Assembly: GCF_013466785.1 (NCBI RefSeq) | Contig: NZ_CP059163.1 | Coordinates: forward strand, 1,302,001-1,366,000 | Length of the DNA stretch: 64,000 nucleotides | Source: Nocardioides marinisabuli | GTDB taxonomy: Bacteria > Actinomycetota > Actinomycetes > Propionibacteriales > Nocardioidaceae | Direction of reading: 5' to 3' | Part shown: piece after piece, positions 1-64,000 of the stretch | Numbering within the stretch: position 1 is the stretch's first letter | Layout: every line of letters begins with the position of its first letter | Notes under the pieces: model-generated | The model's database searches: none | Told to the model about the DNA's origin: nothing | Seen by the model: only the letters and a program-made list of their open reading frames with translations | Translations under genes and position numbers: made by a program

Positions 1-571
1 CGTCGGCGACCAGCAGGTGCCCGTCGGGCAGCGCGACCGCCTTGGCCGGGAAGCGCAGGTCGGTCGGCTCCACGACCGGGGCGACGTACGGCGACCCGGC
101 GGGCTGCAGCGTGCCGCGCTCGCGGTGCTCGGGCACCAGGTCGGCCAGCAGCGCCTCGATCGCGTGGGCGTGGCCCTCGCCGGCGTACTGCGCCACCACG
201 TAGCCCTCGGGGTCGACGAGCACCAGGGTCGGCCAGGCCCGGGCGGTGTAGGCCTGCCAGGTCACCAGCTCGGGGTCGTCGAGCACCGGGTGGTGCACGC
301 CGTAGCGCTCGACCGCCGCCGCGAGCGCGTCGGGGTCGGCCTCGTGGGCGAACTTCGGGCTGTGCACCCCGACCACCACCAGCTCCTCGGCGTACGCCGC
401 CTCGAGGGGGCGCAGCTCGTCGAGGACGTGGAGGCAGTTGACGCAGCAGAACGTCCAGAAGTCCAGCAGCAGGAAGCGGCCGCGGAGGTTGCTCAGGGTC
501 AGGGGGCCGTCGGTGTTGAGCCAGCCTCGGCCGGCGAGCTCGGGGGCGCGGACGCGCGGGCGGTGCGACAT
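1..571 (-). CDS. Thioredoxin-like/NHL-repeat protein (NHLRC2-like), C-terminus off the window
   Basis: The visible 190 residues start at an ATG and open with a thioredoxin-like fold. A CCVNC motif (residues 42-46, CxxC = C43/C46) sits in FWTFCCVNCLHVL, and the family cis-proline region ARAWPTLVLVDPEG follows near residue 120. The tail (LRFPAKAVALPDGHLLVAD) begins the NHL beta-propeller that follows this domain in NHLRC2 proteins. The rest of the gene lies beyond base 1. No signal peptide is visible, so a cytoplasmic thiol-redox or scaffold role is likely, but the substrate is unknown. It is divergent from the lipoprotein gene at 684, with a 112-bp gap holding both promoters. Confidence 0.85.
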   Translation of the reverse strand, partial: MSHRPRVRAPELAGRGWLNTDGPLTLSNLRGRFLLLDFWTFCCVNCLHVLDELRPLEAAYAEELVVVGVHSPKFAHEADPDALAAAVERYGVHHPVLDDPELVTWQAYTARAWPTLVLVDPEGYVVAQYAGEGHAHAIEALLADLVPEHRERGTLQPAGSPYVAPVVEPTDLRFPAKAVALPDGHLLVAD

Positions 572-683
572 GACCCGGATTCTGCCCCCGCCCGGCAACC
601 GCCCGGAACTTTGCGAAGTCGCTGACGAGGACCGCGGGTCTCGTTACGGTGCTGGAGTCACCTGCCCACGACCCCAGGAAGCC

Positions 684-1247
684 ATGACCGCTCGTCCCAC
701 CGTCCTGACCGCTCTGACCGGGTCCGCCGCCGTGCTGGCGCTGACCCTGGGTGCGTGTGGGGGAGGTGAGGACGGGCCCACCGTGTCCACGACCGCCGAC
801 GTGGACGCCGACACCGGCGCCGAGGACGACGGTGGGGACGACGGTGGGGACGACACGCAGGCCTCCGACGGCGGGACCGGACAGGTCGTCGTCGCGGGCA
901 CCACCTACTCCTTCACCCCCACCACCTGCGTCTTCAGCCCCGGCGACGCCCAGGAGTTCTCGATCAACGGCCCCGGCGAGGCGGAGGACGGCACCCCGGT
1001 CTTCGTCGACGCCGTGGGCCCGAACCAGCTGGTCGTCTACGTCGGCACCGCCGAGGCCTTCGGCGAGGCCGACACGATCTACGAGGTCAACCCGATGCTG
1101 GGCGGGGGCGGACCCACCGAGCCGATGGCCGGTCTCGAGGCCGGCGACGGGTCCGTCTCGGCCACCCCCGGCTTCTACCGGGTCGACGAGTCGCGCACCG
1201 AGTTCGAGGACGTCGGCCAGGGCGAGCTCGAGGTCAGCTGCGGCTGA
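684..1247 (+). CDS. Small exported lipoprotein of unknown function
   Basis: This is a 187-residue protein. The ATG at 684 is chosen because it puts a lipoprotein signal peptide at the very N-terminus: MTARPTV, a hydrophobic core, then lipobox LGAC with the lipidated Cys near residue 29. An Asp/Gly-rich low-complexity linker follows (about residues 34-60), typical of a surface tether. The C-terminal ~125 residues are a compact domain with two cysteines (TTCVF near residue 80 and a final VSCG) that could pair. I do not recognise the family. A weak AGGA lies just before the start codon. Confidence 0.75.
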   Translation: MTARPTVLTALTGSAAVLALTLGACGGGEDGPTVSTTADVDADTGAEDDGGDDGGDDTQASDGGTGQVVVAGTTYSFTPTTCVFSPGDAQEFSINGPGEAEDGTPVFVDAVGPNQLVVYVGTAEAFGEADTIYEVNPMLGGGGPTEPMAGLEAGDGSVSATPGFYRVDESRTEFEDVGQGELEVSCG

Positions 1248-1330
1248 CCCGACCGGGCTTCCCGGTTGCCGCCCGACGGCGACCAGGTCTGGGATAGCGT
1301 TCGTCCTCGAGAAGACGGAGGTCGCACGCC

Positions 1331-3112
1331 ATGTCCCACCCCGACCTCCGGGCCGGACCCGAGGCCGACCTGCGCGTCGCCTTCGACCGCTACGCGCGCC
1401 TGGTGCGCCGGTCCCTGGGCTCCGACATGGCCCTGGTCAGCCTGGTCGAGGAGCAGCGGCAGGCGTTCGTCGGCGCTGACGGGCTCACCGGTGAGCTGGC
1501 GACCACGCGCGAGACCCCGCTGTCGCACTCGTTCTGCCAGTGGGTGGTCGCCGACCAGGCCCCGCTGGTCATCACCGACGCCCGTCTCGACGAGCGGCTG
1601 CGCAGCAACCTGGCGATCCCCGACCTCGGGGTGATCGGCTACGCCGGCTACCCGATCCGTGACCAGCACGGCACCATCGTCGGCTCGCTGTGCGCGATCA
1701 CCCACGAGCCGCGCGAGTGGAGCGGGGCCGACCTGGCCTCGCTGCAGGACCTCGCGGCGGCCTGCTCCAGCGAGCTGGCCCAGCGCGGCCTGCGGGCCGA
1801 GGCGGCCCGGGCCGCCGACTCGGCGGCCAACCTGTCGCGCCGCTCGAGCGTGCTGCTCGCCCTGAGCGAGGGCCTGGCCAGCACCCGCACCCTCGGCGAC
1901 GTGGCCGTCGCCGTCGAGGCGGTCTCGATCGAGCAGCTCGGCTGCTCGCGCGCCGGCATCTGGATCGACGACACCGCCCAGCACCCGGGCACCTCCGACC
2001 CGGTCGGCGACGACGCCCGCCTGCACTACGTGCCCCCCACCGGCGACGACTGGCGCTCGGCCCAGCTCAACCAGCGCCTCGGCCTCGACCACTCCAACCC
2101 GCTGGGCAGCGCGATGGTCCTCCAGCGGCCGGTGTGGTTCCACGACCGGGCCGCGCAGAACGAGCACTACGGCCACCTCGACCTCAGCGCCCAGGTCGGC
2201 GAGGCCCGCGCCTTCCTGCCGCTCTACGACACCGACGGCGTCTCGCTGGGGGCGATGGCGCTGGTCTGGGACACCGCCCGCGACCAGAGCGACGAGGACG
2301 TCACCACGATGACCGCGCTGGCGTCGTACACCGCCCAGGCGGTGAGCCGGGCGCTGCTGGTGCAGGAGCGGCTCGACGCCCTGGTGACGCTGCAGAGCGC
2401 GCTGCTGCCGGCGCTGCCGCGCAGCACCGGCCAGGAGATCGCGGCGCGCTACCGACCGGCCGCCGCCCGCGACCAGGTCGGCGGCGACTGGTACGACGCC
2501 GTGGTGATGCCCGGCGGCGACACCTCGCTGATGATCGGCGACGTGGTGGGCCACGACCTCGGGGCCGCGGCGACGATGGGCCAGGTGCGCAACATGCTGC
2601 GCGCCATCACCTGGGCCGTCGACGACCGCCCGGCGGCCAACGTGCGCCTGCTCGACCACGCGCTGCACGACCTGGAGGTCGAGGGCCTCGCGACGCTGGT
2701 GCACGCCCGCATCGAGGCTCCCGGCCCGGAGGACGACGAGCCCGGCGGGCGCTGGCTGGCCTGGACCAACGCGGGGCACCCGCCGCCGCTGCTGCTCGGG
2801 CCCGAGGGCCGGTGCTCCTACCTGCAGGACGGGCCGCCCGACCTGATGATCGGGGTGCTGCCCGACGTCGAGCGCGCCGACCAGCGCGTCCTCGTCGCGG
2901 CCGGCTCGACCCTGCTTCTCTACACCGACGGGCTCGTCGAGCGGCGCGGCGAGCACCTCGACGAGGGGCTCGAGCGGTTGGCCGCCGCGGTGGCGGACCA
3001 CGGCCACCTGCCGGTCGAGAAGTTCCTCGACGCCGTGCTGCGCGACCTCGCCGACGACGACCTCGACGACGACATCGCGGTGATGGCGGTGCGGTTCACG
3101 CCCGACGACTGA
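1331..3112 (+). CDS. GAF-domain SpoIIE/PP2C-type serine phosphatase
   Basis: This 593-residue signalling protein has three parts. Residues ~20-165 form a GAF domain (SHSFCQWVV, GYPIRDQHGTIVGSLC). Residues ~180-355 form a second, more divergent GAF-like domain. Residues ~370-590 form a PP2C-like SpoIIE phosphatase with the metal-binding signatures GGDWYDAV and IGDVVGHD and a C-terminal DDDIAVMAVR. Proteins of this kind usually dephosphorylate anti-anti-sigma factors in partner-switching stress pathways. No anti-sigma or STAS gene lies beside it, so its partners are elsewhere. No transmembrane segment is visible, so the sensing is cytoplasmic. Confidence 0.93.
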   Translation: MSHPDLRAGPEADLRVAFDRYARLVRRSLGSDMALVSLVEEQRQAFVGADGLTGELATTRETPLSHSFCQWVVADQAPLVITDARLDERLRSNLAIPDLGVIGYAGYPIRDQHGTIVGSLCAITHEPREWSGADLASLQDLAAACSSELAQRGLRAEAARAADSAANLSRRSSVLLALSEGLASTRTLGDVAVAVEAVSIEQLGCSRAGIWIDDTAQHPGTSDPVGDDARLHYVPPTGDDWRSAQLNQRLGLDHSNPLGSAMVLQRPVWFHDRAAQNEHYGHLDLSAQVGEARAFLPLYDTDGVSLGAMALVWDTARDQSDEDVTTMTALASYTAQAVSRALLVQERLDALVTLQSALLPALPRSTGQEIAARYRPAAARDQVGGDWYDAVVMPGGDTSLMIGDVVGHDLGAAATMGQVRNMLRAITWAVDDRPAANVRLLDHALHDLEVEGLATLVHARIEAPGPEDDEPGGRWLAWTNAGHPPPLLLGPEGRCSYLQDGPPDLMIGVLPDVERADQRVLVAAGSTLLLYTDGLVERRGEHLDEGLERLAAAVADHGHLPVEKFLDAVLRDLADDDLDDDIAVMAVRFTPDD

Positions 3113-3144
3113 GTCACCGACCCGGTCGGGCGCCAGTGCGGCCG

Positions 3145-3471
3145 CTAGTGCTGGCGGCGCTCGTGCAGCCGCTGCTGGGCCGCCTCGAGGTAGGCCAGGC
3201 AGGGCGCCTCCTGGCCGGGGTGCTGCTCGGTGAGGTGGAAGGTCCACCGGTCCATCGCGGCCAGATAGCCGTTGTCGGCGCCCGGTCGGTACGTCGACCA
3301 CGCGCGGCGCTGGGTGCGACCGGTGGCCCGGGCCGAGGCCGAGGTGGTGCACTCGGAGCAGCCGATGCGGTAGACGAAGGAGTCGTCGGCGCCCACGTCG
3401 ATGGTGACCGTGGCCAGGGCCCCGGCCTCGGCCGTGGCCTTGCGGGCTCGCGCCGATCGTGTCGCCGCCAT
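3145..3471 (-). CDS. Small hypothetical protein with CxxC
   Basis: This 108-residue basic protein starts at the ATG at 3471, which is preceded by a strong GAGGAGGGG ribosome-binding site at good spacing. The N-terminus is Ala/Arg/Lys-rich. It is followed by RIGCSECTTSA, a single CxxC pair, and then an Arg/Trp/Tyr-rich segment. No family is recognised and there is no signal peptide or membrane segment. It converges on the phosphatase gene (32-bp gap) and is divergent from the gene at 3532. Confidence 0.7.
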   Translation of the reverse strand: MAATRSARARKATAEAGALATVTIDVGADDSFVYRIGCSECTTSASARATGRTQRRAWSTYRPGADNGYLAAMDRWTFHLTEQHPGQEAPCLAYLEAAQQRLHERRQH

Positions 3472-3531
3472 GGCCACCCCTCCTCGTGCTTCCTCGACGA
3501 CCGAGACTACGGGGGCTCTAGGCTGCCGCCC

Positions 3532-4353
3532 ATGAGCGCCCCCGACGACCGCGACCTCCTCGCCGGCTACGCCGAGACCTGGTGGCAGGCCATCGACGAC
3601 TTCACCGCCCTGCTCGAGGACCTCGACGAGGCCGAGTGGGCGACTCCCACCGACCTCGCGGGCTGGGACGTGCGCGCGGTCGCCGCCCACGTCGCCCACC
3701 TCGAGCAGGTGCTGGCCACCGGCGTCGAGGAGCACGCCGAGGTCGGCGAGCCCGCCCACGCGACGGGCCTGATGAACCTCTACACCGAGATCGGCGTCGT
3801 CAACCGGCGCGACGCCTCGCCCGACGCGATCATCAACGAGATCCGCTCCGCGGCGACCGCGCGGCGCACGGCGTTGCTGGCCGACCCCCCGTCCGACGCC
3901 TCCGCGACCCCCGACCGGGTCTTCGGCGGGGTGCCGTGGAGCTGGGGCACGCTGCTGCGCAACCGGCCCCTCGACGTGTGGATGCACGAGCAGGACGTGC
4001 GCCGCGCGACCGGTCGCCCCGGCGGCCTCGACAGCGCTGCGGCGCAGCACACCATCGAGTACCTCGCGGAGTCGATGGGCTACGTGCTGGCCAAGAAGGT
4101 GGGGGCACCGGCCGGCACCACGCTGGTGCTGCACGTCGAGGGCTGCGAGCCGGTCGCGCACGCCGTCGGCGACGACGGCCGCGGCCGGCCGGTGGCTCCC
4201 CCGGCGACCCCCACCGTGGCGCTGCACCTCGACCGCGACTCCTTCGCCCGGCTGGCCGGCGGGCGCTGCGACGCCGAGCCCGGCGCCGTACGGGTCGAGG
4301 GCGACCAGGAGCTCGGCGCCCGGGTGGTCGCGTCGATGGCGACCACCCCGTGA
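3532..4353 (+). CDS. Mycothiol-dependent maleylpyruvate isomerase-family protein (TIGR03083 type)
   Basis: This 273-residue protein shows the DinB-like N-terminal four-helix bundle of the actinobacterial maleylpyruvate isomerase family. The features are WWQAIDDFTALLEDL, the metal-ligand motif AAHVAHLE near residue 65, and the later RPLDVWMHEQDVRRA with its conserved His near residue 150. A C-terminal SCP2-like domain follows (residues ~190-273). Family members use mycothiol for isomerisation or S-transfer. The real substrate here is unknown. The stop codon overlaps the GTG of the following SDR, so the two are translationally coupled and probably act together. Confidence 0.85.
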   Translation: MSAPDDRDLLAGYAETWWQAIDDFTALLEDLDEAEWATPTDLAGWDVRAVAAHVAHLEQVLATGVEEHAEVGEPAHATGLMNLYTEIGVVNRRDASPDAIINEIRSAATARRTALLADPPSDASATPDRVFGGVPWSWGTLLRNRPLDVWMHEQDVRRATGRPGGLDSAAAQHTIEYLAESMGYVLAKKVGAPAGTTLVLHVEGCEPVAHAVGDDGRGRPVAPPATPTVALHLDRDSFARLAGGRCDAEPGAVRVEGDQELGARVVASMATTP

Positions 4354-5300
4354 GCGCCCCGGTGAACAGGCCCGTGGACACCTGGCGGCTGGCCGACATC
4401 CCCGACCAGGCCGGGCGCACCATCGTGGTCACCGGCCCGTCGGTCGGCGGCCTGGGCCACGTCACCGCCCTCGAGCTGGCCCGCCGCGGCGCACGCGTGG
4501 TGCTCGCCGGGCGCACCCAGGCCAAGCTCGACGAGGCCCGGTCCAGTATCGAGGCCGAGGTGCCCGGCGCCGACCTCGAGCCGCTGCTCGTCGACGTCTC
4601 CGACCTGTCCTCGGTACGCCGCGCGGCCGCGGCCGCCGGCCGGCTGGGGCCGATCCACGTGCTGGTCAACAACGCCGGGGTGATGGGCACGCCGTACTCG
4701 CGCACCGCCGACGGCCTCGAGCTGCAGATGGCCACCAACCACTTCGGGCCGTTCCTGCTGACCGGGCTGCTGCTGCCGCAGCTGGTCGACAGCGAGGGCG
4801 GGCGCGTGGTGGCGGTGTCCTCGCAGTTCCACCGGGCGGCGCGGCGCGCCCCGCTCGAGGACCCGCGCAGCACCACCGGCCGCTACTCGCGCTGGCCGAC
4901 GTACGCGCGCACCAAGCTGGCCAACCTGCTGTTCACCTTCGAGCTCGACCGGCGCTGCCGGGCCGCGGAGGTGCCGGTGCTCGCGACCGCGGCGCACCCC
5001 GGCTTCGCCGGCAGCCACCTCGCCGTCAACGGCCAGTACGGCCGCACCAGCGGCGGGGTCGCCAGCATCCTCGACGGCGCCATCAAGGCGGTCTCCCAGC
5101 CGGTCGCCCACGGTGCCTGGCCGACGCTGATGGCCGCCACCGCCGACCTGCCCGGGTCGACGTACTGCGGGCCGGGCGGGCTGGGCGAGATGTCCGGCGC
5201 GCCGCAGGTCGTCACCGCGCGCCGCCTCGCCCACGACGAGATCGCCCAGCGCCGTCTGTGGGAGCTCAGCGAGCGGGTCACCGGCATCAGCTACCCCTGA
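4350..5300 (+). CDS. Short-chain dehydrogenase/reductase
   Basis: This 316-residue Rossmann oxidoreductase starts at a GTG that overlaps the previous stop codon (GTGA). The nucleotide-binding loop reads TGPSVGGLG (residues 28-36) instead of the usual TGxxxGIG. NNAGVMG, the catalytic Ser in VVAVSSQ, and Y185/K189 in YARTKLANLL are all present, so the active site is complete. The layout resembles the retinol-dehydrogenase-like or light-dependent protochlorophyllide-reductase-like SDRs common in actinobacteria. The substrate cannot be read from sequence; coupling to the mycothiol-type enzyme suggests a joint detoxification or degradation step. Confidence 0.9.
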   Translation: MSAPVNRPVDTWRLADIPDQAGRTIVVTGPSVGGLGHVTALELARRGARVVLAGRTQAKLDEARSSIEAEVPGADLEPLLVDVSDLSSVRRAAAAAGRLGPIHVLVNNAGVMGTPYSRTADGLELQMATNHFGPFLLTGLLLPQLVDSEGGRVVAVSSQFHRAARRAPLEDPRSTTGRYSRWPTYARTKLANLLFTFELDRRCRAAEVPVLATAAHPGFAGSHLAVNGQYGRTSGGVASILDGAIKAVSQPVAHGAWPTLMAATADLPGSTYCGPGGLGEMSGAPQVVTARRLAHDEIAQRRLWELSERVTGISYP

Positions 5301-5328
5301 CCCCAGGTGCTGGACGGGCGAGTCGCTC

Positions 5329-5394
5329 ACTTGTCAGGTGTTGCAACCCCTGACAAGTGCATGAGTCCCCGGCCGGCCGGGGACTCATGCAGGG
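5329..5394. repeat. 66-bp double-palindrome intergenic repeat, copy 1 (family B)
   Basis: Two adjacent hairpins lie between convergent genes. The first pairs ACTTGTCAGG (5329-5338) with CCTGACAAGT (5349-5358) around a loop containing the self-complementary GTTGCAAC. The second (5359-5390) is a perfect 32-bp palindrome built from GCATGAGTCCCCGGCC and its complement. The same element occurs inverted at 36002-36087. Its position at the 3' ends of two converging genes fits a bidirectional terminator, but neither hairpin has a T-tract. Confidence 0.85.
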
Positions 5395-5397
5395 GGT

Positions 5398-6912
5398 TTA
5401 GCGCTGCTCGTCCCGCACCCGCACCAGCCCGCCGAGGGTGGCGACGTACGCCGCCCCGTCGGGGCCGAGGGTGACCTCGGACCAGTGGTTGTCGAGCAGG
5501 GGGCCGCGGCCGGTGCGCACGGAGAAGGCGGGGCGGCCGGTGCGGACGTCGAGGGCGGTGAGGTACCAGGCGTCGACGCCCCACCAGCTCTTGCGCTTGG
5601 TCCAGGAGTAGAGCAGCCCGGCTTGAGCGGAGACCGCCGGCGTCGCGGAGGGCGAGACGACCTCGGAGGTCCAGGCCGGCACGCACTCGCGCCCCACCAC
5701 GTCGACGCGGGCCAGGCCGCCGGTCGGGACCCGGCCCAGGACGGTGCGCAGCACCCCGTCGTAGCCGTGGGTGTTGGCGACCACGACCCCGCGGCCGACG
5801 GCGACCAGCGCGCCCTGGCTGGCCGAGGCGTCGTCGTCGAAGACCTCGGCCTGGCAGACCCGTTCGCCGTCGGCGCCGTCGAGGACGACAACGTGCATGC
5901 GCGGGTTGGCGTTGTCGGTGATCGCGATCAGTCCGTCGGCCAGCAGCGTCGCCGGGGAGCCGCTGCCCTGGGCGAGCTGGCCGGGCTTGGTGGCGCTGCC
6001 GCGCTCGTAGTCGCTGCGCCAGGTCAGCACCGGCTCGCCGCCGCGCACGTCGAGGCGGGCCACGGAGCCGACCGTGACGACGTACACGCCGCCGTCGGGG
6101 CCGGTGGTGAGCGGGTTGGCGACCTCCTCGTCGAGCTCGAGCAGCTGCGGCGGGCCGCCGAGCGGGTCGAGGAAGCCGGCCCGGCCCTGCCGGGTGACGA
6201 ACCAGATGCGGCCGTCGCTGTCGGGCGCCACCGAGAGCAGGCAGTCGTCGTCGGGCACCAGCGCGCCCAGGTCGTGGGTCTCGAGGGTGGTCAGGTCGGC
6301 CTCGCCGGCGCCGTCGGCGGTGGCCACGACCAGCACCTGCCGGTCGGCGGTCGGCACGACGACCCGGTCGGCCGCGTCGAGGTGGAAGCCGACCCGGGCG
6401 CAGCCGGGCGCACCGTCGGGGTCGGGCAGGTCCTTGCCGGCCAGCGGGCGCAGGGTGTCGGCGTCGATGACGCGCAGGCGCTGGTCGTCGCCCTCGCCGC
6501 ACAGCGCCACCAGCCGGCCGCCGGTGGTGACGTCGATCCCCGCGCACTGCTCGGCGCCGTACCAGGCGGTGTCGACCTCGGGGCTCAGCCCGAGCGGCCC
6601 GGCGACGGCCGCCGTGCCGGGGGCGTCGAGGGTGAGCGGCTGCGGGGTGACGGGCCGGCCGGTGTAGCCGGGGGTGACCAGCGCCCCCGAGCCGCTGGGC
6701 AGCGGCAGCAGACCGTCGGGCACGAGCACCAGCAGGCCGGCGAGCACCGCGAGCGCCAGCCCCCAGCCGCCGACCGTACGACGACCGGGCCGCCAGGCGC
6801 GCCGCACCCGCGGGTGCGCCAGGCCCGCCAGGGCGAGCAGCGGCACCAGGGGCCCCAGCCACCACCACAGCAGGCCGAGGCCCAGCAGGACCGCGGTGCG
6901 CCAGAACCTCAC
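5398..6912 (-). CDS. Membrane-anchored beta-propeller (PQQ/WD-like) protein
   Basis: This protein has 504 residues. The first ~75 carry two hydrophobic segments ([24 protein letters not shown], split by an Arg-rich loop, then [16 protein letters not shown]), so it is anchored in the membrane. The remaining ~425 residues form repeated blade-like units rich in short beta strands ([49 protein letters not shown]), typical of a PQQ-binding-type propeller exposed outside the cell. No catalytic motif is visible; a binding or scaffold role is the safest reading. It is followed by family-B repeat DNA, and its start lies 4 bp from the stop of the enoyl-CoA hydratase gene upstream. Confidence 0.8.
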
Positions 6913-6916
6913 GCGC

Positions 6917-7723
6917 TCAGCGCTGGCGCGGCCCGAACTCGGGGGCGACGCGCTGGAAGGCGGCCTCGCGGGCGGCCTTGGTGTTGCGCGCGACCAGCAG
7001 CCAGGCCTGCTCGACCCGCTCGCGGGCGAAGGTGTGGCGCGCCGAGGAGGTCCAGGTGTCGTCGAAGAGCCGCTTGGCGGCGGCGAGCTGGTCGGGCGAG
7101 CGGCCCTTGAGCTGCTCGGCGAGCTCGAGGGCGGCGGCGACGGGGTCGCTGTCGATCTCGGTGACCAGGCCCAGGTCGTGGGCCTGCTTGCCGGTGACGG
7201 TCTCCGCGGTCATCGTCAGCCGCTTCGCCACGTCGATGCCGACGAGCTCCTTGAGCGAGCGGACGCCCGACATGTCGGGGATGATCCCCCACCTGCCCTC
7301 GAGCACCGACCACTGCGAGTCGGGGGTGGCGATGCGGAAGTCGGCGGCCAGCGCGATCTGCAGCCCGCCGCCCAGGCAGTGCCCGTGGACCGCCGCCACG
7401 ACCGGCACCGGCAGCCGGCGCCAGGCCCAGCAGGCCTCCTGGAAGGTGTTGGTGCCGCGCCAGGGCCGCGGCACGAAGGCCAGCGCGACCCGGCCCGGGG
7501 TGCGCATCACGGTCGCGAAGTCGAGGCCGGCGCAGAAGGCGTCGCCCTCGCCGGAGAGCACGACCGCACGCAGGGTCTTGTCGCGGCGCAGCATCCGGGC
7601 CGTCGAGACGAGGTCGTCGAGGACGTCGAGAGTCAGCGCGTTGAGCTTGTCGGGGCGGTCGAGACGCACGTGGGCGACGCCGTCCTCGATGGTGCAGGCG
7701 ACGTGGCTCGTCCGGTTGCTCAT
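6917..7723 (-). CDS. Enoyl-CoA hydratase/isomerase (crotonase family)
   Basis: This is a 268-residue crotonase. The oxyanion-hole elements are visible as [13 protein letters not shown] (near residue 62) and [21 protein letters not shown] (near residue 115). The usual second catalytic Glu region reads [16 protein letters not shown], and C-terminal helices complete the fold. It would act on 2-enoyl-CoA or a related acyl-CoA in fatty-acid or side-chain degradation. The ATG at 7723 is used; an in-frame MHHER extension is possible. It is divergent from pgm with only 24 bp between the start codons. Confidence 0.92.
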
Positions 7724-7747
7724 GCGCTCATGATGCATGATGCGGGA

Positions 7748-9396
<1,649 letters not shown>

Positions 9397-9400
<4 letters not shown>

Positions 9401-10125
9401 CCGGCACGATCCTGACGATGGGCGGCGGCGGCTTCTCGATGGCCGACGACCGGTCCGTCCCGGCGCCGCTCGACGACTTCCTGCTCTCCCTGGTGGAGAG
9501 CCCGCGGGGCGCCGGCGGGCTGCCCCGGGTCTGCTTCGTGGGCACCGCCAGCGGCGACGCGGCCGGCTACGCCGAGGGGTTCGAGACCGCCTTCCGGGGT
9601 CGCGCCGAGACCAGCGTGCTGCCGCTCTTCTACTACGACCAGATCCCTGGCGGGGACCTGCGCGCGCACGTGCTCGCCCAGGACGTGGTCTACGTCGGCG
9701 GCGGCTCGACCGCCAACCTGCTGGCGCTGTGGCGCCTGCACGGCCTCGACGAGGTGCTGCGCGAGGCGGCGGCCGCCGGCACGGTGCTCGCCGGCATCAG
9801 CGCCGGCATGAACTGCTGGTACGAGGGCTCGGTCACCGACTCCTACGGCCCGCTCGCCGCACTGCCCGACGGCCTCGGGCTGCTGCCCGGCAGCGCCTGC
9901 CCGCACTACGACGGCGAGGCCGAGCGCCGCCCGACCTACCTCGACCTGGTCGGCACCGGCGCCCTGCCCGCCGGCTACGCCGCCCACGACGGGGTGGCGC
10001 TGCTGTGGCGCGACGGCGAGCTCGTCGAGGCCGTGTCGGAGCGCCCCGATGCCCGTGCCTTCCGGGTGCGGCGCGAGGGCGGGGTAGCCGTCGAGGAGCC
10101 GCTCGAGGTCCGCCTCCTCCCCTGA
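9397..10125 (+). CDS. Peptidase E-like serine peptidase (family S51)
   Basis: This 242-residue protein starts at a GTG overlapping the pgm stop. The S51 nucleophile elbow is GISAGMNCW with Ser135, preceded by [14 protein letters not shown] and followed by a CPHYDGE segment that carries the expected His. Family S51 includes dipeptidase PepE (Asp-Xaa dipeptides) and cyanophycinase-like enzymes; the length and lack of a signal peptide favour the cytoplasmic PepE-like branch. It is followed directly by a family-A repeat. Confidence 0.9.
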
Positions 10126-10132
10126 CCAGCAC

Positions 10133-10275
10133 CGTTGGTCGAGCAGCAAGGAGCGCCAGCGACGCGCGTCGCCGAGACCCCGTGAGTGACTCGCAGACCG
10201 CAACCGTGGTCGCCGTACGCCATGGGCTCACCGGGTTTCGGCGACGCTCGAGCCTTCGGCCCTCGCTGCTCAACC
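10133..10275. repeat. Dispersed palindromic repeat, family A, single inverted copy
   Basis: This 143-bp element matches the reverse complement of the 129-bp units at 38745 and 38935. It shares CGTTGGTCGAGCAG at one end, GTCGCCGAGACCC, GTCGCCGTACGCCATGG in the middle, and GACGCTCGAGCCTTCGGCC and GCTGCTCAACC at the other end. The two outer thirds are complementary, so it can fold as a long hairpin. It sits between a gene on the + strand and the 3' end of the MOSC gene on the - strand, and the TGA of the MOSC gene (10272-10270) lies inside it. Confidence 0.88.
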
Positions 10276-10994
10276 GACGACGGTGACCTCGTCGCCGGGG
10301 CGGACGGTGCCGGGGCGGAGGACGTGGCCGTCGACGCCGAGGGTGGGGGTGCCGCGGAGGGTGGTGAGGGCGGTGAGGACGCCGGAGCCGCGGGCGCCGG
10401 TCAGCGGGTCGAGGTCGAGGACGGCGCAGCGGGGGGTGCGGGTGGTGAAGCGGAGGACGGCGCTGCCGACGGCCACGTCGCGACCGACCCAGTCGTCCTC
10501 GGCGAAGGCCCGACCGCCCTCGACGACGAGGTTGGCGCGCACCCGGGCGGGGTCGAGGCCGCCGAGCGCGGCGAGCGAGCCCTCGCCCACAGGCTGACCG
10601 AGCCGCCGTAGACGACCCCGCCGGCCGGGGCCTGCGCCAGGCGCACCCGGCGACCCAGGTGGGCGGAGGCGGCCTCGGCGAACGGTCCGTCCACCAGCTC
10701 GAGCGCCACCTCGCGACCCCAGTAGTCGCAGGTGACCGACTCCCCCGAGAGCACCGCGGGAGCCCGCAGCGCAGCACGCCCCGGCGCTTCGAGCACCAGG
10801 TCGTCACCGGCATCGTCGAGCAGCAGCCCCACGAGTCCCGGGTGGGCCACGGTCCGCAGCACCTGCCGGGCGCCGACGTCGACGAAGCACCAGCGCCGGT
10901 CGCCGACCACCCCGTCGGCGGCCAGCACCACCTGGTCGCGGGCGAGGTGACGGGTGCCCTTCGCGGCGGCGTACCCGACCCTGCTGACCCTCAC
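10270..10994 (-). pseudogene. MOSC-domain protein interrupted by a one-base deletion
   Basis: The reading frame from the GTG at 10994 gives [17 protein letters not shown] through VVYGGSVSL, the N-terminal MOSC beta-barrel, and then breaks. The next frame continues at once with GEGSLAALGGLDPARVRANL, DWVGRDVAVG and the family motif RCAVLDLDPLTG, and ends at 10270. Adding one base near 10588-10592 (CTGTGGGC on the coding strand) restores a continuous 241-residue protein. MOSC proteins handle molybdenum-cofactor-linked sulfur or metal-sulfur chemistry. The clean homology on both sides suggests a sequencing indel or a very recent mutation. Confidence 0.82.
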
Positions 10995-11056
10995 CCGCCC
11001 GAGCCTGCCACGCCCGGGTCTTGTCCAGGCCGGTCGAGCCTGGTGAGGTACGCGGT

Positions 11057-12676
11057 GTGACCCAGGACTCCTACGCCGCCGGCCCCACCGAGCCGCCCCT
11101 CCCGGACACCACGATCGGCGCCGACCTCTCGCGCACCGTGGCCGCCCATCCCGACCGGGAGGCGCTGGTGGAGGTCGCGAGCGGACGCCGCTGGACCTGG
11201 CGCGAGCTCGAGGACGACGTCGACCGGGTCGCCAAGGGGCTGATGGCCGCCGGTGTCGAGAAGGGCGACCGGGTGGGCATCTGGGCGCCGAACTGCGCCG
11301 AGTGGACCCTCGTGCAGTACGCCGCCGCCCGCACCGGCGCGGTGCTGGTCAACGTCAACCCGGCCTACCGCACCCACGAGCTGGCCTACGCGGTCAACCA
11401 GAGCGGCCTGTCGCTGATGGTGGCCGCGACGTCGTTCAAGTCCAGCGACTACACCGCGATGCTGCGCGGGGTCGGCCCGCAGTGCCCCGACCTGCGCCGG
11501 GTCGTGCACATCGGCACCGACGACTGGGACGCCCTGGTCGCCGGCGGCGACGACGTCAGCGACGAGGCGCTGGCCGAGCGTGCCGGCTCGCTGGACCCCG
11601 ACGACCCGATCAACATCCAGTACACCTCGGGCACCACCGGCTACCCCAAGGGCGCGACGCTCACGCACCGCAACATCCTGGGCAACGGCTTCATGACCAC
11701 CGAGCTCATCGGCCTGGGCCCCGAGGACCGGCTGTGCATCCCGGTGCCCTTCTACCACTGCTTCGGGATGGTGATGGGCAACCTGGGCTGCACCTCCCAC
11801 GGCACCACCATGGTGATCCCGGCGCCCGGCTTCGACCCCGAGACGACGCTGCGCACCATCGCCGCGGAGCGCTGCACCGGCGTCTACGGCGTGCCGACGA
11901 TGTTCATCGCGATGCAGAACCACCCCACCTTCGCCGAGCACGACCTCAGCAGCCTGCGCACCGGCATCATGGCCGGCTCGGTCTGCCCGGTCGAGGTCAT
12001 GAAGCGCTGCGTCGACGACATGCACATGAGCGAGGTCGCGATCGCCTACGGCATGACCGAGACCTCGCCGGTCAGCTGCCAGACCCGCGTCGACGACGAC
12101 CTCGAGCGGCGTACGGCGACCATCGGGCGGGTGCACCCGCACCTGGAGATCAAGGTCGTCGACCCGGTCACCGGCGAGACCCTGCCCCGCGGCACCGCCG
12201 GCGAGTACTGCACCCGCGGCTACTCGGTGATGCGCGGCTACTGGGACGACGCCGAGCGCACCGCCGAGGCGATCGACGCCGACGGCTGGATGCACACCGG
12301 CGACCTGGCAGTCATGCGCGAGGACGGCTACTGCACGATCGTGGGCCGGATCAAGGACATGGTGATCCGCGGCGGCGAGAACATCTACCCCCGCGAGATC
12401 GAGGAGTTCCTGCACACCCACCCGGACGTCGAGGACGTCCAGGTCATCGGCGTCCCCGACGAGCGGTACGGCGAGGAGCTCTGCGCCTGGGTCCGGCTGC
12501 GTGAGGGCGCGGAGCCGCTGGACGCCGCCGCGGTGCGGTCCTTCTGCGAGGGCCGCCTGGCCCACTTCAAGATCCCGCGCTACGTGCTGGTCGTCGAGGA
12601 GTTCCCGATGACGGTGACCGGCAAGATCCGCAAGGTCGAGATGCGCGAGGAGACCACGAGGATGCTCGAGCTCTGA
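11057..12676 (+). CDS. Acyl-CoA synthetase (AMP-binding, FadD-like)
   Basis: This 539-residue ANL-superfamily ligase activates a carboxylic acid through an acyl-adenylate to an acyl-CoA. The P-loop is [11 protein letters not shown] (residues 189-199). Motif A4/A5 is [12 protein letters not shown], the hinge region is [12 protein letters not shown] and [25 protein letters not shown], and the C-terminal catalytic Lys lies in [11 protein letters not shown]. All motifs are intact. Similarity to medium/long-chain enzymes makes a fatty acid the likely substrate. The GTG at 11057 is preferred over an upstream in-frame start because GAGGT precedes it and the N-terminus then aligns with the family. 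Confidence 0.93.
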
Positions 12677-12687
12677 GGACCCTTCCG

Positions 12688-12771
12688 TAGGATCGGGCGC
12701 GCAGAGGGTTCAACGCGCGCTTGGAGGTGGGTTCGGCGCGTCGCTGTGACGCACCCGAAAGGCACCACCCC
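12688..12771 (+). promoter_or_regulatory. Possible promoter -10 and structured leader of the MFS gene
   Basis: TAGGAT (12688-12693) fits a -10 box, though no -35 is clear. Downstream, GCGCGC (12697-12702) pairs with GCGCGC (12715-12720). A second hairpin pairs GGGT (12729-12732) and GCGTC (12738-12742) with GACGC (12748-12752) and ACCC (12753-12756). GGTGG (12726-12730) can instead pair with CCACC (12765-12769), just before the GTG start, and this overlaps the second hairpin. I match it to no known riboswitch class. Confidence 0.3.
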
Positions 12772-14013
12772 GTGACCCCCCTGTCCTCCTACCGGCGACT
12801 GATCGACCTCGCCGGCCCCACCTACGTCCTGGTGGCGTTCCTCGGCCGCCTGCCCCTGGCGATGAGCCAGCTCGGCACGCTGCTGCTCGTCTCGACCGCG
12901 TCGGGCAGCTACGGCCTGGGCGGCCTCTCGGCCGGCGCCCTGGCCGTGGCCAACGCGCTCGGCGCCCCGGCCGCCGGTTCACTGGCCGACCGCATCGGGC
13001 AGCGCCCGGTCGTGCTCGTCCAGTCCCTGCTGGGCGCCGCCGGCCTCGTGCTCCTGGTGGCAGCGGTCGGCGCCGACGCCGGTGACGCGGCCGTCGTGGC
13101 CATCGCGGCCGCGACCGGTCTGGCGATGCCCCAGGTCGGCCCGCTCGCCCGGGTGCGCTGGCGACCAATGACCGAGGGCACCGGCCCGCAGCAGCGCCGC
13201 CTCGTCGACGCCGCCTTCTCGTACGAGGGCGCGGCCGACGAGGCCTCGTTCGCGCTCGGCCCCGCGCTGACCGGCCTGGCCGCGGTGCTGGTCTCCCCCA
13301 GCGGCGGCCTGGTCCTGGCCGCGGTCCTGCTGGCGGTCTTCGGCAGCGCCTTCGCCCTCGACGGCTCCGCCCGGCTGGTCCCCCGCCACGACCACGCGGC
13401 GCACCCCGGCCGCCTGGTCAGCCTCGTCTTCGTGGTGCTGGCCGCCGCCCAGCTGCTGGTCGGCGTGCTCTTCGGCGCCACCCAGACCGGCGCGACGGTG
13501 CTGGCCACCGAGGCCGGCCAGCCCGGGGTCGCCGGCCTGGTGCACGCCACGCTCGGCGTCGGCAGCGCGGTCGCCGGCATCGCGACGGCGTACCTTCCCG
13601 AGCGGATCGGCCACGAGCGGCGCGCCCTGGTCGCCGCGCTGGCCCTGGCCGCGCTCAGCTGGCCGCTGCTGCTGGTCGAGAGCCTCCTCGGGGCGACCGC
13701 GGTCGTGCTGGTGCTGGGCTGCGCGGTGGCGCCGTACATGATCGCGGTCTTCTCGCTGGCCGAGCGGGTGGTGCCGCTGCCGCGCGTGGGGGCCGCGATG
13801 ACGACGCTGGCCAGCGCCACCGGCATCGGCTACGCGCTGGGCTCGTCGGTGGCTGGCCGGCTCGCCGACGTGCACGGCTCGACGGCCGCCTTCGCGGTCA
13901 CGGTCACCACGACCCTGCTCGCCACCGTGCTGATGGCCACCCAGCAGCGGCGGCTGCGCACGGCCGTCAGCGACAGCCAGGAGCAGGAGCCTCTCGCCAG
14001 CGACCTCGTGTAG
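12772..14013 (+). CDS. Major facilitator superfamily transporter
   Basis: This 413-residue integral membrane protein has about 12 predicted hydrophobic segments spread over its whole length. The conserved MFS cytoplasmic loop between helices 2 and 3 is GSLADRIGQRPVV (residues ~66-78). A related ADVHGSTAAF lies in the C-terminal half. The substrate is not evident; drug- or metabolite-efflux MFS proteins have this shape. The GTG at 12772 is used because an upstream extension would be non-hydrophobic and polar. The leader may be structured. The C-terminal tail (SDSQEQEPLASDLV) is acidic and cytoplasmic. Confidence 0.88.
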   Translation: MTPLSSYRRLIDLAGPTYVLVAFLGRLPLAMSQLGTLLLVSTASGSYGLGGLSAGALAVANALGAPAAGSLADRIGQRPVVLVQSLLGAAGLVLLVAAVGADAGDAAVVAIAAATGLAMPQVGPLARVRWRPMTEGTGPQQRRLVDAAFSYEGAADEASFALGPALTGLAAVLVSPSGGLVLAAVLLAVFGSAFALDGSARLVPRHDHAAHPGRLVSLVFVVLAAAQLLVGVLFGATQTGATVLATEAGQPGVAGLVHATLGVGSAVAGIATAYLPERIGHERRALVAALALAALSWPLLLVESLLGATAVVLVLGCAVAPYMIAVFSLAERVVPLPRVGAAMTTLASATGIGYALGSSVAGRLADVHGSTAAFAVTVTTTLLATVLMATQQRRLRTAVSDSQEQEPLASDLV

Positions 14014-14029
14014 GTGCCATCCTCGGAGG

Positions 14030-14917
14030 ATGCGGGTCGAGCAGGCCACCCCCGAGCAGTACGAGGCGCTCATCGCGCTCGGTGTCGCGCGCAACCGCCA
14101 CCTCACCGGCTCCGACGCCGGCTGGCAGCTGATGGTGCCGGAGACCTGGCCGGGCCTGGTGGCCCTGCAGGCGGTGCGCGGCGACGGCACCACGCTCGGC
14201 TACGGCTGGATCACCCGCGGCACCCACCTGCCCCCGGGCTGGGCGGTGGAGTGGCTGACCGTGGCCGAGGGCGCGGAGGGCTGCGGGGTCGGCTCGGCGC
14301 TGCACCGGGCGCTCTCGAGCCGCACCCCGGCGGGCACGACCCTGATGACCAGCCGGGTCTTCGACGACGAGCCCCGCTCCCTGGCGGTGGCCCGGCACTG
14401 GGGCTACGAGGTCGAGGAGCTCTCGATCGAGTCGGCGCTGCCGCTGGTCGACCTGCCCGAGCCGCTGCCGCCGTCCGGGGTCGCGCTGGAGGCCTGCGAC
14501 GACCTGCGGGTGCCCGACCAGGCCGCCTTCGACGCGATGCTGCGCGCCAGCCAGACCAACCCGGAGGCCGTCCGCGGCGGGCGCTACGTCACCGCCGCCT
14601 CGCTGCTCTCCTCCAGCCAGGGCGCCCGCTCGGTCGGGGTGCTGGCCCGCGTCGACGGGCGCCCGGCGGCCATCGCCCAGGGCACCGTCGTCGGCGAGGA
14701 CTTCTTCATCGCCTACACCGGCGTCGACCCGGTCCACCGCGGCCGGGGGCTGGCGCTGATGGTCAAGATGGAGATCCACCGCCGCGCGGCCGCGGCCGGC
14801 GCCACGCTCTGCCTGACGGAGAACGAGGAGCACAACCGCGGCATCCGGGCCGTCAACGCGGCGCTGGGCTACGAGGTCCGCCACGGCACCTACCGGCTGA
14901 GGCGGACCCTGCCGTGA
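14030..14917 (+). CDS. GNAT-family N-acetyltransferase with two GNAT-like halves
   Basis: This is a 295-residue protein. The N-terminal half has a degenerate acetyl-CoA loop (VAEGAEGCGVGSALHRAL). The C-terminal half has a canonical motif A (YTGVDPVHRGRGLALMVK near residue 240) and the motif B signature EHNRGIRAVNAALGY. Tandem GNAT proteins in actinobacteria include mycothiol synthase MshD and antibiotic-modifying enzymes, but I see no specific MshD signature. It lies 16 bp after the MFS gene and may be cotranscribed with it. Confidence 0.87.
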   Translation: MRVEQATPEQYEALIALGVARNRHLTGSDAGWQLMVPETWPGLVALQAVRGDGTTLGYGWITRGTHLPPGWAVEWLTVAEGAEGCGVGSALHRALSSRTPAGTTLMTSRVFDDEPRSLAVARHWGYEVEELSIESALPLVDLPEPLPPSGVALEACDDLRVPDQAAFDAMLRASQTNPEAVRGGRYVTAASLLSSSQGARSVGVLARVDGRPAAIAQGTVVGEDFFIAYTGVDPVHRGRGLALMVKMEIHRRAAAAGATLCLTENEEHNRGIRAVNAALGYEVRHGTYRLRRTLP

Positions 14918-14929
14918 CCCGGCGGTGGC

Positions 14930-16165
14930 TCAGGCCGCCTGGGCGAGCTTGCGGGCCTGCTGCTGCAGCCGGGCCTGGGCGGCGCGGCGCACCTTGGGGC
15001 CCTTGGTCGTCATGCCGTAGAGCAGCTTGAGCTGGCTGGGCAGGTTCTTGGCGTTGGTGGTGGCCATCCAGCCGTTGGGCAGGGAGAGCCGCACGACCTT
15101 GTGCCAGGCCGAGTAGACCTGCGCCGGCAGCGGCGCCTCGTGGTAGTTCAGGCCGTACTTGTCGAACAGCGCCTTCACCTTGGGTGCGACCTCCGCGTAG
15201 CGGTTGGAGGGCAGGTCGGGGAAGAGGTGGTGCTCGATCTGGTGCGAGAGGTTGCCGGTCATCACGTGCATCGCCTTGGAGCCGGAGATGTTGGCCGAGC
15301 CCAGCATCTGGCGCACGTACCACTGGCCGCGGGTCTCCTTCTCCGGGATCGCCTTCTTCTCGAAGGTCTCGACGCCCTCGGGGAAGTGGCCGCACATGAT
15401 CACCGAGTGCGTCCACAGGTTGCGCACGAGGTTGGCGGTGGCGTTGGCGGCCAGGGTCGGCAGGAACGAGCCGGTCGGGATCGACAGGGCCGGGTGCACG
15501 ACGTAGTCCTTGGTCGCCTGCTTGCGGATCTTGCCCAGGGTGCCCTTGACGTTGGCCTTGAAGGCCTCGCTGCGCTTGTGCTTGGGGGTGCGCAGGTTCT
15601 TGCCGAGCTCGAGGTCGTAGGCGGCGATGCCGTACTCGAAGAAGCAGGCGTTGATGAAGTTCCACAGCGGCTGCGCGAGGTACATCGGCACCCAGCGCTG
15701 GTCCTCGTCGACGCGCATGATGCCGTAGCCGAGGTCGTTGTCCTTGCCCACGATGTTCGTGTACGTGTGGTGGACCTCGTTGTGGCTGTGCTTCCACGCC
15801 TCCGACGGGGTCGCGTTGTCCCACTCCCAGGTGCTGGAGTGGATCTTGGGGTCGCGCATCCAGTCCCACTGGCCGTGCATGATGTTGTGGCCGATCTCCA
15901 TGTTGTCGAGGATCTTGGCCACGCTCAGCCCGAGGGTGCCCAGCACCCACGCGGGCGGGAACACGCTGGCCAGCAGCATCGCGCGCGAGCCGAGCTCGAG
16001 CTTGCGCTGCACGTCGATGACCTTGCGGATGTACGCCGCGTCCGCGGCACCGCGGGAGTCGATGACCTCCTGGCGGATCGCGTCGAGCTCGGCGCCGATC
16101 TGCTCGATGTCGGCGTCGCTGAGGTGGGCGATCGGGTTCTCGGGCTTGCGGGTGATGGCAGTCAT
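14930..16165 (-). CDS. Membrane fatty-acid (acyl-CoA/acyl-lipid) desaturase
   Basis: This 411-residue di-iron membrane desaturase has all three histidine boxes: HNIMH (H93/H97), HSHNEVHH (126-133) and HQIEHH (308-313), with hydrophobic segments between them. It resembles the mycobacterial DesA3-type stearoyl-CoA delta-9 desaturase, which inserts a double bond in membrane or storage lipid chains using O2 and electrons from a reductase. The ATG at 16165 follows GAGGAGACCCCC, a clear ribosome-binding site. The reductase gene upstream (16207-17364) is its evident electron donor, with a 41-bp gap on the same strand. Confidence 0.95.
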   Translation of the reverse strand: MTAITRKPENPIAHLSDADIEQIGAELDAIRQEVIDSRGAADAAYIRKVIDVQRKLELGSRAMLLASVFPPAWVLGTLGLSVAKILDNMEIGHNIMHGQWDWMRDPKIHSSTWEWDNATPSEAWKHSHNEVHHTYTNIVGKDNDLGYGIMRVDEDQRWVPMYLAQPLWNFINACFFEYGIAAYDLELGKNLRTPKHKRSEAFKANVKGTLGKIRKQATKDYVVHPALSIPTGSFLPTLAANATANLVRNLWTHSVIMCGHFPEGVETFEKKAIPEKETRGQWYVRQMLGSANISGSKAMHVMTGNLSHQIEHHLFPDLPSNRYAEVAPKVKALFDKYGLNYHEAPLPAQVYSAWHKVVRLSLPNGWMATTNAKNLPSQLKLLYGMTTKGPKVRRAAQARLQQQARKLAQAA

Positions 16166-16206
16166 GGGGGTCTCCTCGCGTCGAGCGGTACGGGTGGTCG
16201 AGCGGG

Positions 16207-17364
16207 TCAGTGGTCGATGGAGCAGGCGCCGGCCGCGGCGCTCACGCAGGTCTGGACGAGGACGCCTCGCGGGTCGGTCTCGCCGGGCACGGCGGTGGTG
16301 ACCTCGCCGTTGCGCAGGTCGCGCACCGAGCCCTCCTTCAGCGGCAGCACGCAGCCCATGCAGATGCCCATCCGGCAGCCGCTGGGCATCAGGACGCCGG
16401 CCTCCTCGGCCGCGTCGAGGATCGGGGTGGCGCCGTCGGCCTCGACGACCGTGCCGCCCTGGGCGAAGGTGACCGCGCCGCCCTCGCCGGGCGCGACCCG
16501 GGCGGTGCGGAACTGCTCGACGAAGAGCTCGACGCCGGCGGCGCGGTGGTGCTCCTCGAGCGCGTCGAGCAGGCCGGCGGGGCCGCAGGCGAAGGTGCGT
16601 CGCTCGGCCAGGTCGGGCACCAGGTCGTCGAGGTCGGCGACGTCGAGGACGCCGTGGGTGTCGTCGTAGCGGGCCACGAGGCGGATCGCGCCGGCCTCGT
16701 CGAGCGCCGCGAGGTCGTCGCGGAAGATCGAGCTCGGCTCGGTGGGGGCGACGTGGACGACCACGATGTCGAGGTCGTCGCTGCGGCGCAGGCGCAGCAC
16801 GCCGGTGTCGGTGGCCGGGAAGAGGTTGCGCAGCATCCCGATGACCGGGGTGATCCCGGAGCCGGCGGTGACGAAGAGCAGCTTGGTCGGCTGGCCCACG
16901 ACGGTCTCGGGCAGCACGAACTCGCCCGCGGCCTGCTCGAGGTGCACGGTGGTGCCGACCGTGGCGCGGTGCACCAGGAAGTCGCTGACCTTGCCGTCGG
17001 GCACGGCCTTGACGGTGATCGAGATCAGCCCGTCGCGGCGCGGGCCGTGGGTCAGGGAGTAGGCGCGCCAGTGGCGCACCCCGTCGACGTCGATGCCGAT
17101 GCGCAGGTACTGCCCCGGCACGTGGCCGGCCCAGTCGGCGCCGGGCTTGATCTCGATGGTGGCCGCGTCGGCGGTCTCGGGGCGCACAGCGACGATCCGG
17201 CCGCGCAGCGGCGCGCCGCGGCGCAGCGGGACGAACACGTCGAGCACGTCGTCGACCTCGAGCGGGGTGACGGCGGCCTCGGCCACGCGCCGGACCTGCC
17301 GGCGCAGGGCGCTCGACCACGACGGTCGGGCGCCGGGGGCGGGGGCGAGGAAAGCGCTGGTCAT
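16207..17364 (-). CDS. Flavin/2Fe-2S reductase, electron donor for the desaturase
   Basis: This 385-residue protein has a ferredoxin-NADP reductase core. The FAD-binding part is PGQYLRIGIDVDGVRHWRAYSL, the NAD(P) loop is VTAGSGITPVIGMLRNLF, and FACGPAGLLDALEEH follows. A C-terminal plant-type 2Fe-2S domain has ligands C330, C335, C338 (GCRMGICMGC) and C373. This matches the mycobacterial partner of DesA3. The gene starts at the ATG at 17364, next to the regulatory region shared with the divergent PucR regulator, so the desaturase pair is probably controlled from there. It passes electrons from NAD(P)H to the desaturase. Confidence 0.94.
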   Translation of the reverse strand: MTSAFLAPAPGARPSWSSALRRQVRRVAEAAVTPLEVDDVLDVFVPLRRGAPLRGRIVAVRPETADAATIEIKPGADWAGHVPGQYLRIGIDVDGVRHWRAYSLTHGPRRDGLISITVKAVPDGKVSDFLVHRATVGTTVHLEQAAGEFVLPETVVGQPTKLLFVTAGSGITPVIGMLRNLFPATDTGVLRLRRSDDLDIVVVHVAPTEPSSIFRDDLAALDEAGAIRLVARYDDTHGVLDVADLDDLVPDLAERRTFACGPAGLLDALEEHHRAAGVELFVEQFRTARVAPGEGGAVTFAQGGTVVEADGATPILDAAEEAGVLMPSGCRMGICMGCVLPLKEGSVRDLRNGEVTTAVPGETDPRGVLVQTCVSAAAGACSIDH

Positions 17365-17382
17365 GTGTTCCAGGATGCTGGA

Positions 17383-17403
17383 CACAGGCGCTAAAGTCCT
17401 GTG
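17383..17403. promoter_or_regulatory. Inverted repeat in the desaturase/PucR divergent promoter
   Basis: CACAGG (17383-17388) and CCTGTG (17398-17403) are perfect complements around a 9-bp spacer containing TAAAGT. This lies 19-39 bp upstream of the reductase start. A regulator bound here would affect the desaturase operon promoter. It is a weaker candidate than the dyad at 17431. Confidence 0.4.
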
Positions 17404-17430
17404 CAGACGACGCAGACTTCTGCCTCCCTT

Positions 17431-17447
17431 TTGTTCGGAGCGAACAA
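17431..17447. promoter_or_regulatory. Perfect 7-3-7 dyad, probable operator and masked RBS of the PucR gene
   Basis: TTGTTCG-GAG-CGAACAA is a perfect 7-bp inverted repeat. The ATG of the PucR-type gene is at 17449, two bases on. The GGAG that serves as its ribosome-binding site is in the centre of the dyad. Binding of the regulator, or folding of the RNA, would block translation or transcription of the regulator gene. It also lies within the ~84-bp gap to the desaturase operon, so it may control both. Confidence 0.6.
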
Positions 17448-17448
17448 C

Positions 17449-18618
17449 ATGGCTCGACACATCCCCCGGCGTATCGCCGGCCACGGGCTCCAGCTGCCCG
17501 CCCGCGCGGTCACCGAGATGCGCGCCGACCTGGCCTCGGTCGCCGACCGGGTGGTGGCAGCGATCATCGCCGAGGTGCCGTCGTACGACGACGCGCTGAC
17601 CGGGTCGATGGGCGAGAACATCCGCAACGCGGTGCAGCTGGCCCTGGGTGGCTTCCTGTCGCTGGCCAGCGGCCGGCGCGGCGCCGACCCCCGCACCCCC
17701 ACCGCCCCCTCGGTCGAGGGCGCCTACCAGCTGGGCCGCGGCGAGGCCCGCAGCGGACGCAGCACCGACGCGCTGCTGTCGGCCTACCGGATCGGCGCCC
17801 GGGTGTCGTGGCGCGAGATGTCGGCGACCGCGGTGCGCGCCGGCATGGACGCCCCGACGCTGGGCGCCTTCGCCGAGCTGGTCTTCGCCTACATCGACGA
17901 GCTGTCGGCGGCCAGCGTGGCCGGGCACGCCGACGAGCTGGCCACCACCGGCCGGGTGCGCCAGCGCCTCCTGGAGAAGCTCGCGCGCCAGCTGCTGGCC
18001 GGGGCGCCCGCAGAGAGCGTGGCCGAGACCGCCGCCCGTGCCGAGTGGGAGCCGCCGACCACCCTGACGGCCGTGGTGATGCCCGACTCGCAGGTGCGCC
18101 CGGTGCTGGTCTCGCTGCCCGGCGCCACGATCGCGGTGACCGACGCCCCCGAGGTCGAGGAGGGCGGGCTGCTGCTGGTGCCCGACGCGCACGGCCGGGC
18201 CCGTGGCGCGCTGCTGCGCACGCTCGAGGGCCGCGACGCCGTGGCCGGTCCGCCGCGCCCCTGGCTGGAGGTCCGCGCCTCCCTCGACCGGGCCCGGCGG
18301 GCCCGGGCCCTGGGGCTGGGCCCCGACACCGAGAAGCACCTGCCGGCGCTGGTGCTGGCCGCCGACGCCGACGCCCGCGCCGACCTGCGCGAGGCGGTGC
18401 TCGCGCCGCTGGCCGACCTGCGCCCGGCCACCGCCGAGAAGCTCACCGAGACGCTGCGCTCGTGGCTGCTGCACCAGGGCCGCCGCGACGAGGTCGCCGC
18501 GGAGCTCTTCGTGCACCCCCAGACCGTGCGCTACCGGATGGGCCAGCTGCGCGACCTCTTCGGCGACGACCTCGAGGACCCCGAGACGGTGCTGGCGCTG
18601 GTGGTCGCGCTGGGCTGA
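17449..18618 (+). CDS. PucR-family transcriptional regulator, divergent from desaturase genes
   Basis: The protein has 389 residues. The C-terminal PucR/CdaR-type helix-turn-helix is visible as LTETLRSWLLHQGRRDEVAAELFVHPQTVRYRMGQLRDLFG, read in short pieces (residues ~335-375). The N-terminal ~170 residues are helical with no known ligand motif. The ATG at 17449 is preferred, since GGAG lies 8 bp upstream; an in-frame GTG at 17401 would add 16 residues. Its divergence from the desaturase and reductase genes and the dyads between them make it their likely regulator, probably sensing acyl chains or membrane state (inference). Confidence 0.9.
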   Translation: MARHIPRRIAGHGLQLPARAVTEMRADLASVADRVVAAIIAEVPSYDDALTGSMGENIRNAVQLALGGFLSLASGRRGADPRTPTAPSVEGAYQLGRGEARSGRSTDALLSAYRIGARVSWREMSATAVRAGMDAPTLGAFAELVFAYIDELSAASVAGHADELATTGRVRQRLLEKLARQLLAGAPAESVAETAARAEWEPPTTLTAVVMPDSQVRPVLVSLPGATIAVTDAPEVEEGGLLLVPDAHGRARGALLRTLEGRDAVAGPPRPWLEVRASLDRARRARALGLGPDTEKHLPALVLAADADARADLREAVLAPLADLRPATAEKLTETLRSWLLHQGRRDEVAAELFVHPQTVRYRMGQLRDLFGDDLEDPETVLALVVALG

Positions 18619-18651
18619 GGGGGTGTGGCCGGGCGCCGTACGGTGGCCGCC

Positions 18652-19590
18652 ATGACCTCTCGCCTCACCCGGGCCCTCGCCGCCGGTGCCACCGCCGCCC
18701 TGCTGTCCGGCGGCCTCCTCGCCTGCGGCGACGACCAGGAGCAGGAGGCGGCGCCCGCACCGACGCCCTCGAGCGACGAGGAGCGCGGCGAGCAGGGCAG
18801 CCGGCAGGGTGCGCGCGGGAGCGACTACCCGTCGTACGTCGCCCTCGGCGACTCCTACACCTCGGCGCCGTTCGTCCCCGAGACCGACCGCGACGACGGG
18901 TGCCTGCGCTCGAGCGGCAACTACCCCAGCCTCGTGGCCGCCGAGCTCGGCAGCGAGCTCACCGACGTCAGCTGCGCCGGCGCCCAGACGCTGTCGCTGG
19001 TCGGGGTGCAGCGCACCTTCGACGGCCAGAGCCGCCCCGCCCAGTTCGACGCGCTCGACGAGGACACCGACCTGGTCACCCTCGGCATCGGCGGCAACGA
19101 CTTCGGGCTCTTCAGCACCCTGGCCTCGGGCGGGCTGGCGGTCGGCGAGGTGGAGGCCGACGACGTCGTCGGTGACATCACCGAGCAGCTCGACCAGGTG
19201 AGCGACCGGGTCACCTCGGCGCTGGCCGGCGTGGCCGACCGGGCACCCGACGCGCGGGTGATCCTGGTGGGCTACCCGCGGCTGGTGCCGGCGCAGGGCA
19301 CCTGCTCCGCGCTGCCGCTCGACGACGAGGCGCTGCCGGTGGCGCGCACGCTCAACCGCGGGCTGGCCGACGCGCTCGAGAACGCCGCCCGGCGCGCCGA
19401 GGTCGAGTACGTCGACCTCTACGCGCTGAGCCAGGGCCACGACATCTGCTCCGACGACCCGTGGGTCAACGGCCAGGAGAACGACCCCGAGCGGGCGCTG
19501 GCCTTCCACCCCTTCGCCGCGGGGCAGGAGGCGGTCGCCGACGAGCTGCTGCGGCTGCTGGCGCAGACCCCCGCCGAGGCCGCTCGGTAG
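18652..19590 (+). CDS. SGNH/GDSL-family hydrolase, lipoprotein
   Basis: This is a 312-residue exported protein. The signal peptide ends in a LLAC lipobox at residues 20-23, giving a lipid-anchored Cys, followed by a Glu/Pro-rich linker. SGNH blocks are intact: block I ALGDSYTSAP with the nucleophile Ser, block III IGGNDFGLF, and the C-terminal His region LAFHPFAAGQEAVA. Six cysteines outside the lipobox could form disulfides, as in secreted actinobacterial lipases of the SCO-type GDSL family. It would hydrolyse ester bonds of lipids outside the cell. The ATG at 18652 is chosen because it begins the signal peptide. Confidence 0.9.
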   Translation: MTSRLTRALAAGATAALLSGGLLACGDDQEQEAAPAPTPSSDEERGEQGSRQGARGSDYPSYVALGDSYTSAPFVPETDRDDGCLRSSGNYPSLVAAELGSELTDVSCAGAQTLSLVGVQRTFDGQSRPAQFDALDEDTDLVTLGIGGNDFGLFSTLASGGLAVGEVEADDVVGDITEQLDQVSDRVTSALAGVADRAPDARVILVGYPRLVPAQGTCSALPLDDEALPVARTLNRGLADALENAARRAEVEYVDLYALSQGHDICSDDPWVNGQENDPERALAFHPFAAGQEAVADELLRLLAQTPAEAAR

Positions 19591-19709
19591 AAGTCGCAGC
19601 CCGGACCCATCCGGTCGGCCATCTCACCCGTCCGGGTGGGGAGTGACGTCGAACACCTCATGAGGCGCCCCTGGAGGAGGGGCCCATCTCACCGGAGGGA
19701 ACAACCGTC

Positions 19710-20354
19710 ATGAGCACCATCAAGAACCGCTTCGTCGCGACCGTCGCCACGACCGGACTGCTGGCCGCCGGACTTGCCACCACCGCCCCCGCGCAGGCCG
19801 CCGAGGCCAAGGGCGGCGGCACCAGCCTCGCCGAGGTCCTGGCCGCCGACGGCAACAAGTTCGACCGCACGGGCAAGGACTTCGACGTCCTCGACCGCGT
19901 GGTCCGCGTCGTGCTGAAGAAGAAGCCCGGCTCCACGGTCGGTGTCCTGGCCGACCCGTCGTTCGAGGCCACCGCCTTCCTGCCCAACGACTTCGCGTTC
20001 AAGAAGCTGACCCGCCACCTGGTCGGCGGCAAGGCCGCGCGCACCGAGCGTCGCGCCGCGAAGGCGCTGATCAAGAACGTCGACGTCGACACGCTCGAGA
20101 CCGTGCTGCTCTACCACGTGGTGCCGGGCGAGCCGCTGGACTCCGGCGCGGTCGCGAAGGCCGACGGCGTCGCCCTCACCACCGCCCAGGGCGGTGACGT
20201 GACGGTCCACGTCAACGGCAAGAACGGCGCGATCACCCTGCAGGACCAGGACCCCGACGCCAAGGACCCCCGCGTCGTCGCGGTCGACATCAACAAGGGA
20301 AACAAGCAGATCGGGCACGCCGTCAACCGCGTGCTGCGCCCGATCGACCTCTGA
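19710..20354 (+). CDS. Exported fasciclin-domain protein
   Basis: This 214-residue protein has a clear Sec signal peptide (MSTIKNRF, hydrophobic core, APAQAAEA cleavage near residue 30). The remainder is one fasciclin/FAS1-like domain. The H1 motif reads FLPNDFAFKKL and the YH motif reads LLYHVVPG near residue 133. FAS1 domains mediate adhesion at the cell surface. The ATG has a good GGAGGGA 10 bp upstream. A 6-bp hairpin (GCCCCT/AGGGGC, 19665-19681) lies in the leader. No anti-sigma partner, as found beside some FAS1 genes, is nearby. Confidence 0.87.
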   Translation: MSTIKNRFVATVATTGLLAAGLATTAPAQAAEAKGGGTSLAEVLAADGNKFDRTGKDFDVLDRVVRVVLKKKPGSTVGVLADPSFEATAFLPNDFAFKKLTRHLVGGKAARTERRAAKALIKNVDVDTLETVLLYHVVPGEPLDSGAVAKADGVALTTAQGGDVTVHVNGKNGAITLQDQDPDAKDPRVVAVDINKGNKQIGHAVNRVLRPIDL

Positions 20355-20361
20355 CCCAGGG

Positions 20362-20395
20362 ACCCGGTCAGGGGGCACGGCGGCCGGGACCGGGT
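20362..20395. terminator. Candidate bidirectional terminator hairpin
   Basis: ACCCGGTC (20362-20369) and GACCGGGT (20388-20395) can pair as an 8-bp GC-rich stem around an 18-nt loop. The hairpin lies in the 43-bp gap between the converging fasciclin and amidohydrolase genes. There is no T-tract. Confidence 0.45.
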
Positions 20396-20397
20396 GC

Positions 20398-21927
20398 TCA
20401 GTCGAGGGTGGTGAACACCTCTCGGCCGGCCACCCAGGTCCCGGCCACCTGCATGTCGCGCAGCTGACGCGCCTGCTCCTCGGCGGAGCCGTGGGGCAGC
20501 GGGTCGGCGTCGAGCAGCACCAGGTCGCCGCGGCTGCCGGCGCGCACGGTGGGCTGGTCGTCGACCGAGGCGGAGAGCACCTCCTGGGGGGTCAGCGCGT
20601 GCTCGCCGTGCCAGGCCTCGCGCTCGTCGCCGCTGCGGTGCACCGCGGCGGCCATCGCCAGCCACGGGTCGAGCGGGGAGACCGGGGCGTCGGAGCCCAT
20701 CGCGAGCCGCACCCCGTCCTCGAGCATCCAGCGGAAGGCGAAGCAGCGCTCGGAGCGCTCGCCCCAGATCCGCTCGGTCAGGTCGCGGTCGTCGAGCAGG
20801 TGCGCCGGCTGCACGCTGGCCCGGATGCCCAGGCGCGCCATCTCGCGGACGTCGGCGCGGTTGACCATCTGGGCGTGCTCGATCGAGCCGCGCGCGCCGG
20901 TCTCGGCGTACGACGCGAGCGCCTCGGCGACGGCCGCGTCACCGATCGCGTGGGTGGCGACCTCGAGCCCGGCGGCGTGCGCGGTGCGCAGCAGGTCGCG
21001 CAGCTCGGCGCCGGAGAGGTTGGGCTGGCCGGAGGGGTACTCCAGGCGGTGCGCGTCGCCGTACGGCTCGCAGCACCAGGCGGTGCGGGTGTTGAGCGAG
21101 CCGTCGCTGATGATCTTGAGCGGGCCCATGGTCAGGCGCGGGTCGACGGGGCCGGCACCGAGCAGGTCGAGACGCAGCGGGTCGCCGCTGCGCAGCCCGT
21201 GCGCGAGGACAGGGTCGAGCCCCTCGGCGTACGTCGCCATCCGTACGCGCAGCACGTCGCAGCCCTCGACCCAGCGCTCGGCCCACTCGGCGGCGCCGCC
21301 GCTGAACTCGAAGTCGACGAGGCCGGCCACGCCCATCGACGCGGCGTGGTCGAGGGTGCGGCGGTAGGCCTCGGGGGAGGTGCCGTCGTTGCCGACGAGG
21401 CTGGCCAGGCGCGGGTAGGCGGCGAACCACTCGGCCTCGCGCACGACCGAGTCGCGCACCGGCATCGCGAGGAAGAGCAGGGCCACGGTGTTGAGCCAGG
21501 CGTGGTGGCCGTCGCCGGAGATCAGCACGACGGGGGTCTCGCCGGTGACGGCGTCGAGCTCGTGCACGGTGACGTCGCGGTCCCAGCCGGCGGAGCGGTG
21601 GCCCCAGCCGATGACGGGCAGGTCGGGGTACTCCGCGACGCGCTCGGCGACCATCGCCAGCGCGGCCTCGGGGCTGCGGGCGCCGCCGAGGTCGAGGCGG
21701 CCCGAGCTCAGCGTCCACTGGGCCAGGTGCACGTGCTGGTCCCAGAGGCCGGGGATGACCCAGCGGCCGTCGGCCTGGACCTCGCGCAGCCCGTCGGGTC
21801 GCTCGAGGCTCTCGCCCACGGCCGTGACGGTGCCGTCGGTGACCAGGACGTCGACGGGCTCGTGGGGCACGACGTCGCCCGCGTGCACCGGGACCAGGCG
21901 CGCGTGGCGGATGATCAGGCTGCTCAT
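20398..21927 (-). CDS. Amidohydrolase family protein (YtcJ-like, amidohydrolase_3)
   Basis: This 509-residue metal-dependent hydrolase has the TIM-barrel metal ligands HVHLAQW (near residue 68) and, later, THAIGDAAVAEA and SIEHAQMV, with the last Asp in MGSDAPVSPLDPW. The layout (N- and C-terminal beta-sandwich, barrel core) matches the YtcJ group, which hydrolyses amide or formamide bonds of small molecules; the natural substrate is not predictable. It starts at ATG 21927, and its promoter shares a 64-bp gap with the membrane-anchored protein at 21992. Confidence 0.9.
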   Translation of the reverse strand: MSSLIIRHARLVPVHAGDVVPHEPVDVLVTDGTVTAVGESLERPDGLREVQADGRWVIPGLWDQHVHLAQWTLSSGRLDLGGARSPEAALAMVAERVAEYPDLPVIGWGHRSAGWDRDVTVHELDAVTGETPVVLISGDGHHAWLNTVALLFLAMPVRDSVVREAEWFAAYPRLASLVGNDGTSPEAYRRTLDHAASMGVAGLVDFEFSGGAAEWAERWVEGCDVLRVRMATYAEGLDPVLAHGLRSGDPLRLDLLGAGPVDPRLTMGPLKIISDGSLNTRTAWCCEPYGDAHRLEYPSGQPNLSGAELRDLLRTAHAAGLEVATHAIGDAAVAEALASYAETGARGSIEHAQMVNRADVREMARLGIRASVQPAHLLDDRDLTERIWGERSERCFAFRWMLEDGVRLAMGSDAPVSPLDPWLAMAAAVHRSGDEREAWHGEHALTPQEVLSASVDDQPTVRAGSRGDLVLLDADPLPHGSAEEQARQLRDMQVAGTWVAGREVFTTLD

Positions 21928-21991
21928 GGCGCAACGGTAGGGCCGGGACGCCCGTCACACCGACGTGCCCCCGAGGGTTTACCGTGAGCGC

Positions 21992-22654
21992 GTGAGCGTG
22001 CGCGGACTCGGGTCGGCCACCGCCGTGGTGGTGCTGCTCGCCCTGACGGGCGGGGTGGCGGGGTACGCCGTCGCGCGCGCCGACCGCGAGACGCCTGCCC
22101 CGCTGGGCGAGGTGCGGCCGATGGTGGCCGTCGACCCGGCGTACCCGACGGACCGGCCGGTGCTGGTGCGCGAGGACCGCGACGACCCGGCCCTGGCCCG
22201 TGACCTGCCGCTGCGGCGGGTCGAGCTGGGCATGGCGCCCTTCACGGTGTCGGTGTCGGTGCCGAAGGGGTGGGTGCGCAGCGACTCGGCGGGTGGCGAG
22301 TGGCGCTTCTACCCGCCGCCGGGGCCGGACGACGCGAAGAACCTCTACTTCCTGCGGGTGCGCCAGGTCGCCAACCTCTTCCAGAGCGTGCCGGCGGCGC
22401 GGGCTGCGCGGGTGGGGGCGCTGGCGACGGCCTCGGAGGTACAGGAGCTCGAGGTCGTCGAGGAGACCTACGACGGGCTGGAGGTCACCTACGTCGCGGA
22501 GGGCTTCCGGCGGCACTCGCTCGAGCGGTGGCTGACGACGCCGGGCACCGGTGAGACGGCGCAGTACTACCTGGGCATGATCGGGCGCGGGGTCGACCGC
22601 GACGCGATGGTGGAGCTGTTGGACCGGATCGCGGAGAGCGCCCGGGTCGGGTAG
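21992..22654 (+). CDS. Membrane-anchored extracytoplasmic protein of unknown function
   Basis: This 220-residue protein has one N-terminal transmembrane helix (ATAVVVLLALTGGVAGYAVA, residues ~8-27) and a ~190-residue outside domain with PPGPDDAKNLYFLRVRQ and VEETYDGLEVTYVAEGF, a mixed alpha/beta fold. The pattern resembles the extracytoplasmic tail of the Ser/Thr kinase in this window (WERSVGG… versus WVRSDSAGGEWRF), which may be a shared sensor-type domain. It starts at a GTG. I do not recognise a named family. Confidence 0.7.
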   Translation: MSVRGLGSATAVVVLLALTGGVAGYAVARADRETPAPLGEVRPMVAVDPAYPTDRPVLVREDRDDPALARDLPLRRVELGMAPFTVSVSVPKGWVRSDSAGGEWRFYPPPGPDDAKNLYFLRVRQVANLFQSVPAARAARVGALATASEVQELEVVEETYDGLEVTYVAEGFRRHSLERWLTTPGTGETAQYYLGMIGRGVDRDAMVELLDRIAESARVG

Positions 22655-22664
22655 TCCGCCAGGC

Positions 22665-24014
22665 TCAGGCGGCGTGGTCGATGCGGCGGGTGCCGGTGTG
22701 GTCGACGAGGTAGAGCGCGCCGTAGGGGTCGAGCCACACGAACACGCCGGGGTAGGGCTGCTTGACCCGCATGTGCCCGTGGGTCTTGACGCGGTGGTGG
22801 GTGGTGGTCATCGGCCCGTAGTTCCCGACCTCGCTCGTACCCCCGGCGTCCCCGGGTGCCCAGGGGTCGGTGTGGTCGACCTGCATCCGGTTGCTGGTGC
22901 CGGAGGAGAAGGGGAACACGTCGGCCGGCGAGATCACCCGCACGGCCCGCCTATGTCGGGCCGGGATCTCGTAGGCATCGACCGGCACCTGACCCAACGG
23001 GTCCAGCACCGGGCGGATCGTGAACCTCGCGTGCGGTCCGAGGACGTCGCGGACCCACTCGCGGGTCACCGGGCCGTGGCCCTCCACCCGGCCGATCGGC
23101 GGCAGCGGTTCGCCCGCATCGGCGATGGAACGGCCGTCGAGGTGGACCACCAGCTCGGCGCGCGGCGCCAGGGCACCGATGTCGAGGCCCTCGGGGGCGG
23201 TGCCGGGGTTCGCCAGCATCAGCACCGCCAGCACCCGCCGCTCATCGGCACTCACCGCCGTGGGGGTCGGGTCGGGCTGCTCCTCACCCACCGGCTGGCG
23301 CAGGACCTCGGCGGCATGCGGATCATCAGGCAGTCGCTCGCGCAACCGCTCCGCGACAGCGCCGATGGCGGTGTCGAGCTGCTCGATCACCGGGATCGGG
23401 GCCCGGATCAGGAACGAGGCCATCCCGTGCTCAGGCGTCCCGATCTTCTTCGCGAACGTCGCCCGCCGGGCACGCTCCTCCTTCTCCCGCGCCAGCTCCG
23501 GTGCCGCAGCCGCGACCTTCCCGACCACCAGCGCCTCGAACCGGGTCCAGGTGATCCGCCCGTCCGCGGACTCCGCCACCTCGCCATCGACCCAGCCCGC
23601 CTCGAGGGCGTCGAGCTCGCGGGTCTTCGAGACCACGAACCGGGCATACGAGGCACGCACCTCCCCAGCCAGCACCCGCCCCCACAGCACCGGGTGGCGG
23701 TCCTGCAGGTCCTGCGCATCCGCGATCAACGCCGCGGCCGCATACGTGCTGCGACCGATCCGCGCCCCCAACAGCGACGCCGCGAACTCACTCACCGGCC
23801 GCGTGCCCGCACCGCCGTACTGCCTGACCTGCTCCCGCCCCGGCTTCGACACCTCAACAGGGTCCAACTTGTGGTCGGGATCGTTGAGCACCGCCCACCG
23901 GTACGCCACCACCAGCATCTGCACCTCCGCCTGCTGCGCGGTGGTCGCGAGCGCGGCAGCAGTGTCGAGGACAGCGTCCTCCGACATCTCCCCCACCACC
24001 GGCTTCCCGAGCAT
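22665..24014 (-). CDS. DUF222/13E12-family protein with HNH nuclease domain
   Basis: The protein has 449 residues from the ATG at 24014; the frame is open to 24146 and the start is not certain. The N-terminal ~300 residues are the helical DUF222 (13E12 repeat) region. The C-terminus is an HNH-type nuclease fold with RMQVDHTDPWAPGD and, about 25 residues later, NYGPMTTTHHRVKTHG. These proteins are multicopy in actinobacterial genomes, often near mobile DNA. Their role is unproven. It borders the AT-richer stretch that follows and may mark one edge of an acquired segment. Confidence 0.88.
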   Translation of the reverse strand: MLGKPVVGEMSEDAVLDTAAALATTAQQAEVQMLVVAYRWAVLNDPDHKLDPVEVSKPGREQVRQYGGAGTRPVSEFAASLLGARIGRSTYAAAALIADAQDLQDRHPVLWGRVLAGEVRASYARFVVSKTRELDALEAGWVDGEVAESADGRITWTRFEALVVGKVAAAAPELAREKEERARRATFAKKIGTPEHGMASFLIRAPIPVIEQLDTAIGAVAERLRERLPDDPHAAEVLRQPVGEEQPDPTPTAVSADERRVLAVLMLANPGTAPEGLDIGALAPRAELVVHLDGRSIADAGEPLPPIGRVEGHGPVTREWVRDVLGPHARFTIRPVLDPLGQVPVDAYEIPARHRRAVRVISPADVFPFSSGTSNRMQVDHTDPWAPGDAGGTSEVGNYGPMTTTHHRVKTHGHMRVKQPYPGVFVWLDPYGALYLVDHTGTRRIDHAA

Positions 24015-24160
24015 GAACCCACTCAAGCACCAGCCACCGACACTGAGGTCGGTCGCGAACTCGCACTGTGCAGAACGGCGACGAGCACTGCCTTTCGCCG
24101 CTAGAGTGCGCCCCGCGACTGTGTCTAATCGCCGCATCGGGGTCAAGTTTCCCGTCTCGG

Positions 24161-25513
24161 TCAGCTTTGATGCAGTGTGCGGTGGCTCGAGAACCGGGGT
24201 GCGGTGGCGGGGCCGAACGCTGCTACCCGGCGGCCAACGAGCTCGGACACGCTGAGGCTCAGCGCCGCGCTCTCGGCATCACGGTGCGCCACGAGGTGTC
24301 CCTCGTCGTCGACAGCGATGTATCCGTGTTCGAAGAGGGCGTCACAGCCGAGCCTGCACGCCAGCATCGCGGCCGAGGTGAAGTCGAGGCGCTCGGCTTC
24401 ACCCAGGGAGTATCGCGGTGCGATGTGCGCCGCGACGAGAAGTCGCGGTGGGAGTAGGCGATCACAGATGGCGCATGGGGCTTCGGTGCGGTCGCCCAGG
24501 AGGTGCTGTCGAAGAAAGCGTTGCTCCCGTCGGACAGCGATCAGGGCGATGCCGTCGGTGGCGGTGTCGCGCGGCCGAGGAAATCTGCTTGCCTTTGGGA
24601 TGGTGGCCGGGGCAGGAGAGTCCGCGGTCATGCGAGGTCCGCGGCCGGGGTTGTTCGCGCTCTTGGCCTTCGCGACGCAGGTAAGGCACGCCGGGAGACC
24701 GCGCATCTGGTCGTTGGTGGCGAGCAGAGGTGGCTCTCCCAGCAGCCGGTCGTCGGCGCCGCGGAACCAATGGGAGCAGTCTAAGAAGTGCCGCATCCTG
24801 ATCGGGGATCCGTTCGGCTCCTGGGTCTCTCGGTCAATCGGCACCTTTACCCACTCGATTGTGGGCCAGTCGAACGACTCCTGCCGGCCTTGGCGCGCGG
24901 CAAAGAGCCGAGCCAACTCCAGAGCAGGCAGGTATTGCTCTACGGCGGCGCGACCGTTCTCGAACCTGACGCCCTCCTGCTCAAGGACGTCGTTGGGGTC
25001 GTCGTTTCGGTCGGGGTTGCTCCAGCGGAAGCCGCTTCCGTGTCGTTGTCCGCCAGATGTGAGCACCCTGACGGCGTTCGGGCAACGTGGGCAGTTCTTG
25101 ATGTGGCTACCCAGACCTCGCGAGTGGACGTCGACCAACGACCCCACATCGCCATAGGTGGTCCATCGACCCGCCGGAATGACTGACATGAGTGTGTGGA
25201 GCGCGGCGAACTCGTCAGCCTTCGATGGCGGTCGGAGGAGGCGGAAGCGGGTATCGCTAACTCGCTCGGCCCAGCCCTCATCCTTGAGTACGCGGTGTGC
25301 CTGGCGACGGATGGCGTCGTTCTCGGGCATCGTCCGCCCCGACTCGGCGGGAGGCCCGGCCAGGTCGGCGATGAGCCACTTGAGCGCACCGCGGGGTGTT
25401 GGCTCATACAGCCTGGTTTGATCGCCGCGGTCGTCGGTGGCGATGTCCCACATCCTGGCGTACAGGTCATCGAAGTCGAGTTCGTATGTGGCGGCACGCA
25501 GGGTGGGCGACAT
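24161..25513 (-). CDS. ATL (alkyltransferase-like) domain fused to an HNH-type nuclease
   Basis: This 450-residue protein has three parts. Residues ~98-190 look like an MGMT/ATL winged-helix domain: HTLMSVIPAGRWTTYGDVG, the pattern NCPRCPNAVRVL where MGMT has PCHRV, and LEQEGVRFENGRA at the end. The alkyl-acceptor Cys position is replaced by Asn/Ala, as in ATL proteins that bind O6-alkylguanine without repairing it. A Cys-rich middle follows (C246, C276, C279). Residues ~345-410 have CAIC, LLVAAHIAPRYS and CRLGCDALFEHGYI, an HNH-like module with a Cys-Asp variant of the final ligand. It is less GC-rich than its neighbours. The start may be the GTG at 25552 instead. Confidence 0.75.
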   Translation of the reverse strand: MSPTLRAATYELDFDDLYARMWDIATDDRGDQTRLYEPTPRGALKWLIADLAGPPAESGRTMPENDAIRRQAHRVLKDEGWAERVSDTRFRLLRPPSKADEFAALHTLMSVIPAGRWTTYGDVGSLVDVHSRGLGSHIKNCPRCPNAVRVLTSGGQRHGSGFRWSNPDRNDDPNDVLEQEGVRFENGRAAVEQYLPALELARLFAARQGRQESFDWPTIEWVKVPIDRETQEPNGSPIRMRHFLDCSHWFRGADDRLLGEPPLLATNDQMRGLPACLTCVAKAKSANNPGRGPRMTADSPAPATIPKASRFPRPRDTATDGIALIAVRREQRFLRQHLLGDRTEAPCAICDRLLPPRLLVAAHIAPRYSLGEAERLDFTSAAMLACRLGCDALFEHGYIAVDDEGHLVAHRDAESAALSLSVSELVGRRVAAFGPATAPRFSSHRTLHQS

Positions 25514-25631
25514 GTGTCGACAGCGTACGGGGCCTGACGGGCCGGCACTCACAGATCGCCCGGGCGAACGCCGTCGCTCCGCGCAATGCGTGGGTTCTCT
25601 GGCAAGGTAGGGCTGAGCTCCCCTAAGGGAT

Positions 25632-25646
25632 CCGCGTCAGACGCGG
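25632..25646. terminator. Short perfect hairpin downstream of the small membrane gene
   Basis: CCGCGTC-A-GACGCGG is a perfect 7-bp inverted repeat about 100 bp downstream of the small membrane protein's stop. It lies in the 230-bp gap before the ATL-HNH gene on the same strand. A further GCACAT/ATGTGC dyad lies at about 25681-25696. They may separate or regulate the two genes. There is no T-tract. Confidence 0.35.
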
Positions 25647-25743
25647 CCGGTAATCCAGGTGACGGGTCTGTACTCTGTGTGCACATCAGATGTGCGTCTT
25701 TCTGACGCTAGTACGCGGACCCTGGCCCGTCATCGAGGGGCTT

Positions 25744-26217
25744 TCACCGCTCCTCTACATACTTGAGGACTTGCGCCCGCTGACGTCGCTGGCCGACCCT
25801 GCTGTGCCAGTCGTTGCGCAGCCACATATGGACTCTCGCCTCGGCTCGATCTAGTTCATCTGAGACAGCGCTGCCGTTGACCAAGATCAACCCGTGCTCG
25901 GGCTCTTCCTCGGTAGCGTTCCAGAAGGCCTCGGCTGCCTCAGACAGCGAACCAATGATGGATTCCGGAACCCCAACTTCGCGGAGATGAACGCGTAGTC
26001 GCCCGAGGTACACCTGAAGCTGCACCCAACCGTCAAGAGCGTCTTTCGACCAAACCTGACGGCGCATGTCCGCTAGAAGATCTCCAGCTGCAACTCGGCG
26101 AGAGTATCCCGAGTTCGACCTCTGAAGAAAAAAAGTCGTTAGGGCACCGAGCAACAGTGTCACGATTGGGAGGATGCGGTCGAAGACGTCCACAAGGCGA
26201 GGTTCCCATACGTTCAA
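25744..26217 (-). CDS. Small single-pass membrane protein, unknown function
   Basis: This 157-residue protein has one N-terminal transmembrane helix (ILPIVTLLLGALTTFFLQRS, residues ~15-34). A ~120-residue cytoplasmic or coiled part follows (SEAAEAFWNATEEEPEH, DRAEARVHMWLRNDWHSRVG). The start is uncertain: TTG at 26217 or GTG at 26196. The region contains a run of seven A/T bases (26124-26135 region) and is clearly AT-richer than the rest of the window, suggesting transfer. It lies upstream on the same strand of the ATL-HNH gene and may be its partner, but nothing in its sequence says so. Confidence 0.6.
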   Translation of the reverse strand: MNVWEPRLVDVFDRILPIVTLLLGALTTFFLQRSNSGYSRRVAAGDLLADMRRQVWSKDALDGWVQLQVYLGRLRVHLREVGVPESIIGSLSEAAEAFWNATEEEPEHGLILVNGSAVSDELDRAEARVHMWLRNDWHSRVGQRRQRAQVLKYVEER

Positions 26218-26392
26218 GGCCCGAGCATGCTGCGTGACGAAGTCCCCCGCTCAGACAGGGCAGGTTCCTACGGGCCAATCTCAACCGATATGTGTCACTT
26301 CACCGCGTTCGTCGCTACGCGACCCTGGCGCCTGCACTGCCGCGGCGATGGTCCATACTCCTACCGAGCCGGGCTCGTCAGAGGCCGGCCCT

Positions 26393-26466
26393 GCGGACGT
26401 GGTGTAGTTGCAGCGCGCTTCCCTTCCAGGGAAGAGGTCGAGGTTCAAATCCTCGCGTCCGCTCCA
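26393..26466 (+). tRNA. tRNA-Gly(TCC)
   Basis: The 74-nt sequence folds as a cloverleaf. The acceptor stem pairs GCGGACG with CGTCCGC and is followed by T and an encoded CCA. The D-stem is GTGT/GCGC with wobble pairs. The anticodon stem is CTTCC/GGAAG with loop CTTCCAG, giving anticodon TCC (Gly, GGA codons). The T-stem is CGAGG/CCTCG with loop TTCAAAT. tRNA genes often serve as integration sites; the accessory genes lie directly to its left. Confidence 0.96.
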
Positions 26467-26488
26467 GTCTTTCCCGGGGCCTGCGGCC

Positions 26489-27013
26489 TCACTGCAGGTT
26501 CGCGTGCCGCCGGTGCATCTCCTCGCGAGTCGCCAGGTCGCCGGCGTCGATCGCCAGCACCGCCGCGTCGAGCGTGAGCAGCGCGGCCTGCTCGTAGAGG
26601 CTGCCGCCGAACTGCACCGACGCCGAGACCGGTACGTCGAGCGTGACGTCGGCCAGGCTGCGCAACGGGCTCGGGCCGGCCGTGGTCACCAGCGCGACGG
26701 CGGCGCCGACCCCGCGGGCGGTCTCGGCGTGGTGCCGGCTCACCGCGGTCGTGCCCGAGGCCGAGAGCACCAGCAGCGCGTCCCCGGCGCTGATGGACGG
26801 GGCGGTCGCCTCGCCGACGACGTGCGCGCGGTGGCCCAGGTGCACCAGCCGCATCGCCGCCATCCGCGCCACCAGCCCCGACCGGCCCTGGCCGGTGCAG
26901 AACCAGGTCCGGCCCGGCTCCCGCAGTTCTGCGACCAGACGGTCGAAGGCGTCCTGGTCGACCTCGGCCAGCACCCCCGCGACCTCGTCGACGACACGAC
27001 GGATGGCGCTCAC
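26489..27013 (-). CDS. SIS-domain sugar-phosphate isomerase (HxlB-like)
   Basis: This 174-residue single SIS domain is the size of 6-phospho-3-hexuloisomerases. It has CTGQGRSGLVARMAAMRLVHLG as the first sugar-phosphate loop, GDALLVLSASGTTAVS as the Ser-rich second loop, and the C-terminal SLYEQAALLTLDAAVL helix. It would isomerise a ketose or aldose phosphate. The GTG start overlaps the stop of the epimerase gene by 4 bp, so the two are coupled. Its 3' end lies 22 bp from the tRNA 3' end, on the opposite strand. Confidence 0.88.
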   Translation of the reverse strand: MSAIRRVVDEVAGVLAEVDQDAFDRLVAELREPGRTWFCTGQGRSGLVARMAAMRLVHLGHRAHVVGEATAPSISAGDALLVLSASGTTAVSRHHAETARGVGAAVALVTTAGPSPLRSLADVTLDVPVSASVQFGGSLYEQAALLTLDAAVLAIDAGDLATREEMHRRHANLQ

Positions 27014-27630
27014 GACGCCGCCCCTGCCAGGGCGCGGCCGGCGACGGCGTACCGGGCGCCGGCGGCCGAGATCCGCTCGAGCCCCTCGTCGGTCACGCCC
27101 CCGTCGACGCCGGCCGGCCAGCCGCGCCCGCGCGCTGACTCGACGAGTCGCAGCCGGTCGAGGTCGGCCAGTTGCCCGGGCTGGCCGGGCGGGGTCAGCA
27201 GCACCAGCAGCCCGTCGGCGTCGGCCTCCCGCAGCCGCGCGAGCGCGAGCGGCTCGTCGTGGACCGCCAGCCAGACCTCGGGCGCCTGGCGCCGGCTGCG
27301 GCGTACGAGGTCGACGACGTCGTCGCGGCCGTCGCACTGCAGCGTCACCCTGCCGATGCCCCGCTCGGGCAGGGCGGCCAGGTCGCTCTCGAGGTCATCG
27401 ACCATCAGGTGCACGTCGAGCCGGACGTCGGGGAGGCCTGCCAGCTCGTGCACCTCGTCGAGGCCCACCCCGGCCTGGCCGCGGTAGGAGCCCTCGATGC
27501 GGTCGGCGTGCACCCAGTGGCCCCGCTCGGTCAGCGAGCGCGCGTGGCGCAGGCGGTCGGCGGCCGGGACGGCGATGACGCTGCCCGCCAGGGTGACGTC
27601 GAGCGCCGCGGCGTGCACGAGCAGCGTCAC
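27010..27630 (-). CDS. Ribulose-phosphate 3-epimerase-family protein
   Basis: This 206-residue TIM-barrel protein keeps all four RPE metal ligands: H41 and D43 (VHADRIEG), H74 (LDVHLMVDD) and D176 (VDGGV). Phosphate-binding VAGRALAG is near the C-terminus. The usual NPGFGGQ loop is replaced by TPPGQPGQ, so substrate specificity may differ from housekeeping Rpe; an allulose-6-phosphate- or tetrulose-type substrate is possible. The GTG at 27630 is chosen because GGAGGGG sits 7 bp upstream and because it overlaps the stop of the kinase remnant. Confidence 0.87.
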   Translation of the reverse strand: MTLLVHAAALDVTLAGSVIAVPAADRLRHARSLTERGHWVHADRIEGSYRGQAGVGLDEVHELAGLPDVRLDVHLMVDDLESDLAALPERGIGRVTLQCDGRDDVVDLVRRSRRQAPEVWLAVHDEPLALARLREADADGLLVLLTPPGQPGQLADLDRLRLVESARGRGWPAGVDGGVTDEGLERISAAGARYAVAGRALAGAAS

Positions 27631-27962
27631 GACCGGTCCCCTCCGCGCCACTCGGCGGCGGCGAGGTAGCGCGCGAACAGCTCCTCTAACGCGCCACCCG
27701 GCCGCGGCTGGGTGTCGGGCAGCAGCTCGGCGGCCCGGGCGTCACGCACGTCGCGTACGTCGTCGCCGTGCAGGCAGGCGGCCGCCTGGAGCGCGGCGCC
27801 GTCGGCCACCGCCTCGACCGAGGTCGACATATGCACCGTGGCGCCGGTGGCGATCACCCGCCCCGATGTGTTGGCGCCGACCGCAGCCGGGCCGCCCCCG
27901 CTAACCAGTCCACCGCCGCGACCCGGCCGTGGCGGGTCGCGGCACACGTAACCTCGCCCCAT
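27627..27962 (-). pseudogene. C-terminal remnant of an FGGY-type carbohydrate kinase
   Basis: The last ~95 residues resemble the C-terminal end of FGGY sugar kinases: VSGGGPAAVGANTSGRVIATG, VEAVADGAALQAAACLHG, then an acidic DVRDARAAELLPD and LEELFARYLAAAEW. The ~400 residues of the N-terminal lobe, with the sugar-binding site, are missing. Upstream of the fragment the DNA belongs to the divergent gene at 27961, so this is a true truncation. Its stop overlaps the GTG of the epimerase by 4 bp, showing it was once the first gene of a kinase-epimerase-isomerase operon. It may still be translated as a leader. Confidence 0.6.
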
Positions 27963-28374
27963 GGACGCTGACAGGCTGCAGTGCGCCGAGCAGGCCCTCC
28001 GATCGGTCCCCGAGGACTACCGACAGGTGGACGGCGCGGAGGTCGCGAGCCGCGAGCGGGGCCAGAGCCGGCACCGAGGGATGTACATCGGTTGGGCCTG
28101 GGGCCAGGACGGGCAGGGCCGGCACTTCCTCGACCTGCTCTCGGACCACCGCCACCCCGGCATGCTGGCGACCCGGTACTTCGCCAACGGGGACACCGAG
28201 CCGATCGAGGTCCCGGCCTCGATGCGTGCTGCGTCGGTCGATCCGGTGGAGGACGCCGAGCTCGAGCGGAGGTACTTCGCGAGGAACAGGGCTGCCTACG
28301 CGGACCTGCGCGAGCGCGGCCTCCTGCCTCCCGAGCCCGGCGCCAGCCCCACCAGCAGCGAGCCCTCCTACTGA
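27961..28374 (+). CDS. Hypothetical protein, 137 aa
   Basis: This soluble 137-residue protein starts at an ATG 16 bp after a GTAACC stretch. It has GMYIGWAWGQDGQGRHFLDLLSDH near residue 40, rich in Trp and His, and a Pro/Ser-rich tail. It has no signal peptide or membrane helix. I recognise no family. It begins where the kinase remnant ends on the other strand, so it may have arrived with the event that removed the kinase front. It converges on the hypothetical gene at 28391. Confidence 0.6.
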   Translation: MDADRLQCAEQALRSVPEDYRQVDGAEVASRERGQSRHRGMYIGWAWGQDGQGRHFLDLLSDHRHPGMLATRYFANGDTEPIEVPASMRAASVDPVEDAELERRYFARNRAAYADLRERGLLPPEPGASPTSSEPSY

Positions 28375-28390
28375 CGAGCCACGCGCCGCA

Positions 28391-28762
28391 TCATGAGTGA
28401 GAGCCCAGGTCAGGCGGTGGGGAGATCCCGGCCATCTCGGCGCGCGTGGCGAGGACCTCACGGATCACCTCTCGGCACACCTGGCGGGCGTCGTGGGCGC
28501 CGACGAAGGCTGAGGCGGGCAGCTTGATGGCCAGGTCGCCGGACTTCTTGCGCAAGACCCTCTTCGTGGACCGATCCGCGACCTCCAGGTAGTTGAAGGG
28601 CCCCCGGACCTCGTCCTCGTACCGAGTCATCCACTCGCGCCACGCGGGCTGCTGCTGCAGCTCGTCCCATTCGGCGTCGAAGGTGTCCTCGATGCCCGCA
28701 GGAACGTGCTGGGACACCCAGGCGACGTTGATGCCGGAGTTGATCCATGCCTGCTCGCTCAT
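28391..28762 (-). CDS. Hypothetical protein, 123 aa
   Basis: This protein starts at the ATG at 28762, after an AGGTG 4 bp upstream; an in-frame ATG lies 27 bp further upstream. It has WVSQHVPAGIEDTFDAEWDEL and WREWMTRYEDEVRGPFNYLEVADR, a Trp-rich soluble alpha/beta protein, and no membrane segment. A basic patch (RSTKRVLRKK) is central. I recognise no family. It lies just downstream of the SQR-like gene on the same strand, with a gap of 95 bp. Confidence 0.6.
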   Translation of the reverse strand: MSEQAWINSGINVAWVSQHVPAGIEDTFDAEWDELQQQPAWREWMTRYEDEVRGPFNYLEVADRSTKRVLRKKSGDLAIKLPASAFVGAHDARQVCREVIREVLATRAEMAGISPPPDLGSHS

Positions 28763-28857
28763 CGGCACCTGGGCATGCCCGGCGGGCACTCACCCATCCC
28801 TCCCTTGCACCTCGTCGCGGCGGGTTCTCACGGCTTAGCGTGCCCTCGTTGAGGTCG

Positions 28858-30033
28858 TCACACCTTCCCGCGCAGGATCCGCTTGAAGTAGGTCAGCGGC
28901 AGCCCGTACCGGTCGGCGTACCAGGTCAGCACCCGTGGCTTGGTCAGGTCGGGGAACGGCACGGTGGGTGAGGGCTGCCCGTCCCGGTCGACCTCGACGA
29001 GCATCAGCCGGCGCCGCGAGGTCGTGATCGGCATGACGGTGTAGCCGTCGTAGTGCTGCGGGGGCTCGCTGCCGTCGGTGGTGATGTTGTGCGAGAGCAC
29101 CGCGACCTGCTTGCGCAGGCCGCCGCCGGAGGGTCGGGTGCCGAGGTCGGCGACGTCGCCGAGCGACCAGACCGCCGGGTGGCGGCGGTGGCGCATCGTC
29201 TGCGGGTCGACGTCGACGAGACCCGCGTCGGTCGCGCCGGCCAGGTCGCTCTCGGCGACCCAGCGCGGCGCGCGGTAGTGCGGCACGACGTGGGCGTGGG
29301 CGACGTCGTCGAGCTCGACGTCGCCGGTGGGCGTGGTCACCGTGACCCGCCGGTCGGCGAGGCCGGTGACGCGGGCCTCGCGGTGCACCCTGACGCCGTA
29401 CGACGCGAGCACCCGCTCGAGGCGCGCGTCGGGGCCGGGCAGGCCCAGGGGCGTGGCGCCGGGGAGCACCAGGTGCACCTCGATGTCGTCGAGCACGCCG
29501 CGTCGGCGCCAGTGGTCGCAGGCCATGAACAGCGGCTTCAGCGCGGTCGCGCCGCACGGCGCCGGCTCGGGCGGCATTGTGAAGAGGACGCGGCCGTGGG
29601 TCAGGTCGCGCAACGCGGGCCAGAGCCGCCGGGCCGTGTCGACGGTGAACGTCGAGCCGGCCCACCCGGCGGTCTGCGCCTCCTGCAGGCCGGGGGTGGC
29701 GGCCCAGTCCTCCTCGAGGCCGGGGCAGACGACCAGCGTCGTGCAGCCGACCTCGCGGCCGCTGGCCAGCCGCACGCTCGGGGCGGCCGGGGCGACGCTG
29801 ACGACCTGGTCCTCGACCCACGTGGCGCCCTGCGGCATCACCTTCGCCGCGGGTCGCTCCAGCGCCGACATGCTCGCCTCGCCGGAGCCCACGTAGTTGA
29901 GCAGCGGGCGGTAGCGGTGCGTCGACTGCGACTCCACCACCGCGACGCCCTCGGCGCCGTCGCGCAGCAGCCGCGCGGCCAGCGAGACGCCGGCGTTGCC
30001 GCCGCCGATGACGAGGACCTCGTGGTGCTCCAT
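28858..30033 (-). CDS. FAD-dependent oxidoreductase, sulfide:quinone oxidoreductase-like
   Basis: This 391-residue protein has an N-terminal FAD loop VIGGGNAGVSLAARLL and the second FAD motif SLGDVADLGTRPSGGG near residue 285. The Cys in MPPEPAPCGATALKPLF (near residue 163) matches one of the SQR redox-active cysteines. The other Cys positions are less clear, so assignment to type III-like or divergent SQR is tentative. The C-terminus YFKRILRGKV has the basic amphipathic helix used for membrane contact. It would move electrons from sulfide or another thiol to quinone at the inner membrane face. Confidence 0.82.
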   Translation of the reverse strand: MEHHEVLVIGGGNAGVSLAARLLRDGAEGVAVVESQSTHRYRPLLNYVGSGEASMSALERPAAKVMPQGATWVEDQVVSVAPAAPSVRLASGREVGCTTLVVCPGLEEDWAATPGLQEAQTAGWAGSTFTVDTARRLWPALRDLTHGRVLFTMPPEPAPCGATALKPLFMACDHWRRRGVLDDIEVHLVLPGATPLGLPGPDARLERVLASYGVRVHREARVTGLADRRVTVTTPTGDVELDDVAHAHVVPHYRAPRWVAESDLAGATDAGLVDVDPQTMRHRRHPAVWSLGDVADLGTRPSGGGLRKQVAVLSHNITTDGSEPPQHYDGYTVMPITTSRRRLMLVEVDRDGQPSPTVPFPDLTKPRVLTWYADRYGLPLTYFKRILRGKV

Positions 30034-30087
30034 CTCGCCAACGTAGCCCTGTCGACTACACCCCTCGGGCCTCCTCGGGCGCCTGGG

Positions 30088-30342
30088 TCAGCCGGTGGGG
30101 TCGCGCGGCGCCGGCGGCTGGCTGCCGAGGCTGTCCTCGTCGGGCATCAGGATCCACAGCACCGGGTAGATCAGGAACTGGCTGCCCGGCACCACCATCA
30201 GGATCAGCACGAACAGCAGCCGGGCGACCCACGGCCCGAGGCCGAAGCGGCGCCCGAGACCGGCGCAGACACCTCCCAGGACCCTGCTGTCGCGGGGCCG
30301 GACGAGGCCTTGGTTGCCGAGGCTGGCACGGATGTCGGTCAT
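30088..30342 (-). CDS. PspC-domain small membrane protein
   Basis: This 84-residue protein has the PspC pattern RPRDSRVLGGVCAGLGRRFGLGPWVARLLFV followed by a hydrophobic ILMVVPGSQFLIYPVLWILMP, two membrane-spanning stretches. PspC-domain proteins are membrane-bound partners in envelope-stress sensing. There is no PspA gene beside it. It is 54 bp from the SQR-like gene on the same strand and may be cotranscribed. Confidence 0.88.
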   Translation of the reverse strand: MTDIRASLGNQGLVRPRDSRVLGGVCAGLGRRFGLGPWVARLLFVLILMVVPGSQFLIYPVLWILMPDEDSLGSQPPAPRDPTG

Positions 30343-30462
30343 GGGGTCCTCCCAGTGGTGCGGTTGATGACTCCAGCATGCGCCGGAGTCGGCCTGCGGA
30401 CCATCGGGGTACGCCCCGAGCCGACCCTGACGCTGGCCTGACCCGACTTTGTAATGCTACGT

Positions 30463-30483
30463 TTGCGTCAATCACTGACACAA
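30463..30483. promoter_or_regulatory. Dyad operator upstream of the membrane protein/YtrA-type regulator pair
   Basis: TTGCGTCA (30463-30470) and TGACACAA (30476-30483) form an inverted repeat with a 5-bp spacer ATCAC; 7 of 8 positions match. It lies 17 bp before the TTG start of the operon. Because the operon ends with its own GntR-type regulator, an autoregulated operator is the natural reading. Upstream GTAATGCTAC may hold a -10 box. Confidence 0.5.
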
Positions 30484-30500
30484 AAGGTTGGAGGCCTCCG

Positions 30501-31364
30501 TTGGGCGTCATCTACCTCTCCGGGTTCGTCGTCATCAACGTCGTTGCCACCGTCCTCTTCGTGAGGTCGCAGCGTGGGAAGGCCGCTGCCGAGCTGATGA
30601 CTTTCGCGGAGACCGTGCCGGCTCCGCTGACACCCCAGGTACGAGAGTGGTTGGGGCCTCAGCTGCATCGCCGGGCGGTCTACCCGTTCGTGGGGTTCCT
30701 GTGGGGCATCACCGCTGTCTACCTCCTTCCAAGCTCCGCGTGGGACGACCTCCCCTGGCACTGGTTCCTCCTCGTGATCGGCATTGGGGTCGGTTCCTCG
30801 ACAGGCGCGCTCCTCGCCAGCGTCCGCACCAAGCCGCTGGTCGACGGACCACGACGCGCCGTCGATCCGGTGCGTCGTCGCGCCTCGGACTACTACGGCC
30901 GCATCGACGTGCTGCGGCTCCGCCTGTCCGTGCTCACCGCGGGATCGGCGCTCGCCCTGGCGGCCGCACTGGTGGCAGGGACCGGCACGGCGACCGCCGA
31001 CCGGGCGCTGATCGCGTGCAGCATCGGACTGGTCCTCGTCGCCGCCCAACACGGCGTCGTGGCCGTCGTCGTGGCCCGTCCCTTGGTGACCAGCACCGCC
31101 GAGGGCCTGTCGTGGCAGAAGGCGGTCCTGGCCAGAACCATCGCGCCGATGCCACACCTGGCGATCTTCGCCGGGATCTTCAGCACTGTCGTCGCGGTCT
31201 ACGCAGCGGTCGTGCATGTTCGCGAGCTGTCGTTGCCGATCCTGCTGCTCAGTGTCGGTGTCGCAGTGCTCGGTGCCGCCGCGGTAGTGGTCATGGTCAT
31301 GGGCATTCGGCGAGATCGGCCGAGGCAGACGGACCCGATCGCCCACCCGAGCTCCGCGCCGTGA
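30501..31364 (+). CDS. Multi-pass membrane protein in a YtrA-type operon
   Basis: This 287-residue protein starts at a TTG with GGAGG 6 bp upstream, which fixes the start. It has about six or seven hydrophobic segments (VIYLSGFVVINVVATVLF, YPFVGFLWGITAVYLL, WFLLVIGIGVGSSTGALL, LSVLTAGSALALAAALVA, IGLVLVAAQHGVVAVVVA, LAIFAGIFSTVVAVYAAV, and a final pair near residue 250). I recognise no transporter family. The stop overlaps the GTG of the GntR-type regulator, so they are one unit. Confidence 0.72.
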   Translation: MGVIYLSGFVVINVVATVLFVRSQRGKAAAELMTFAETVPAPLTPQVREWLGPQLHRRAVYPFVGFLWGITAVYLLPSSAWDDLPWHWFLLVIGIGVGSSTGALLASVRTKPLVDGPRRAVDPVRRRASDYYGRIDVLRLRLSVLTAGSALALAAALVAGTGTATADRALIACSIGLVLVAAQHGVVAVVVARPLVTSTAEGLSWQKAVLARTIAPMPHLAIFAGIFSTVVAVYAAVVHVRELSLPILLLSVGVAVLGAAAVVVMVMGIRRDRPRQTDPIAHPSSAP

Positions 31365-31714
31365 ACCTCGCCGTCGACACCTCCTCGAGCGTCCCGCCGT
31401 ACGAACAGCTGCGGGCCCAGATCGCCGGCATGGTCGCCAGCGGGACGCTGGCGGCGGGCACCCGGCTGGCGACGGTGCGCCAGATGGCAGCCGACCTGGG
31501 GCTCGCACCCAACACCGTGGCCCGGGCCTACCGGGAGCTCGAGGCCGACGGGGTCATCGACACCCACGGCCGGCGGGGAACGTTCGTCCGCTCCGCGAGC
31601 ACGCCGGGCCCGGACCTGCGCGACCTGGTCGCCGACTACGTCAGCAGCGCCCGCGCTCGCGGGCTGACCTGCGCCGAGGCGACGAGGCTGGTGGAGGAGC
31701 AGTGGTCGGGCTGA
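31361..31714 (+). CDS. YtrA-subfamily GntR transcriptional regulator
   Basis: This 117-residue protein is the short YtrA type: only the winged helix-turn-helix plus a brief dimerisation tail. DNA-binding signature: PPYEQLRAQIAGMVASG, LATVRQMAADLGLAPNTVARAYRELEADG with the wing HGRRGTFV. There is no effector domain. YtrA regulators repress their own operon, usually with ABC or membrane genes. Here the partner is the 7-TM-like protein upstream, and the likely operator is the dyad at 30463-30483. Confidence 0.92.
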   Translation: MNLAVDTSSSVPPYEQLRAQIAGMVASGTLAAGTRLATVRQMAADLGLAPNTVARAYRELEADGVIDTHGRRGTFVRSASTPGPDLRDLVADYVSSARARGLTCAEATRLVEEQWSG

Positions 31715-31715
31715 G

Positions 31716-32348
31716 CTACTTCGACTCGCCGTCCTCGTCGTCCGCGGCACCGCGCCGCTTGAACATCGAGGCCCCGGGGATGCCCTCCACGATCTGACCC
31801 ATCGCCTCGAAGCGCTCGGCCAGCGAGTGCAGCTCGGGCGTCAGCGCACCCAGGTTGCGCAGCGCGGGGGTGATCAGGTCGATCACCTCGGGCGTGAGGT
31901 CGAGCAGCTTGGCGACCGACTCGGCGTGCTGCGGCTCCAGCACCTCCGCGCTGCGCTCCAGCGTGGGCCGCAGCTGCGCGACGGCGGGCTCGATCGCGTC
32001 GATCAGCGCCGCCAACCGACGGACCTGGACGTCGGCGAGGGTGGCGGTGCGACCCGCGTCGATGGCGACCGCGTCGGCCTGCGAGACCACCAGGGAGGCG
32101 CGCCCGGCGATCACCGCGATCTCGTCGACCAGCACCTCGATCGTGCCGACCAGAGCCACGACGCGGGTCACCAGGCCGGCGGCCTGCTCGACCACGTCGG
32201 TGGCGTCGGCGACCAGTCGCCGCCCCGCGTCGACGGCCTGGCCGGGCAGACGGGTCACGGCGACCGCCCCCGACACGACCCGGGTCGCGAGCCCGGCCGG
32301 GCCCGACCCGAGGCTGGTCGGGGCAGTCGTCGTGGCAGCGGCATCCAT
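31716..32348 (-). CDS. Helical coiled-coil-like protein, unknown function
   Basis: This 210-residue protein is almost all Ala/Val/Leu helices with acidic and basic faces: LATRVVSGAVAVTRLPGQAVDAGRRLV, QAAGLVTRVVALVGTIEVLV, then long Leu/Glu-rich helices and a C-terminal KRRGAADDEDGESK tail. The pattern may be a coiled coil or a helical bundle. I recognise no catalytic motif. It is convergent with the YtrA gene at a 1-bp gap and lies upstream of the Ser/Thr kinase gene's 3' end. Confidence 0.65.
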   Translation of the reverse strand: MDAAATTTAPTSLGSGPAGLATRVVSGAVAVTRLPGQAVDAGRRLVADATDVVEQAAGLVTRVVALVGTIEVLVDEIAVIAGRASLVVSQADAVAIDAGRTATLADVQVRRLAALIDAIEPAVAQLRPTLERSAEVLEPQHAESVAKLLDLTPEVIDLITPALRNLGALTPELHSLAERFEAMGQIVEGIPGASMFKRRGAADDEDGESK

Positions 32349-32406
32349 CCCTCGACCGTACGGCGCGGGGGCGGTGGCGTCACCGCACCAGGAGGGTGGT
32401 GCGCGC

Positions 32407-33922
<1,516 letters not shown>

Positions 33923-33940
33923 CGAGGTAAAGGGAGACCA

Positions 33941-34519
33941 GTGGGCGCACCGGAGGCGTACGACGCCGACCAGATCGACGACCTGGCCCGACGGGCGCAG
34001 GACGGGGACCGCCCCGCCCTCGAGGAGCTGCTGACCGCCGTCCGGCCGCGCGCGCTGCGGGTCTGCCAGGGCGTGCTGCCGCACTCCGCCGACGCCGAGG
34101 ACGCCTGCCAGGAGGCGCTGATCAACATCGCCGGCAAGATCGGCGGCTGGGGCCGGCGCGGGCGCTTCACCACCTGGATGCACGCCGTGGCGGTCAACTC
34201 GGCCCGCACCACCTACCGCCGGATGAAGAACCAGGCCGTGCCCGCCGACCCGCAGGCCGAGGGCGGCGGCAGCCTGGAGCGGCCCGACCCGCGCACCACC
34301 AGCGTCATCGCCGGCACCCGCCTGGACCTGCTCGAGGCGATGGAGACCCTCGAGCGGGAGCACCCCCAGGTCGTCGAGCCGCTGCTGCTGCGCGACGTCT
34401 ACGGCCTGCCCTACGACGAGATCGCCGCGCTGGTCGGGGCGCCGCTGGGCACCATCAAGGCCCAGATCCACCACGGCCGCCGCCTGGCCCGCGAGCTGCT
34501 GCGCGGGGGCGTCGAGTGA
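33941..34519 (+). CDS. RNA polymerase sigma-70 family (ECF-type) factor
   Basis: This 192-residue protein has region 2 (LTAVRPRALRVCQGVLPHSADAEDACQEALINI and the -10 helix GGWGRRGRFTTWMHAVAVNSA) and region 4 (REHPQVVEPLLLRDVYGLPYDEIAALVGAPLGTIKAQIHHGRRLA). The linker is Gly/Glu-rich. It is divergent from the Ser/Thr kinase and overlaps the GTG of the M1 peptidase lipoprotein, so kinase, sigma factor and peptidase may form one regulatory unit. No anti-sigma gene is visible. The GTG at 33941 has GGGAG upstream. Confidence 0.93.
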   Translation: MGAPEAYDADQIDDLARRAQDGDRPALEELLTAVRPRALRVCQGVLPHSADAEDACQEALINIAGKIGGWGRRGRFTTWMHAVAVNSARTTYRRMKNQAVPADPQAEGGGSLERPDPRTTSVIAGTRLDLLEAMETLEREHPQVVEPLLLRDVYGLPYDEIAALVGAPLGTIKAQIHHGRRLARELLRGGVE

Positions 34520-35988
34520 GGCGCTCGCTGCTCGCGCTCCCCCTGCTGGCGCTCGCCGCCTGCTCCGGCGCCGCCGAGGAGCCGCTGTTCGAGCGGCCGG
34601 CCGGGGCCGAGGCGCCCCTCGAGGTCGCCCCGGTCGCCGCCGAGCCGGCGTACGACGGCCTCGACGACCCGGCGCTCGACGCGGCCCTCAGCGAGCCGGT
34701 CGAGGACTCCGTCTACCCGCGCACCGGCGACCCGGGCGTCGACGCGCTGCACTACGACCTCGACCTGGCCTGGGACCCCGCCGCCGAGGTGCTGACCGGG
34801 CGCCAGACCCTGCTGCTGCGCTCCACCGAGGACGACGACGAGCTGCAGCTCGACCTGAGCCCCGAGCTGCGCGTGGGTGCGGTGCGGGTCGACGGCGAGG
34901 AGGTCGACTTCAGCCACGAGGGCAAGGACCTCGTCGTGGTCACCGACGTCGTCGTCGACGGCCGCTACGAGCTCGCGCTCGACTTCGAGGGCACCCCGCT
35001 GCCGGTCCCCGCGCCCACCACCCGCGGCGACTTCGCCACCAACGGCTGGACCACGATGCCCGACGGGTCGACGTGGACGATGCAGGAGCCGCACGGCGCC
35101 TACACCTGGTACGCCGTCAACGACCACCCCTCCGACAAGGCGCTCTACGACATCAGCGTCACTGTGCCCGAGCCGTTCACCGGCGTCGCCAACGGCGAGC
35201 TCGTCGACACCACCGAGGCCGACGGGCTGCGCACCACCACCTGGCACCTGGCCGAGCCGGCGGCGTCGTACCTGATGACGATCGCGACGGGCGACTACGT
35301 GCTGACCGAGGACGAGTCGGCCAGCGGGGTGCCGATCCAGTACTGGGTGCCGCGCGAGCGCCAGCGCCTGGCCCGCGCCCTGGCCCCGACCCCCGAGGGG
35401 CTGGCGTTCCTCGAGGAGATCCTGGGGCCCTACCCCTTCGACACCCTCGGCATCCTGCTCGTCGACAGCGAGAGCGGCATGGAGACCCAGACCATGATCA
35501 CGCTCGGGATGACCGACTACACGACCTCGCCGGCGGTGGTCGTGCACGAGCTCGCGCACCACTGGTGGGGCGACGAGGTGGGCCCCTCGGACTGGCGCGA
35601 CATGTGGATGAACGAGGGCATGGCGATGTACCTGCAGGGCATGTGGGAGGCCTCGCAGGACGACTACACGATCGACCAGCTGATGGACTACTGGGCCTCC
35701 TTCGAGGACGAGGAGCGCGCCGCCGCCGGCCCGCCCGCCGCCTACGACCCGGCGACCTTCGGGGAGTCCAACGTCTACTACGGCCCCGCGCTGATGTGGC
35801 ACGAGCTGCGCCGCGACCTCGGCGACGAGCTGTTCTTCGAGCTGGTGCGGGCCTGGCCGGCCGAGCACTCCAACACCACGTCGTCGTACGACGAGATCAC
35901 GGCGTGGTTCTCCGAGCGCTCCGGGCGCGACCTCAGCGGGTTCTTCGACGCCTGGTTGCTGGGCGAGACGACGCCGGCGCGGGGTTGA
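34516..35988 (+). CDS. M1-family aminopeptidase-type metalloprotease, lipoprotein
   Basis: The protein has 490 residues with a lipobox (LAACSG, Cys near residue 16). The zinc site is intact: H344-E345-x2-H348 in HELAHHWWGDE, and E367 in MNEGMAMY, the classic HExxHx18E. The exopeptidase motif reads ESGMETQ where GAMEN is usual. The gene is shorter than full-length M1 enzymes; a domain IV is mostly absent. It would trim peptides at the outer membrane face. It is coupled by a 4-bp overlap to the sigma factor gene. Confidence 0.92.
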   Translation: MRRSLLALPLLALAACSGAAEEPLFERPAGAEAPLEVAPVAAEPAYDGLDDPALDAALSEPVEDSVYPRTGDPGVDALHYDLDLAWDPAAEVLTGRQTLLLRSTEDDDELQLDLSPELRVGAVRVDGEEVDFSHEGKDLVVVTDVVVDGRYELALDFEGTPLPVPAPTTRGDFATNGWTTMPDGSTWTMQEPHGAYTWYAVNDHPSDKALYDISVTVPEPFTGVANGELVDTTEADGLRTTTWHLAEPAASYLMTIATGDYVLTEDESASGVPIQYWVPRERQRLARALAPTPEGLAFLEEILGPYPFDTLGILLVDSESGMETQTMITLGMTDYTTSPAVVVHELAHHWWGDEVGPSDWRDMWMNEGMAMYLQGMWEASQDDYTIDQLMDYWASFEDEERAAAGPPAAYDPATFGESNVYYGPALMWHELRRDLGDELFFELVRAWPAEHSNTTSSYDEITAWFSERSGRDLSGFFDAWLLGETTPARG

Positions 35989-36001
35989 GGCCCGGGTGGC
36001 G

Positions 36002-36087
36002 CCCTGCATGAGTCCCCGGCCGACCGGGGACTCATGCGCTTGTCAGGGGTTGCAACACCCACTATGTGCGGGAGAAGGCTGACAAGT
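36002..36087. repeat. Double-palindrome intergenic repeat, copy 2 (family B)
   Basis: This element is the same as 5329-5394 but inverted. The 32-bp palindrome (36006-36037) has one central change. The second hairpin is split: CTTGTCAGG (36039-36047) and CTGACAAGT (36079-36087) are separated by a 20-bp insert starting CACTATGTGCGGG (36059-36078) that is absent from copy 1. It lies after the M1 peptidase stop and before the epimerase-like gene. Confidence 0.85.
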
Positions 36088-36125
36088 CCGTTGCGCCGGC
36101 GACCCCGATGCGCTGCGATGGCCGC

Positions 36126-37117
36126 ATGCGGGTCCTGGTGCTGGGCGGCTCGGTCTTCCTCTCGCGGGCGGTGGCGCAGGAGGCGGTCGCGCGCGGCCAC
36201 GACGTCACGGCCGCCTGCCGCGGCGCGTCCGGCCCGCTGCCCGAGGGCGTGCGCCACGTCCCCGTCGACCGGGTCGCCGGGCTGCCCGACGAGCTGACGT
36301 CGACGGCGTACGACGCCGTGGTCGAGGTGGCGCGCTCGCCGTCGTGGGTGCGGGCCGCGGTCGCCGCCTGGCCCGCGGCGCACTGGACCTTCGTCTCGAC
36401 CCTCAACGTCTACGCCGACGACTCCACCCCCGGCGGACGCCCCGGCACCCTGCCGCTGCGCGAGCCCCGGCACGACGACGCCGACCTGGCCGTGGACCCG
36501 GAGGCGTACGGGCCGATGAAGGTGGCCTGTGAGCAGGCGGTGCTCGACGGCGCCCCCGCGGCCCTGGTCGTGCGGCCCGGCCTGATCGTGGGGCCCGGCG
36601 ACCCACCGGCCGCTTCACCTACTGGCCGGCGCGGCTCGACGGCGCCGGCGACGGGGAGCCGGTGCTGGCCGGTGGGTCGCCCGACGACCTGGTGCAGGTG
36701 ATCGACGTGCGCGACCTGGCTCACTGGCTGGTCGACGCCACCGAGCGCGGCCTGACCGGCGTCCTCGACGGGGTCGGGCCCACGCTGCCCCTCGGCCGGC
36801 TGCTCGACGAGGTGGCCGCCGGGGTCGGTGCCGCGCCGCGCTGGGTGTGGGCCGACGACGAGACGCTCGCGGCCGCTGAGGTGGCGCCGTGGATGGGCCC
36901 GCGCTCGCTGCCGCTGTGGCTGCCGCGCCCGGCGTACGACGGCATCCTCGCCCACGACTGGACACCCTCGCGCGACGCCGGGCTGCGGGTGCGACCGGTC
37001 GGTGAAACCGCCGCCGACACGCTGGCGTGGCTGCGGGCCACCCCCGACGCGGTGGTGACCGGGCTGACCCGGGCCGAGGAGCGAGAGGTGCTCACAGGGC
37101 TGCCCCAGGAGCCCTAG
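36126..37117 (+). pseudogene. NAD-dependent epimerase/dehydratase-like protein, one-base deletion
   Basis: From the ATG at 36126 the protein has the Rossmann start MRVLVLGGSVFLSRAVAQ and continues to LIVGPGDP, then breaks at about 36602-36606. The next frame resumes with GRFTYWPARLDGAGDGEPVLAGG and LVQVIDVRDLAHWLVD, to a normal end at 37117. Restoring one C in the run at 36603 (GACCCACC should be GACCCCACC) gives a continuous 330-residue protein. It belongs to the extended-SDR isomerase-like group of actinobacteria. The remaining sequence is clean, so an indel in the data is likely. Confidence 0.85.
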
Positions 37118-37126
37118 CCTTCGGCC

Positions 37127-38599
37127 ATGACGCGGCTGACCTCCCACGACCTCATCGACCTCGTGCTGGACGAGGGGTCGTGGCGCAGCTGGGACGAGGC
37201 GCCGTCGTACGGCGAGATCAGCGAGCAGTACGCCGCCGAGCTCGCGGCGGCGCGCGAGAAGGCCGGCACCGACGAGGCGGTGGTGACCGGCGAGGGGCTG
37301 CTGCGCGGACGGCGGGTGGCGGTGGTGCTGGGCGAGTTCGGCTTCCTGGCCGGCTCGATCGGGCGCGCGACCGCCGACCGGCTGGTCGCCACGATCACCC
37401 GCGCCACCGCGGAGGGGCTGCCGCTGCTGGCGGCCCCGATCAGCGGCGGCACCCGGATGCAGGAGGGCACGCCGGCCTTCGTGCAGATGGTGCGCATCGC
37501 CCAGGCGGTGATGGCGCACAAGACCTCGGGGCTGCCCTACCTGGTCTACCTGCGCCACCCCACGACCGGCGGCGTGATGGCCAGCTGGGGCTCGCTGGGC
37601 CACGTGACGGTCGCGGAGCCGGGCGCGCTGGTGGGGTTCCTGGGGCCGCGGGTCTACCAGGCGCTCTACGGCGAGGACTTCCCCGAGGACGTGCAGACCT
37701 CCGAGAACCTCTACGCCCGCGGCATCATCGACGCGGTCGTGGCGCCCGAGGACATCGCCGACATCCTGCACCGCGCCCTGCGGATCATGCTGCCCCCGCG
37801 CGAGCAGATGGCACAGGTGCCCGACCCGGGCGACGACGAGATCCCCGACGTCGACACCTGGGAGGCCGTCACCCGCTCCCGCGACCCCGAGCGCCCCGGC
37901 GTACGCCGGCTGCTGAGGTACGCCGCCGACGACGTGGTGCCGCTCAACGGCACCGGCCAGGGCGAGGCCGACCCGGGGCTGCTGATCGCGCTGGTGCGCT
38001 TCGGCGAGGTGCCGTGCGTGTTCCTCGGCCAGGACCGCCGCGGCCAGACCAAGACCCACCCCCTCGGCCCGGAGGCGCTGCGCGAGGCGCGGCGCGGGAT
38101 GCGGCTGGCCTCCGAGCTGCGGCTGCCGCTGCTCACCGTCATCGACACCCAGGGCGCGGCGCTGAGCGTGAACGCCGAGAACGGCGGGCTGGCCGGCGAG
38201 ATCGCGCGCTGCCTGGGCGACCTGGTCACCCTCTACGCGCCCACGCTGAGCCTGATGCTCGGCGAGGGCAACGGCGGCGGGGCCCTGGCGCTGCTGCCGG
38301 CCGACCGGGTGGTGGCCGCCCAGCACGCCTGGCTCTCGCCGCTGCCGCCCGAGGGCGCCAGCGCGATCGTGCACCGCGACCTCGACCACGCCCCCGAGAT
38401 GGCCCGTCAGCAGCGGGTCCGGGCGCTCGACCTGCACGCCGCCGGCGTCGTCGACCGGGTCGTGGGCGAGCGCCCCGACGCCGCCGAGGAGCCCGAGGAC
38501 TTCTGCCGCCGGGTCGGCGCCGTGCTCGCTCACGAGCTGGCCGGGCTGCTGACCCGAGGCGCCGGCAGCCCCGCGGAGCGGGTGCGCCGCTACGAGTGA
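37127..38599 (+). CDS. Fused acyl-CoA carboxyltransferase (beta-alpha, AccD-AccA type)
   Basis: This 490-residue protein holds both crotonase-fold halves of the carboxyltransferase in one chain. The first half (residues ~50-220) has GEFGFLAGSIGRATADRLV, PISGGTRMQEGTPAF and TTGGVMASWGSLG. The second half (residues ~260-480) has GQDRRGQTKTHPLGP, IDTQGAALSVNAENGGL and LMLGEGNGGGALALL. The usual zinc finger of bacterial AccD is missing, as in mycobacterial AccD3-like proteins. It would transfer CO2 from biotin carrier to acetyl-CoA. No biotin carboxylase gene is near. Confidence 0.9.
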   Translation: MTRLTSHDLIDLVLDEGSWRSWDEAPSYGEISEQYAAELAAAREKAGTDEAVVTGEGLLRGRRVAVVLGEFGFLAGSIGRATADRLVATITRATAEGLPLLAAPISGGTRMQEGTPAFVQMVRIAQAVMAHKTSGLPYLVYLRHPTTGGVMASWGSLGHVTVAEPGALVGFLGPRVYQALYGEDFPEDVQTSENLYARGIIDAVVAPEDIADILHRALRIMLPPREQMAQVPDPGDDEIPDVDTWEAVTRSRDPERPGVRRLLRYAADDVVPLNGTGQGEADPGLLIALVRFGEVPCVFLGQDRRGQTKTHPLGPEALREARRGMRLASELRLPLLTVIDTQGAALSVNAENGGLAGEIARCLGDLVTLYAPTLSLMLGEGNGGGALALLPADRVVAAQHAWLSPLPPEGASAIVHRDLDHAPEMARQQRVRALDLHAAGVVDRVVGERPDAAEEPEDFCRRVGAVLAHELAGLLTRGAGSPAERVRRYE

Positions 38600-38744
38600 C
38601 CACGCGGACGTTGGTCGAGGAGGTTGCGCAGCAACCGTCTCGAAACCCGGTGACCGGCCGGCGTACGGCGAGCGCGACCCTCACCGGGTCTCGACGACGT
38701 TCCTCGCTGGCGCTCGTCACTGCTCGACCAACGAGCGCCTCCGC

Positions 38745-38873
38745 TGGTTGAGCAGCGAGGGCCGAAGGCTCGAGCGTCGCCGAAACCCCGTGAGGCCATG
38801 GCGTACGGCGACCGGGCACGTCACCGGGTCTCGGCGACGTTCCTCGCTGGCGCTCGTCACTGCTCGACCAACG
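38745..38873. repeat. Family-A repeat unit, full copy 1
   Basis: This 129-bp unit runs from TGGTTGAGCAGCGAGGGCC to CTGCTCGACCAACG. Centre: CCATGGCGTACGGCGACC. The two ends are complementary (GGTTGAGCAG versus CTGCTCGACC). It is nearly identical to the copy at 38935; the only change I see is GTGAGGCC versus GTGAGCCC. Confidence 0.9.
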
Positions 38874-38934
38874 ACGCCGGGTCGGCGCGGTCCTCGCTGG
38901 CGCTCGTCACTGCTCGACCAACGGGCGCCTCCGT

Positions 38935-39063
38935 TGGTTGAGCAGCGAGGGCCGAAGGCTCGAGCGTCGCCGAAACCCCGTGAGCCCATGGCGTACGGCG
39001 ACCGGGCACGTCACCGGGTCTCGGCGACGTTCCTCGCTGGCGCTCGTCACTGCTCGACCAACG
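38935..39063. repeat. Family-A repeat unit, full copy 2
   Basis: This is the second 129-bp unit, in the same orientation as copy 1 with starts 190 bp apart. It is followed by an extra partial end (39075-39100). It lies 72 bp upstream of the start of the hydrolase-ABC fusion gene, so it may affect that gene's leader. Confidence 0.9.
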
Positions 39064-39135
39064 AGCGCCTCCGTTGGCGCTCGTCACTGCTCGACCAACG
39101 GACGGGGTGACGGGGCACCCTGTTGACTGGGGCGC

Positions 39136-41870
39136 ATGCGCGCCCGCTCCGCCGCCCTCACGGGCGCCCTGGCCCTCGCCCTCGCCCTCGTCGCGTCCGC
39201 GGCCTTGCTCGCCCCGGCGACGGCGGCGGGAGCCGGGGGCGAGGTCGCCGAGGCGATGGTCGCGGTGGGGCCCGAGCCCGGCGGCGCCGAGGTCGAGCTC
39301 GACACGTCGGTGTTCGTGCCCGACGGGGAGGGGCCGCACCCGGCGGTGCTGCTGACCCACGGCTTCGGCGGCAGCAAGGCCGACCTGGTCGAGCAGGCCG
39401 AGGACCTCGCGGGCGACGGCTACCTGGTGCTGACCTACACCGCGCGCGGCTTCGGCGCCTCCGGCGGGCGCATCCACCTGGCCGACCCCGCCTTCGAGAT
39501 CGCCGACGCCCGGGCGCTGGTCGACCTGCTGGCCGAGCGCGACGACGTCGTCACCGACGCCGACGGCGACCCCCGCGTCGGGCTCGTCGGGGCGTCGTAC
39601 GGCGGGGCGGTGTCGTTGATGACCGCCGCCACCGACCCGCGCGTCGACACCGTGGTCGCGGCGATCACCTGGCACGACCTGGCCGAGTCGTTCTTCCCGC
39701 AGTCGGTGGTCGGCAGCGACGAGCCGGGGCCCTTCAAGCAGCTGTGGGCCTCGCGGTTCTTCCTCTCCTCCACCGCGCAGGGGCAGGGCGGCGACCCGCT
39801 CTGCGGCCGGTTCGCCGCCGAGGTCTGCGCGCCCCTCCTGGAGGCGGCCGACAGCGGCGAGCCCAGCGAGGAGCTGCTCGAGCTGCTGGCAGCGCACAGC
39901 CCCGCGCCGCTGCTCGACGACCTCGACGCGCCGACCTACCTGGTGCAGGGCATGGCCGACACGCTCTTCGGCCTCGACCAGTCCGAGGCCACCGCCCGCG
40001 CGCTCGAGGAGCAGGGCACGCCGGTCGCGGTGCGCTGGAGCGACGGCGGCCACGACGACCTCGGCGGGTCGCTCGAGGCGGACACCGCGACGATCGAGCC
40101 GTGGCTCGACCACTACCTGCGCGGCGCCGGGGCCGAGGCAGCCGAGGGGGCCGACGACCTGCCGCTGCCCGAGCTCAGCTGGGCCCTGCCGCGCACCCGC
40201 GGCCAGGACACCGCCACCGTGCAGAGCAGCGACGAGACCGACGCGACGTCGTACGAGACGCTCGCGCTGAGCGGCGAGGAGCAGCCGCTGGCCAACCCGC
40301 CGGGCGGTGAGCCGCAGTCGCTGACCGCCGTGCCGTCGACCGGTGACGTGGTCGACGAGTTCAGCGACGTGCTGTCGACCTACCCGCTCGCCGCGCTGCC
40401 CGGCCAGTCGGCCTCCTTCGACACCGCCGAGCTCGACGAGGCCCGCACGGTCGTCGGCACGCCCCGGGTGCGCCTCGACGTGACCTCGACCGGGCGCAGC
40501 AGCACCCTCTTCCTGAGCCTGTGGCAGGTCAGCAACGGGGTGCCCGAGCTGACGCGCCGCCTGGTCGCGCCGGTCACGGTCGACACGACGCCCGGCGAGG
40601 AGACCAGCGTCGAGGTCGACCTGCCCGGCGGCACCTGGCAGGTGCCGGCCGGTTCCCGGCTGCGGGTGCTGGTGACCTCGACCGACCAGACGTACGCCGC
40701 CCCGCGGGCCGCCCGCGCCGACGTCGTGCAGGTCAGCGACCTGCAGCTGCCCTCGGTCGAGGGCGCGACGGTGCTGGCCACCGAGGGCGGCGAGGGCCTC
40801 GACGACGAGGTCGTGGGGCTGCTCGTGGCCATCGGCGTGGTGCTGCTGGGGCTGCTGGGCGCGGCGCTGGTGGGCCGGCGCCGCAGCCACGGACCCGTCG
40901 ACCCCGAGCTGGCCGACGTGCCGCTGGTCGTCGACGGGCTGGTCAAGACCTACGCCGACGGCCACCGCGCCGTCGACGACGTGTCCTGGCGCGCCGAGCG
41001 CGGCCAGGTCGTGGGCCTGCTGGGCCCCACGGCGCCGGCAAGACCACGACGCTGCGGATGGTGATGGGCCTGATCGCGCCCGACGCCGGGCGGGTGCACG
41101 TGCTGGGCCGCCAGGTCGGGCCGGGCACGCCGGTGCTGGCCCGGGTCGGGGCCCTGATCGAGGGGCCGGGCTTCCTGCCGCACCTCAGCGGGCGCGCCAA
41201 CCTCGAGGCCTACTGGGCCGCCACCGGTCGCGACCCGGCCGAGGCCGGCTACGAGGAGGTCCTCGAGATCGCGGCGCTCGGTGGTGCGATCGAGCGGCCG
41301 GTGCGCACCTACAGCCACGGCATGCGCCAGCGGCTCGGCATCGCCCAGGCGATGCTCGGGCTGCCCGAGGTGCTGGTGCTCGACGAGCCGACCAACGGGC
41401 TCGACCCGCCGCAGATCGCGGGGCTGCGCCCGGTGCTGGCCCGGTACGCCGCCGCGGGCCGCACCGTCGTGGTCTCCAGCCACCTGCTGGCCGAGGTCGA
41501 GCTGACCTGCTCGCACGTCGTGGTGATGCACGCGGGCCGGGTCGTGGTGACCGGCACCGTGGCCGAGCTGGTCGACTCCACCGACACCACGGTGGTGACG
41601 CTCGCGCCGGGCAGCGACCCGTCGTCGCTGGCCGAGCGGCTGCGCGACCTCGAGGGCGTCAGCGAGGTCGACGTGGTCGAAGACGTCGACGAGCCCCACG
41701 TCGTGGTCGTCGCCCACCTCCCGCGCGCCGAGGTGGTGCGCGCGGCCGCCGCGAGCGGCGCCGACGTGGTCGGCGTCAGCAGCCGCCGGCACCTCGAGGA
41801 GGTCTTCCTCGGCGTGATCGCCGCGGCCTCCGGCTCCGACCCCGACCTCAGGCAGGTGCGTTCGCGATGA
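39136..41870 (+). pseudogene. Exported S15-type hydrolase fused to an ABC ATPase, one-base deletion in Walker A
   Basis: With one base restored the gene encodes 911 residues. Residues 1-32 are a signal peptide. Residues ~45-330 are an alpha/beta hydrolase (TYTARGFGASGG, nucleophile elbow VGASYGGAVS, H in DGGHDDLGG). Residues ~340-570 are a jelly-roll tail like that of X-Pro dipeptidyl peptidases (S15/CocE). A transmembrane helix (LLVAIGVVLLGLLGAALVG) follows, then an ABC ATPase with YSHGMRQRLGIAQAML and VLVLDEPTNGLDP. The break is at 41026-41030: GPTAPARP should be GPNGAGKTT, one A missing. It overlaps the permease gene by 4 bp. Confidence 0.83.
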
Positions 41871-42709
41871 GCTCCTCCACCGCGTCCCTCGAGACGCTCC
41901 CCGGGCGGCCGCTGTCGCTGCGCGCCGAGCTGCGCCGCCAGCTGTCGCGGCGGCGTACGACGTGGTCGTTCGTGCTGCTGCTCGCGCTGCCGCTGGTGAT
42001 CGTGGCGGCCTTCGCGCTCGGCGACGGCGACCCCAGCGAGGGCAGCCTCGTCGACCTGGCCACCGGCGGCGCGGCCAACTTCACCGTCTTCACCACCGCG
42101 GTGTCCTCGTCGTTCCTGCTGATCGTGCTGGCGGCGCTCTTCGTCGGCGACTCGCTGCCCTCGGAGGCGTCGTGGTCGACGCTGCGCTACCTGCTGCTGG
42201 CGCCCGTGCCCCGCTCCCGGCTGCTGCTGAGCAAGCTGGTCATCGGGCTGCTCAGCACCGCGGTGGCGGTGCTGGCGCTGATCGGCTGGTCGCTGCTGGT
42301 GGGGCTGGTCTTCTACGGCCCGGCCGGCTTCAGCAACCCCAGCGGCGGCACCCTCGACTGGGCGACGTTCGGGCCGCGCCTGGCGCTCATCGCGGCGTAC
42401 CTGGTCGTCGTCCTGATGCCGGTCGGTGCGATCGCCTTCGCGTTCGGGGTGCGCACCGACGCGCCGCTGGCCGCCGTCGGCGGGGCGGTGATGGTGACGA
42501 TCGTGGCCGCGATCCTCGACCAGATCGACAACCTGGGGTCGCTGCGCAACGCGCTGCCGATGCACGACGCCGGGGCGTGGTTCGCGCTGCTGCGGCCCGA
42601 GGTGGTCTGGGACGACCTGGTGCAGGGCACGCTGTGGTCGATGCTCTACACGCTGGTCTTCGTGGGGCTGGCGTTCTGGATGTTCCGGCGCAAGGACGTG
42701 CTGAGCTGA
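41867..42709 (+). CDS. ABC transporter permease (ABC-2 type)
   Basis: This 280-residue protein has about six transmembrane segments and the ABC-2 layout: a short basic N-terminal tail (LRRQLSRRRTTWSF), a first helix, then a long extracellular part (GDGDPSEGSLVDLATGG), and a helical core (SFLLIVLAALFVGDSLPSEASWSTLRYLL, a coupling helix near LLLAPVPRSRLLLSKLVIG). It starts at an ATG overlapping the hydrolase-ABC fusion stop, so the ATPase domain and this permease form one exporter. Substrate is unknown; the attached hydrolase may process it. Confidence 0.9.
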   Translation: MSSSTASLETLPGRPLSLRAELRRQLSRRRTTWSFVLLLALPLVIVAAFALGDGDPSEGSLVDLATGGAANFTVFTTAVSSSFLLIVLAALFVGDSLPSEASWSTLRYLLLAPVPRSRLLLSKLVIGLLSTAVAVLALIGWSLLVGLVFYGPAGFSNPSGGTLDWATFGPRLALIAAYLVVVLMPVGAIAFAFGVRTDAPLAAVGGAVMVTIVAAILDQIDNLGSLRNALPMHDAGAWFALLRPEVVWDDLVQGTLWSMLYTLVFVGLAFWMFRRKDVLS

Positions 42710-42806
42710 GCCGGGTGGTCGTCGGCGGGCGGGCGTAGCCCCGTCCGGCCCGGGTCGTTGACCGGAAGTGGTCCAGACCGCCTGGGCCACGGACGGAAGG
42801 ACGACG

Positions 42807-43946
42807 ATGCGCCTGTCTCGGAAGGCCGGTACCGCCGGTTCGCTGTTCGCCGCCGCGGCGATGGTGGCCAGCACCACCACCCCTGCCCACGCCGCCACCG
42901 ACGACCCCCTGCGGGGCCAGCAGTGGGGTCTCGACCAGGTCCGGGCCGAAGCGGCCTGGCCCACCACGACGGGCGCCGGCGCGGTGGTCGCCGTCGTCGA
43001 CACCGGGGTCGACTTCTCGCACCCCGACCTGAGGGCCAACCTGCTCCAGGGTGCGACCTTCACCGGCTGCGAAGGCACGGCGCCCTGCGGCAACGGCGAC
43101 TTCCGCGGCCCCGACGGCGAGAACAACGCCGACGAGCACGGCACCCACGTGGCCGGGATCGTCGCGGCCGTCACCGGCAACGGCGTCGGCGTGGCCGGCA
43201 CCGCGCCGGACGCCAAGATCCTGCCCGTCAAGGTGCTCGAGGACGGCAGCGGCTTTTTCGCCGAGATCGCCGCCGGCATCCGCTGGTCGGCCGACAACGG
43301 CGCGGACGTCGTCAACCTGAGCCTCGGCGGCCTGCCCGGGCTGCAGGCGCTCACCCTGACCGGCGTCGAGTCCGACGTCACCGACGCCATCGCCTACGCC
43401 AACGAGCGCGGGGTCACCGTCGTGGCGGCCGCCGGCAACACGGCCACCCCCCTGTGCAACACGCCGGCCTTCGAGCCCGGCGCGATCTGCGTGGCCTCCA
43501 CGGACCGCAACGAGGTCAAGAGCTGGTTCTCCGAGCTGCCCAACAAGCTCGACCTCAAGGCGGTGACCGCCCCCGGCGGCGCCGGCCTGACGTCCTGCGA
43601 GGACGACATCGTCTCGACGGTGCCCCTGGGCACCGGCAGCGCGGCCTGCGGCGAGTCCGACTACGACTACTACGCCGGGACCTCGATGGCCACGCCGCAC
43701 GTCGCGGGGGTCGCCGCGCTGCTCGCGGCCCAGGGACGCACCCGCGAGAACATCGAGGCGGCCCTGCTCGACACCGCACGCCAGCCGCTGACCGACGTCA
43801 CCGGGCTGTACTCGCCGGTCTACGGGTGGGGCATCGTCGACGCCGCCGCTGCCGTGCAGCAGCCCGGTGCCGCGACGACGACCGTCGACCCCGCGCCCAC
43901 CCAGGGCAACGGCAAGGGGAAGGGCAAGGGGCGGACGAAGGGCTGA
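42807..43946 (+). CDS. Exported subtilisin-like serine protease (S8)
   Basis: This 379-residue protein has a signal peptide (cleavage near PAHAA, residue 30). The catalytic triad is complete: D65 in VAVVDTGVDF, H111 in DEHGTHVAG and S293 in GTSMATPHVAG. The oxyanion Asn region reads VVAAAGNTATPLC. The C-terminal tail is a Gly/Lys-rich stretch (GNGKGKGKGRTKG), probably a cell-wall or charge tether. GGAAGG lies 6 bp before the ATG. There is no pro-domain as in secreted subtilisins, suggesting an actinobacterial intracellular-like or short-propeptide branch. Confidence 0.93.
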   Translation: MRLSRKAGTAGSLFAAAAMVASTTTPAHAATDDPLRGQQWGLDQVRAEAAWPTTTGAGAVVAVVDTGVDFSHPDLRANLLQGATFTGCEGTAPCGNGDFRGPDGENNADEHGTHVAGIVAAVTGNGVGVAGTAPDAKILPVKVLEDGSGFFAEIAAGIRWSADNGADVVNLSLGGLPGLQALTLTGVESDVTDAIAYANERGVTVVAAAGNTATPLCNTPAFEPGAICVASTDRNEVKSWFSELPNKLDLKAVTAPGGAGLTSCEDDIVSTVPLGTGSAACGESDYDYYAGTSMATPHVAGVAALLAAQGRTRENIEAALLDTARQPLTDVTGLYSPVYGWGIVDAAAAVQQPGAATTTVDPAPTQGNGKGKGKGRTKG

Positions 43947-43965
43947 GGCGAGCGCCGACGGCTGG

Positions 43966-43995
43966 CGCCGGCCCGGGCGCACGCCCGGGCCGGCG
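43966..43995. terminator. Bidirectional terminator hairpin
   Basis: CGCCGGCCCGGGC (43966-43978) pairs with GCCCGGGCCGGCG (43983-43995) as a perfect 13-bp stem with a 4-nt loop GCAC. It lies between the converging subtilase and nuclease-like genes, directly adjacent to the stop codon of the latter. It has no T-tract. Confidence 0.75.
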
Positions 43996-45309
43996 TCACC
44001 GGGACTGCGGCCCGCCCGGCGGGACCGCGAGGTCGACCCACACCATCCGGTGGTCCGAGCTCGGGAAGCCGTTGGTGTACGACGGGTCGTAGACGCCGGT
44101 CAGCCGGAAGAGCGGATCCTCCTGGACCGGCCAGAAGACACCCGCGTCCCGCACACGCAGGGGCCGCGACGGCAGCACGTAGTCGACGCGCAGGTTGCCG
44201 GCGGAGCCCGGGCCGTCGCTGAAGTCGGCGGTGTCCAGGGCGGGGTCGCCGGCATGGGTCCGGTTGGCGCCGCCCTGCAGGTCGGTCGCCTCGGCCGCGC
44301 CGTCGCTGGCGGGGGCGGGGTCGCGGACCAGGGGGTGCTCCACGACCTGTGCCGCGGCCCCGGCCACGCCGCTGCCGTCGGCGGGATCGGCGTTCAGGTC
44401 GCCCATCACGACGAACGCCGAGCCGGGGTGCAGCCCGCCGCGCTCGCCGTCGTCGTCGTAGATGTAGTCCGAGCGACCGGGCGAGACGTAGTCGGCCCAG
44501 AAGCGGATCTCGTCGTGGTTGCGGGTGCCGTTGCGGTCCTCCGGCCCGTCGAAGCCCGGGGGCGTCGGGTGGCTGGCCAGCACGTGGACCGTACGGCCGC
44601 CGACCTCGACGGGGACGTCGACGTGGTTCTTGCTCGAGAGCCGGAAGACCTCCAGCTCCTCCGGTGAGTACCAGTCGGCCGGCTCCGGGGTGTCGGGATC
44701 GTCGGGCAGCAGCGCACCCGGCATGTCCGCCCACCGGAACTCCTGGAAGGTCCGCACCGCGTCGGTGTCGATCGGGTGCTGGGAGAGGAGCGCGAAGGCG
44801 TACTGGCCCGGGAACTCGCCGTACCCGAAGGAGTCGTCGCCGTAGGCACGGCCCGACTGCCCGACCTCGCCGTTGTTGTTGAGGTCGAAGCCGCTCGCCA
44901 CGCCGGTGTTCGAGGCGAACACCATCGCGTAGGGGTAGTCGATCGGCTCGGCGCCACCCTGGCCCACGGCCAGGAAGTTGTCCTGGAAGCGCTGCAGGGC
45001 CAGTGCCTCGGGGTCGTGGTCGAACTCGTTGAGCAGCAGCACCTCGGGGCGCTGGCGCTGCACGATCTCGGCGACGTTGCGGACCTCGGCGTCCTGCGCC
45101 TCGTCGTCGGCATCGGCGAGGTCGGCGGCGAGCTCGCCCTCGGTGGTCCGGAACATGGAGACGTTGAAGGTGGCGATGCGCAGGCTCTCCGGCGGACCGC
45201 CCCGCTCAGGCGGGGGCTGCGCCACCGAGGCGTGCAGCGGCACCAGCAGCGCGGCGACCACCAGGCCGATGGCGCTCACGCGCGCATGACGGATCGAACG
45301 AGTTCTCAC
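43996..45309 (-). CDS. Exported endonuclease/exonuclease/phosphatase-family protein
   Basis: This 437-residue protein starts with a signal peptide (RHARVSAIGLVVAALLVPLHASVAQ). The EEP-fold metal site is visible: RIATFNVSMFR, EVLLLNEFDHD, HVLASHPTPP, VVMGDLNADPADGSG and the final SDHRMVWVDL. It would cleave phosphodiester or phosphomonoester bonds outside the cell, perhaps nucleic acid or inositol-type substrates; the actinobacterial members are often annotated as exported nucleases. It is divergent from the SDR at 45399 with an 89-bp gap. Confidence 0.9.
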   Translation of the reverse strand: MRTRSIRHARVSAIGLVVAALLVPLHASVAQPPPERGGPPESLRIATFNVSMFRTTEGELAADLADADDEAQDAEVRNVAEIVQRQRPEVLLLNEFDHDPEALALQRFQDNFLAVGQGGAEPIDYPYAMVFASNTGVASGFDLNNNGEVGQSGRAYGDDSFGYGEFPGQYAFALLSQHPIDTDAVRTFQEFRWADMPGALLPDDPDTPEPADWYSPEELEVFRLSSKNHVDVPVEVGGRTVHVLASHPTPPGFDGPEDRNGTRNHDEIRFWADYVSPGRSDYIYDDDGERGGLHPGSAFVVMGDLNADPADGSGVAGAAAQVVEHPLVRDPAPASDGAAEATDLQGGANRTHAGDPALDTADFSDGPGSAGNLRVDYVLPSRPLRVRDAGVFWPVQEDPLFRLTGVYDPSYTNGFPSSDHRMVWVDLAVPPGGPQSR

Positions 45310-45376
45310 GAGGACCTCCCGAGTAGATGACCAAGCTCGACCACTGTAGGCCCGGCCACCCCCCTCGAAGCCAGGC

Positions 45377-45390
45377 TAGAACTTGTTACA
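45377..45390. promoter_or_regulatory. KstR-like operator upstream of the SDR gene
   Basis: TAGAACTTGTTACA matches the published mycobacterial KstR consensus TnnAACnnGTTnnA at every fixed position. It ends 8 bp before the ATG at 45399. KstR is the TetR-family repressor of cholesterol/steroid catabolism; its gene is not in this window. Since one 14-mer can match by chance, the call rests on the position next to a hydroxysteroid-type SDR. Confidence 0.55.
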
Positions 45391-45398
45391 GTTCTGCG

Positions 45399-46205
45399 AT
45401 GCAGCGCACGTACGTCGTCTCCGGGTCCGCCTCCGGGATCGGGGCCGCCACGGCCGCCCTGCTGCGGGACAGCGGTGACCGGGTGATCGGGGTCGACCTG
45501 CGGGACGCCGAGGTGAGCGCCGACCTGTCGACCGCGGCCGGCCGGGCCGAGGCGGTCGCCGGGGTGCTGGCGCTGACCGACGTGGTGCACGGGGTGGTGG
45601 TGCGTGCGTGCGCGGGCGTGGCCGGGCTGACCGGCGTCGACCCGGCGCTGGTGGTGTCGGTGAACTACTTCGGGGCACTGGGCCTGGTGCGCGGGCTGCG
45701 ACCGGCCATGGCCGCGGCGGGCTCGGCGGCGGTGGTGCTGCTGGCCTCGAACTCGATCACCTGCCAGCCCGGCTGGGCCGGCGACGTGGCCGACCTGTGC
45801 CTGGGCGACGACGAGGGGGCCGCGTGCGCGGCCGCCGCGGCGACCGAGGCGGTGCAGGTCTACCCCGCGACCAAGGCCGCGCTCGCGTGGTGGGCGCGGC
45901 GCGAAGGCGTCGCCGCCGACTGGGTCGGCGCCGGCATCCGCGTCAACGCCGTCGCCCCCGGCCTCATCGCCACGCCCATGACCGACCAGCTCCGGGCCGA
46001 CCCCGAGCTCGGCGCCTTCGCCGACTCCTACCCGACCGCCATCGGCCGGCCCGGTCAGCCCGACGAGGTCGCCGCCGCCATCGCGTTCCTGCTCTCCGAC
46101 GCGGCCTCGCTGGTCGTCGGGTCCGTGCTGTACGTCGACGGGGGCACCGACGCGATGCTGCACCCGGAGGTGCCCGTGGGGTGGGAGGTCACTTCCGCCT
46201 CATGA
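45399..46205 (+). CDS. Short-chain dehydrogenase, hydroxysteroid-dehydrogenase-like
   Basis: This 268-residue SDR has the cofactor loop GSASGIGAATA (residues ~8-18), a Ser in VLLASNSI, and the YPATK catalytic pair (Y162-K166 region) followed by NAVAPGLIATPM. It lacks the NNAG motif: the segment reads VVRACAG. The sequence resembles 3-alpha-hydroxysteroid dehydrogenase/carbonyl reductases of the Comamonas HsdA type, which also have a large loop after Ser; here CQPGWAGDVADLCLGDDEG. The KstR-like site supports a steroid role (inference). Its last 6 bp overlap the gene at 46200. Confidence 0.85.
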   Translation: MQRTYVVSGSASGIGAATAALLRDSGDRVIGVDLRDAEVSADLSTAAGRAEAVAGVLALTDVVHGVVVRACAGVAGLTGVDPALVVSVNYFGALGLVRGLRPAMAAAGSAAVVLLASNSITCQPGWAGDVADLCLGDDEGAACAAAAATEAVQVYPATKAALAWWARREGVAADWVGAGIRVNAVAPGLIATPMTDQLRADPELGAFADSYPTAIGRPGQPDEVAAAIAFLLSDAASLVVGSVLYVDGGTDAMLHPEVPVGWEVTSAS

Positions 46206-46649
46206 CCCGCCGCACCTCACGGTCGTGCCCGCGAGCCCGTAGGTGACGAGGACGTCCGACGACGTCGTCCACGCCGTCATGCTTGTCGACCCCACGGCGA
46301 CCGGCAGCGTTCCCGTGACCCTCACAGTCCTCGTCTTGCCGAAGACCGTGGTGAGCAGGGTCGGACCGATGGTCACCGAGTTGTTCGACGGGTCCGCCAC
46401 TGCCGGTCCGTCGACGACCTCGACGGTGTACTTCAGCGGCGCGGGCGCGGACACCGCCGGCCAGGACACCACCGCTGTCGTCAATGCGAGGCCGACGGTC
46501 TGACAGGTGGCCGTGAACGACGGTAGAGAGCCGGCCGTCGTAGTGCTGGCCTCCACCACCGACTGTCCAGTCCACCGAGCAGTCGTCGTGGCGCCGGGCT
46601 GCGCCACGAGGAGACAAACCAATGCACCGCCCAGCAACGCGCGCTTCAC
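46200..46649 (-). CDS. Exported protein of the SipW operon, third substrate-like
   Basis: This 149-residue protein starts at a GTG overlapping the previous stop (GTGA). The N-terminus is MKRALLGGALVCLLVAQPG, then TTTARWTGQSVVEASTTTAGSL, which follows the SipW-type export pattern of a short hydrophobic segment then an Ala-x-Thr-x-Ala-like cleavage and a W-x-x-x-V motif. The rest is beta-rich (VVSWPAVSAPAPLKYTVEVV, fibronectin-like). It is the last gene of a four-gene operon and likely a small secreted surface protein. Confidence 0.75.
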   Translation of the reverse strand: MKRALLGGALVCLLVAQPGATTTARWTGQSVVEASTTTAGSLPSFTATCQTVGLALTTAVVSWPAVSAPAPLKYTVEVVDGPAVADPSNNSVTIGPTLLTTVFGKTRTVRVTGTLPVAVGSTSMTAWTTSSDVLVTYGLAGTTVRCGGS

Positions 46650-47242
46650 GGCGCGACCTGCGTGGCGGTGAAGGTGAACGTCGGAGTTATCGACTTGCCC
46701 TGCAGCTCGTTGGCGGCTGTGGGGCGCAAGCTGAGTCGCACACAGACTTGAAGGCTGCCCCCGGGTGAGATGGCGCCCGACAGTGCCCACGACGGCCCAT
46801 CCTTGAGCGCCAGATCGCTTGCGACACCACAGGTCTGCTTCCGGGGGTAGCTGGTGGAGCCCGTCGTCGGGGCCACCCCTGGCGCCAGTGCCACGTCGAC
46901 GCCCGGCAGCAGATCCCCAGTCCCCGATCCGGCTACTCCGACCGTGAACGGCGTAGTACCCACGTTCCTCACGGTCAGTGAGGCAGCCACACTCTCTCCA
47001 GGAGCCAGGTTGGCGAGGGTCAGCTTCGACCAAGGGCCTACTTCGACACCGTCACTGTCCTTGACGCTCAGCTTCAAGCTGCCGGCGGTGACGACACCCC
47101 CCTCCACGGTCTCGACGTCGTTCCAGTAGGCGAAGGTGCCAAGTCCACCGGTCGCCCCCAGCAGGACCGCTGCCGCCACCAGCAGCCCCGACAGGGGTCG
47201 ACCCCGCCGCGGCGCCTTCTCCGCCCGGTGCGCGCCGCTCAT
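46646..47242 (-). CDS. SipW-dependent-type signal peptide protein (TasA/camelysin-like)
   Basis: This is a 198-residue protein. The N-terminus has a hydrophobic core (LLVAAAVLLGATGGLGTFAYWND), matching the SipW-cognate motif in which GTFAYW-N-D follows the core. A beta-rich domain follows (LSVKDSDGVEV, LAPGESVAASLTVRNVGTTPF), like TasA and camelysin, which form fibres or surface proteins. One Cys pair (C198-type at QTCGVASDL, VQVCVRLSL) may be a disulfide. Its ATG overlaps the SipW stop. Confidence 0.87.
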   Translation of the reverse strand: MSGAHRAEKAPRRGRPLSGLLVAAAVLLGATGGLGTFAYWNDVETVEGGVVTAGSLKLSVKDSDGVEVGPWSKLTLANLAPGESVAASLTVRNVGTTPFTVGVAGSGTGDLLPGVDVALAPGVAPTTGSTSYPRKQTCGVASDLALKDGPSWALSGAISPGGSLQVCVRLSLRPTAANELQGKSITPTFTFTATQVAP

Positions 47243-47790
47243 GAGGCTGCTCGGTGCGCCGAGGCGGGAGCCGGCTCCAGGCGACGACGCCAGCTTCGGA
47301 CCATCAGGCCGGCTGCGTAGACGAAGCACCCGCCGGCGACCACCCGAGTGATCAGCTCGTGCTGGTCGCGGGTGAAGAGCAGGTTGAGGCGGCCGATCCA
47401 CGGAACGGAGTACCAGACCTCGCCCCGCACCTGCACCGCTCGCACCTGCTCGCGGTCCGGCGCATCGTTGGCGTCACCCTGGGTGGTGAAGACGCGCTCA
47501 CCCTCACCGTCGTAACCCACCCCAACCACGCGGTGGGTCACGACGGTCGGCTCGCCCGAGCGCAGCTGGTAGGTGATGGGCGTGCCGATGCCGATGTCCT
47601 CGGCGGGCACGGGTCGCACCACGACCAGGGCGCCGGGCGGGTAGGTGGGCGCCATCGACCCCGTGAGCACCGTCATGGGGGTGGAGCCGGTCAGCCGCGG
47701 TACGAGTACCGCGGCTCCGACCACCGCCACCGCGAGGCCCAGCAGGACCCAGGAGCACAGGCTGAGCATCGCGCACCATCGAGTGCGCAC
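47239..47790 (-). CDS. sipW: SipW-type signal peptidase I
   Basis: This 183-residue membrane protease starts at a GTG at 47790. It has an N-terminal transmembrane helix (WVLLGLAVAVVGAAVLVP). The nucleophile Ser is in TVLTGSMAPTYPPG (box B). In place of the bacterial Lys, His serves as base in VVTHRVVGVG, the ER-type pattern of SipW. GDANDAPD is box E. The C-terminus has a second helix. It cleaves the leader of the exported proteins beside it. Confidence 0.93.
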   Translation of the reverse strand: MRTRWCAMLSLCSWVLLGLAVAVVGAAVLVPRLTGSTPMTVLTGSMAPTYPPGALVVVRPVPAEDIGIGTPITYQLRSGEPTVVTHRVVGVGYDGEGERVFTTQGDANDAPDREQVRAVQVRGEVWYSVPWIGRLNLLFTRDQHELITRVVAGGCFVYAAGLMVRSWRRRLEPAPASAHRAAS

Positions 47791-47803
47791 GTCGAGTCCG
47801 CTT

Positions 47804-48406
47804 CTAGGAGGTCTGCTTGACAGTGACTGTGAGGTCGTCCAGCCGTGTCGCGAGAGCGACCTTGTCGCCATCACCCACCAACGAGTTGGCAGCGTTGTTG
47901 ACGACGCCGTCCTCGAAGGGCAACTTGACGGTGATCACAGCCTTCAGCGTCTTGCCGGTGTCCGCCTGATTGAAGGTCCACTTTCCTACCCCACCCGTGA
48001 CCACCACCGCGTCACCGACGCTCGGGTCACCCACCGAGTCGAGGATGCTGAAGTCCGAGGTGACCTCGAGCTCGGGACCGAGTTCAAGTCCGTCATCGTC
48101 GGCGTCGTTGACTGACAGGCTCGCCTCGAGCACACCCTCCACCTTGACGCCGTAGGTGCAGGTCTTGCTGACCTCGGTACCCGGGACCACCAGGAAGTCG
48201 TTCAACAAATCGACAGTCGTCGCCGGCTCCGAGCCGGCCACGACCCAGCCGCTGCAGTCACGATCCAGCAGGTTCAGCGTGCCCGACTCGATCGTCCCAC
48301 CGTTCTCGGTCTGGGTGTCGTTCCAGAACGCCAGCGAACCCGCGCCCCCCAGCAGCAGACCAGCACCCGCAACTCCCGCGAGCGCAGCCTTCAGCGATGT
48401 CCTCAT
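47804..48406 (-). CDS. Alternate-type signal peptide exported protein (SipW-cognate)
   Basis: This 200-residue protein has the leader RTSLKAALAGVAGAGLLLGGAGSLAFWNDTQ, a match to the SLAFWND motif of alternate-type, SipW-processed proteins. The mature part is acidic and beta-rich (NDADDDGLELGPELEVTSDF, TGKTLKAVITVKLPF) with two Cys (DCSGW, CTYG). It opens the operon. The ATG at 48406 follows GGGAGGG; a TTG 12 bp upstream is in frame. Confidence 0.85.
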   Translation of the reverse strand: MRTSLKAALAGVAGAGLLLGGAGSLAFWNDTQTENGGTIESGTLNLLDRDCSGWVVAGSEPATTVDLLNDFLVVPGTEVSKTCTYGVKVEGVLEASLSVNDADDDGLELGPELEVTSDFSILDSVGDPSVGDAVVVTGGVGKWTFNQADTGKTLKAVITVKLPFEDGVVNNAANSLVGDGDKVALATRLDDLTVTVKQTS

Positions 48407-48567
48407 CGGCCCTCCCAAGCCTCAGCGGGGACACACGTCCCCCCTCCGCGGCACAGCCTGGCCGAGTGCGACCTGGATCACACCGGCGCTCCGGCCATGG
48501 CTGTCCGCCGGGAGGGGCCGGGGCCGGGTAGTCACATCGGGTCATGCCGTCGTGGCACTTGGGCCAA

Positions 48568-48616
48568 CGACGAAGGAGGATCTCCGGCACCTGGTGCCGG
48601 AGATCCTCCTTCGTCG
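48568..48616. terminator. 24-bp perfect hairpin after the E2 gene
   Basis: The arms 48568-48591 and 48593-48616 are perfect complements with a single-base centre. It lies 17 bp downstream of the E2 (bkdC) stop codon and ~160 bp upstream of the SipW operon start on the same strand, so it should end transcription of the dehydrogenase operon. The arms contain CGAAGGAGGATCTCC. There is no T-tract. Confidence 0.75.
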
Positions 48617-48632
48617 AGTGCTGCGCGCAGGC

Positions 48633-50078
48633 TCAGAAGAGCAGTGCGGAGGCGGGATCCTGGAGCAGGCCGGCGACGTCGGCGAGGAAGCGCGAACCCT
48701 TCTCGCCGTCGATGTGGCGGTGGTCGAAGGACAGCGCCAGCGTGGTGACGTCGCGGGCGACGATCTCGCCGGTGACCTCGTCGACCCAGGGCCGCTTGTT
48801 GATCGCGCCGAAGCACAGGATCGCGGACTCGCCCGGATTGATGATCGGGGTGCCCGCATCGACGCCGAAGACGCCCACGTTGGTGATCGTGAAGGTGCCG
48901 CCCGACATGTCGGCGGGCTGCGTCTTGCCCTCGCGCGCGGTCGCGGTGAGCTCCCCCAGGGCGGTCGCCAGCTCGACGAGCGAGAGGCTGTCGGCGTCCT
49001 TGACGTTGGGCACCACGAGGCCGCGGGGGGTCGCGGCGGCGATCCCGAGGTTCACGTAGTGCTTGTAGACGACCTCCTGCGCGGCCTCGTCCCAGTAGGA
49101 GTTGATCTCCGGCGTACGTCGCATCGCCAGCACCACCGCACGCGCCAGGACCAGCAGCGGGCTGACCCGGACGTCGCGCAGCTCGCGCCGCGACTTGAGC
49201 CGCTCGACGAGCTGCATCGTGGCGGTGACGTCGACGGTGACCCACTCGGTGACGTGCGGGCTGGTGAAGGCCGACTGGCTCATCGCCTGCGCCATCATCT
49301 TGCGCACGCCCTTGACGGGCTCGCGGGTCTCGCGCTCGCCGGGGGTGCGGGGGCTGGGGGCGTGGCCTCGAGACGGTTGCTGCGCGCCCTGATCGGCCTG
49401 CGCGGTGGCGGCCCGGACGTCGTCGCGGGTGATGGAGCCCTGGGGGCCCGACCCGGTCAGGGTCGTCAGGTCGACGCCGAGGTCCTTGGCCATCTTGCGC
49501 ACGGGGGGCTTGGCGAGGGCGCGGGGGTGTCGAGACGGTTGCTGCGCTGCCTCCTCGCCCCCCGGGCGCGCGACCACCGACGTGGCGGGGACGGGCTCGT
49601 CGGCGGTCTCCTCCTCCACCACCGGGGAGGCGCCCGGCTCGAAGGCGGCCTGCGCCTGCTGGTTAGCCGCGACAGCGCCGGCGGCGCGGCGTACCCGGCG
49701 GACCGGGCCGCGGTCGGCCTTGTTGCGACCGACCAGACTCTCGCCCTCCCCGCCACCGCTGGCGGCGGGGTTGGACAGGTCGATCTCCATCTCGGGCTCG
49801 GGCGTGCCCGGGCTGGCCCCGGGGGCACCGCCAGCCGCGGGCTCCTCGGCGCCGATGCGGATGATCGGGGTGCCGACCGGGATCATCTCGCCCTCGGGGA
49901 CGAGCAGTGCGGTGACCTCGCCGGCGTACGGCGAGGGCAGCTCGACCAGCGACTTGGCGGTCTCGATCTCGACGACGATGTCGTTGATCTCGATGACGTC
50001 GCCGACCTTGACCTTCCAGGTCACGATCTCGGCCTCGGTGAGGCCCTCGCCGACGTCGGGCAGCTTGTACTCAGGCAT
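48633..50078 (-). CDS. bkdC: Dihydrolipoamide acyltransferase (E2) of branched-chain 2-oxoacid dehydrogenase
   Basis: This 481-residue protein has one lipoyl domain at residues 1-75 with the lipoylated Lys in EIETAKSLVEL. A Pro/Ala linker follows, then a peripheral-subunit-binding domain (KMAKDLGVDLTTLTGSGPQG) and the catalytic domain with LSFDHRHIDGEKGSRFL, whose His and Asp are intact. The linker carries two copies of QQPSR that derive from a dispersed repeat sequence. It transfers acyl groups from E1 to CoA. It is the last gene of the operon with E1 alpha and E1 beta, and is followed by a hairpin terminator. Confidence 0.93.
   Translation of the reverse strand: MPEYKLPDVGEGLTEAEIVTWKVKVGDVIEINDIVVEIETAKSLVELPSPYAGEVTALLVPEGEMIPVGTPIIRIGAEEPAAGGAPGASPGTPEPEMEIDLSNPAASGGGEGESLVGRNKADRGPVRRVRRAAGAVAANQQAQAAFEPGASPVVEEETADEPVPATSVVARPGGEEAAQQPSRHPRALAKPPVRKMAKDLGVDLTTLTGSGPQGSITRDDVRAATAQADQGAQQPSRGHAPSPRTPGERETREPVKGVRKMMAQAMSQSAFTSPHVTEWVTVDVTATMQLVERLKSRRELRDVRVSPLLVLARAVVLAMRRTPEINSYWDEAAQEVVYKHYVNLGIAAATPRGLVVPNVKDADSLSLVELATALGELTATAREGKTQPADMSGGTFTITNVGVFGVDAGTPIINPGESAILCFGAINKRPWVDEVTGEIVARDVTTLALSFDHRHIDGEKGSRFLADVAGLLQDPASALLF
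49368..49385. repeat. 18-bp family-A repeat piece inside the E2 linker, site 1
   Basis: The sense strand has GCGCAGCAACCGTCTCGA, identical to the piece at 38626-38643 in the intergenic repeat cluster. It encodes AQQPSR in the linker just after the peripheral-subunit-binding domain. Confidence 0.85.
49530..49547. repeat. 18-bp family-A repeat piece inside the E2 linker, site 2
   Basis: The same 18-mer GCGCAGCAACCGTCTCGA occurs here, 162 bp from site 1 and in the same reading frame. It encodes AQQPSR just before the peripheral-subunit-binding domain. The flanking sequence (GAGGCAGCGCAG) also resembles the repeat's GAGGTTGCGCAG. Confidence 0.85.
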
Positions 50079-50100
50079 GCAGCAGGCTCCTTCGAGGCTC

Positions 50101-51084
50101 TCAGTAGGCCAGGGTGCGGTCGACGGCGTCGAGGACCCGGTCGAGGTCGGGGAGGAAGTCCTCCTCGATGCGCGACGCGGGGTACGGCGTGTCGAAGCCG
50201 CCGACGCGCAGCACCGGCGACTCCAGGGAGTAGAAGCACTCCTCGGTGACCCGGGCGGCCACCTCGGCGCCGATGCCGAGGTTCACGTGCGCCTCGTGGG
50301 TGATGACGGCGCGACCGGTGCGGCGCACCGACTCGTAGACCGGGCCCATGTCCAGCGGGGAGAGGGTGCGCAGGTCGATGACCTCGAGCGAGCGGCCCTC
50401 GGTGGCGGCGGCCTCGGCGGCCGACATGGCCGTCTTCACGGTGGGCCCGTAGGCCAGCACGGTGACGTCCTCGCCGCGGCGCACGACGCGCGAGGTGAAG
50501 AGCGGCTCGGGGGTGGCGCTCTCGTCGAGCTCGGCCTTCTCGGCGTGGTACTGCCGCTTGGGCTCGAGGAAGATGACCGGGTCGTCGGAGGCGATGGCCT
50601 GCTGGATCATCCAGTAGCCGTCGACCGGGTTGGAGCAGGCCACGACCTTGAGGCCGGGCGTGTGCGCGAACTGCGCCTCGGGCGACTCGCTGTGGTGCTC
50701 GACGGCGCCGATCCCGCCGCCGAAGGGGATACGGATGACCATCGGCATCGGCGAGCGGCCCTTGGAGCGGTAGTGCATCTTCGCCACCTGGCACACGATC
50801 TGGTCGTAGGCCGGGTAGACGAACCCGTCGAACTGGATCTCCACGACGGGGCGGTAGCCGCGCAGCGCCATGCCGACCGCGGTGCCCACGATGCCCGACT
50901 CGGCCAGCGGCGAGTCGATGACACGGTCCTCGCCGAAGTCCTTCTGCAGACCGTCGGTGATGCGGAAGACGCCGCCGAGCTTGCCGACGTCCTCGCCCAT
51001 GACCAGGACCTTGGGGTCGTCCTCCATGGCCTTGCGCAGGCCCATGTTGAGGCCCTTGGCCAGGGTGATCTTCTGCCCGGACAT
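50101..51084 (-). CDS. bkdB: 2-oxoacid dehydrogenase E1 beta subunit
   Basis: This 327-residue protein has the transketolase-like pyrimidine fold with VLVMGEDVGKLGGVFRIT, DRVIDSPLAESGIVGTAVG, AHTPGLKVVACSNPVDG and SLEVIDLRTLSPLDM. The final C-terminal domain has HEAHVNLGIGAEVAARV. It pairs with E1 alpha as an alpha2beta2 heterotetramer that decarboxylates branched-chain 2-oxo acids. Its ATG overlaps the E1 alpha stop (ATGA), and it ends 22 bp before the E2 start. Confidence 0.95.
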   Translation of the reverse strand: MSGQKITLAKGLNMGLRKAMEDDPKVLVMGEDVGKLGGVFRITDGLQKDFGEDRVIDSPLAESGIVGTAVGMALRGYRPVVEIQFDGFVYPAYDQIVCQVAKMHYRSKGRSPMPMVIRIPFGGGIGAVEHHSESPEAQFAHTPGLKVVACSNPVDGYWMIQQAIASDDPVIFLEPKRQYHAEKAELDESATPEPLFTSRVVRRGEDVTVLAYGPTVKTAMSAAEAAATEGRSLEVIDLRTLSPLDMGPVYESVRRTGRAVITHEAHVNLGIGAEVAARVTEECFYSLESPVLRVGGFDTPYPASRIEEDFLPDLDRVLDAVDRTLAY

Positions 51085-52277
51085 CAGCGTCCTCCTCCGT
51101 GCGTGGCGTCCTCGAACGTCTCGAGGTAGGCGGCGAACCCGTCGCGCTGGGTGACCAGCTCCTCGGGCATGTCGGCGTAGACGTGGTCGAACATCTGCAT
51201 CGCCGTCGGGTCGGGCATCGACTTGCAGCCCTCGCGCAGGTGGGCGCCGAGCTCGTCGGCCTCCTTCTTGAGGTCGTCGATGAAGTCGGTGTCGATGAGG
51301 CCGTTGCGGCGCAGGTAGGCCTCGACGCGCGCGATCGGGTCCTTGAGCTTCCAGCTCTCGACGTCGTCGCTGAGGCGGTAGCGGGTCGGGTCGTCGGTGG
51401 TCGTGTGCGCGCCCATCCGGTAGGTGTAGGCCTCGACGAAGGTGGGGCCCTGGCCGTCGCGGGCGCGCTGCAGCGCCGCCTGCGTCACGGCGTACGTCGC
51501 CATCACGTCGTTGCCGTCGACGCGCACGCCCGGGAAGCCGAAGCCCAGCGCACGCTGGTAGAGCGGGATGCGGGTCTGGCGCTCGATCGGCTCGGAGATC
51601 GCCCACTGGTTGTTCTGGCAGAAGAACACGACCGGGGCGTTGTAGGAGGCGGCGAAGATGAAGGCCTCGTTGACGTCGCCCTGGCTGGAGGCGCCGTCAC
51701 CGAAGTGCGCGACGACGGCCGCGTCGCGCTCGGGGTCGCCGGTGCCGACGACGCCGTCGCGCTGCATGCCCATGGCGTAGCCGGTGGCGTGCAGGGTCTG
51801 GGCGCCGATGACGATCGTGTAGAGGCCGAAGTTGAACTCGGCCGGGTCCCAGTTGCCGTGGTCGACGCCGCGGAAGAGGCCCAGCAGCTTGAGCGGGTCG
51901 ATGCCCTTGCAGTAGGCGACGCCGTGCTCGCGGTAGGTCGGGAAGACGTAGTCCTGGGGCCGCAGCGCGCGGCCGGCGCCGATCTGCGCGGCCTCCTGGC
52001 CCAGCAGCTGGGCCCAGATGCCGAGCTCGCCGTGGCGCTGCAGGGCGGTCGCCTCGGTGTCGATGCGCCGGGTGAGCACCATGTCGCGGTAAAAGCCGCG
52101 CAGCTGGTCGGCGCTGAAGTCCATGTCGAACTCGGGGTGGTGCACCCGCTCGCCCTCGGGCGTCAGCAGCTGCACGAGCTCGGGGCCGCCGTCGTTCTGC
52201 GAGGGGCCGAACACCTCGGCGAGGTCGGGGCCGAATCCGTCGCGGTTCTGGCCGCGTTCGGTGGCGGGATCGGGCAC
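51084..52277 (-). CDS. bkdA: 2-oxoacid dehydrogenase E1 alpha subunit
   Basis: This 397-residue protein has the thiamine-diphosphate motif GDGASSQGDVNEAF with the downstream NN (QNNQWAISEP). The TPP-binding core DYVFPTYREHG and the phosphorylation-loop-like RMGAHTTTDDPTRYR are present. The GTG at 52277 is preferred: AAGGAG lies 7 bp upstream; a second GTG at 52286 is in frame. It catalyses the first step of branched-chain 2-oxo acid oxidation. E1 beta and E2 follow, but no E3 gene is adjacent. Confidence 0.94.
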   Translation of the reverse strand: MPDPATERGQNRDGFGPDLAEVFGPSQNDGGPELVQLLTPEGERVHHPEFDMDFSADQLRGFYRDMVLTRRIDTEATALQRHGELGIWAQLLGQEAAQIGAGRALRPQDYVFPTYREHGVAYCKGIDPLKLLGLFRGVDHGNWDPAEFNFGLYTIVIGAQTLHATGYAMGMQRDGVVGTGDPERDAAVVAHFGDGASSQGDVNEAFIFAASYNAPVVFFCQNNQWAISEPIERQTRIPLYQRALGFGFPGVRVDGNDVMATYAVTQAALQRARDGQGPTFVEAYTYRMGAHTTTDDPTRYRLSDDVESWKLKDPIARVEAYLRRNGLIDTDFIDDLKKEADELGAHLREGCKSMPDPTAMQMFDHVYADMPEELVTQRDGFAAYLETFEDATHGGGR

Positions 52278-52480
52278 GGGGCACACTCCTTCGAGTCACG
52301 GGCCGGACGGGGTCTCCGCTGGCCGCACGTGGTCCGGGCCTGGCTCGGCGCGGGGTGGTGCGCCATCGTGCCAGGGGTCTGTGACCCGGACCACACGAGT
52401 GCGCTCAACCTACCCGGCGTGTCGTGGGGCTCGCCAATCACCCACCCTCGCGGGGCCCGCCCAGCCGCTACCGTCGGGGC

Positions 52481-52933
52481 ATGTCCTCCACACCGGTGCA
52501 CAGCTCCCTGACCGTGCAGGCCCCTCCTGCCGCCGTCTTCGCGATCCTGGCCGACCCGCGCCAGCACCCGCGGATCGACGGCTCCGGCACCGTGCAGGGC
52601 ACCGTCTCGGGGCCCGAGCGGCTCACGCTCGGCTCGGAGTTCGGCATGTCGATGAAGCAGGGTGCGCCCTACAAGATCAAGAACACCGTCGTCGAGTACG
52701 ACGAGGACCGGCTGATCGCCTGGCGCCACAAGGGTCTGCACCGGTGGCGCTACGAGCTCGAGCCGGCCGGCGAGGGCGCCACCCGGGTCACCGAGACCTG
52801 GGACATCACCCGCTACCCGGCGCCGGTGCGTGCGGTCTTCCGCGCCCTGTTCGCCAAGCGCACCCAGGCCGCGATCGAGGCGACGCTGCCCAAGCTGGCC
52901 GCCGCGGCCGAGGCCGATGCGGGGGTGCGCTGA
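52481..52933 (+). CDS. SRPBCC-family (polyketide cyclase/START-like) protein
   Basis: This 150-residue protein begins with HSSLTVQAPPAAVFAILADPRQHPRIDGSG, the opening of the SRPBCC fold, continues with RLIAWRHKGLHRWRYELEPAGEGATRVTETWDI and ends in a long helix. The cavity suggests a small hydrophobic ligand. Divergent from the dehydrogenase operon, with a ~200-bp gap. The stop overlaps the ATG of the next small gene. Confidence 0.9.
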   Translation: MSSTPVHSSLTVQAPPAAVFAILADPRQHPRIDGSGTVQGTVSGPERLTLGSEFGMSMKQGAPYKIKNTVVEYDEDRLIAWRHKGLHRWRYELEPAGEGATRVTETWDITRYPAPVRAVFRALFAKRTQAAIEATLPKLAAAAEADAGVR

Positions 52934-53148
52934 TGTCGATCCGCCAGGGCACCGAGGTCCGCTGGTCGTGGGGCAACGGCTCGGCGACCGGCAAGGTCAC
53001 CGAGGTCCACCACGACGACGTCTCGCGCACCACCAAGGGCGAGGAGATCACCCGCCACGGCAGCAACGACGACCCGGCGTACGTCATCGAGCAGGAGGAC
53101 GGCACCGTCGTGCTCAAGCTGCGCAGCGAGGTCGAGCGGGCCGACTAG
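52933..53148 (+). CDS. Small DUF2945 (hypervirulence-associated, Tudor-like) protein
   Basis: This 71-residue protein contains QGTEVRWSWGNGSATGKVTEVH, HGSNDDPAYVIEQEDGTVVLKLRSEV, the DUF2945 pattern with a short Tudor-like barrel. Function is unknown. Its ATG overlaps the SRPBCC stop by 1 bp. Its 3' end overlaps the end of the TetR remnant by 4 bp on the other strand. Confidence 0.88.
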   Translation: MSIRQGTEVRWSWGNGSATGKVTEVHHDDVSRTTKGEEITRHGSNDDPAYVIEQEDGTVVLKLRSEVERAD

Positions 53149-53457
53149 GCCCAGCCCCTCTCGAGCACGCGTGCGGCGTGCTCGAGCGGCCACGGGTCCT
53201 GAGTGTCGATCATCCGGGTGATCGCGCCGGTCACGAGCGCGAGCGCCGCGTCAGTCAGGTCGTCGTCGGCCAGCGAGTCGTCGAGCCCGGCGCCCCTCCA
53301 CTCACGGACCTGCTCGACCACCCGGCGCTCGCCCTCCAGGGCCAGACCGAGCCCGGGCCGCAGCGCCAGGTCCCCCCGCGCCAGCTCGCGCCAGGCCGCC
53401 CACTGCCGTTCGTGGGAGAGGTCCCGGGCGTCGGCGGGGAGCAGCACACCCTCCCCG
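53145..53457 (-). pseudogene. Probable TetR-family C-terminal remnant
   Basis: About 100 residues are left, ending at 53145: ERQWAAWRELARGDLALRPGL, VVEQVREWRGAGLDDSLADDDLTDAALALVTGAITRM. The pattern resembles the C-terminal ligand domain of TetR-type regulators. The helix-turn-helix that should precede it is absent, and upstream the DNA is a palindrome (53458-53509) followed 34 bp on by the next gene's end. No start codon with a ribosome-binding site is evident. A different helical protein is possible. Confidence 0.45.
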
Positions 53458-53509
53458 TTCGTCGATCGGTCGACCAACCTCGCGCCGCGTTCTTCAACCG
53501 ATCGACGAA
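53458..53509. repeat. 13-bp-arm palindrome (family C) at the TetR remnant boundary
   Basis: TTCGTCGATCGGT (53458-53470) and ACCGATCGACGAA (53497-53509) are perfect complements around a 26-bp spacer that contains a GGTCGACC palindrome and GCGCCGCG. It lies at the break where the TetR remnant has lost its front, so it may be the end of a small mobile palindromic element or the scar of a deletion. Confidence 0.65.
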
Positions 53510-53542
53510 TCGAGAAGGTGGGGGTGGTGCGGACCGCCCCCG

Positions 53543-54508
53543 TCAGAGGCGGTCGCGGTCGTGCGGGGTGTTCCAGAGCGACTCGTCGGGCCCCTTGGGC
53601 ACCACGCCGGTGGGGTTGATGTCGCTGTGCACGACGTAGTAGTGCGCCTTGATCTGGTCGAAGTCGATCGTGTCGCCGAACTCCGGGATCGAGTAGAGGT
53701 CGCGGGCGTAGCCCCACAGGTTCGGCATCTCGGTCAGCTTGTTGCGGTTGCACTTGAAGTGCCCGTGGTAGACCGCGTCGAAGCGCACCAGGGTGGTGAA
53801 GAGCCGCACGTCGGCCTCGGTGACCGTCTCCCCCATCAGGTAGCGGCGGGTCGCGAGCCGCTCCTCGAGCCAGTCGAGAGCCTCGAACAGCCGGTCGTAG
53901 GCCGCCTCGTAGGACTCCTGGTCACCGGCGAAGCCGCAGCGGTAGACGCCGTTGTTGACCTCGGTGAAGACCCGCTGCATGACCTCCTCCATCTCCTCGC
54001 GGCGATCGGCCGGCCAGAGGTCGGGGGCGTCGGGGCGGTGGTGCTCGCGCCACTCGAAGAACAGGTCGTGGGTGATCCACGGGAAGTCGTTGGTGACCAG
54101 CTTGCCGGACTCGACCTCGACCATCGCCGGGACCGTGATCCCACGCGGGTAGTCGGGGAAGCGCGCGAAGTACGCCTCCTGCAGCCGCTCGATGCCCAGC
54201 ACCGGGTCCTTGCCCCCGGGGTCGAGGTCGAAGGTCCACGACCGCTTGTCGTGGGTCGGGCCGGGCGTGCCCAGCGAGATCACGTCCTCGAGCCCGAGGA
54301 GACCCCGCACGATGATCGAGCGGTTGGCCCACGGGCACGCCTTCGCCGCCACCAGGCGGTAGCGGCCCGGTTCGACCGGCCACAACTCGCCCTCGTCGGG
54401 ACCGTGCTCGGGACGCCGGGCGCCTCGGGTGATCCGGTCGGGCACGTAGTTCATGTCCCGGTCGAAGCCGCCGGCCTCGACGTACGTCGGCTTCAGGTCC
54501 TCAGTCAT
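53543..54508 (-). CDS. Glutathionyl-hydroquinone reductase-like (Xi-class GST) protein
   Basis: This 321-residue protein has the Xi-class active-site Cys in AAKACPWANRS (C58), then the conserved SWTFDLDPGGKDPVLG region, and a helical C-terminal domain with GETVTEADVRLFTTLVRFDAVYHGHFKCN. In actinobacteria these enzymes may use mycothiol instead of glutathione; the reaction is reductive removal of a thiol conjugate from quinones. It ends 34 bp before palindrome C, with hisC next upstream on the same strand. Confidence 0.93.
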   Translation of the reverse strand: MTEDLKPTYVEAGGFDRDMNYVPDRITRGARRPEHGPDEGELWPVEPGRYRLVAAKACPWANRSIIVRGLLGLEDVISLGTPGPTHDKRSWTFDLDPGGKDPVLGIERLQEAYFARFPDYPRGITVPAMVEVESGKLVTNDFPWITHDLFFEWREHHRPDAPDLWPADRREEMEEVMQRVFTEVNNGVYRCGFAGDQESYEAAYDRLFEALDWLEERLATRRYLMGETVTEADVRLFTTLVRFDAVYHGHFKCNRNKLTEMPNLWGYARDLYSIPEFGDTIDFDQIKAHYYVVHSDINPTGVVPKGPDESLWNTPHDRDRL

Positions 54509-54542
54509 CCCACCAGGTTAGGTGAAGGATCAACCATTGGGC

Positions 54543-55625
54543 TCACCCGCGGTCGAACGCCCGCGCGACCTCGAGGAGGCGGTCGTTGGCCTCGACCTCA
54601 CCGATGGAGACCCGGCAGCCCTCGCCGGCGAAGGGCCGCACCACGATGCCGGCCTCGTCGCAGGCGGCCGCGAACGCGGCGGTGCGCTCCCCGAGGGCGA
54701 ACCAGACGAAGTTGCCCTGCGCGTCGGGCACGTCCCACCCCGCGGCCCGCAGGCCCGACTCGACCCGGTCGCGCTCCGTGACCAGCGCGTCCACCCGCTC
54801 CATCAGCGCCTCGCTCGCCTCCAGCGAGGCCAGCGCGGCGGCCTGGGCGACCGAGGAGACGCCGAAGGGCAGCGAGACCGCGCGCAGCGCGCCGGCGACC
54901 TCGGCGTGCGCGACGGCGTACCCGACGCGGAAGCCGGCGAGCCCGTAGGCCTTGGAGAAGGTGCGGAAGAGCACCACGTTGGGGTGCGCGCGGTAGGTGG
55001 CGAGGCCGTCGACGGCGTCGTCCATCCGCACGAACTCCAGGTAGGCCTCGTCGACGACGGCCACCACGTGCGCGGGCACCCGGGCCAGGAACGCGTCGAG
55101 CTCGGCCTGGGTGACCGCCGGCCCGGTGGGGTTGTTGGGGGTGCAGACCATCACCACGCGGGTGCGCTCGGTGATCGAGTCGGCCATCGCGTCGAGGTCG
55201 TGGTGGCCGTCGGCGCGCAGCGGCACCTGCACCGACCGGGCGCCCGCGGCCGTGACCGCGATCGGGTAGGCCTCGAAGGAGCGCCAGGCGTAGACGACCT
55301 CGTCGCCCGGCTCGCAGAAGGCCTGCAGCAGCTGGTAGATCAGCGCCACCGAGCCGGTCGCCGCCGCCAGGTCCTCGACGGGCACCCCGAGCCGCTGCGC
55401 CAGGGCCTCGTAGAGCGCCCGGCTGCCCATGTCGGGGTAGCGGTTCATCGACTCCACCGCCCGGGTGGCGGCCTCCACCACGCCGGGCAGCGGCGGGTAG
55501 GGGTTCTCGTTGCTGGAGAGCTTGTACGTCGCCAGGCCGGGCCGCGGGGTGGGCGGCTTGCCGGGGACGTAGGCCGGGATGTCGCCGATGTGCGAGCGCG
55601 GCCGGGGCGTCGAGGGGGTGCTCAT
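54543..55625 (-). CDS. hisC: Histidinol-phosphate aminotransferase
   Basis: This 360-residue PLP enzyme has the HisC pattern KLSSNENPYPPLP, the cofactor Asp region VVDEAYLEF, the Schiff-base Lys K225 in RTFSKAYGLAGFRVGYA and the phosphate/substrate Arg in GCRVSIGEVEAN. It converts imidazole-acetol phosphate and Glu to histidinol phosphate and 2-oxoglutarate. A role in aromatic-amino-acid transamination (PhAT-like) cannot be excluded, because other his genes are not near. Confidence 0.9.
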   Translation of the reverse strand: MSTPSTPRPRSHIGDIPAYVPGKPPTPRPGLATYKLSSNENPYPPLPGVVEAATRAVESMNRYPDMGSRALYEALAQRLGVPVEDLAAATGSVALIYQLLQAFCEPGDEVVYAWRSFEAYPIAVTAAGARSVQVPLRADGHHDLDAMADSITERTRVVMVCTPNNPTGPAVTQAELDAFLARVPAHVVAVVDEAYLEFVRMDDAVDGLATYRAHPNVVLFRTFSKAYGLAGFRVGYAVAHAEVAGALRAVSLPFGVSSVAQAAALASLEASEALMERVDALVTERDRVESGLRAAGWDVPDAQGNFVWFALGERTAAFAAACDEAGIVVRPFAGEGCRVSIGEVEANDRLLEVARAFDRG

Positions 55626-55639
55626 GGGCGCCACCCTAG

Positions 55640-56206
55640 TCAGCGCCCACCCCGCGGGTGGCGGGCCCGCCACGGGCGCAGCACCACCACCAGCACCAGC
55701 CCGACGGCCACCCCCAGCGCCGCCCCGGTCACGTTGTCGACGACGTCCGTGACGTCGCAGGCCCGGTCGATGCGGGCCAGCTCGAGCTGGGTCCACTCGA
55801 TGCCCACCGAGTACGCCGCGAGCGCGGCCAGCCCCAGCGGCACCGTGACCCACCCCGAGCGCCAGCGCGCAGCCACCACGACCAGCAGGGCGCCCGACGG
55901 CACGAAGACGAGCACGTTGAGCAGCCGCTGGCCACCGGAGAGGATCCAGAACCCGTCGGGGGCCGGGCCACCGAGGTCGAAGGAGCACACCCCGAGCCGC
56001 TCGTCGGCGTACACGACACCGGGGTCGGCCTGGGCCGGGAGCAGCGTGAGCAGCCCGATCACCACCAGCGACCAGAGCAGGCCGGCGAAGGCCCAGGCCC
56101 ACACGACACCGGTGCGCCGCTGCAGCAGCAGCGCGAGACCGGCGAGCAGCAGGCCCGAGGCAGCGGTGCCCGCCAGCATGACCTCCACCCCACCGACCGG
56201 CACCAC
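55640..56206 (-). CDS. VanZ-like membrane protein
   Basis: This 188-residue protein has about five hydrophobic segments and the VanZ pattern RLLNVLVFVPSGALLVV, the short acidic IEWTQLELARIDRACDVTDVVDNVTGAALG. VanZ proteins lower teicoplanin sensitivity in some bacteria; in actinobacteria their role is unknown. It lies upstream of hisC on the same strand with 14 bp between them. The start is a GTG. Confidence 0.9.
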   Translation of the reverse strand: MVPVGGVEVMLAGTAASGLLLAGLALLLQRRTGVVWAWAFAGLLWSLVVIGLLTLLPAQADPGVVYADERLGVCSFDLGGPAPDGFWILSGGQRLLNVLVFVPSGALLVVVAARWRSGWVTVPLGLAALAAYSVGIEWTQLELARIDRACDVTDVVDNVTGAALGVAVGLVLVVVLRPWRARHPRGGR

Positions 56207-56274
56207 GCCCGAAGCCTACGGAAACGGCCGCTCCCGCCCGACCCGGCACCCGGGTTCCTGACACACTCGGACAC

Positions 56275-56655
56275 GTGCGCTTCGTGACCTGGCTCCTGAC
56301 CAACGCCATCGCCCTCGCGGCGGCCGCCTGGCTGCTCGACGGCATCCGCTTCACCCCCCGCGACGCCGAGCTGGCCGACAAGGCCCTGGCGCTGCTGGTG
56401 GTCGCGGCGATCCTCGGCACCGTCACCGCGGTGCTCAAGCCGGTCCTCAAGCTGCTCGCGCTGCCGCTGATCATCCTGACCCTGGGGCTGTTCCTGCTGG
56501 TCATCAATGCCGCGATGCTGCTGCTCACCGACGAGATCGCCGCGCTGCTCGACATCGGCTTCAAGGTCACCGGCTTCTGGCCCGCCGTGGGCGGGGCGAT
56601 CGTGATCACCGTCGTGACCTGGGCCGTCGACAACGTGATCGGCTCCGAGCGGTGA
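56275..56655 (+). CDS. Phage-holin-4-superfamily-like (YvlD-type) membrane protein
   Basis: This 126-residue protein has four hydrophobic segments: LLTNAIALAAAAWLLDGI, ALALLVVAAILGTVTAVL, LALPLIILTLGLFLLVINAAMLLL, and a last WPAVGGAIVITVVTWAVDNVI. The pattern is that of the PF04020 family. Function is unknown; members are widespread chromosomal membrane proteins and not prophage genes. The stop overlaps the phosphatase GTG by 4 bp. Confidence 0.92.
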   Translation: MRFVTWLLTNAIALAAAAWLLDGIRFTPRDAELADKALALLVVAAILGTVTAVLKPVLKLLALPLIILTLGLFLLVINAAMLLLTDEIAALLDIGFKVTGFWPAVGGAIVITVVTWAVDNVIGSER

Positions 56656-57197
56656 GCCCCGCGCCGGCCGCGCTGCCCCCGCCGCGCCAGCCCGGGCGCT
56701 ACGCCGTCGCCCTGGTCTGCCTGGGCAACATCTGCCGCTCGCCGATGGCCGACGTGGTGCTGACCCGCCGCGTCGACGAGGCCGGGCTCACCCCGGTGGT
56801 CTCGGTCGCCAGCGCCGGCACCGCCGGGTGGCACACCGGCAAGCCGATGGACAGCAGGGCCGCCGCCACGCTGCTGGCCGCCGGCCACGACCCCAGCGCC
56901 CACCGGGCGCGCCAGGTCGACCCGGGCTGGCTGGAGCAGCACGACCTGGTGCTGGCGATGGACGAGCAGAACCTCGCCGACCTCGGCGGCCCCGCCGAGC
57001 GCCGTCGGCTCTACCGCGAACTCGACCCCGTCGGCACCGGTGGCGAGGTGCCCGACCCCTACTACGGTGGGGACCAGGGATTCGAGGAGGTGCTGGCGAT
57101 GGTCGAGCGCACGAGCGCCGCGATCGTCTCCGCTCTGCAGCAGGAGCCGGCCCTGCAGCACCACCCGGACACGCAGCGGTCGACGGGGCCCGCGTGA
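56652..57197 (+). CDS. Low-molecular-weight protein-tyrosine phosphatase
   Basis: This 181-residue protein has the P-loop CLGNICRSP (C23, R29) and the general acid Asp in VPDPYYGG near residue 136. The intervening segment SVASAGTAGWHTGKPMD is family-typical. Its substrates could be phosphotyrosine or low-Mr phosphate esters. It lies in a coupled three-gene cluster (holin-like, phosphatase, fructosamine kinase). This LMW-PTP plus fructosamine kinase arrangement is commonly seen and suggests a deglycation-related role. Confidence 0.95.
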   Translation: MSPAPAALPPPRQPGRYAVALVCLGNICRSPMADVVLTRRVDEAGLTPVVSVASAGTAGWHTGKPMDSRAAATLLAAGHDPSAHRARQVDPGWLEQHDLVLAMDEQNLADLGGPAERRRLYRELDPVGTGGEVPDPYYGGDQGFEEVLAMVERTSAAIVSALQQEPALQHHPDTQRSTGPA

Positions 57198-58084
57198 CCC
57201 GCCAGCCCGCGCTCGCCCGCCGCGCCGAGGAGCTGCTCGGCTCCGCGGTGGTGGCCACCGCCCCGGTCGCCGGCGGCGACGTGGCCCGCGCGACCAAGCT
57301 GCGCCTCTCCGACGGCACCACGGCGCTGATGAAGACGCTGTCGCAGGCGCCGGCCGGCTTCTTCGAGGCGGAGGCCCGGGGGCTGGGGTGGCTGGCCGAG
57401 GCCGAGGGCGGCGTGCAGGTGCCGGCGCTGCTGGCCAGCGCACCGGACTGCGTGATCCTGCGCTGGATCGAGCCCGGCCGGGTCACTGCCGACGCCGCCG
57501 CCGACCTCGGGCGCGCCCTGGCCCGCACCCACGCGGCCGGCGCACCGTCGTACGGCGCGCAGCGCGACGGCTTCATCGCCCGCCTGCCGCTGCCCCAGCG
57601 CCCCACCGACACCTGGGCGGAGTTCTACGCGGTGCGCCGGGTCCTGCCCTACCTCAAGCTGGCCCGCGACCGGGGCGCCGTCACCGACAGCCACGTCGCC
57701 ACCGTCGAGCGCCTCGTGGGCCGCCTGACCGCGCTGCTGCCCGAGGAGCCGCCCGCCCGGCTGCACGGCGACCTGTGGAACGGCAACGTGCTCTGGGGCA
57801 CCGACACCACCAGCGGCGCCGCGCCCGGGGCCCCCGCCTCGCCCTGGGTCGTCGACCCGGCGGCGTACGGCGGGCACCGCGAGGTTGACCTGGCGATGCT
57901 GGCGCTCTTCGGGCTCCCGCACCTGCCGGTGGTGCTCGCGGCCTACCAGGAGACCCACCCGCTCGCCGAGGGCTGGGAGGACCGGGTCGCGCTGCACCAG
58001 GTCTTCCCGCTGCTGGTGCACGCCTGCCTGATGGGTGGCGGGTACGGCGCCCGCGCCGCCGACGTGGCCTCGCGCTACCTCTGA
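57194..58084 (+). CDS. Fructosamine kinase-family protein
   Basis: This 296-residue protein has the kinase-like fold with ALMKTLSQAPAGFFEAEARGLGWLAEA, the ATP/active-site region RLHGDLWNGNVLWG with the catalytic Asp, and VVDPAAYGGHREVDLAML, where the second Asp lies. It phosphorylates fructosamines (ketoamines) on proteins, so they fall off, as a deglycation step. The GTG overlaps the phosphatase stop by 4 bp. Its 3' end overlaps the next gene's end by 10 bp. Confidence 0.93.
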   Translation: MTRQPALARRAEELLGSAVVATAPVAGGDVARATKLRLSDGTTALMKTLSQAPAGFFEAEARGLGWLAEAEGGVQVPALLASAPDCVILRWIEPGRVTADAAADLGRALARTHAAGAPSYGAQRDGFIARLPLPQRPTDTWAEFYAVRRVLPYLKLARDRGAVTDSHVATVERLVGRLTALLPEEPPARLHGDLWNGNVLWGTDTTSGAAPGAPASPWVVDPAAYGGHREVDLAMLALFGLPHLPVVLAAYQETHPLAEGWEDRVALHQVFPLLVHACLMGGGYGARAADVASRYL

Positions 58085-60456
58085 GCCCGGCGGCGGTAGA
58101 CCGCCCGCACCGTGGTCGTGCCCGCGTCCGCGACGACCACGTGGCTGCGCTCGCCGCCGTCGGACCAGCGCTGGAAGCGCCACACCCGGCCCCGGTGGCG
58201 CTGCTTGCGCGGCGCGCTCACGCTGACCCGGGACCCCTCGATGAAGGTGCCGGTCCACCCCGCTCCGCGCGTACGGTGCGTCTCGCCGGCCACCGTCACC
58301 CGCAGCCCGCGCGGGCGGCTGCGCACCCGCAGCCGGGCGGTGCTCGGGTCCAGGCGCACCGACTCGGTGCTGGTCAGCCCCCGCGCGTCGGTGGCGCGGT
58401 ACTGCACCAGCAGGTGGGAGGGGTGCTCGTGGTCGGGGGCGACGAGGTCGGGGTCGGTGCCGGAGCCCACGACCTCGTGGGAGTGGCAGACGTCGTGGGG
58501 GCAGTGCCGCACGGCCACCGACCAGGAGACGTCGACCTCGGAGCCGTCCGGGTCGGTGGCGGTGGCGCCGAGGGCGATGGTGTCGCCGACCGCCCAGCCC
58601 CGGCCGGCGCCGGGGTCGTCGACCTGGATCTCGGGCGGCCCCAGGTCGCCGGGGTGCAGCCGCAGCGTGGCCACGTCGGACGTCGCCGCGTCGCTGACCC
58701 GCACGTGCACCAGCGCGTCGCGGTCCTCCTCGAAGACCGCCTCGGCGCGCGGGCCGCCGGCGTCGTCGAACTCCCCGTCGTCGTCGAGGTCCCACGCGAA
58801 GGTGAGCTCGTCGCCGTCGGGGTCGCTCGAGCCGCGGGCGTCGAGGGCGACCGTGAGCGGCAGGGCGCCCCAGGTGCGGTCGGCCTCGACCTCGGCCCGC
58901 GGCATCCGGTTGCCGCGGGCGAAGTGGAGGCGGCGCAGCGAGCCGCCGCGCTCCTCGAAGTTGCCGACCTCGTCGACGCCGAGGCTGAGGTAGTAGAGGT
59001 CGCCCTCGGGGCCGGTGAGCAGGTCGACCGGGCTCGCGGCGCCCTCGAGGAACGGCTGCACCCGGCCGGGGTCGGGCAGGCCGTCCGCGCCGGCCTTCAT
59101 CACCCAGATGCACTGGCGGGAGAAGTCGGAGAAGAACAGGGCGCCGTCGTAGCGGTCGGGGTAGCCCTCGCCGGTGGGGATCTGGACCCCCGAGATCGAC
59201 GAGGAGCCGGTCGGGCAGCTCTCCCCGGCGACGGTCTCGGTGCGCGGGTAGGCGAAGTAGGGGGCGTCGGCCGAGCGCTCCTGGTAGAGCGACTCGCACA
59301 GCGGCAGGTCGACGGAGTCGAAGCCGGGGTTGCGCCCGGGGCCCTCGTAGCAGGGCCAGCCGAAGTTCTCGGCCCGCCCGCCGGTGCGGAACCGGTCGAT
59401 CTCCTCGAAGCCGCCCTGTCCGACGTCGCCGACCCAGACCTCGGGCTCCCCGGCGCCCGCAGCGGGACGGAAGCCGAAGCGGAAGGGGTTGCGCATCCCG
59501 TAGGCCACGATCCGCTCCGCGTTGGCGTCGCCGTCCCCGGCGAACGGGTTGCCCGGGGCGCCCAGGCCGGTGTCGGGATCGATCCGGATCACGCTGCCCG
59601 ACAGCCCGACCGCGTCCCCGCGGGTGCGGATGTCCTGCGAGCGCAGCGAGCCGCCCTCGCGGTCGGGGTCGCCGCACGGGTTGCCCTCCTCGCCCCAGAA
59701 GGGCGCCTCGACCTGGCCGTGGTCGACCTGCGAGTAGTGCGCGCCCTCGCCGGCGCTGGCGTAGAGGTAGCCGTCGGGTCCGAAGCGCAGCGACCCGGTC
59801 GCGTGGCTGGGGTACTGCATGCACCAGTCCTCGACCAGCACCTCCTCCTCGCCGCTCATCCGCCAGGAGCCGCCGACGTCCTGCGCGGTGAGCCGGCTCA
59901 GCCGCCCGCTGGCCACACAGCCGCTCTGCTCCGCGCCCGGTCCGCCGTCGGCGGGGTCGGGGCACTCGTCGTAGTAGGAGCCCGGCGTCCCCCAGCGCGG
60001 CGCCGGCTCGGGGTCGCCGAGCACGTGGTCGTAGGCGTAGAGCACGTAGACGTAGGGCCGGCGCGGGAAGCCGGGGTCGACGGCGATGCCGAGCATGCCG
60101 CGGTCGAAGAGGTTGTGGACCTCGGCGTTGAGGTCCGCGAAGAGCTGCGGCGCCTCGCCGGGACCGGCCACGACCTTGACCACCCCGCTCTTCTCGGCCA
60201 CGAAGATCTCGCCGTCGGGCGCGAACGCGGCGCCCGTGGGGATGTAGAGGTCGTCGACGACGACGCGCTCCTCGAAACGTCCCGGCATCCGGGGCGCACC
60301 GGTGGTGGGCTGCGCCCGCTCCTGGCCGGCCACCGCCACCGGGGTCGTCATCAGGGTCGTCACCGGGGTCGTCACCGAAGCCGGCTGGTCGTTCGGTCCC
60401 GTGCCCAGCAGCAGCGGCAGCACCAGTGCGCCCGCCGCGAGTCCCTGCAGCCTCAT
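58075..60456 (-). CDS. Exported PQQ-type sugar dehydrogenase-like protein with C-terminal PKD/Ig domains
   Basis: This 793-residue protein has a signal peptide ([15 protein letters not shown]). A six-bladed propeller region (residues ~55-510) resembles glucose/sorbosone dehydrogenase proteins: [74 protein letters not shown]-like domain follows at ~520-600 ([27 protein letters not shown]), and a C-terminal basic region ([10 protein letters not shown]). Whether it binds PQQ is unsure. It converges on the fructosamine kinase, overlapping 10 bp. Confidence 0.9.
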
Positions 60457-60526
60457 GCCAACCCCCCATGGTCGTCCCGGCCACGGTAGGTCCCCACGGG
60501 CCCCGTTGTCCGCTGTTCACGCTCGC

Positions 60527-60561
60527 GACTCTCAGGGCCCGACTCTCAGGACGCCTTCAGG
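60527..60561. promoter_or_regulatory. Direct repeats upstream of the two-component genes
   Basis: TCTCAGG occurs at 60530-60536 and 60544-60550 within GACTCTCAGG repeats spaced 14 bp, and a related CTTCAGG occurs at 60555-60561. This arrangement is like the direct repeats bound by OmpR-type regulators, so autoregulation by the response regulator that starts at 60584 is likely. Confidence 0.5.
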
Positions 60562-60583
60562 GGTTCCTGGCAGAGTTGGGGCC

Positions 60584-61297
60584 GTGACCGCCCCCGACGC
60601 CTCCTCGACCAGCCGCTCCACGGTGCTCGTCGTCGACGACGACAAGGCGGTGCGCGAGTCGCTGCGCCGCTCGCTGGAGTTCAACGGGTACGCCGTCGCG
60701 CTGGCCACCGACGGCGCGGAGGCGCTGGCGGGGATCGCCGCGGCGCGCCCCGACGTCGTGGTGATGGACGTGATGATGCCGCGCCTCGACGGGCTCGAGA
60801 CCACGCGCGCGCTGCGCGCGGCCGGCAACGACGTGCCGATCCTGGTGCTCACCGCCCGCGACGCCGTGGGCGACCGCGTCGACGGGCTCGACGCCGGCGC
60901 CGACGACTACCTGACCAAGCCCTTCGCGCTGCAGGAGCTGCTCGCGCGGCTGCGCGCCCTGCTGCGCCGCACCGTGCCGGTCTCGGCGGAGGCCGAGGAG
61001 ACGCTCGTCTTCGCCGACCTCAGCATGAACACCGCGACCCGCGAGGTGCGCCGCGGCGACCGGCAGATGGAGCTGACCCGCACCGAGTTCGCGCTGCTCG
61101 AGATGTTCCTGCGGCGCCCGCGCCGGGTGCTGGAGCGCTCGTTCATCCTCGAGGAGGTGTGGGGCTACGACTTCCCCACCACCGCCAACTCCCTCGAGGT
61201 CTACGTCGGCTACCTGCGCCGCAAGACCGAGGCGGCGGGCGAGAGCCGGCTGCTGCACACCGTGCGCGGCGTGGGCTACGTGCTGAAGGAGTCATGA
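60584..61297 (+). CDS. OmpR/PhoB-type response regulator (MprA-like)
   Basis: This 237-residue protein has a receiver domain with acidic pair DDD (residues 18-20), phospho-acceptor D62 in VVVMDVMMP, Lys in [17 protein letters not shown], and a C-terminal winged helix with [31 protein letters not shown] and [10 protein letters not shown]. The likely partner is the histidine kinase that follows with a 4-bp overlap (ATGA). Repeats upstream may be its own sites. The pair resembles MprA/MprB of mycobacteria, which responds to envelope stress. Confidence 0.94.
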
Positions 61298-62724
61298 CGC
61301 CGGCGCCCGGGCGGTCCCGGCGCCTCGGCTTCCGGCGCTCGCTGGCCGGCCGGGTCACCCTGCTGACCACCATGGCCGTGGGGCTGACCGTCGCCCTCGT
61401 GGCCGCCGGCACCTACCTGACCATGCGGATGCAGCTGCAGGACAGCCTCGACGAGTCGCTGCTCGACCGGGCCCGCGCCGCCGCCAGCGCCGACGCCCTG
61501 CAGCAGCTGACGGTCGCCAACGACATCCCGTCGTGGGCGCTGGGAGCCGGCGACATCCGCATCGCCTTCCTGACCGCGGAGCCGGAGCCCGAGGTCGTCT
61601 CGGCCGACCGCAGCCCCGACGCCGCGCGGATCGCGCTCGGCGACCCCGAGACGCTGGTGGCGCTGCGGGGGCGCGGCTCGAGCCTGCGCACCGTCGAGGC
61701 GGGCGGCGAGCGGTTCCGGGTCGTGGCGGTGCCGGCGCAGAGCACCGGCCAGGCGCTGGTGATCGCCCAGTCGCTCGAGGCGCAGGAGAAGGTGCTGGCC
61801 AAGGTGGGCGTCGTGACGCTCCTGCTCGGCCTCGCCGGGGTGGTGCTCGCGGGGTTCGCCGGGTGGGGCGTGGCGCGCAACGGGCTCAAGCCCGTGCGCC
61901 GCCTGACCGGGGCCGTCGAGACCATCGCGCGCACCGAGCAGCTCACCCCGATCCCCGTCGAGGGCGACGACGAGATCGCCCGGCTCTCGACCTCCTTCAA
62001 CCAGATGCTCGCCGCGCTCGAGGCCTCCCGCGACCGCCAGCGCCGGCTGGTCGCCGACGCCGGCCACGAGCTGCGCACCCCCCTCACCTCCCTGCGCACC
62101 AACATCGACCTGCTCAGCCAGGCCACCGCCGCCGACGACGACCCGCACGCGCTGCACCTGCCGCCCGAGGCCCGCCAGGAGCTGATGGACGACGTGCGCG
62201 CGCAGACCGAGGAGCTGACCACCCTCATCGGCGACCTCGTCGAGCTGGCGCGCGACGAGCCGCTCGCCCACGTCGTGGAGACCATCGACCTCGCCGAGCT
62301 GGTCGAGCACGCGGTCTCGCGGGTGCGCCGCCGCGCCCCCGGGGTCCGCTTCGAGGTGCACACCGACGCCTGGGAGGTCGTCGGCGAGTCCGGCACCCTC
62401 GAGCGCGCGGTCACCAACCTGCTCGACAACGCCGCCAAGTGGAGCCCCGCCGGCGGCACGGTGCGGGTGCACCTGGCCGACGGCGAGCTCAGCGTCGACG
62501 ACGAGGGCCCCGGCATCGCCGAGCACGACCGGCCCCACGTGTTCGAGCGGTTCTACCGCGCCGAGGAGTCCCGCTCGATGCCCGGCTCCGGGCTCGGCCT
62601 AGCGATCGTGGCCCAGGCCGCCGAGCGGCACTCGGGCTCGGTGCGCGCCGAGGCGTCGGCGTACGGCGGGGCGCGGCTGGTGCTGCGGCTGCCCGGACGG
62701 CCGCCGGCACCGCGCGACCTCTAG
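61294..62724 (+). CDS. Sensor histidine kinase (MprB-like)
   Basis: This 476-residue membrane kinase has a first helix near residues 20-45 ([19 protein letters not shown]), an outside loop of ~120 residues ([19 protein letters not shown] to GQALVIAQS), a second helix ([19 protein letters not shown]), then HAMP, the phospho-acceptor H258 in [16 protein letters not shown], and ATP-binding motifs [33 protein letters not shown] and GSGLGLAIV. It signals to the response regulator before it, with overlapping stop and start. Confidence 0.95.
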
Positions 62725-62733
62725 GGTCGGCGC

Positions 62734-63582
62734 GTGGACCTCTCCTTCTTCACCCGCGACGGCGACGTGCTCGTGCCGACCGAGATGGCGCTGAGCAGCT
62801 GGTCGGGCGACCAGCTGCACGGGGTGGCCGTCAGCGGCGCGCTGGGCCGGGCCGCCGAGCAGGCCGTCGAGGCCATCGGGCGCGCCGAGCTGGTGCCGGT
62901 GCGGCTGACCGTCGACCTGTTCCGCGCCACCCGGATGCGGCCCTGCCGCCTCGAGACCACCGTCGTGCGCGAGGGACCGCGGCTGTGCCTCGTCGACGTG
63001 CACCTGCTCCAGGACGGCGACGACACCGAGGACGGGCCGGTCGCGACCGCGCGCGCCTCGGTGCTGTTCCTGCGCACCGGCGAGGCGCCGACCGGCGAGG
63101 TGTGGATGCCGCAGGACGCCCCGCAGCCGCCCCCGGTCGAGGTGGCCCCGGTCTCCGACCAGCCGCACGTGCCCTACCTGCGCAGCGACGCCGACTGGTC
63201 ACAGAACTTCCGCGAGCACCAGAACGCCGGCCGCAAGACGACCTGGAACACCCCGCCCGCGATCGTCTCGGGCGAGCCGCTGACCGGCTTCCAGGCCGCT
63301 GCCGCGATGGCCGACGGCACCAGCCTGACCAGCAACTGGGGCAGCCGGGGCGTCGAGCACATCAACGCCGACATCACCCTGACCCTGGCCCGGCGGCCGG
63401 TCGGGGTCACCGTGGGCCTGCACGCCACCGACCGCGTCGAGCACGACGGCATCGCGGTGGGCACCGCGACCCTCTTCGACCGCGAGGGCCGCCTGGGCAC
63501 GACCGTGGTCACCGCGATGAGCAACACCAAGCGCTCGGTCGACCTCGGCTCCGACGACCGGGCCCGCGGCGACGACGTCTGA
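62734..63582 (+). CDS. Thioesterase-family protein, double hotdog (acyl-CoA thioesterase-like)
   Basis: This 282-residue protein shows two hotdog-like halves: residues ~15-130 (ALSSWSGDQLHGVAVSGALGRAAEQAVE, LVPVRLTVDLFRATRMRPCRLETTVVREG) and residues ~170-270 (TGFQAAAAMADGTSLTSNWG, INADITLTLARRPVGVTVGLH). This matches the TesB/4HBT_3-type family that hydrolyses acyl-CoA thioesters. It starts at a GTG 9 bp after the histidine kinase stop and may be cotranscribed. Confidence 0.88.
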   Translation: MDLSFFTRDGDVLVPTEMALSSWSGDQLHGVAVSGALGRAAEQAVEAIGRAELVPVRLTVDLFRATRMRPCRLETTVVREGPRLCLVDVHLLQDGDDTEDGPVATARASVLFLRTGEAPTGEVWMPQDAPQPPPVEVAPVSDQPHVPYLRSDADWSQNFREHQNAGRKTTWNTPPAIVSGEPLTGFQAAAAMADGTSLTSNWGSRGVEHINADITLTLARRPVGVTVGLHATDRVEHDGIAVGTATLFDREGRLGTTVVTAMSNTKRSVDLGSDDRARGDDV

Positions 63583-63615
63583 GGCGGTGCCTGAGGTGGG
63601 TCCGAGGGGGCCCGC

Positions 63616-64000
63616 TCAGGCCTCGTTGGTGTTCGGGTCGCGCCACTCCCGCTCGAAGGGCAGGCGCCAGGCCCGCGGGGCGATGAGCTGGTGGATGGCG
63701 TTGGGGCCCCACGAGCCGGGCGGGTAGCTGCGCACCGGCGGCGGGTCCTCGAGCAGCGGCGCCGACTTGGCCCACAGCTCCTCGATGCCGTCGGCGGTGG
63801 TGAAGAGCGTGTGGTCGCCGCGCATCGCGTCGTGGATCAGCCGCTCGTAGGCCTCGAGCACCAGGCCCGAGGACGGGGTGTCGTGGGTGGCGAACTGCAT
63901 CGAGAGCTTGTCGAGCTTCATGCCCGGGCCCGGGCGCTTGCCGTAGAACGACAGCGACATCCGCGACTGGTCGGCCAGGTCGAAGGTCAGGTGGTCGGGT
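63616..64000 (-). CDS. zwf: Glucose-6-phosphate dehydrogenase, C-terminal part
   Basis: Only the last ~128 residues are inside the window; the front lies beyond base 64000. The sequence ends TLFTTADGIEELWAKSAP, PPPVRSYPPGSWGPNAI and WRLPFEREWRDPNTNEA, with LSFYGKRPGPGMKLDKLSMQF before them, matching the G6PD C-terminal domain. It oxidises glucose 6-phosphate to 6-phosphogluconolactone, making NADPH at the start of the pentose phosphate pathway. It converges on the thioesterase gene. Confidence 0.94.
   Translation of the reverse strand, partial: PDHLTFDLADQSRMSLSFYGKRPGPGMKLDKLSMQFATHDTPSSGLVLEAYERLIHDAMRGDHTLFTTADGIEELWAKSAPLLEDPPPVRSYPPGSWGPNAIHQLIAPRAWRLPFEREWRDPNTNEA

Follow-up and report, generated by a model that had tools for sequence, protein, structure and literature searches.

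A gene of Nocardioides marinisabuli, located in the 64,000-nucleotide stretch of DNA analysed here (hereafter the window), encodes a protein in which an alkyltransferase-like (ATL) domain without an acceptor cysteine (residues ~97–207) and an HNH nuclease domain (residues ~318–450) are confirmed to lie in one chain. We propose, with a probability of about 0.6 and based on sequence and predicted structure, that this ATL-HNH protein is a single-chain, NTP-independent modification-dependent (type IV) restriction endonuclease with the ATL domain as its reader.

Gene and domain organization

The gene spans positions 24161..25513 on the minus strand. Its frame starts with an ATG at 25513 and encodes 450 amino acids, which the frame, profiles, model and structural matches divide into an N-terminal domain, the ATL domain, a Cys/His middle module and the HNH nuclease. 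A methionine occupies the equivalent start position in both orthologues in the alignment of the three full-length proteins. As a single sequence, the protein matched two Pfam families, HNH_2 with E = 0.048 and the MGMT DNA-binding domain with E = 0.03, each under its curated cut-off, and a search of NCBIfam retrieved no family. Because the single-sequence matches were under these cut-offs, the domain assignments rely on profiles and structure. ATL profile A1 was built from 15 related ATL domains and HNH profile A2 from 19 related HNH domains. Both include the window protein together with relatives and thus test the family rather than the lone sequence. An AlphaFold model of the full protein, built on a 54-row alignment, had ten-residue pLDDT means of 87–98 at residues 101–210 and of 81–98 at residues 321–450, and was poor over most of residues 1–100 and 211–320. 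Foldseek with this model ranked the EVE-HNH enzyme VcaM4I first (1.3e-4) and Atl1 next (9.2e-3, probability 1.00).

The ATL domain

Profile, model, structure and alignment agree on an ATL domain at residues 97–207 (24893..25225, minus strand). The first-pass annotation of this DNA had recognized an MGMT/ATL winged-helix pattern here, which was borne out by both the profile search and the structure comparison. The best matches of profile A1 in the PDB were Atl1 (3gva, 3.2e-7) and the Vibrio ATL (2kif, 1.3e-6), with the best alkyltransferase at 8.4e-4, and the Atl1-DNA structure 3gx4 aligned to model residues 96–199 with a Z-score of 10.9 (rmsd 3.4, 97 aligned residues; second Atl1 match Z 10.5). 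The MGMT fold was found in the model. The same annotation was also right that the PCHRV acceptor site is replaced, as sequence and alignment place CPNAVRV at this position. It is part of a CPRCPNAVRV loop (residues 141–150; 25064..25093, minus strand) that holds no acceptor cysteine.

Key residues were compared in an alignment of 82 rows (the window protein, the compact relative L070 and 80 loci), to which Atl1 and the Vibrio ATL were added; the roles of Y25, R39, W56 and R69 in Atl1 are described in PMC10779285. Tyr120 aligns with the base-flipping Y25 of Atl1, and tyrosine occurs at this position in all 82 rows. Arg132 aligns with the Arg finger R39. This column contains Val in 40 rows, Gln in 31, Lys in 3, other residues in 6 and Arg in only 2, namely the window protein and its Nocardioides lacusdianchii orthologue. 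Compared with Atl1, the acceptor loop lacks two residues, so that P55-W56 of Atl1 fall in a gap. The columns flanking this gap hold Ala/Pro/Val and Trp/His/Tyr/Val/Gln, with no Cys, and in L154, a GmrSD row, a Cys precedes them by one column. The Trp of the PWHRV motif is missing from the loop of the subfamily, and R69 of Atl1 has no clear counterpart. Given the shorter loop and the lack of a clear R69 counterpart, the capacity to flip a base may have changed or disappeared.

Other features set the subfamily apart. F162-R-W164 (25022..25030, minus strand) is a hallmark of the 82-row alignment, with F162 in 81 and W164 in 77 rows, that appears in neither Atl1 nor the Vibrio ATL. A CxxC motif is present in 26/26 NucS_C-like rows, 2/2 other PDC-S11-type rows, 3/4 HNH rows and few GmrSD rows; the HNH row without the first Cys is the Aeromicrobium protein. 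In summary, the window ATL shares with Atl1 (3gva, 3gx4) and the Vibrio ATL (2kif) the fold, the helix-turn-helix, the base-flipping Tyr, the Arg finger and the absence of an acceptor cysteine, but differs from them in the missing PWHRV Trp, the shorter loop, the CxxC, the F-x-W, the fusion to a nuclease and a separate branch in the tree. The residue differences suggest that the base pocket has been re-tooled.

The domain could instead be an ordinary DNA-binding winged helix that recognizes no modified base, coupled to an HNH nuclease that belongs to some other defence or mobile-element type, such as a restriction accessory or a homing-like enzyme. The loss of the Arg finger from most of the subfamily (Arg in 2/82) and the missing PWHRV Trp fit such a role. 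However, the invariant Tyr (82/82) and the conservation of the new aromatic pair (F162 81/82, W164 77/82) are what continued selection for a pocket would produce, and the window protein itself keeps the Arg finger. In view of these residues and of the sister proteins and locus described below, we regard a plain winged helix as unlikely.

The HNH nuclease domain

The HNH (bba-Me) nuclease domain covers residues 318–450 (24161..24562, minus strand) according to profile, model and structure, and was also hit by a PADLOC HNH model (5.4e-6). The HNH-like module seen in the first pass thus holds, with VcaM4I (6yex) as the best match by both approaches: it ranked first in the PDB search with profile A2 (4.9e-12) and aligned to model residues 316–450 with Z 11.5 (rmsd 4.6, 124 aligned). 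TagI followed with Z 9.5 (rmsd 3.0, 104 aligned) and EcoKMcrA with Z 4.2 (rmsd 3.4, 80 aligned). The named top matches of a BFVD fold search were HNH proteins of giant viruses.

The active-site stretch H363 ... D391 ... E395 (24329..24427, minus strand) aligns with H224, D250 and D254 of VcaM4I, whose alanine mutants are drastically impaired (PMC7897488). All three residues are invariant in the 19 rows of A2, with E395 being a Glu where D254 of VcaM4I is an Asp. Likewise invariant in 19/19 rows are C347, C350, C386 and C390, a four-Cys site that presumably binds zinc. The structural Asn of the HNH motif corresponds to Ser380 in the profile alignment with VcaM4I.

Sister proteins of the same HNH clade bear on the role of the domain ahead of the nuclease. 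Three of them (L003, L007 and the viral-contig protein L158) match residues 1–277 of VcaM4I, from EVE through HNH (E 1.2e-30, group profile vs PDB). A verified base reader therefore precedes the same HNH domain in these proteins, which argues against a plain winged helix at this place in the window protein. By comparison, the groups of L164 and L017 match VcaM4I over the HNH part only (group profiles vs PDB), and such sister HNH groups without a recognized reader count against the restriction reading. Three further members of the clade (L015, L074, L201) have other N-terminal parts, as judged by eye. EVE-like N-terminal parts had been assigned by eye to several HNH relatives, but Pfam at E ≤10 gave EVE weakly in L007 only (0.058) and none in L003, L017, L026, L157, L158, L164, L035, L053 and L232. 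For the window protein, Pfam gave no EVE match at E ≤1.

The N-terminal domain and the middle module

Residues 1–96 (25226..25513, minus strand), absent from the first-pass annotation, form a domain of their own, which is found in other proteins too and is possibly a winged helix. A separate model had a pLDDT of 79, and, folded with two orthologues, the region gave weak structural matches (Z <8) to the winged helices of CRP (Z 6.9) and DpnI (Z 6.2). In locus L035 (5364–6848) the same domain is followed by an unassigned region and then by NOV_C within one 495-aa frame; a by-eye assignment of the unassigned region as EVE-like was dropped, as Pfam yielded no EVE and the PDB no meaningful match. 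In L053 and L232 the domain precedes a GIY-YIG-like region (assigned by eye; no Pfam match). The L053 gene (3716–5757) adjoins one for a DUF4268 protein (PDC-S11) amid transposase-like genes (by eye). A pattern-limited scan of viral contigs with the N-domain alignment confirmed nothing.

The middle module (residues 209–300; 24614..24889, minus strand) was delimited by alignment and has low pLDDT. The Cys-rich character noted earlier for this region is real, since all three full-length proteins have H242, C246, C276 and C279, and these four residues likely form a zinc site. The module also occurs in the ATL-less relatives L068 and L069.

Full-length relatives and distribution

Proteins with both an ATL and an HNH domain exist beyond the window. 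The same order of N-terminal domain, ATL, middle module and HNH was found in Nocardioides lacusdianchii (91% identity) and in an Aeromicrobium MAG (47%). The full-length architecture was present in 2/215 genomes of the genus, counting the own genome, and in 3/341 genomes of the family. Among the 96 nearest relatives, and likewise among 394 genomes of the class, it occurred at full length only in the own genome, with partial matches in 4 and 40 genomes, respectively. Genome G544 encodes the compact ATL-HNH protein L070. The relative L068 combines N-terminal domain, middle module and HNH at 58–63% identity and has no ATL, and L069 carries another helix-turn-helix (by eye) ahead of middle module and HNH, also without ATL. 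It follows from L068 that the ATL domain is a removable cassette, which favours the restriction reading, and that the nuclease can exist without an ATL reader, which counts against it; that L068 is entirely devoid of it is also what a plain winged helix would allow.

A degenerate, non-functional fusion of two unrelated domains could be suspected from the rarity of the architecture, the replacement of the HNH Asn by Ser380 and a 203-aa frame fragment in genome G576. It is very improbable, as the 91% and 47% orthologues both keep the frame, the domain order, the Cys/His sites and H363/D391/E395.

With the ATL-HNH protein as query, 50,697 phage records gave no match at E up to 0.01, and a pattern-limited scan of viral contigs with the ATL alignment confirmed nothing. 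The lack of relatives in the phage records and viral contigs scanned is a point against the restriction reading. Plasmids yielded 17 records with partial matches, none covering 80%; 16 of these matched the HNH end and one matched the ATL part in a DUF262 protein.

Locus and genomic context

Of the contextual observations made in the first pass, the AT-richer DNA was recovered as G+C contents of 66.4 and 63.7% in the bins covering 24001–26000, compared with a median of 73.9% over 64 bins, and the nearby tRNA gene as tRNA-Gly at 26393–26466. As an integration site this tRNA was discarded, given that the gene block lies on its 5′ side. The AT-richer patch also contains a 157-aa frame (25744–26217) with low GC3 and no significant family, situated between the ATL-HNH gene and tRNA-Gly. 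A gene at 27013–27651 had a match in 57/59 genomes of the synteny comparison, at 27–33% identity outside the own genome. On the other side, a DUF222-type gene (22665–24146), 14 bp downstream and on the same strand, was rejected as a partner in view of 21 DUF222 matches in the genome; another DUF222-like gene (by eye) stands beside the ATL-less relative in L068.

The window and N. lacusdianchii have a block in common at 24130..25702 (minus strand), with 88% nucleotide identity by sequence comparison, and no further match outside it was found between the window and the 15-kb locus of N. lacusdianchii. Because the similarity is confined to this block, the gene with ~190 bp of upstream DNA must reside at another locus in that species. 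There it is located between tRNA-Ala/tRNA-Ile near gyrA (by eye) and genes for an MmeI-type IIG restriction-modification (RM) enzyme, a DEAD helicase and a T5orf172 protein. In L069 (3472–12341) the HTH-middle-HNH gene lies near tRNA-Val, flanked by genes for a type ISP RM enzyme and a TrwC relaxase; this array is probably an integrative element that carries restriction as cargo. The window locus itself is no defence island, which counts against the restriction reading: the ten neighbours scanned contained no defence family and no methyltransferase, and their families are metabolic or structural. The host genome had no match to PF00145, one to PF01555 (0.56 Mb away) and one sub-threshold match to PF07669 (0.27 Mb away). 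With no methylase among the scanned neighbours and so few genome matches to these three families, a modification-blind nuclease would be without an obvious partner. The different loci of the block in the two species and the RM enzyme adjoining the gene in N. lacusdianchii are compatible with a plain winged helix on a nuclease of another defence or mobile type, against which stands the missing partner methylase at the window locus.

The context favours restriction over repair. Of the two functions suggested in the first pass, the modification-dependent defence enzyme gained ground and the lesion-directed repair nuclease lost it. In the latter, the ATL domain would find O6-alkylguanine and the HNH domain would nick beside it, as in the archaeal ATL- or AGT-endonuclease V fusions. 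Members of the ATL family do bind O6-alkylguanine and pass the lesion to excision repair, endonuclease V fusions are known (PMC10779285), and the window protein has kept both Arg finger and Tyr. A repair enzyme is nevertheless quite improbable in light of the sporadic occurrence (3/341 family genomes), the different locus of the nearest orthologue, the RM and relaxase neighbours in relatives, an HNH domain closest to restriction enzymes, and an acceptor loop and pocket unlike those of repair ATLs. In addition, the host already possesses a separate, canonical ATL, a 114-aa frame with AWWRVV in which the Arg finger is kept (by eye).

The ATL subfamily and its nuclease fusions

A scan of named contigs with profile A1 found 156 relatives; the 80 best of them were retained and classified by similarity to example proteins. 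Among these best 80 of 156 loci were 45 GmrSD-ATL proteins (3 with a RAMA-like stretch in between), 26 NucS_C-like-ATL proteins, 2 with another PDC-S11-type N-terminal half and ATL, 2 with the HNH architecture and 5 frames with ATL alone; among these five, the frame of L156 is overlapped by one that encodes GmrSD. Thus, 76/80 had the ATL with a nuclease or putative nuclease, which is no rate for ATLs in general because A1 was built mostly from nuclease-fused ATLs and is biased to such fusions. In 396 genomes of the phylum, 6 matches to the ATL profile exceeded 100 bits, 5 of them in frames of 491–836 aa and one in a frame of 151 aa, and all others stayed below 67 bits.

The NucS_C-like fusions (L036–L040, L079–L098 and others) occur in Streptomyces, Frankia, Gordonia, Blastococcus and other genera. 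Their NucS_C matches were under the Pfam cut-off and seen in 3/5 proteins scanned, and the PD-(D/E)XK assignment was made by eye. The N-terminal parts of L037 (NucS_C-like) and L073, one of each kind having been scanned, match the PADLOC defence candidate PDC-S11. In L073 (4807–6141), L100 and L107 the N-terminal half of PDC-S11 (DUF4268) is retained and the DUF4268 half apparently replaced by ATL. A fourth nuclease class of DUF4268-type fusions (L073/L100, L072/L107) was considered and rejected: they have no DUF4268 and correspond to PDC-S11 in its N-terminal half alone (L073). The sequences thus indicate at least three nuclease classes, GmrSD, PDC-S11-type and HNH, that share the ATL subfamily. 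GmrSD-RAMA-ATL proteins (L041, L044 and L047 by Pfam; L103, L105 and L119 by similarity) are candidates for carrying two modification readers behind one GmrSD nuclease.

In an ATL tree of 65 rows, a split with support of 100/99 separates 15 canonical ATL/AGT rows from all others. The tree is based on short domains, and 46 of the 65 rows are labelled as fused, including two (L140, L152) without a nuclease in their own frame. A single clade of the three HNH-linked ATLs had a p-AU of 0.257.

Comparison with known reader-nuclease enzymes

VcaM4I, the best HNH match in both sequence and structure, has the same order, with the reader (putative in the window protein) first and HNH last, and the same catalytic H/D/(D or E). 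The window protein differs from it by having ATL instead of EVE, an extra N-terminal domain and Cys/His module, and Ser in place of the moniker Asn. VcaM4I flips the modified base into the pocket of its reader, and enzymes of its kind typically dimerize through their nuclease domains (PMC7897488). A modular reader-nuclease plan (PMC7897488) also characterizes the SRA-HNH endonuclease TagI (6ghs) and EcoKMcrA (6ghc), matched above through their HNH domains; the readers of TagI and EcoKMcrA are SRA or NEco, whereas that of the window protein would be ATL. The listed NTP-independent modification-dependent nucleases prefer modified cytosines or 6-methyladenine, and most have SRA or related readers (PMC7897488).

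A type IV restriction nuclease bearing an MGMT/ATL domain is known in GmrSD with PF01035, and the GmrSD proteins found here carry the same ATL subfamily as the window protein. GmrSD is, however, a DUF262-DUF1524 nuclease with the ATL behind it, and Pfam found neither DUF262 nor DUF1524 in the window protein. PF01035 was noted in 2015 in “several” GmrSD homologues, mainly from Streptomyces, and the passages of that report concerned with it propose no reader role (PMC4619093). The archaeal ATL- and AGT-endonuclease V fusions similarly join an ATL-type reader and a nuclease in one chain (PMC10779285), but their nuclease is EndoV rather than HNH, and they are discussed as repair enzymes; the likeness is one of description. 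The partners listed for EVE comprise PD-(D/E)XK, HNH, PLD, GIY-YIG and rarely GmrSD, and no word beginning with alkyl, MGMT or ATL occurs in that article (PMC7641849). Among the literature matches listed, with subscription papers and preprints largely outside, we recognized no report of an ATL-HNH protein or of ATL with a PDC-S11-type nuclease. We rate the ATL-HNH protein as a putative reader-nuclease restriction enzyme with an unusual reader; the combination of GmrSD with PF01035 was already known.

Proposed function

The restriction reading is favoured by an HNH clade in common with EVE-HNH enzymes, an ATL subfamily shared with GmrSD and PDC-S11-type nucleases, and the RM neighbours of relatives. 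The mostly Val or Gln residue at the Arg-finger position of the subfamily and the possible change to base flipping noted above are points against it. A reader role of ATL in one chain with a nuclease is suggested by the fusions and by EVE at the same place in sister proteins. In such an enzyme the ATL domain, rather than EVE, SRA or YTH, would read the DNA, binding it via its helix-turn-helix, and may flip a modified base into its pocket. To judge from ATL ancestry only, this base would probably be an O6-modified or otherwise bulky guanine-type base in phage or other foreign DNA. The pocket would hold the alkyl group but, for want of an acceptor cysteine, could not remove it. Positioning of the DNA may be assisted by the N-terminal domain and the Cys/His module, and cutting would then fall to the HNH domain at the C terminus, which probably acts as a dimer. 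That ATL reads and HNH cuts is proposed by analogy with VcaM4I. The computation establishes the two domains, their order, the retained HNH residues, the relatives and the contexts, from which we infer base flipping, modification dependence, dimerization, cleavage and the guanine-type substrate.

Implications

If the ATL domain is indeed a reader, it would differ in fold from the known readers and be of guanine-centred ancestry. ATL-nuclease fusions could then serve to map where DNA contains O6-alkylguanine or modified guanines. DNA repair machinery would have been recruited to immunity, with a damage-reading domain reused against modified foreign DNA. More tentatively, and at somewhat less than even odds, Actinobacteria may have reshaped the pocket of an MGMT/ATL damage reader, losing the acceptor cysteine and the Trp and gaining F-x-W, and joined it to nucleases of three or more classes (GmrSD, PDC-S11-type, HNH) to sense guanine-type modified bases of foreign DNA. 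This would be a class of restriction readers outside SRA/EVE/YTH (PUA), NEco and winged-helix readers. Foreign DNA entering actinobacteria, from actinophages or other sources, would in that case bear guanine-type, purine O6-face or similarly bulky modifications.
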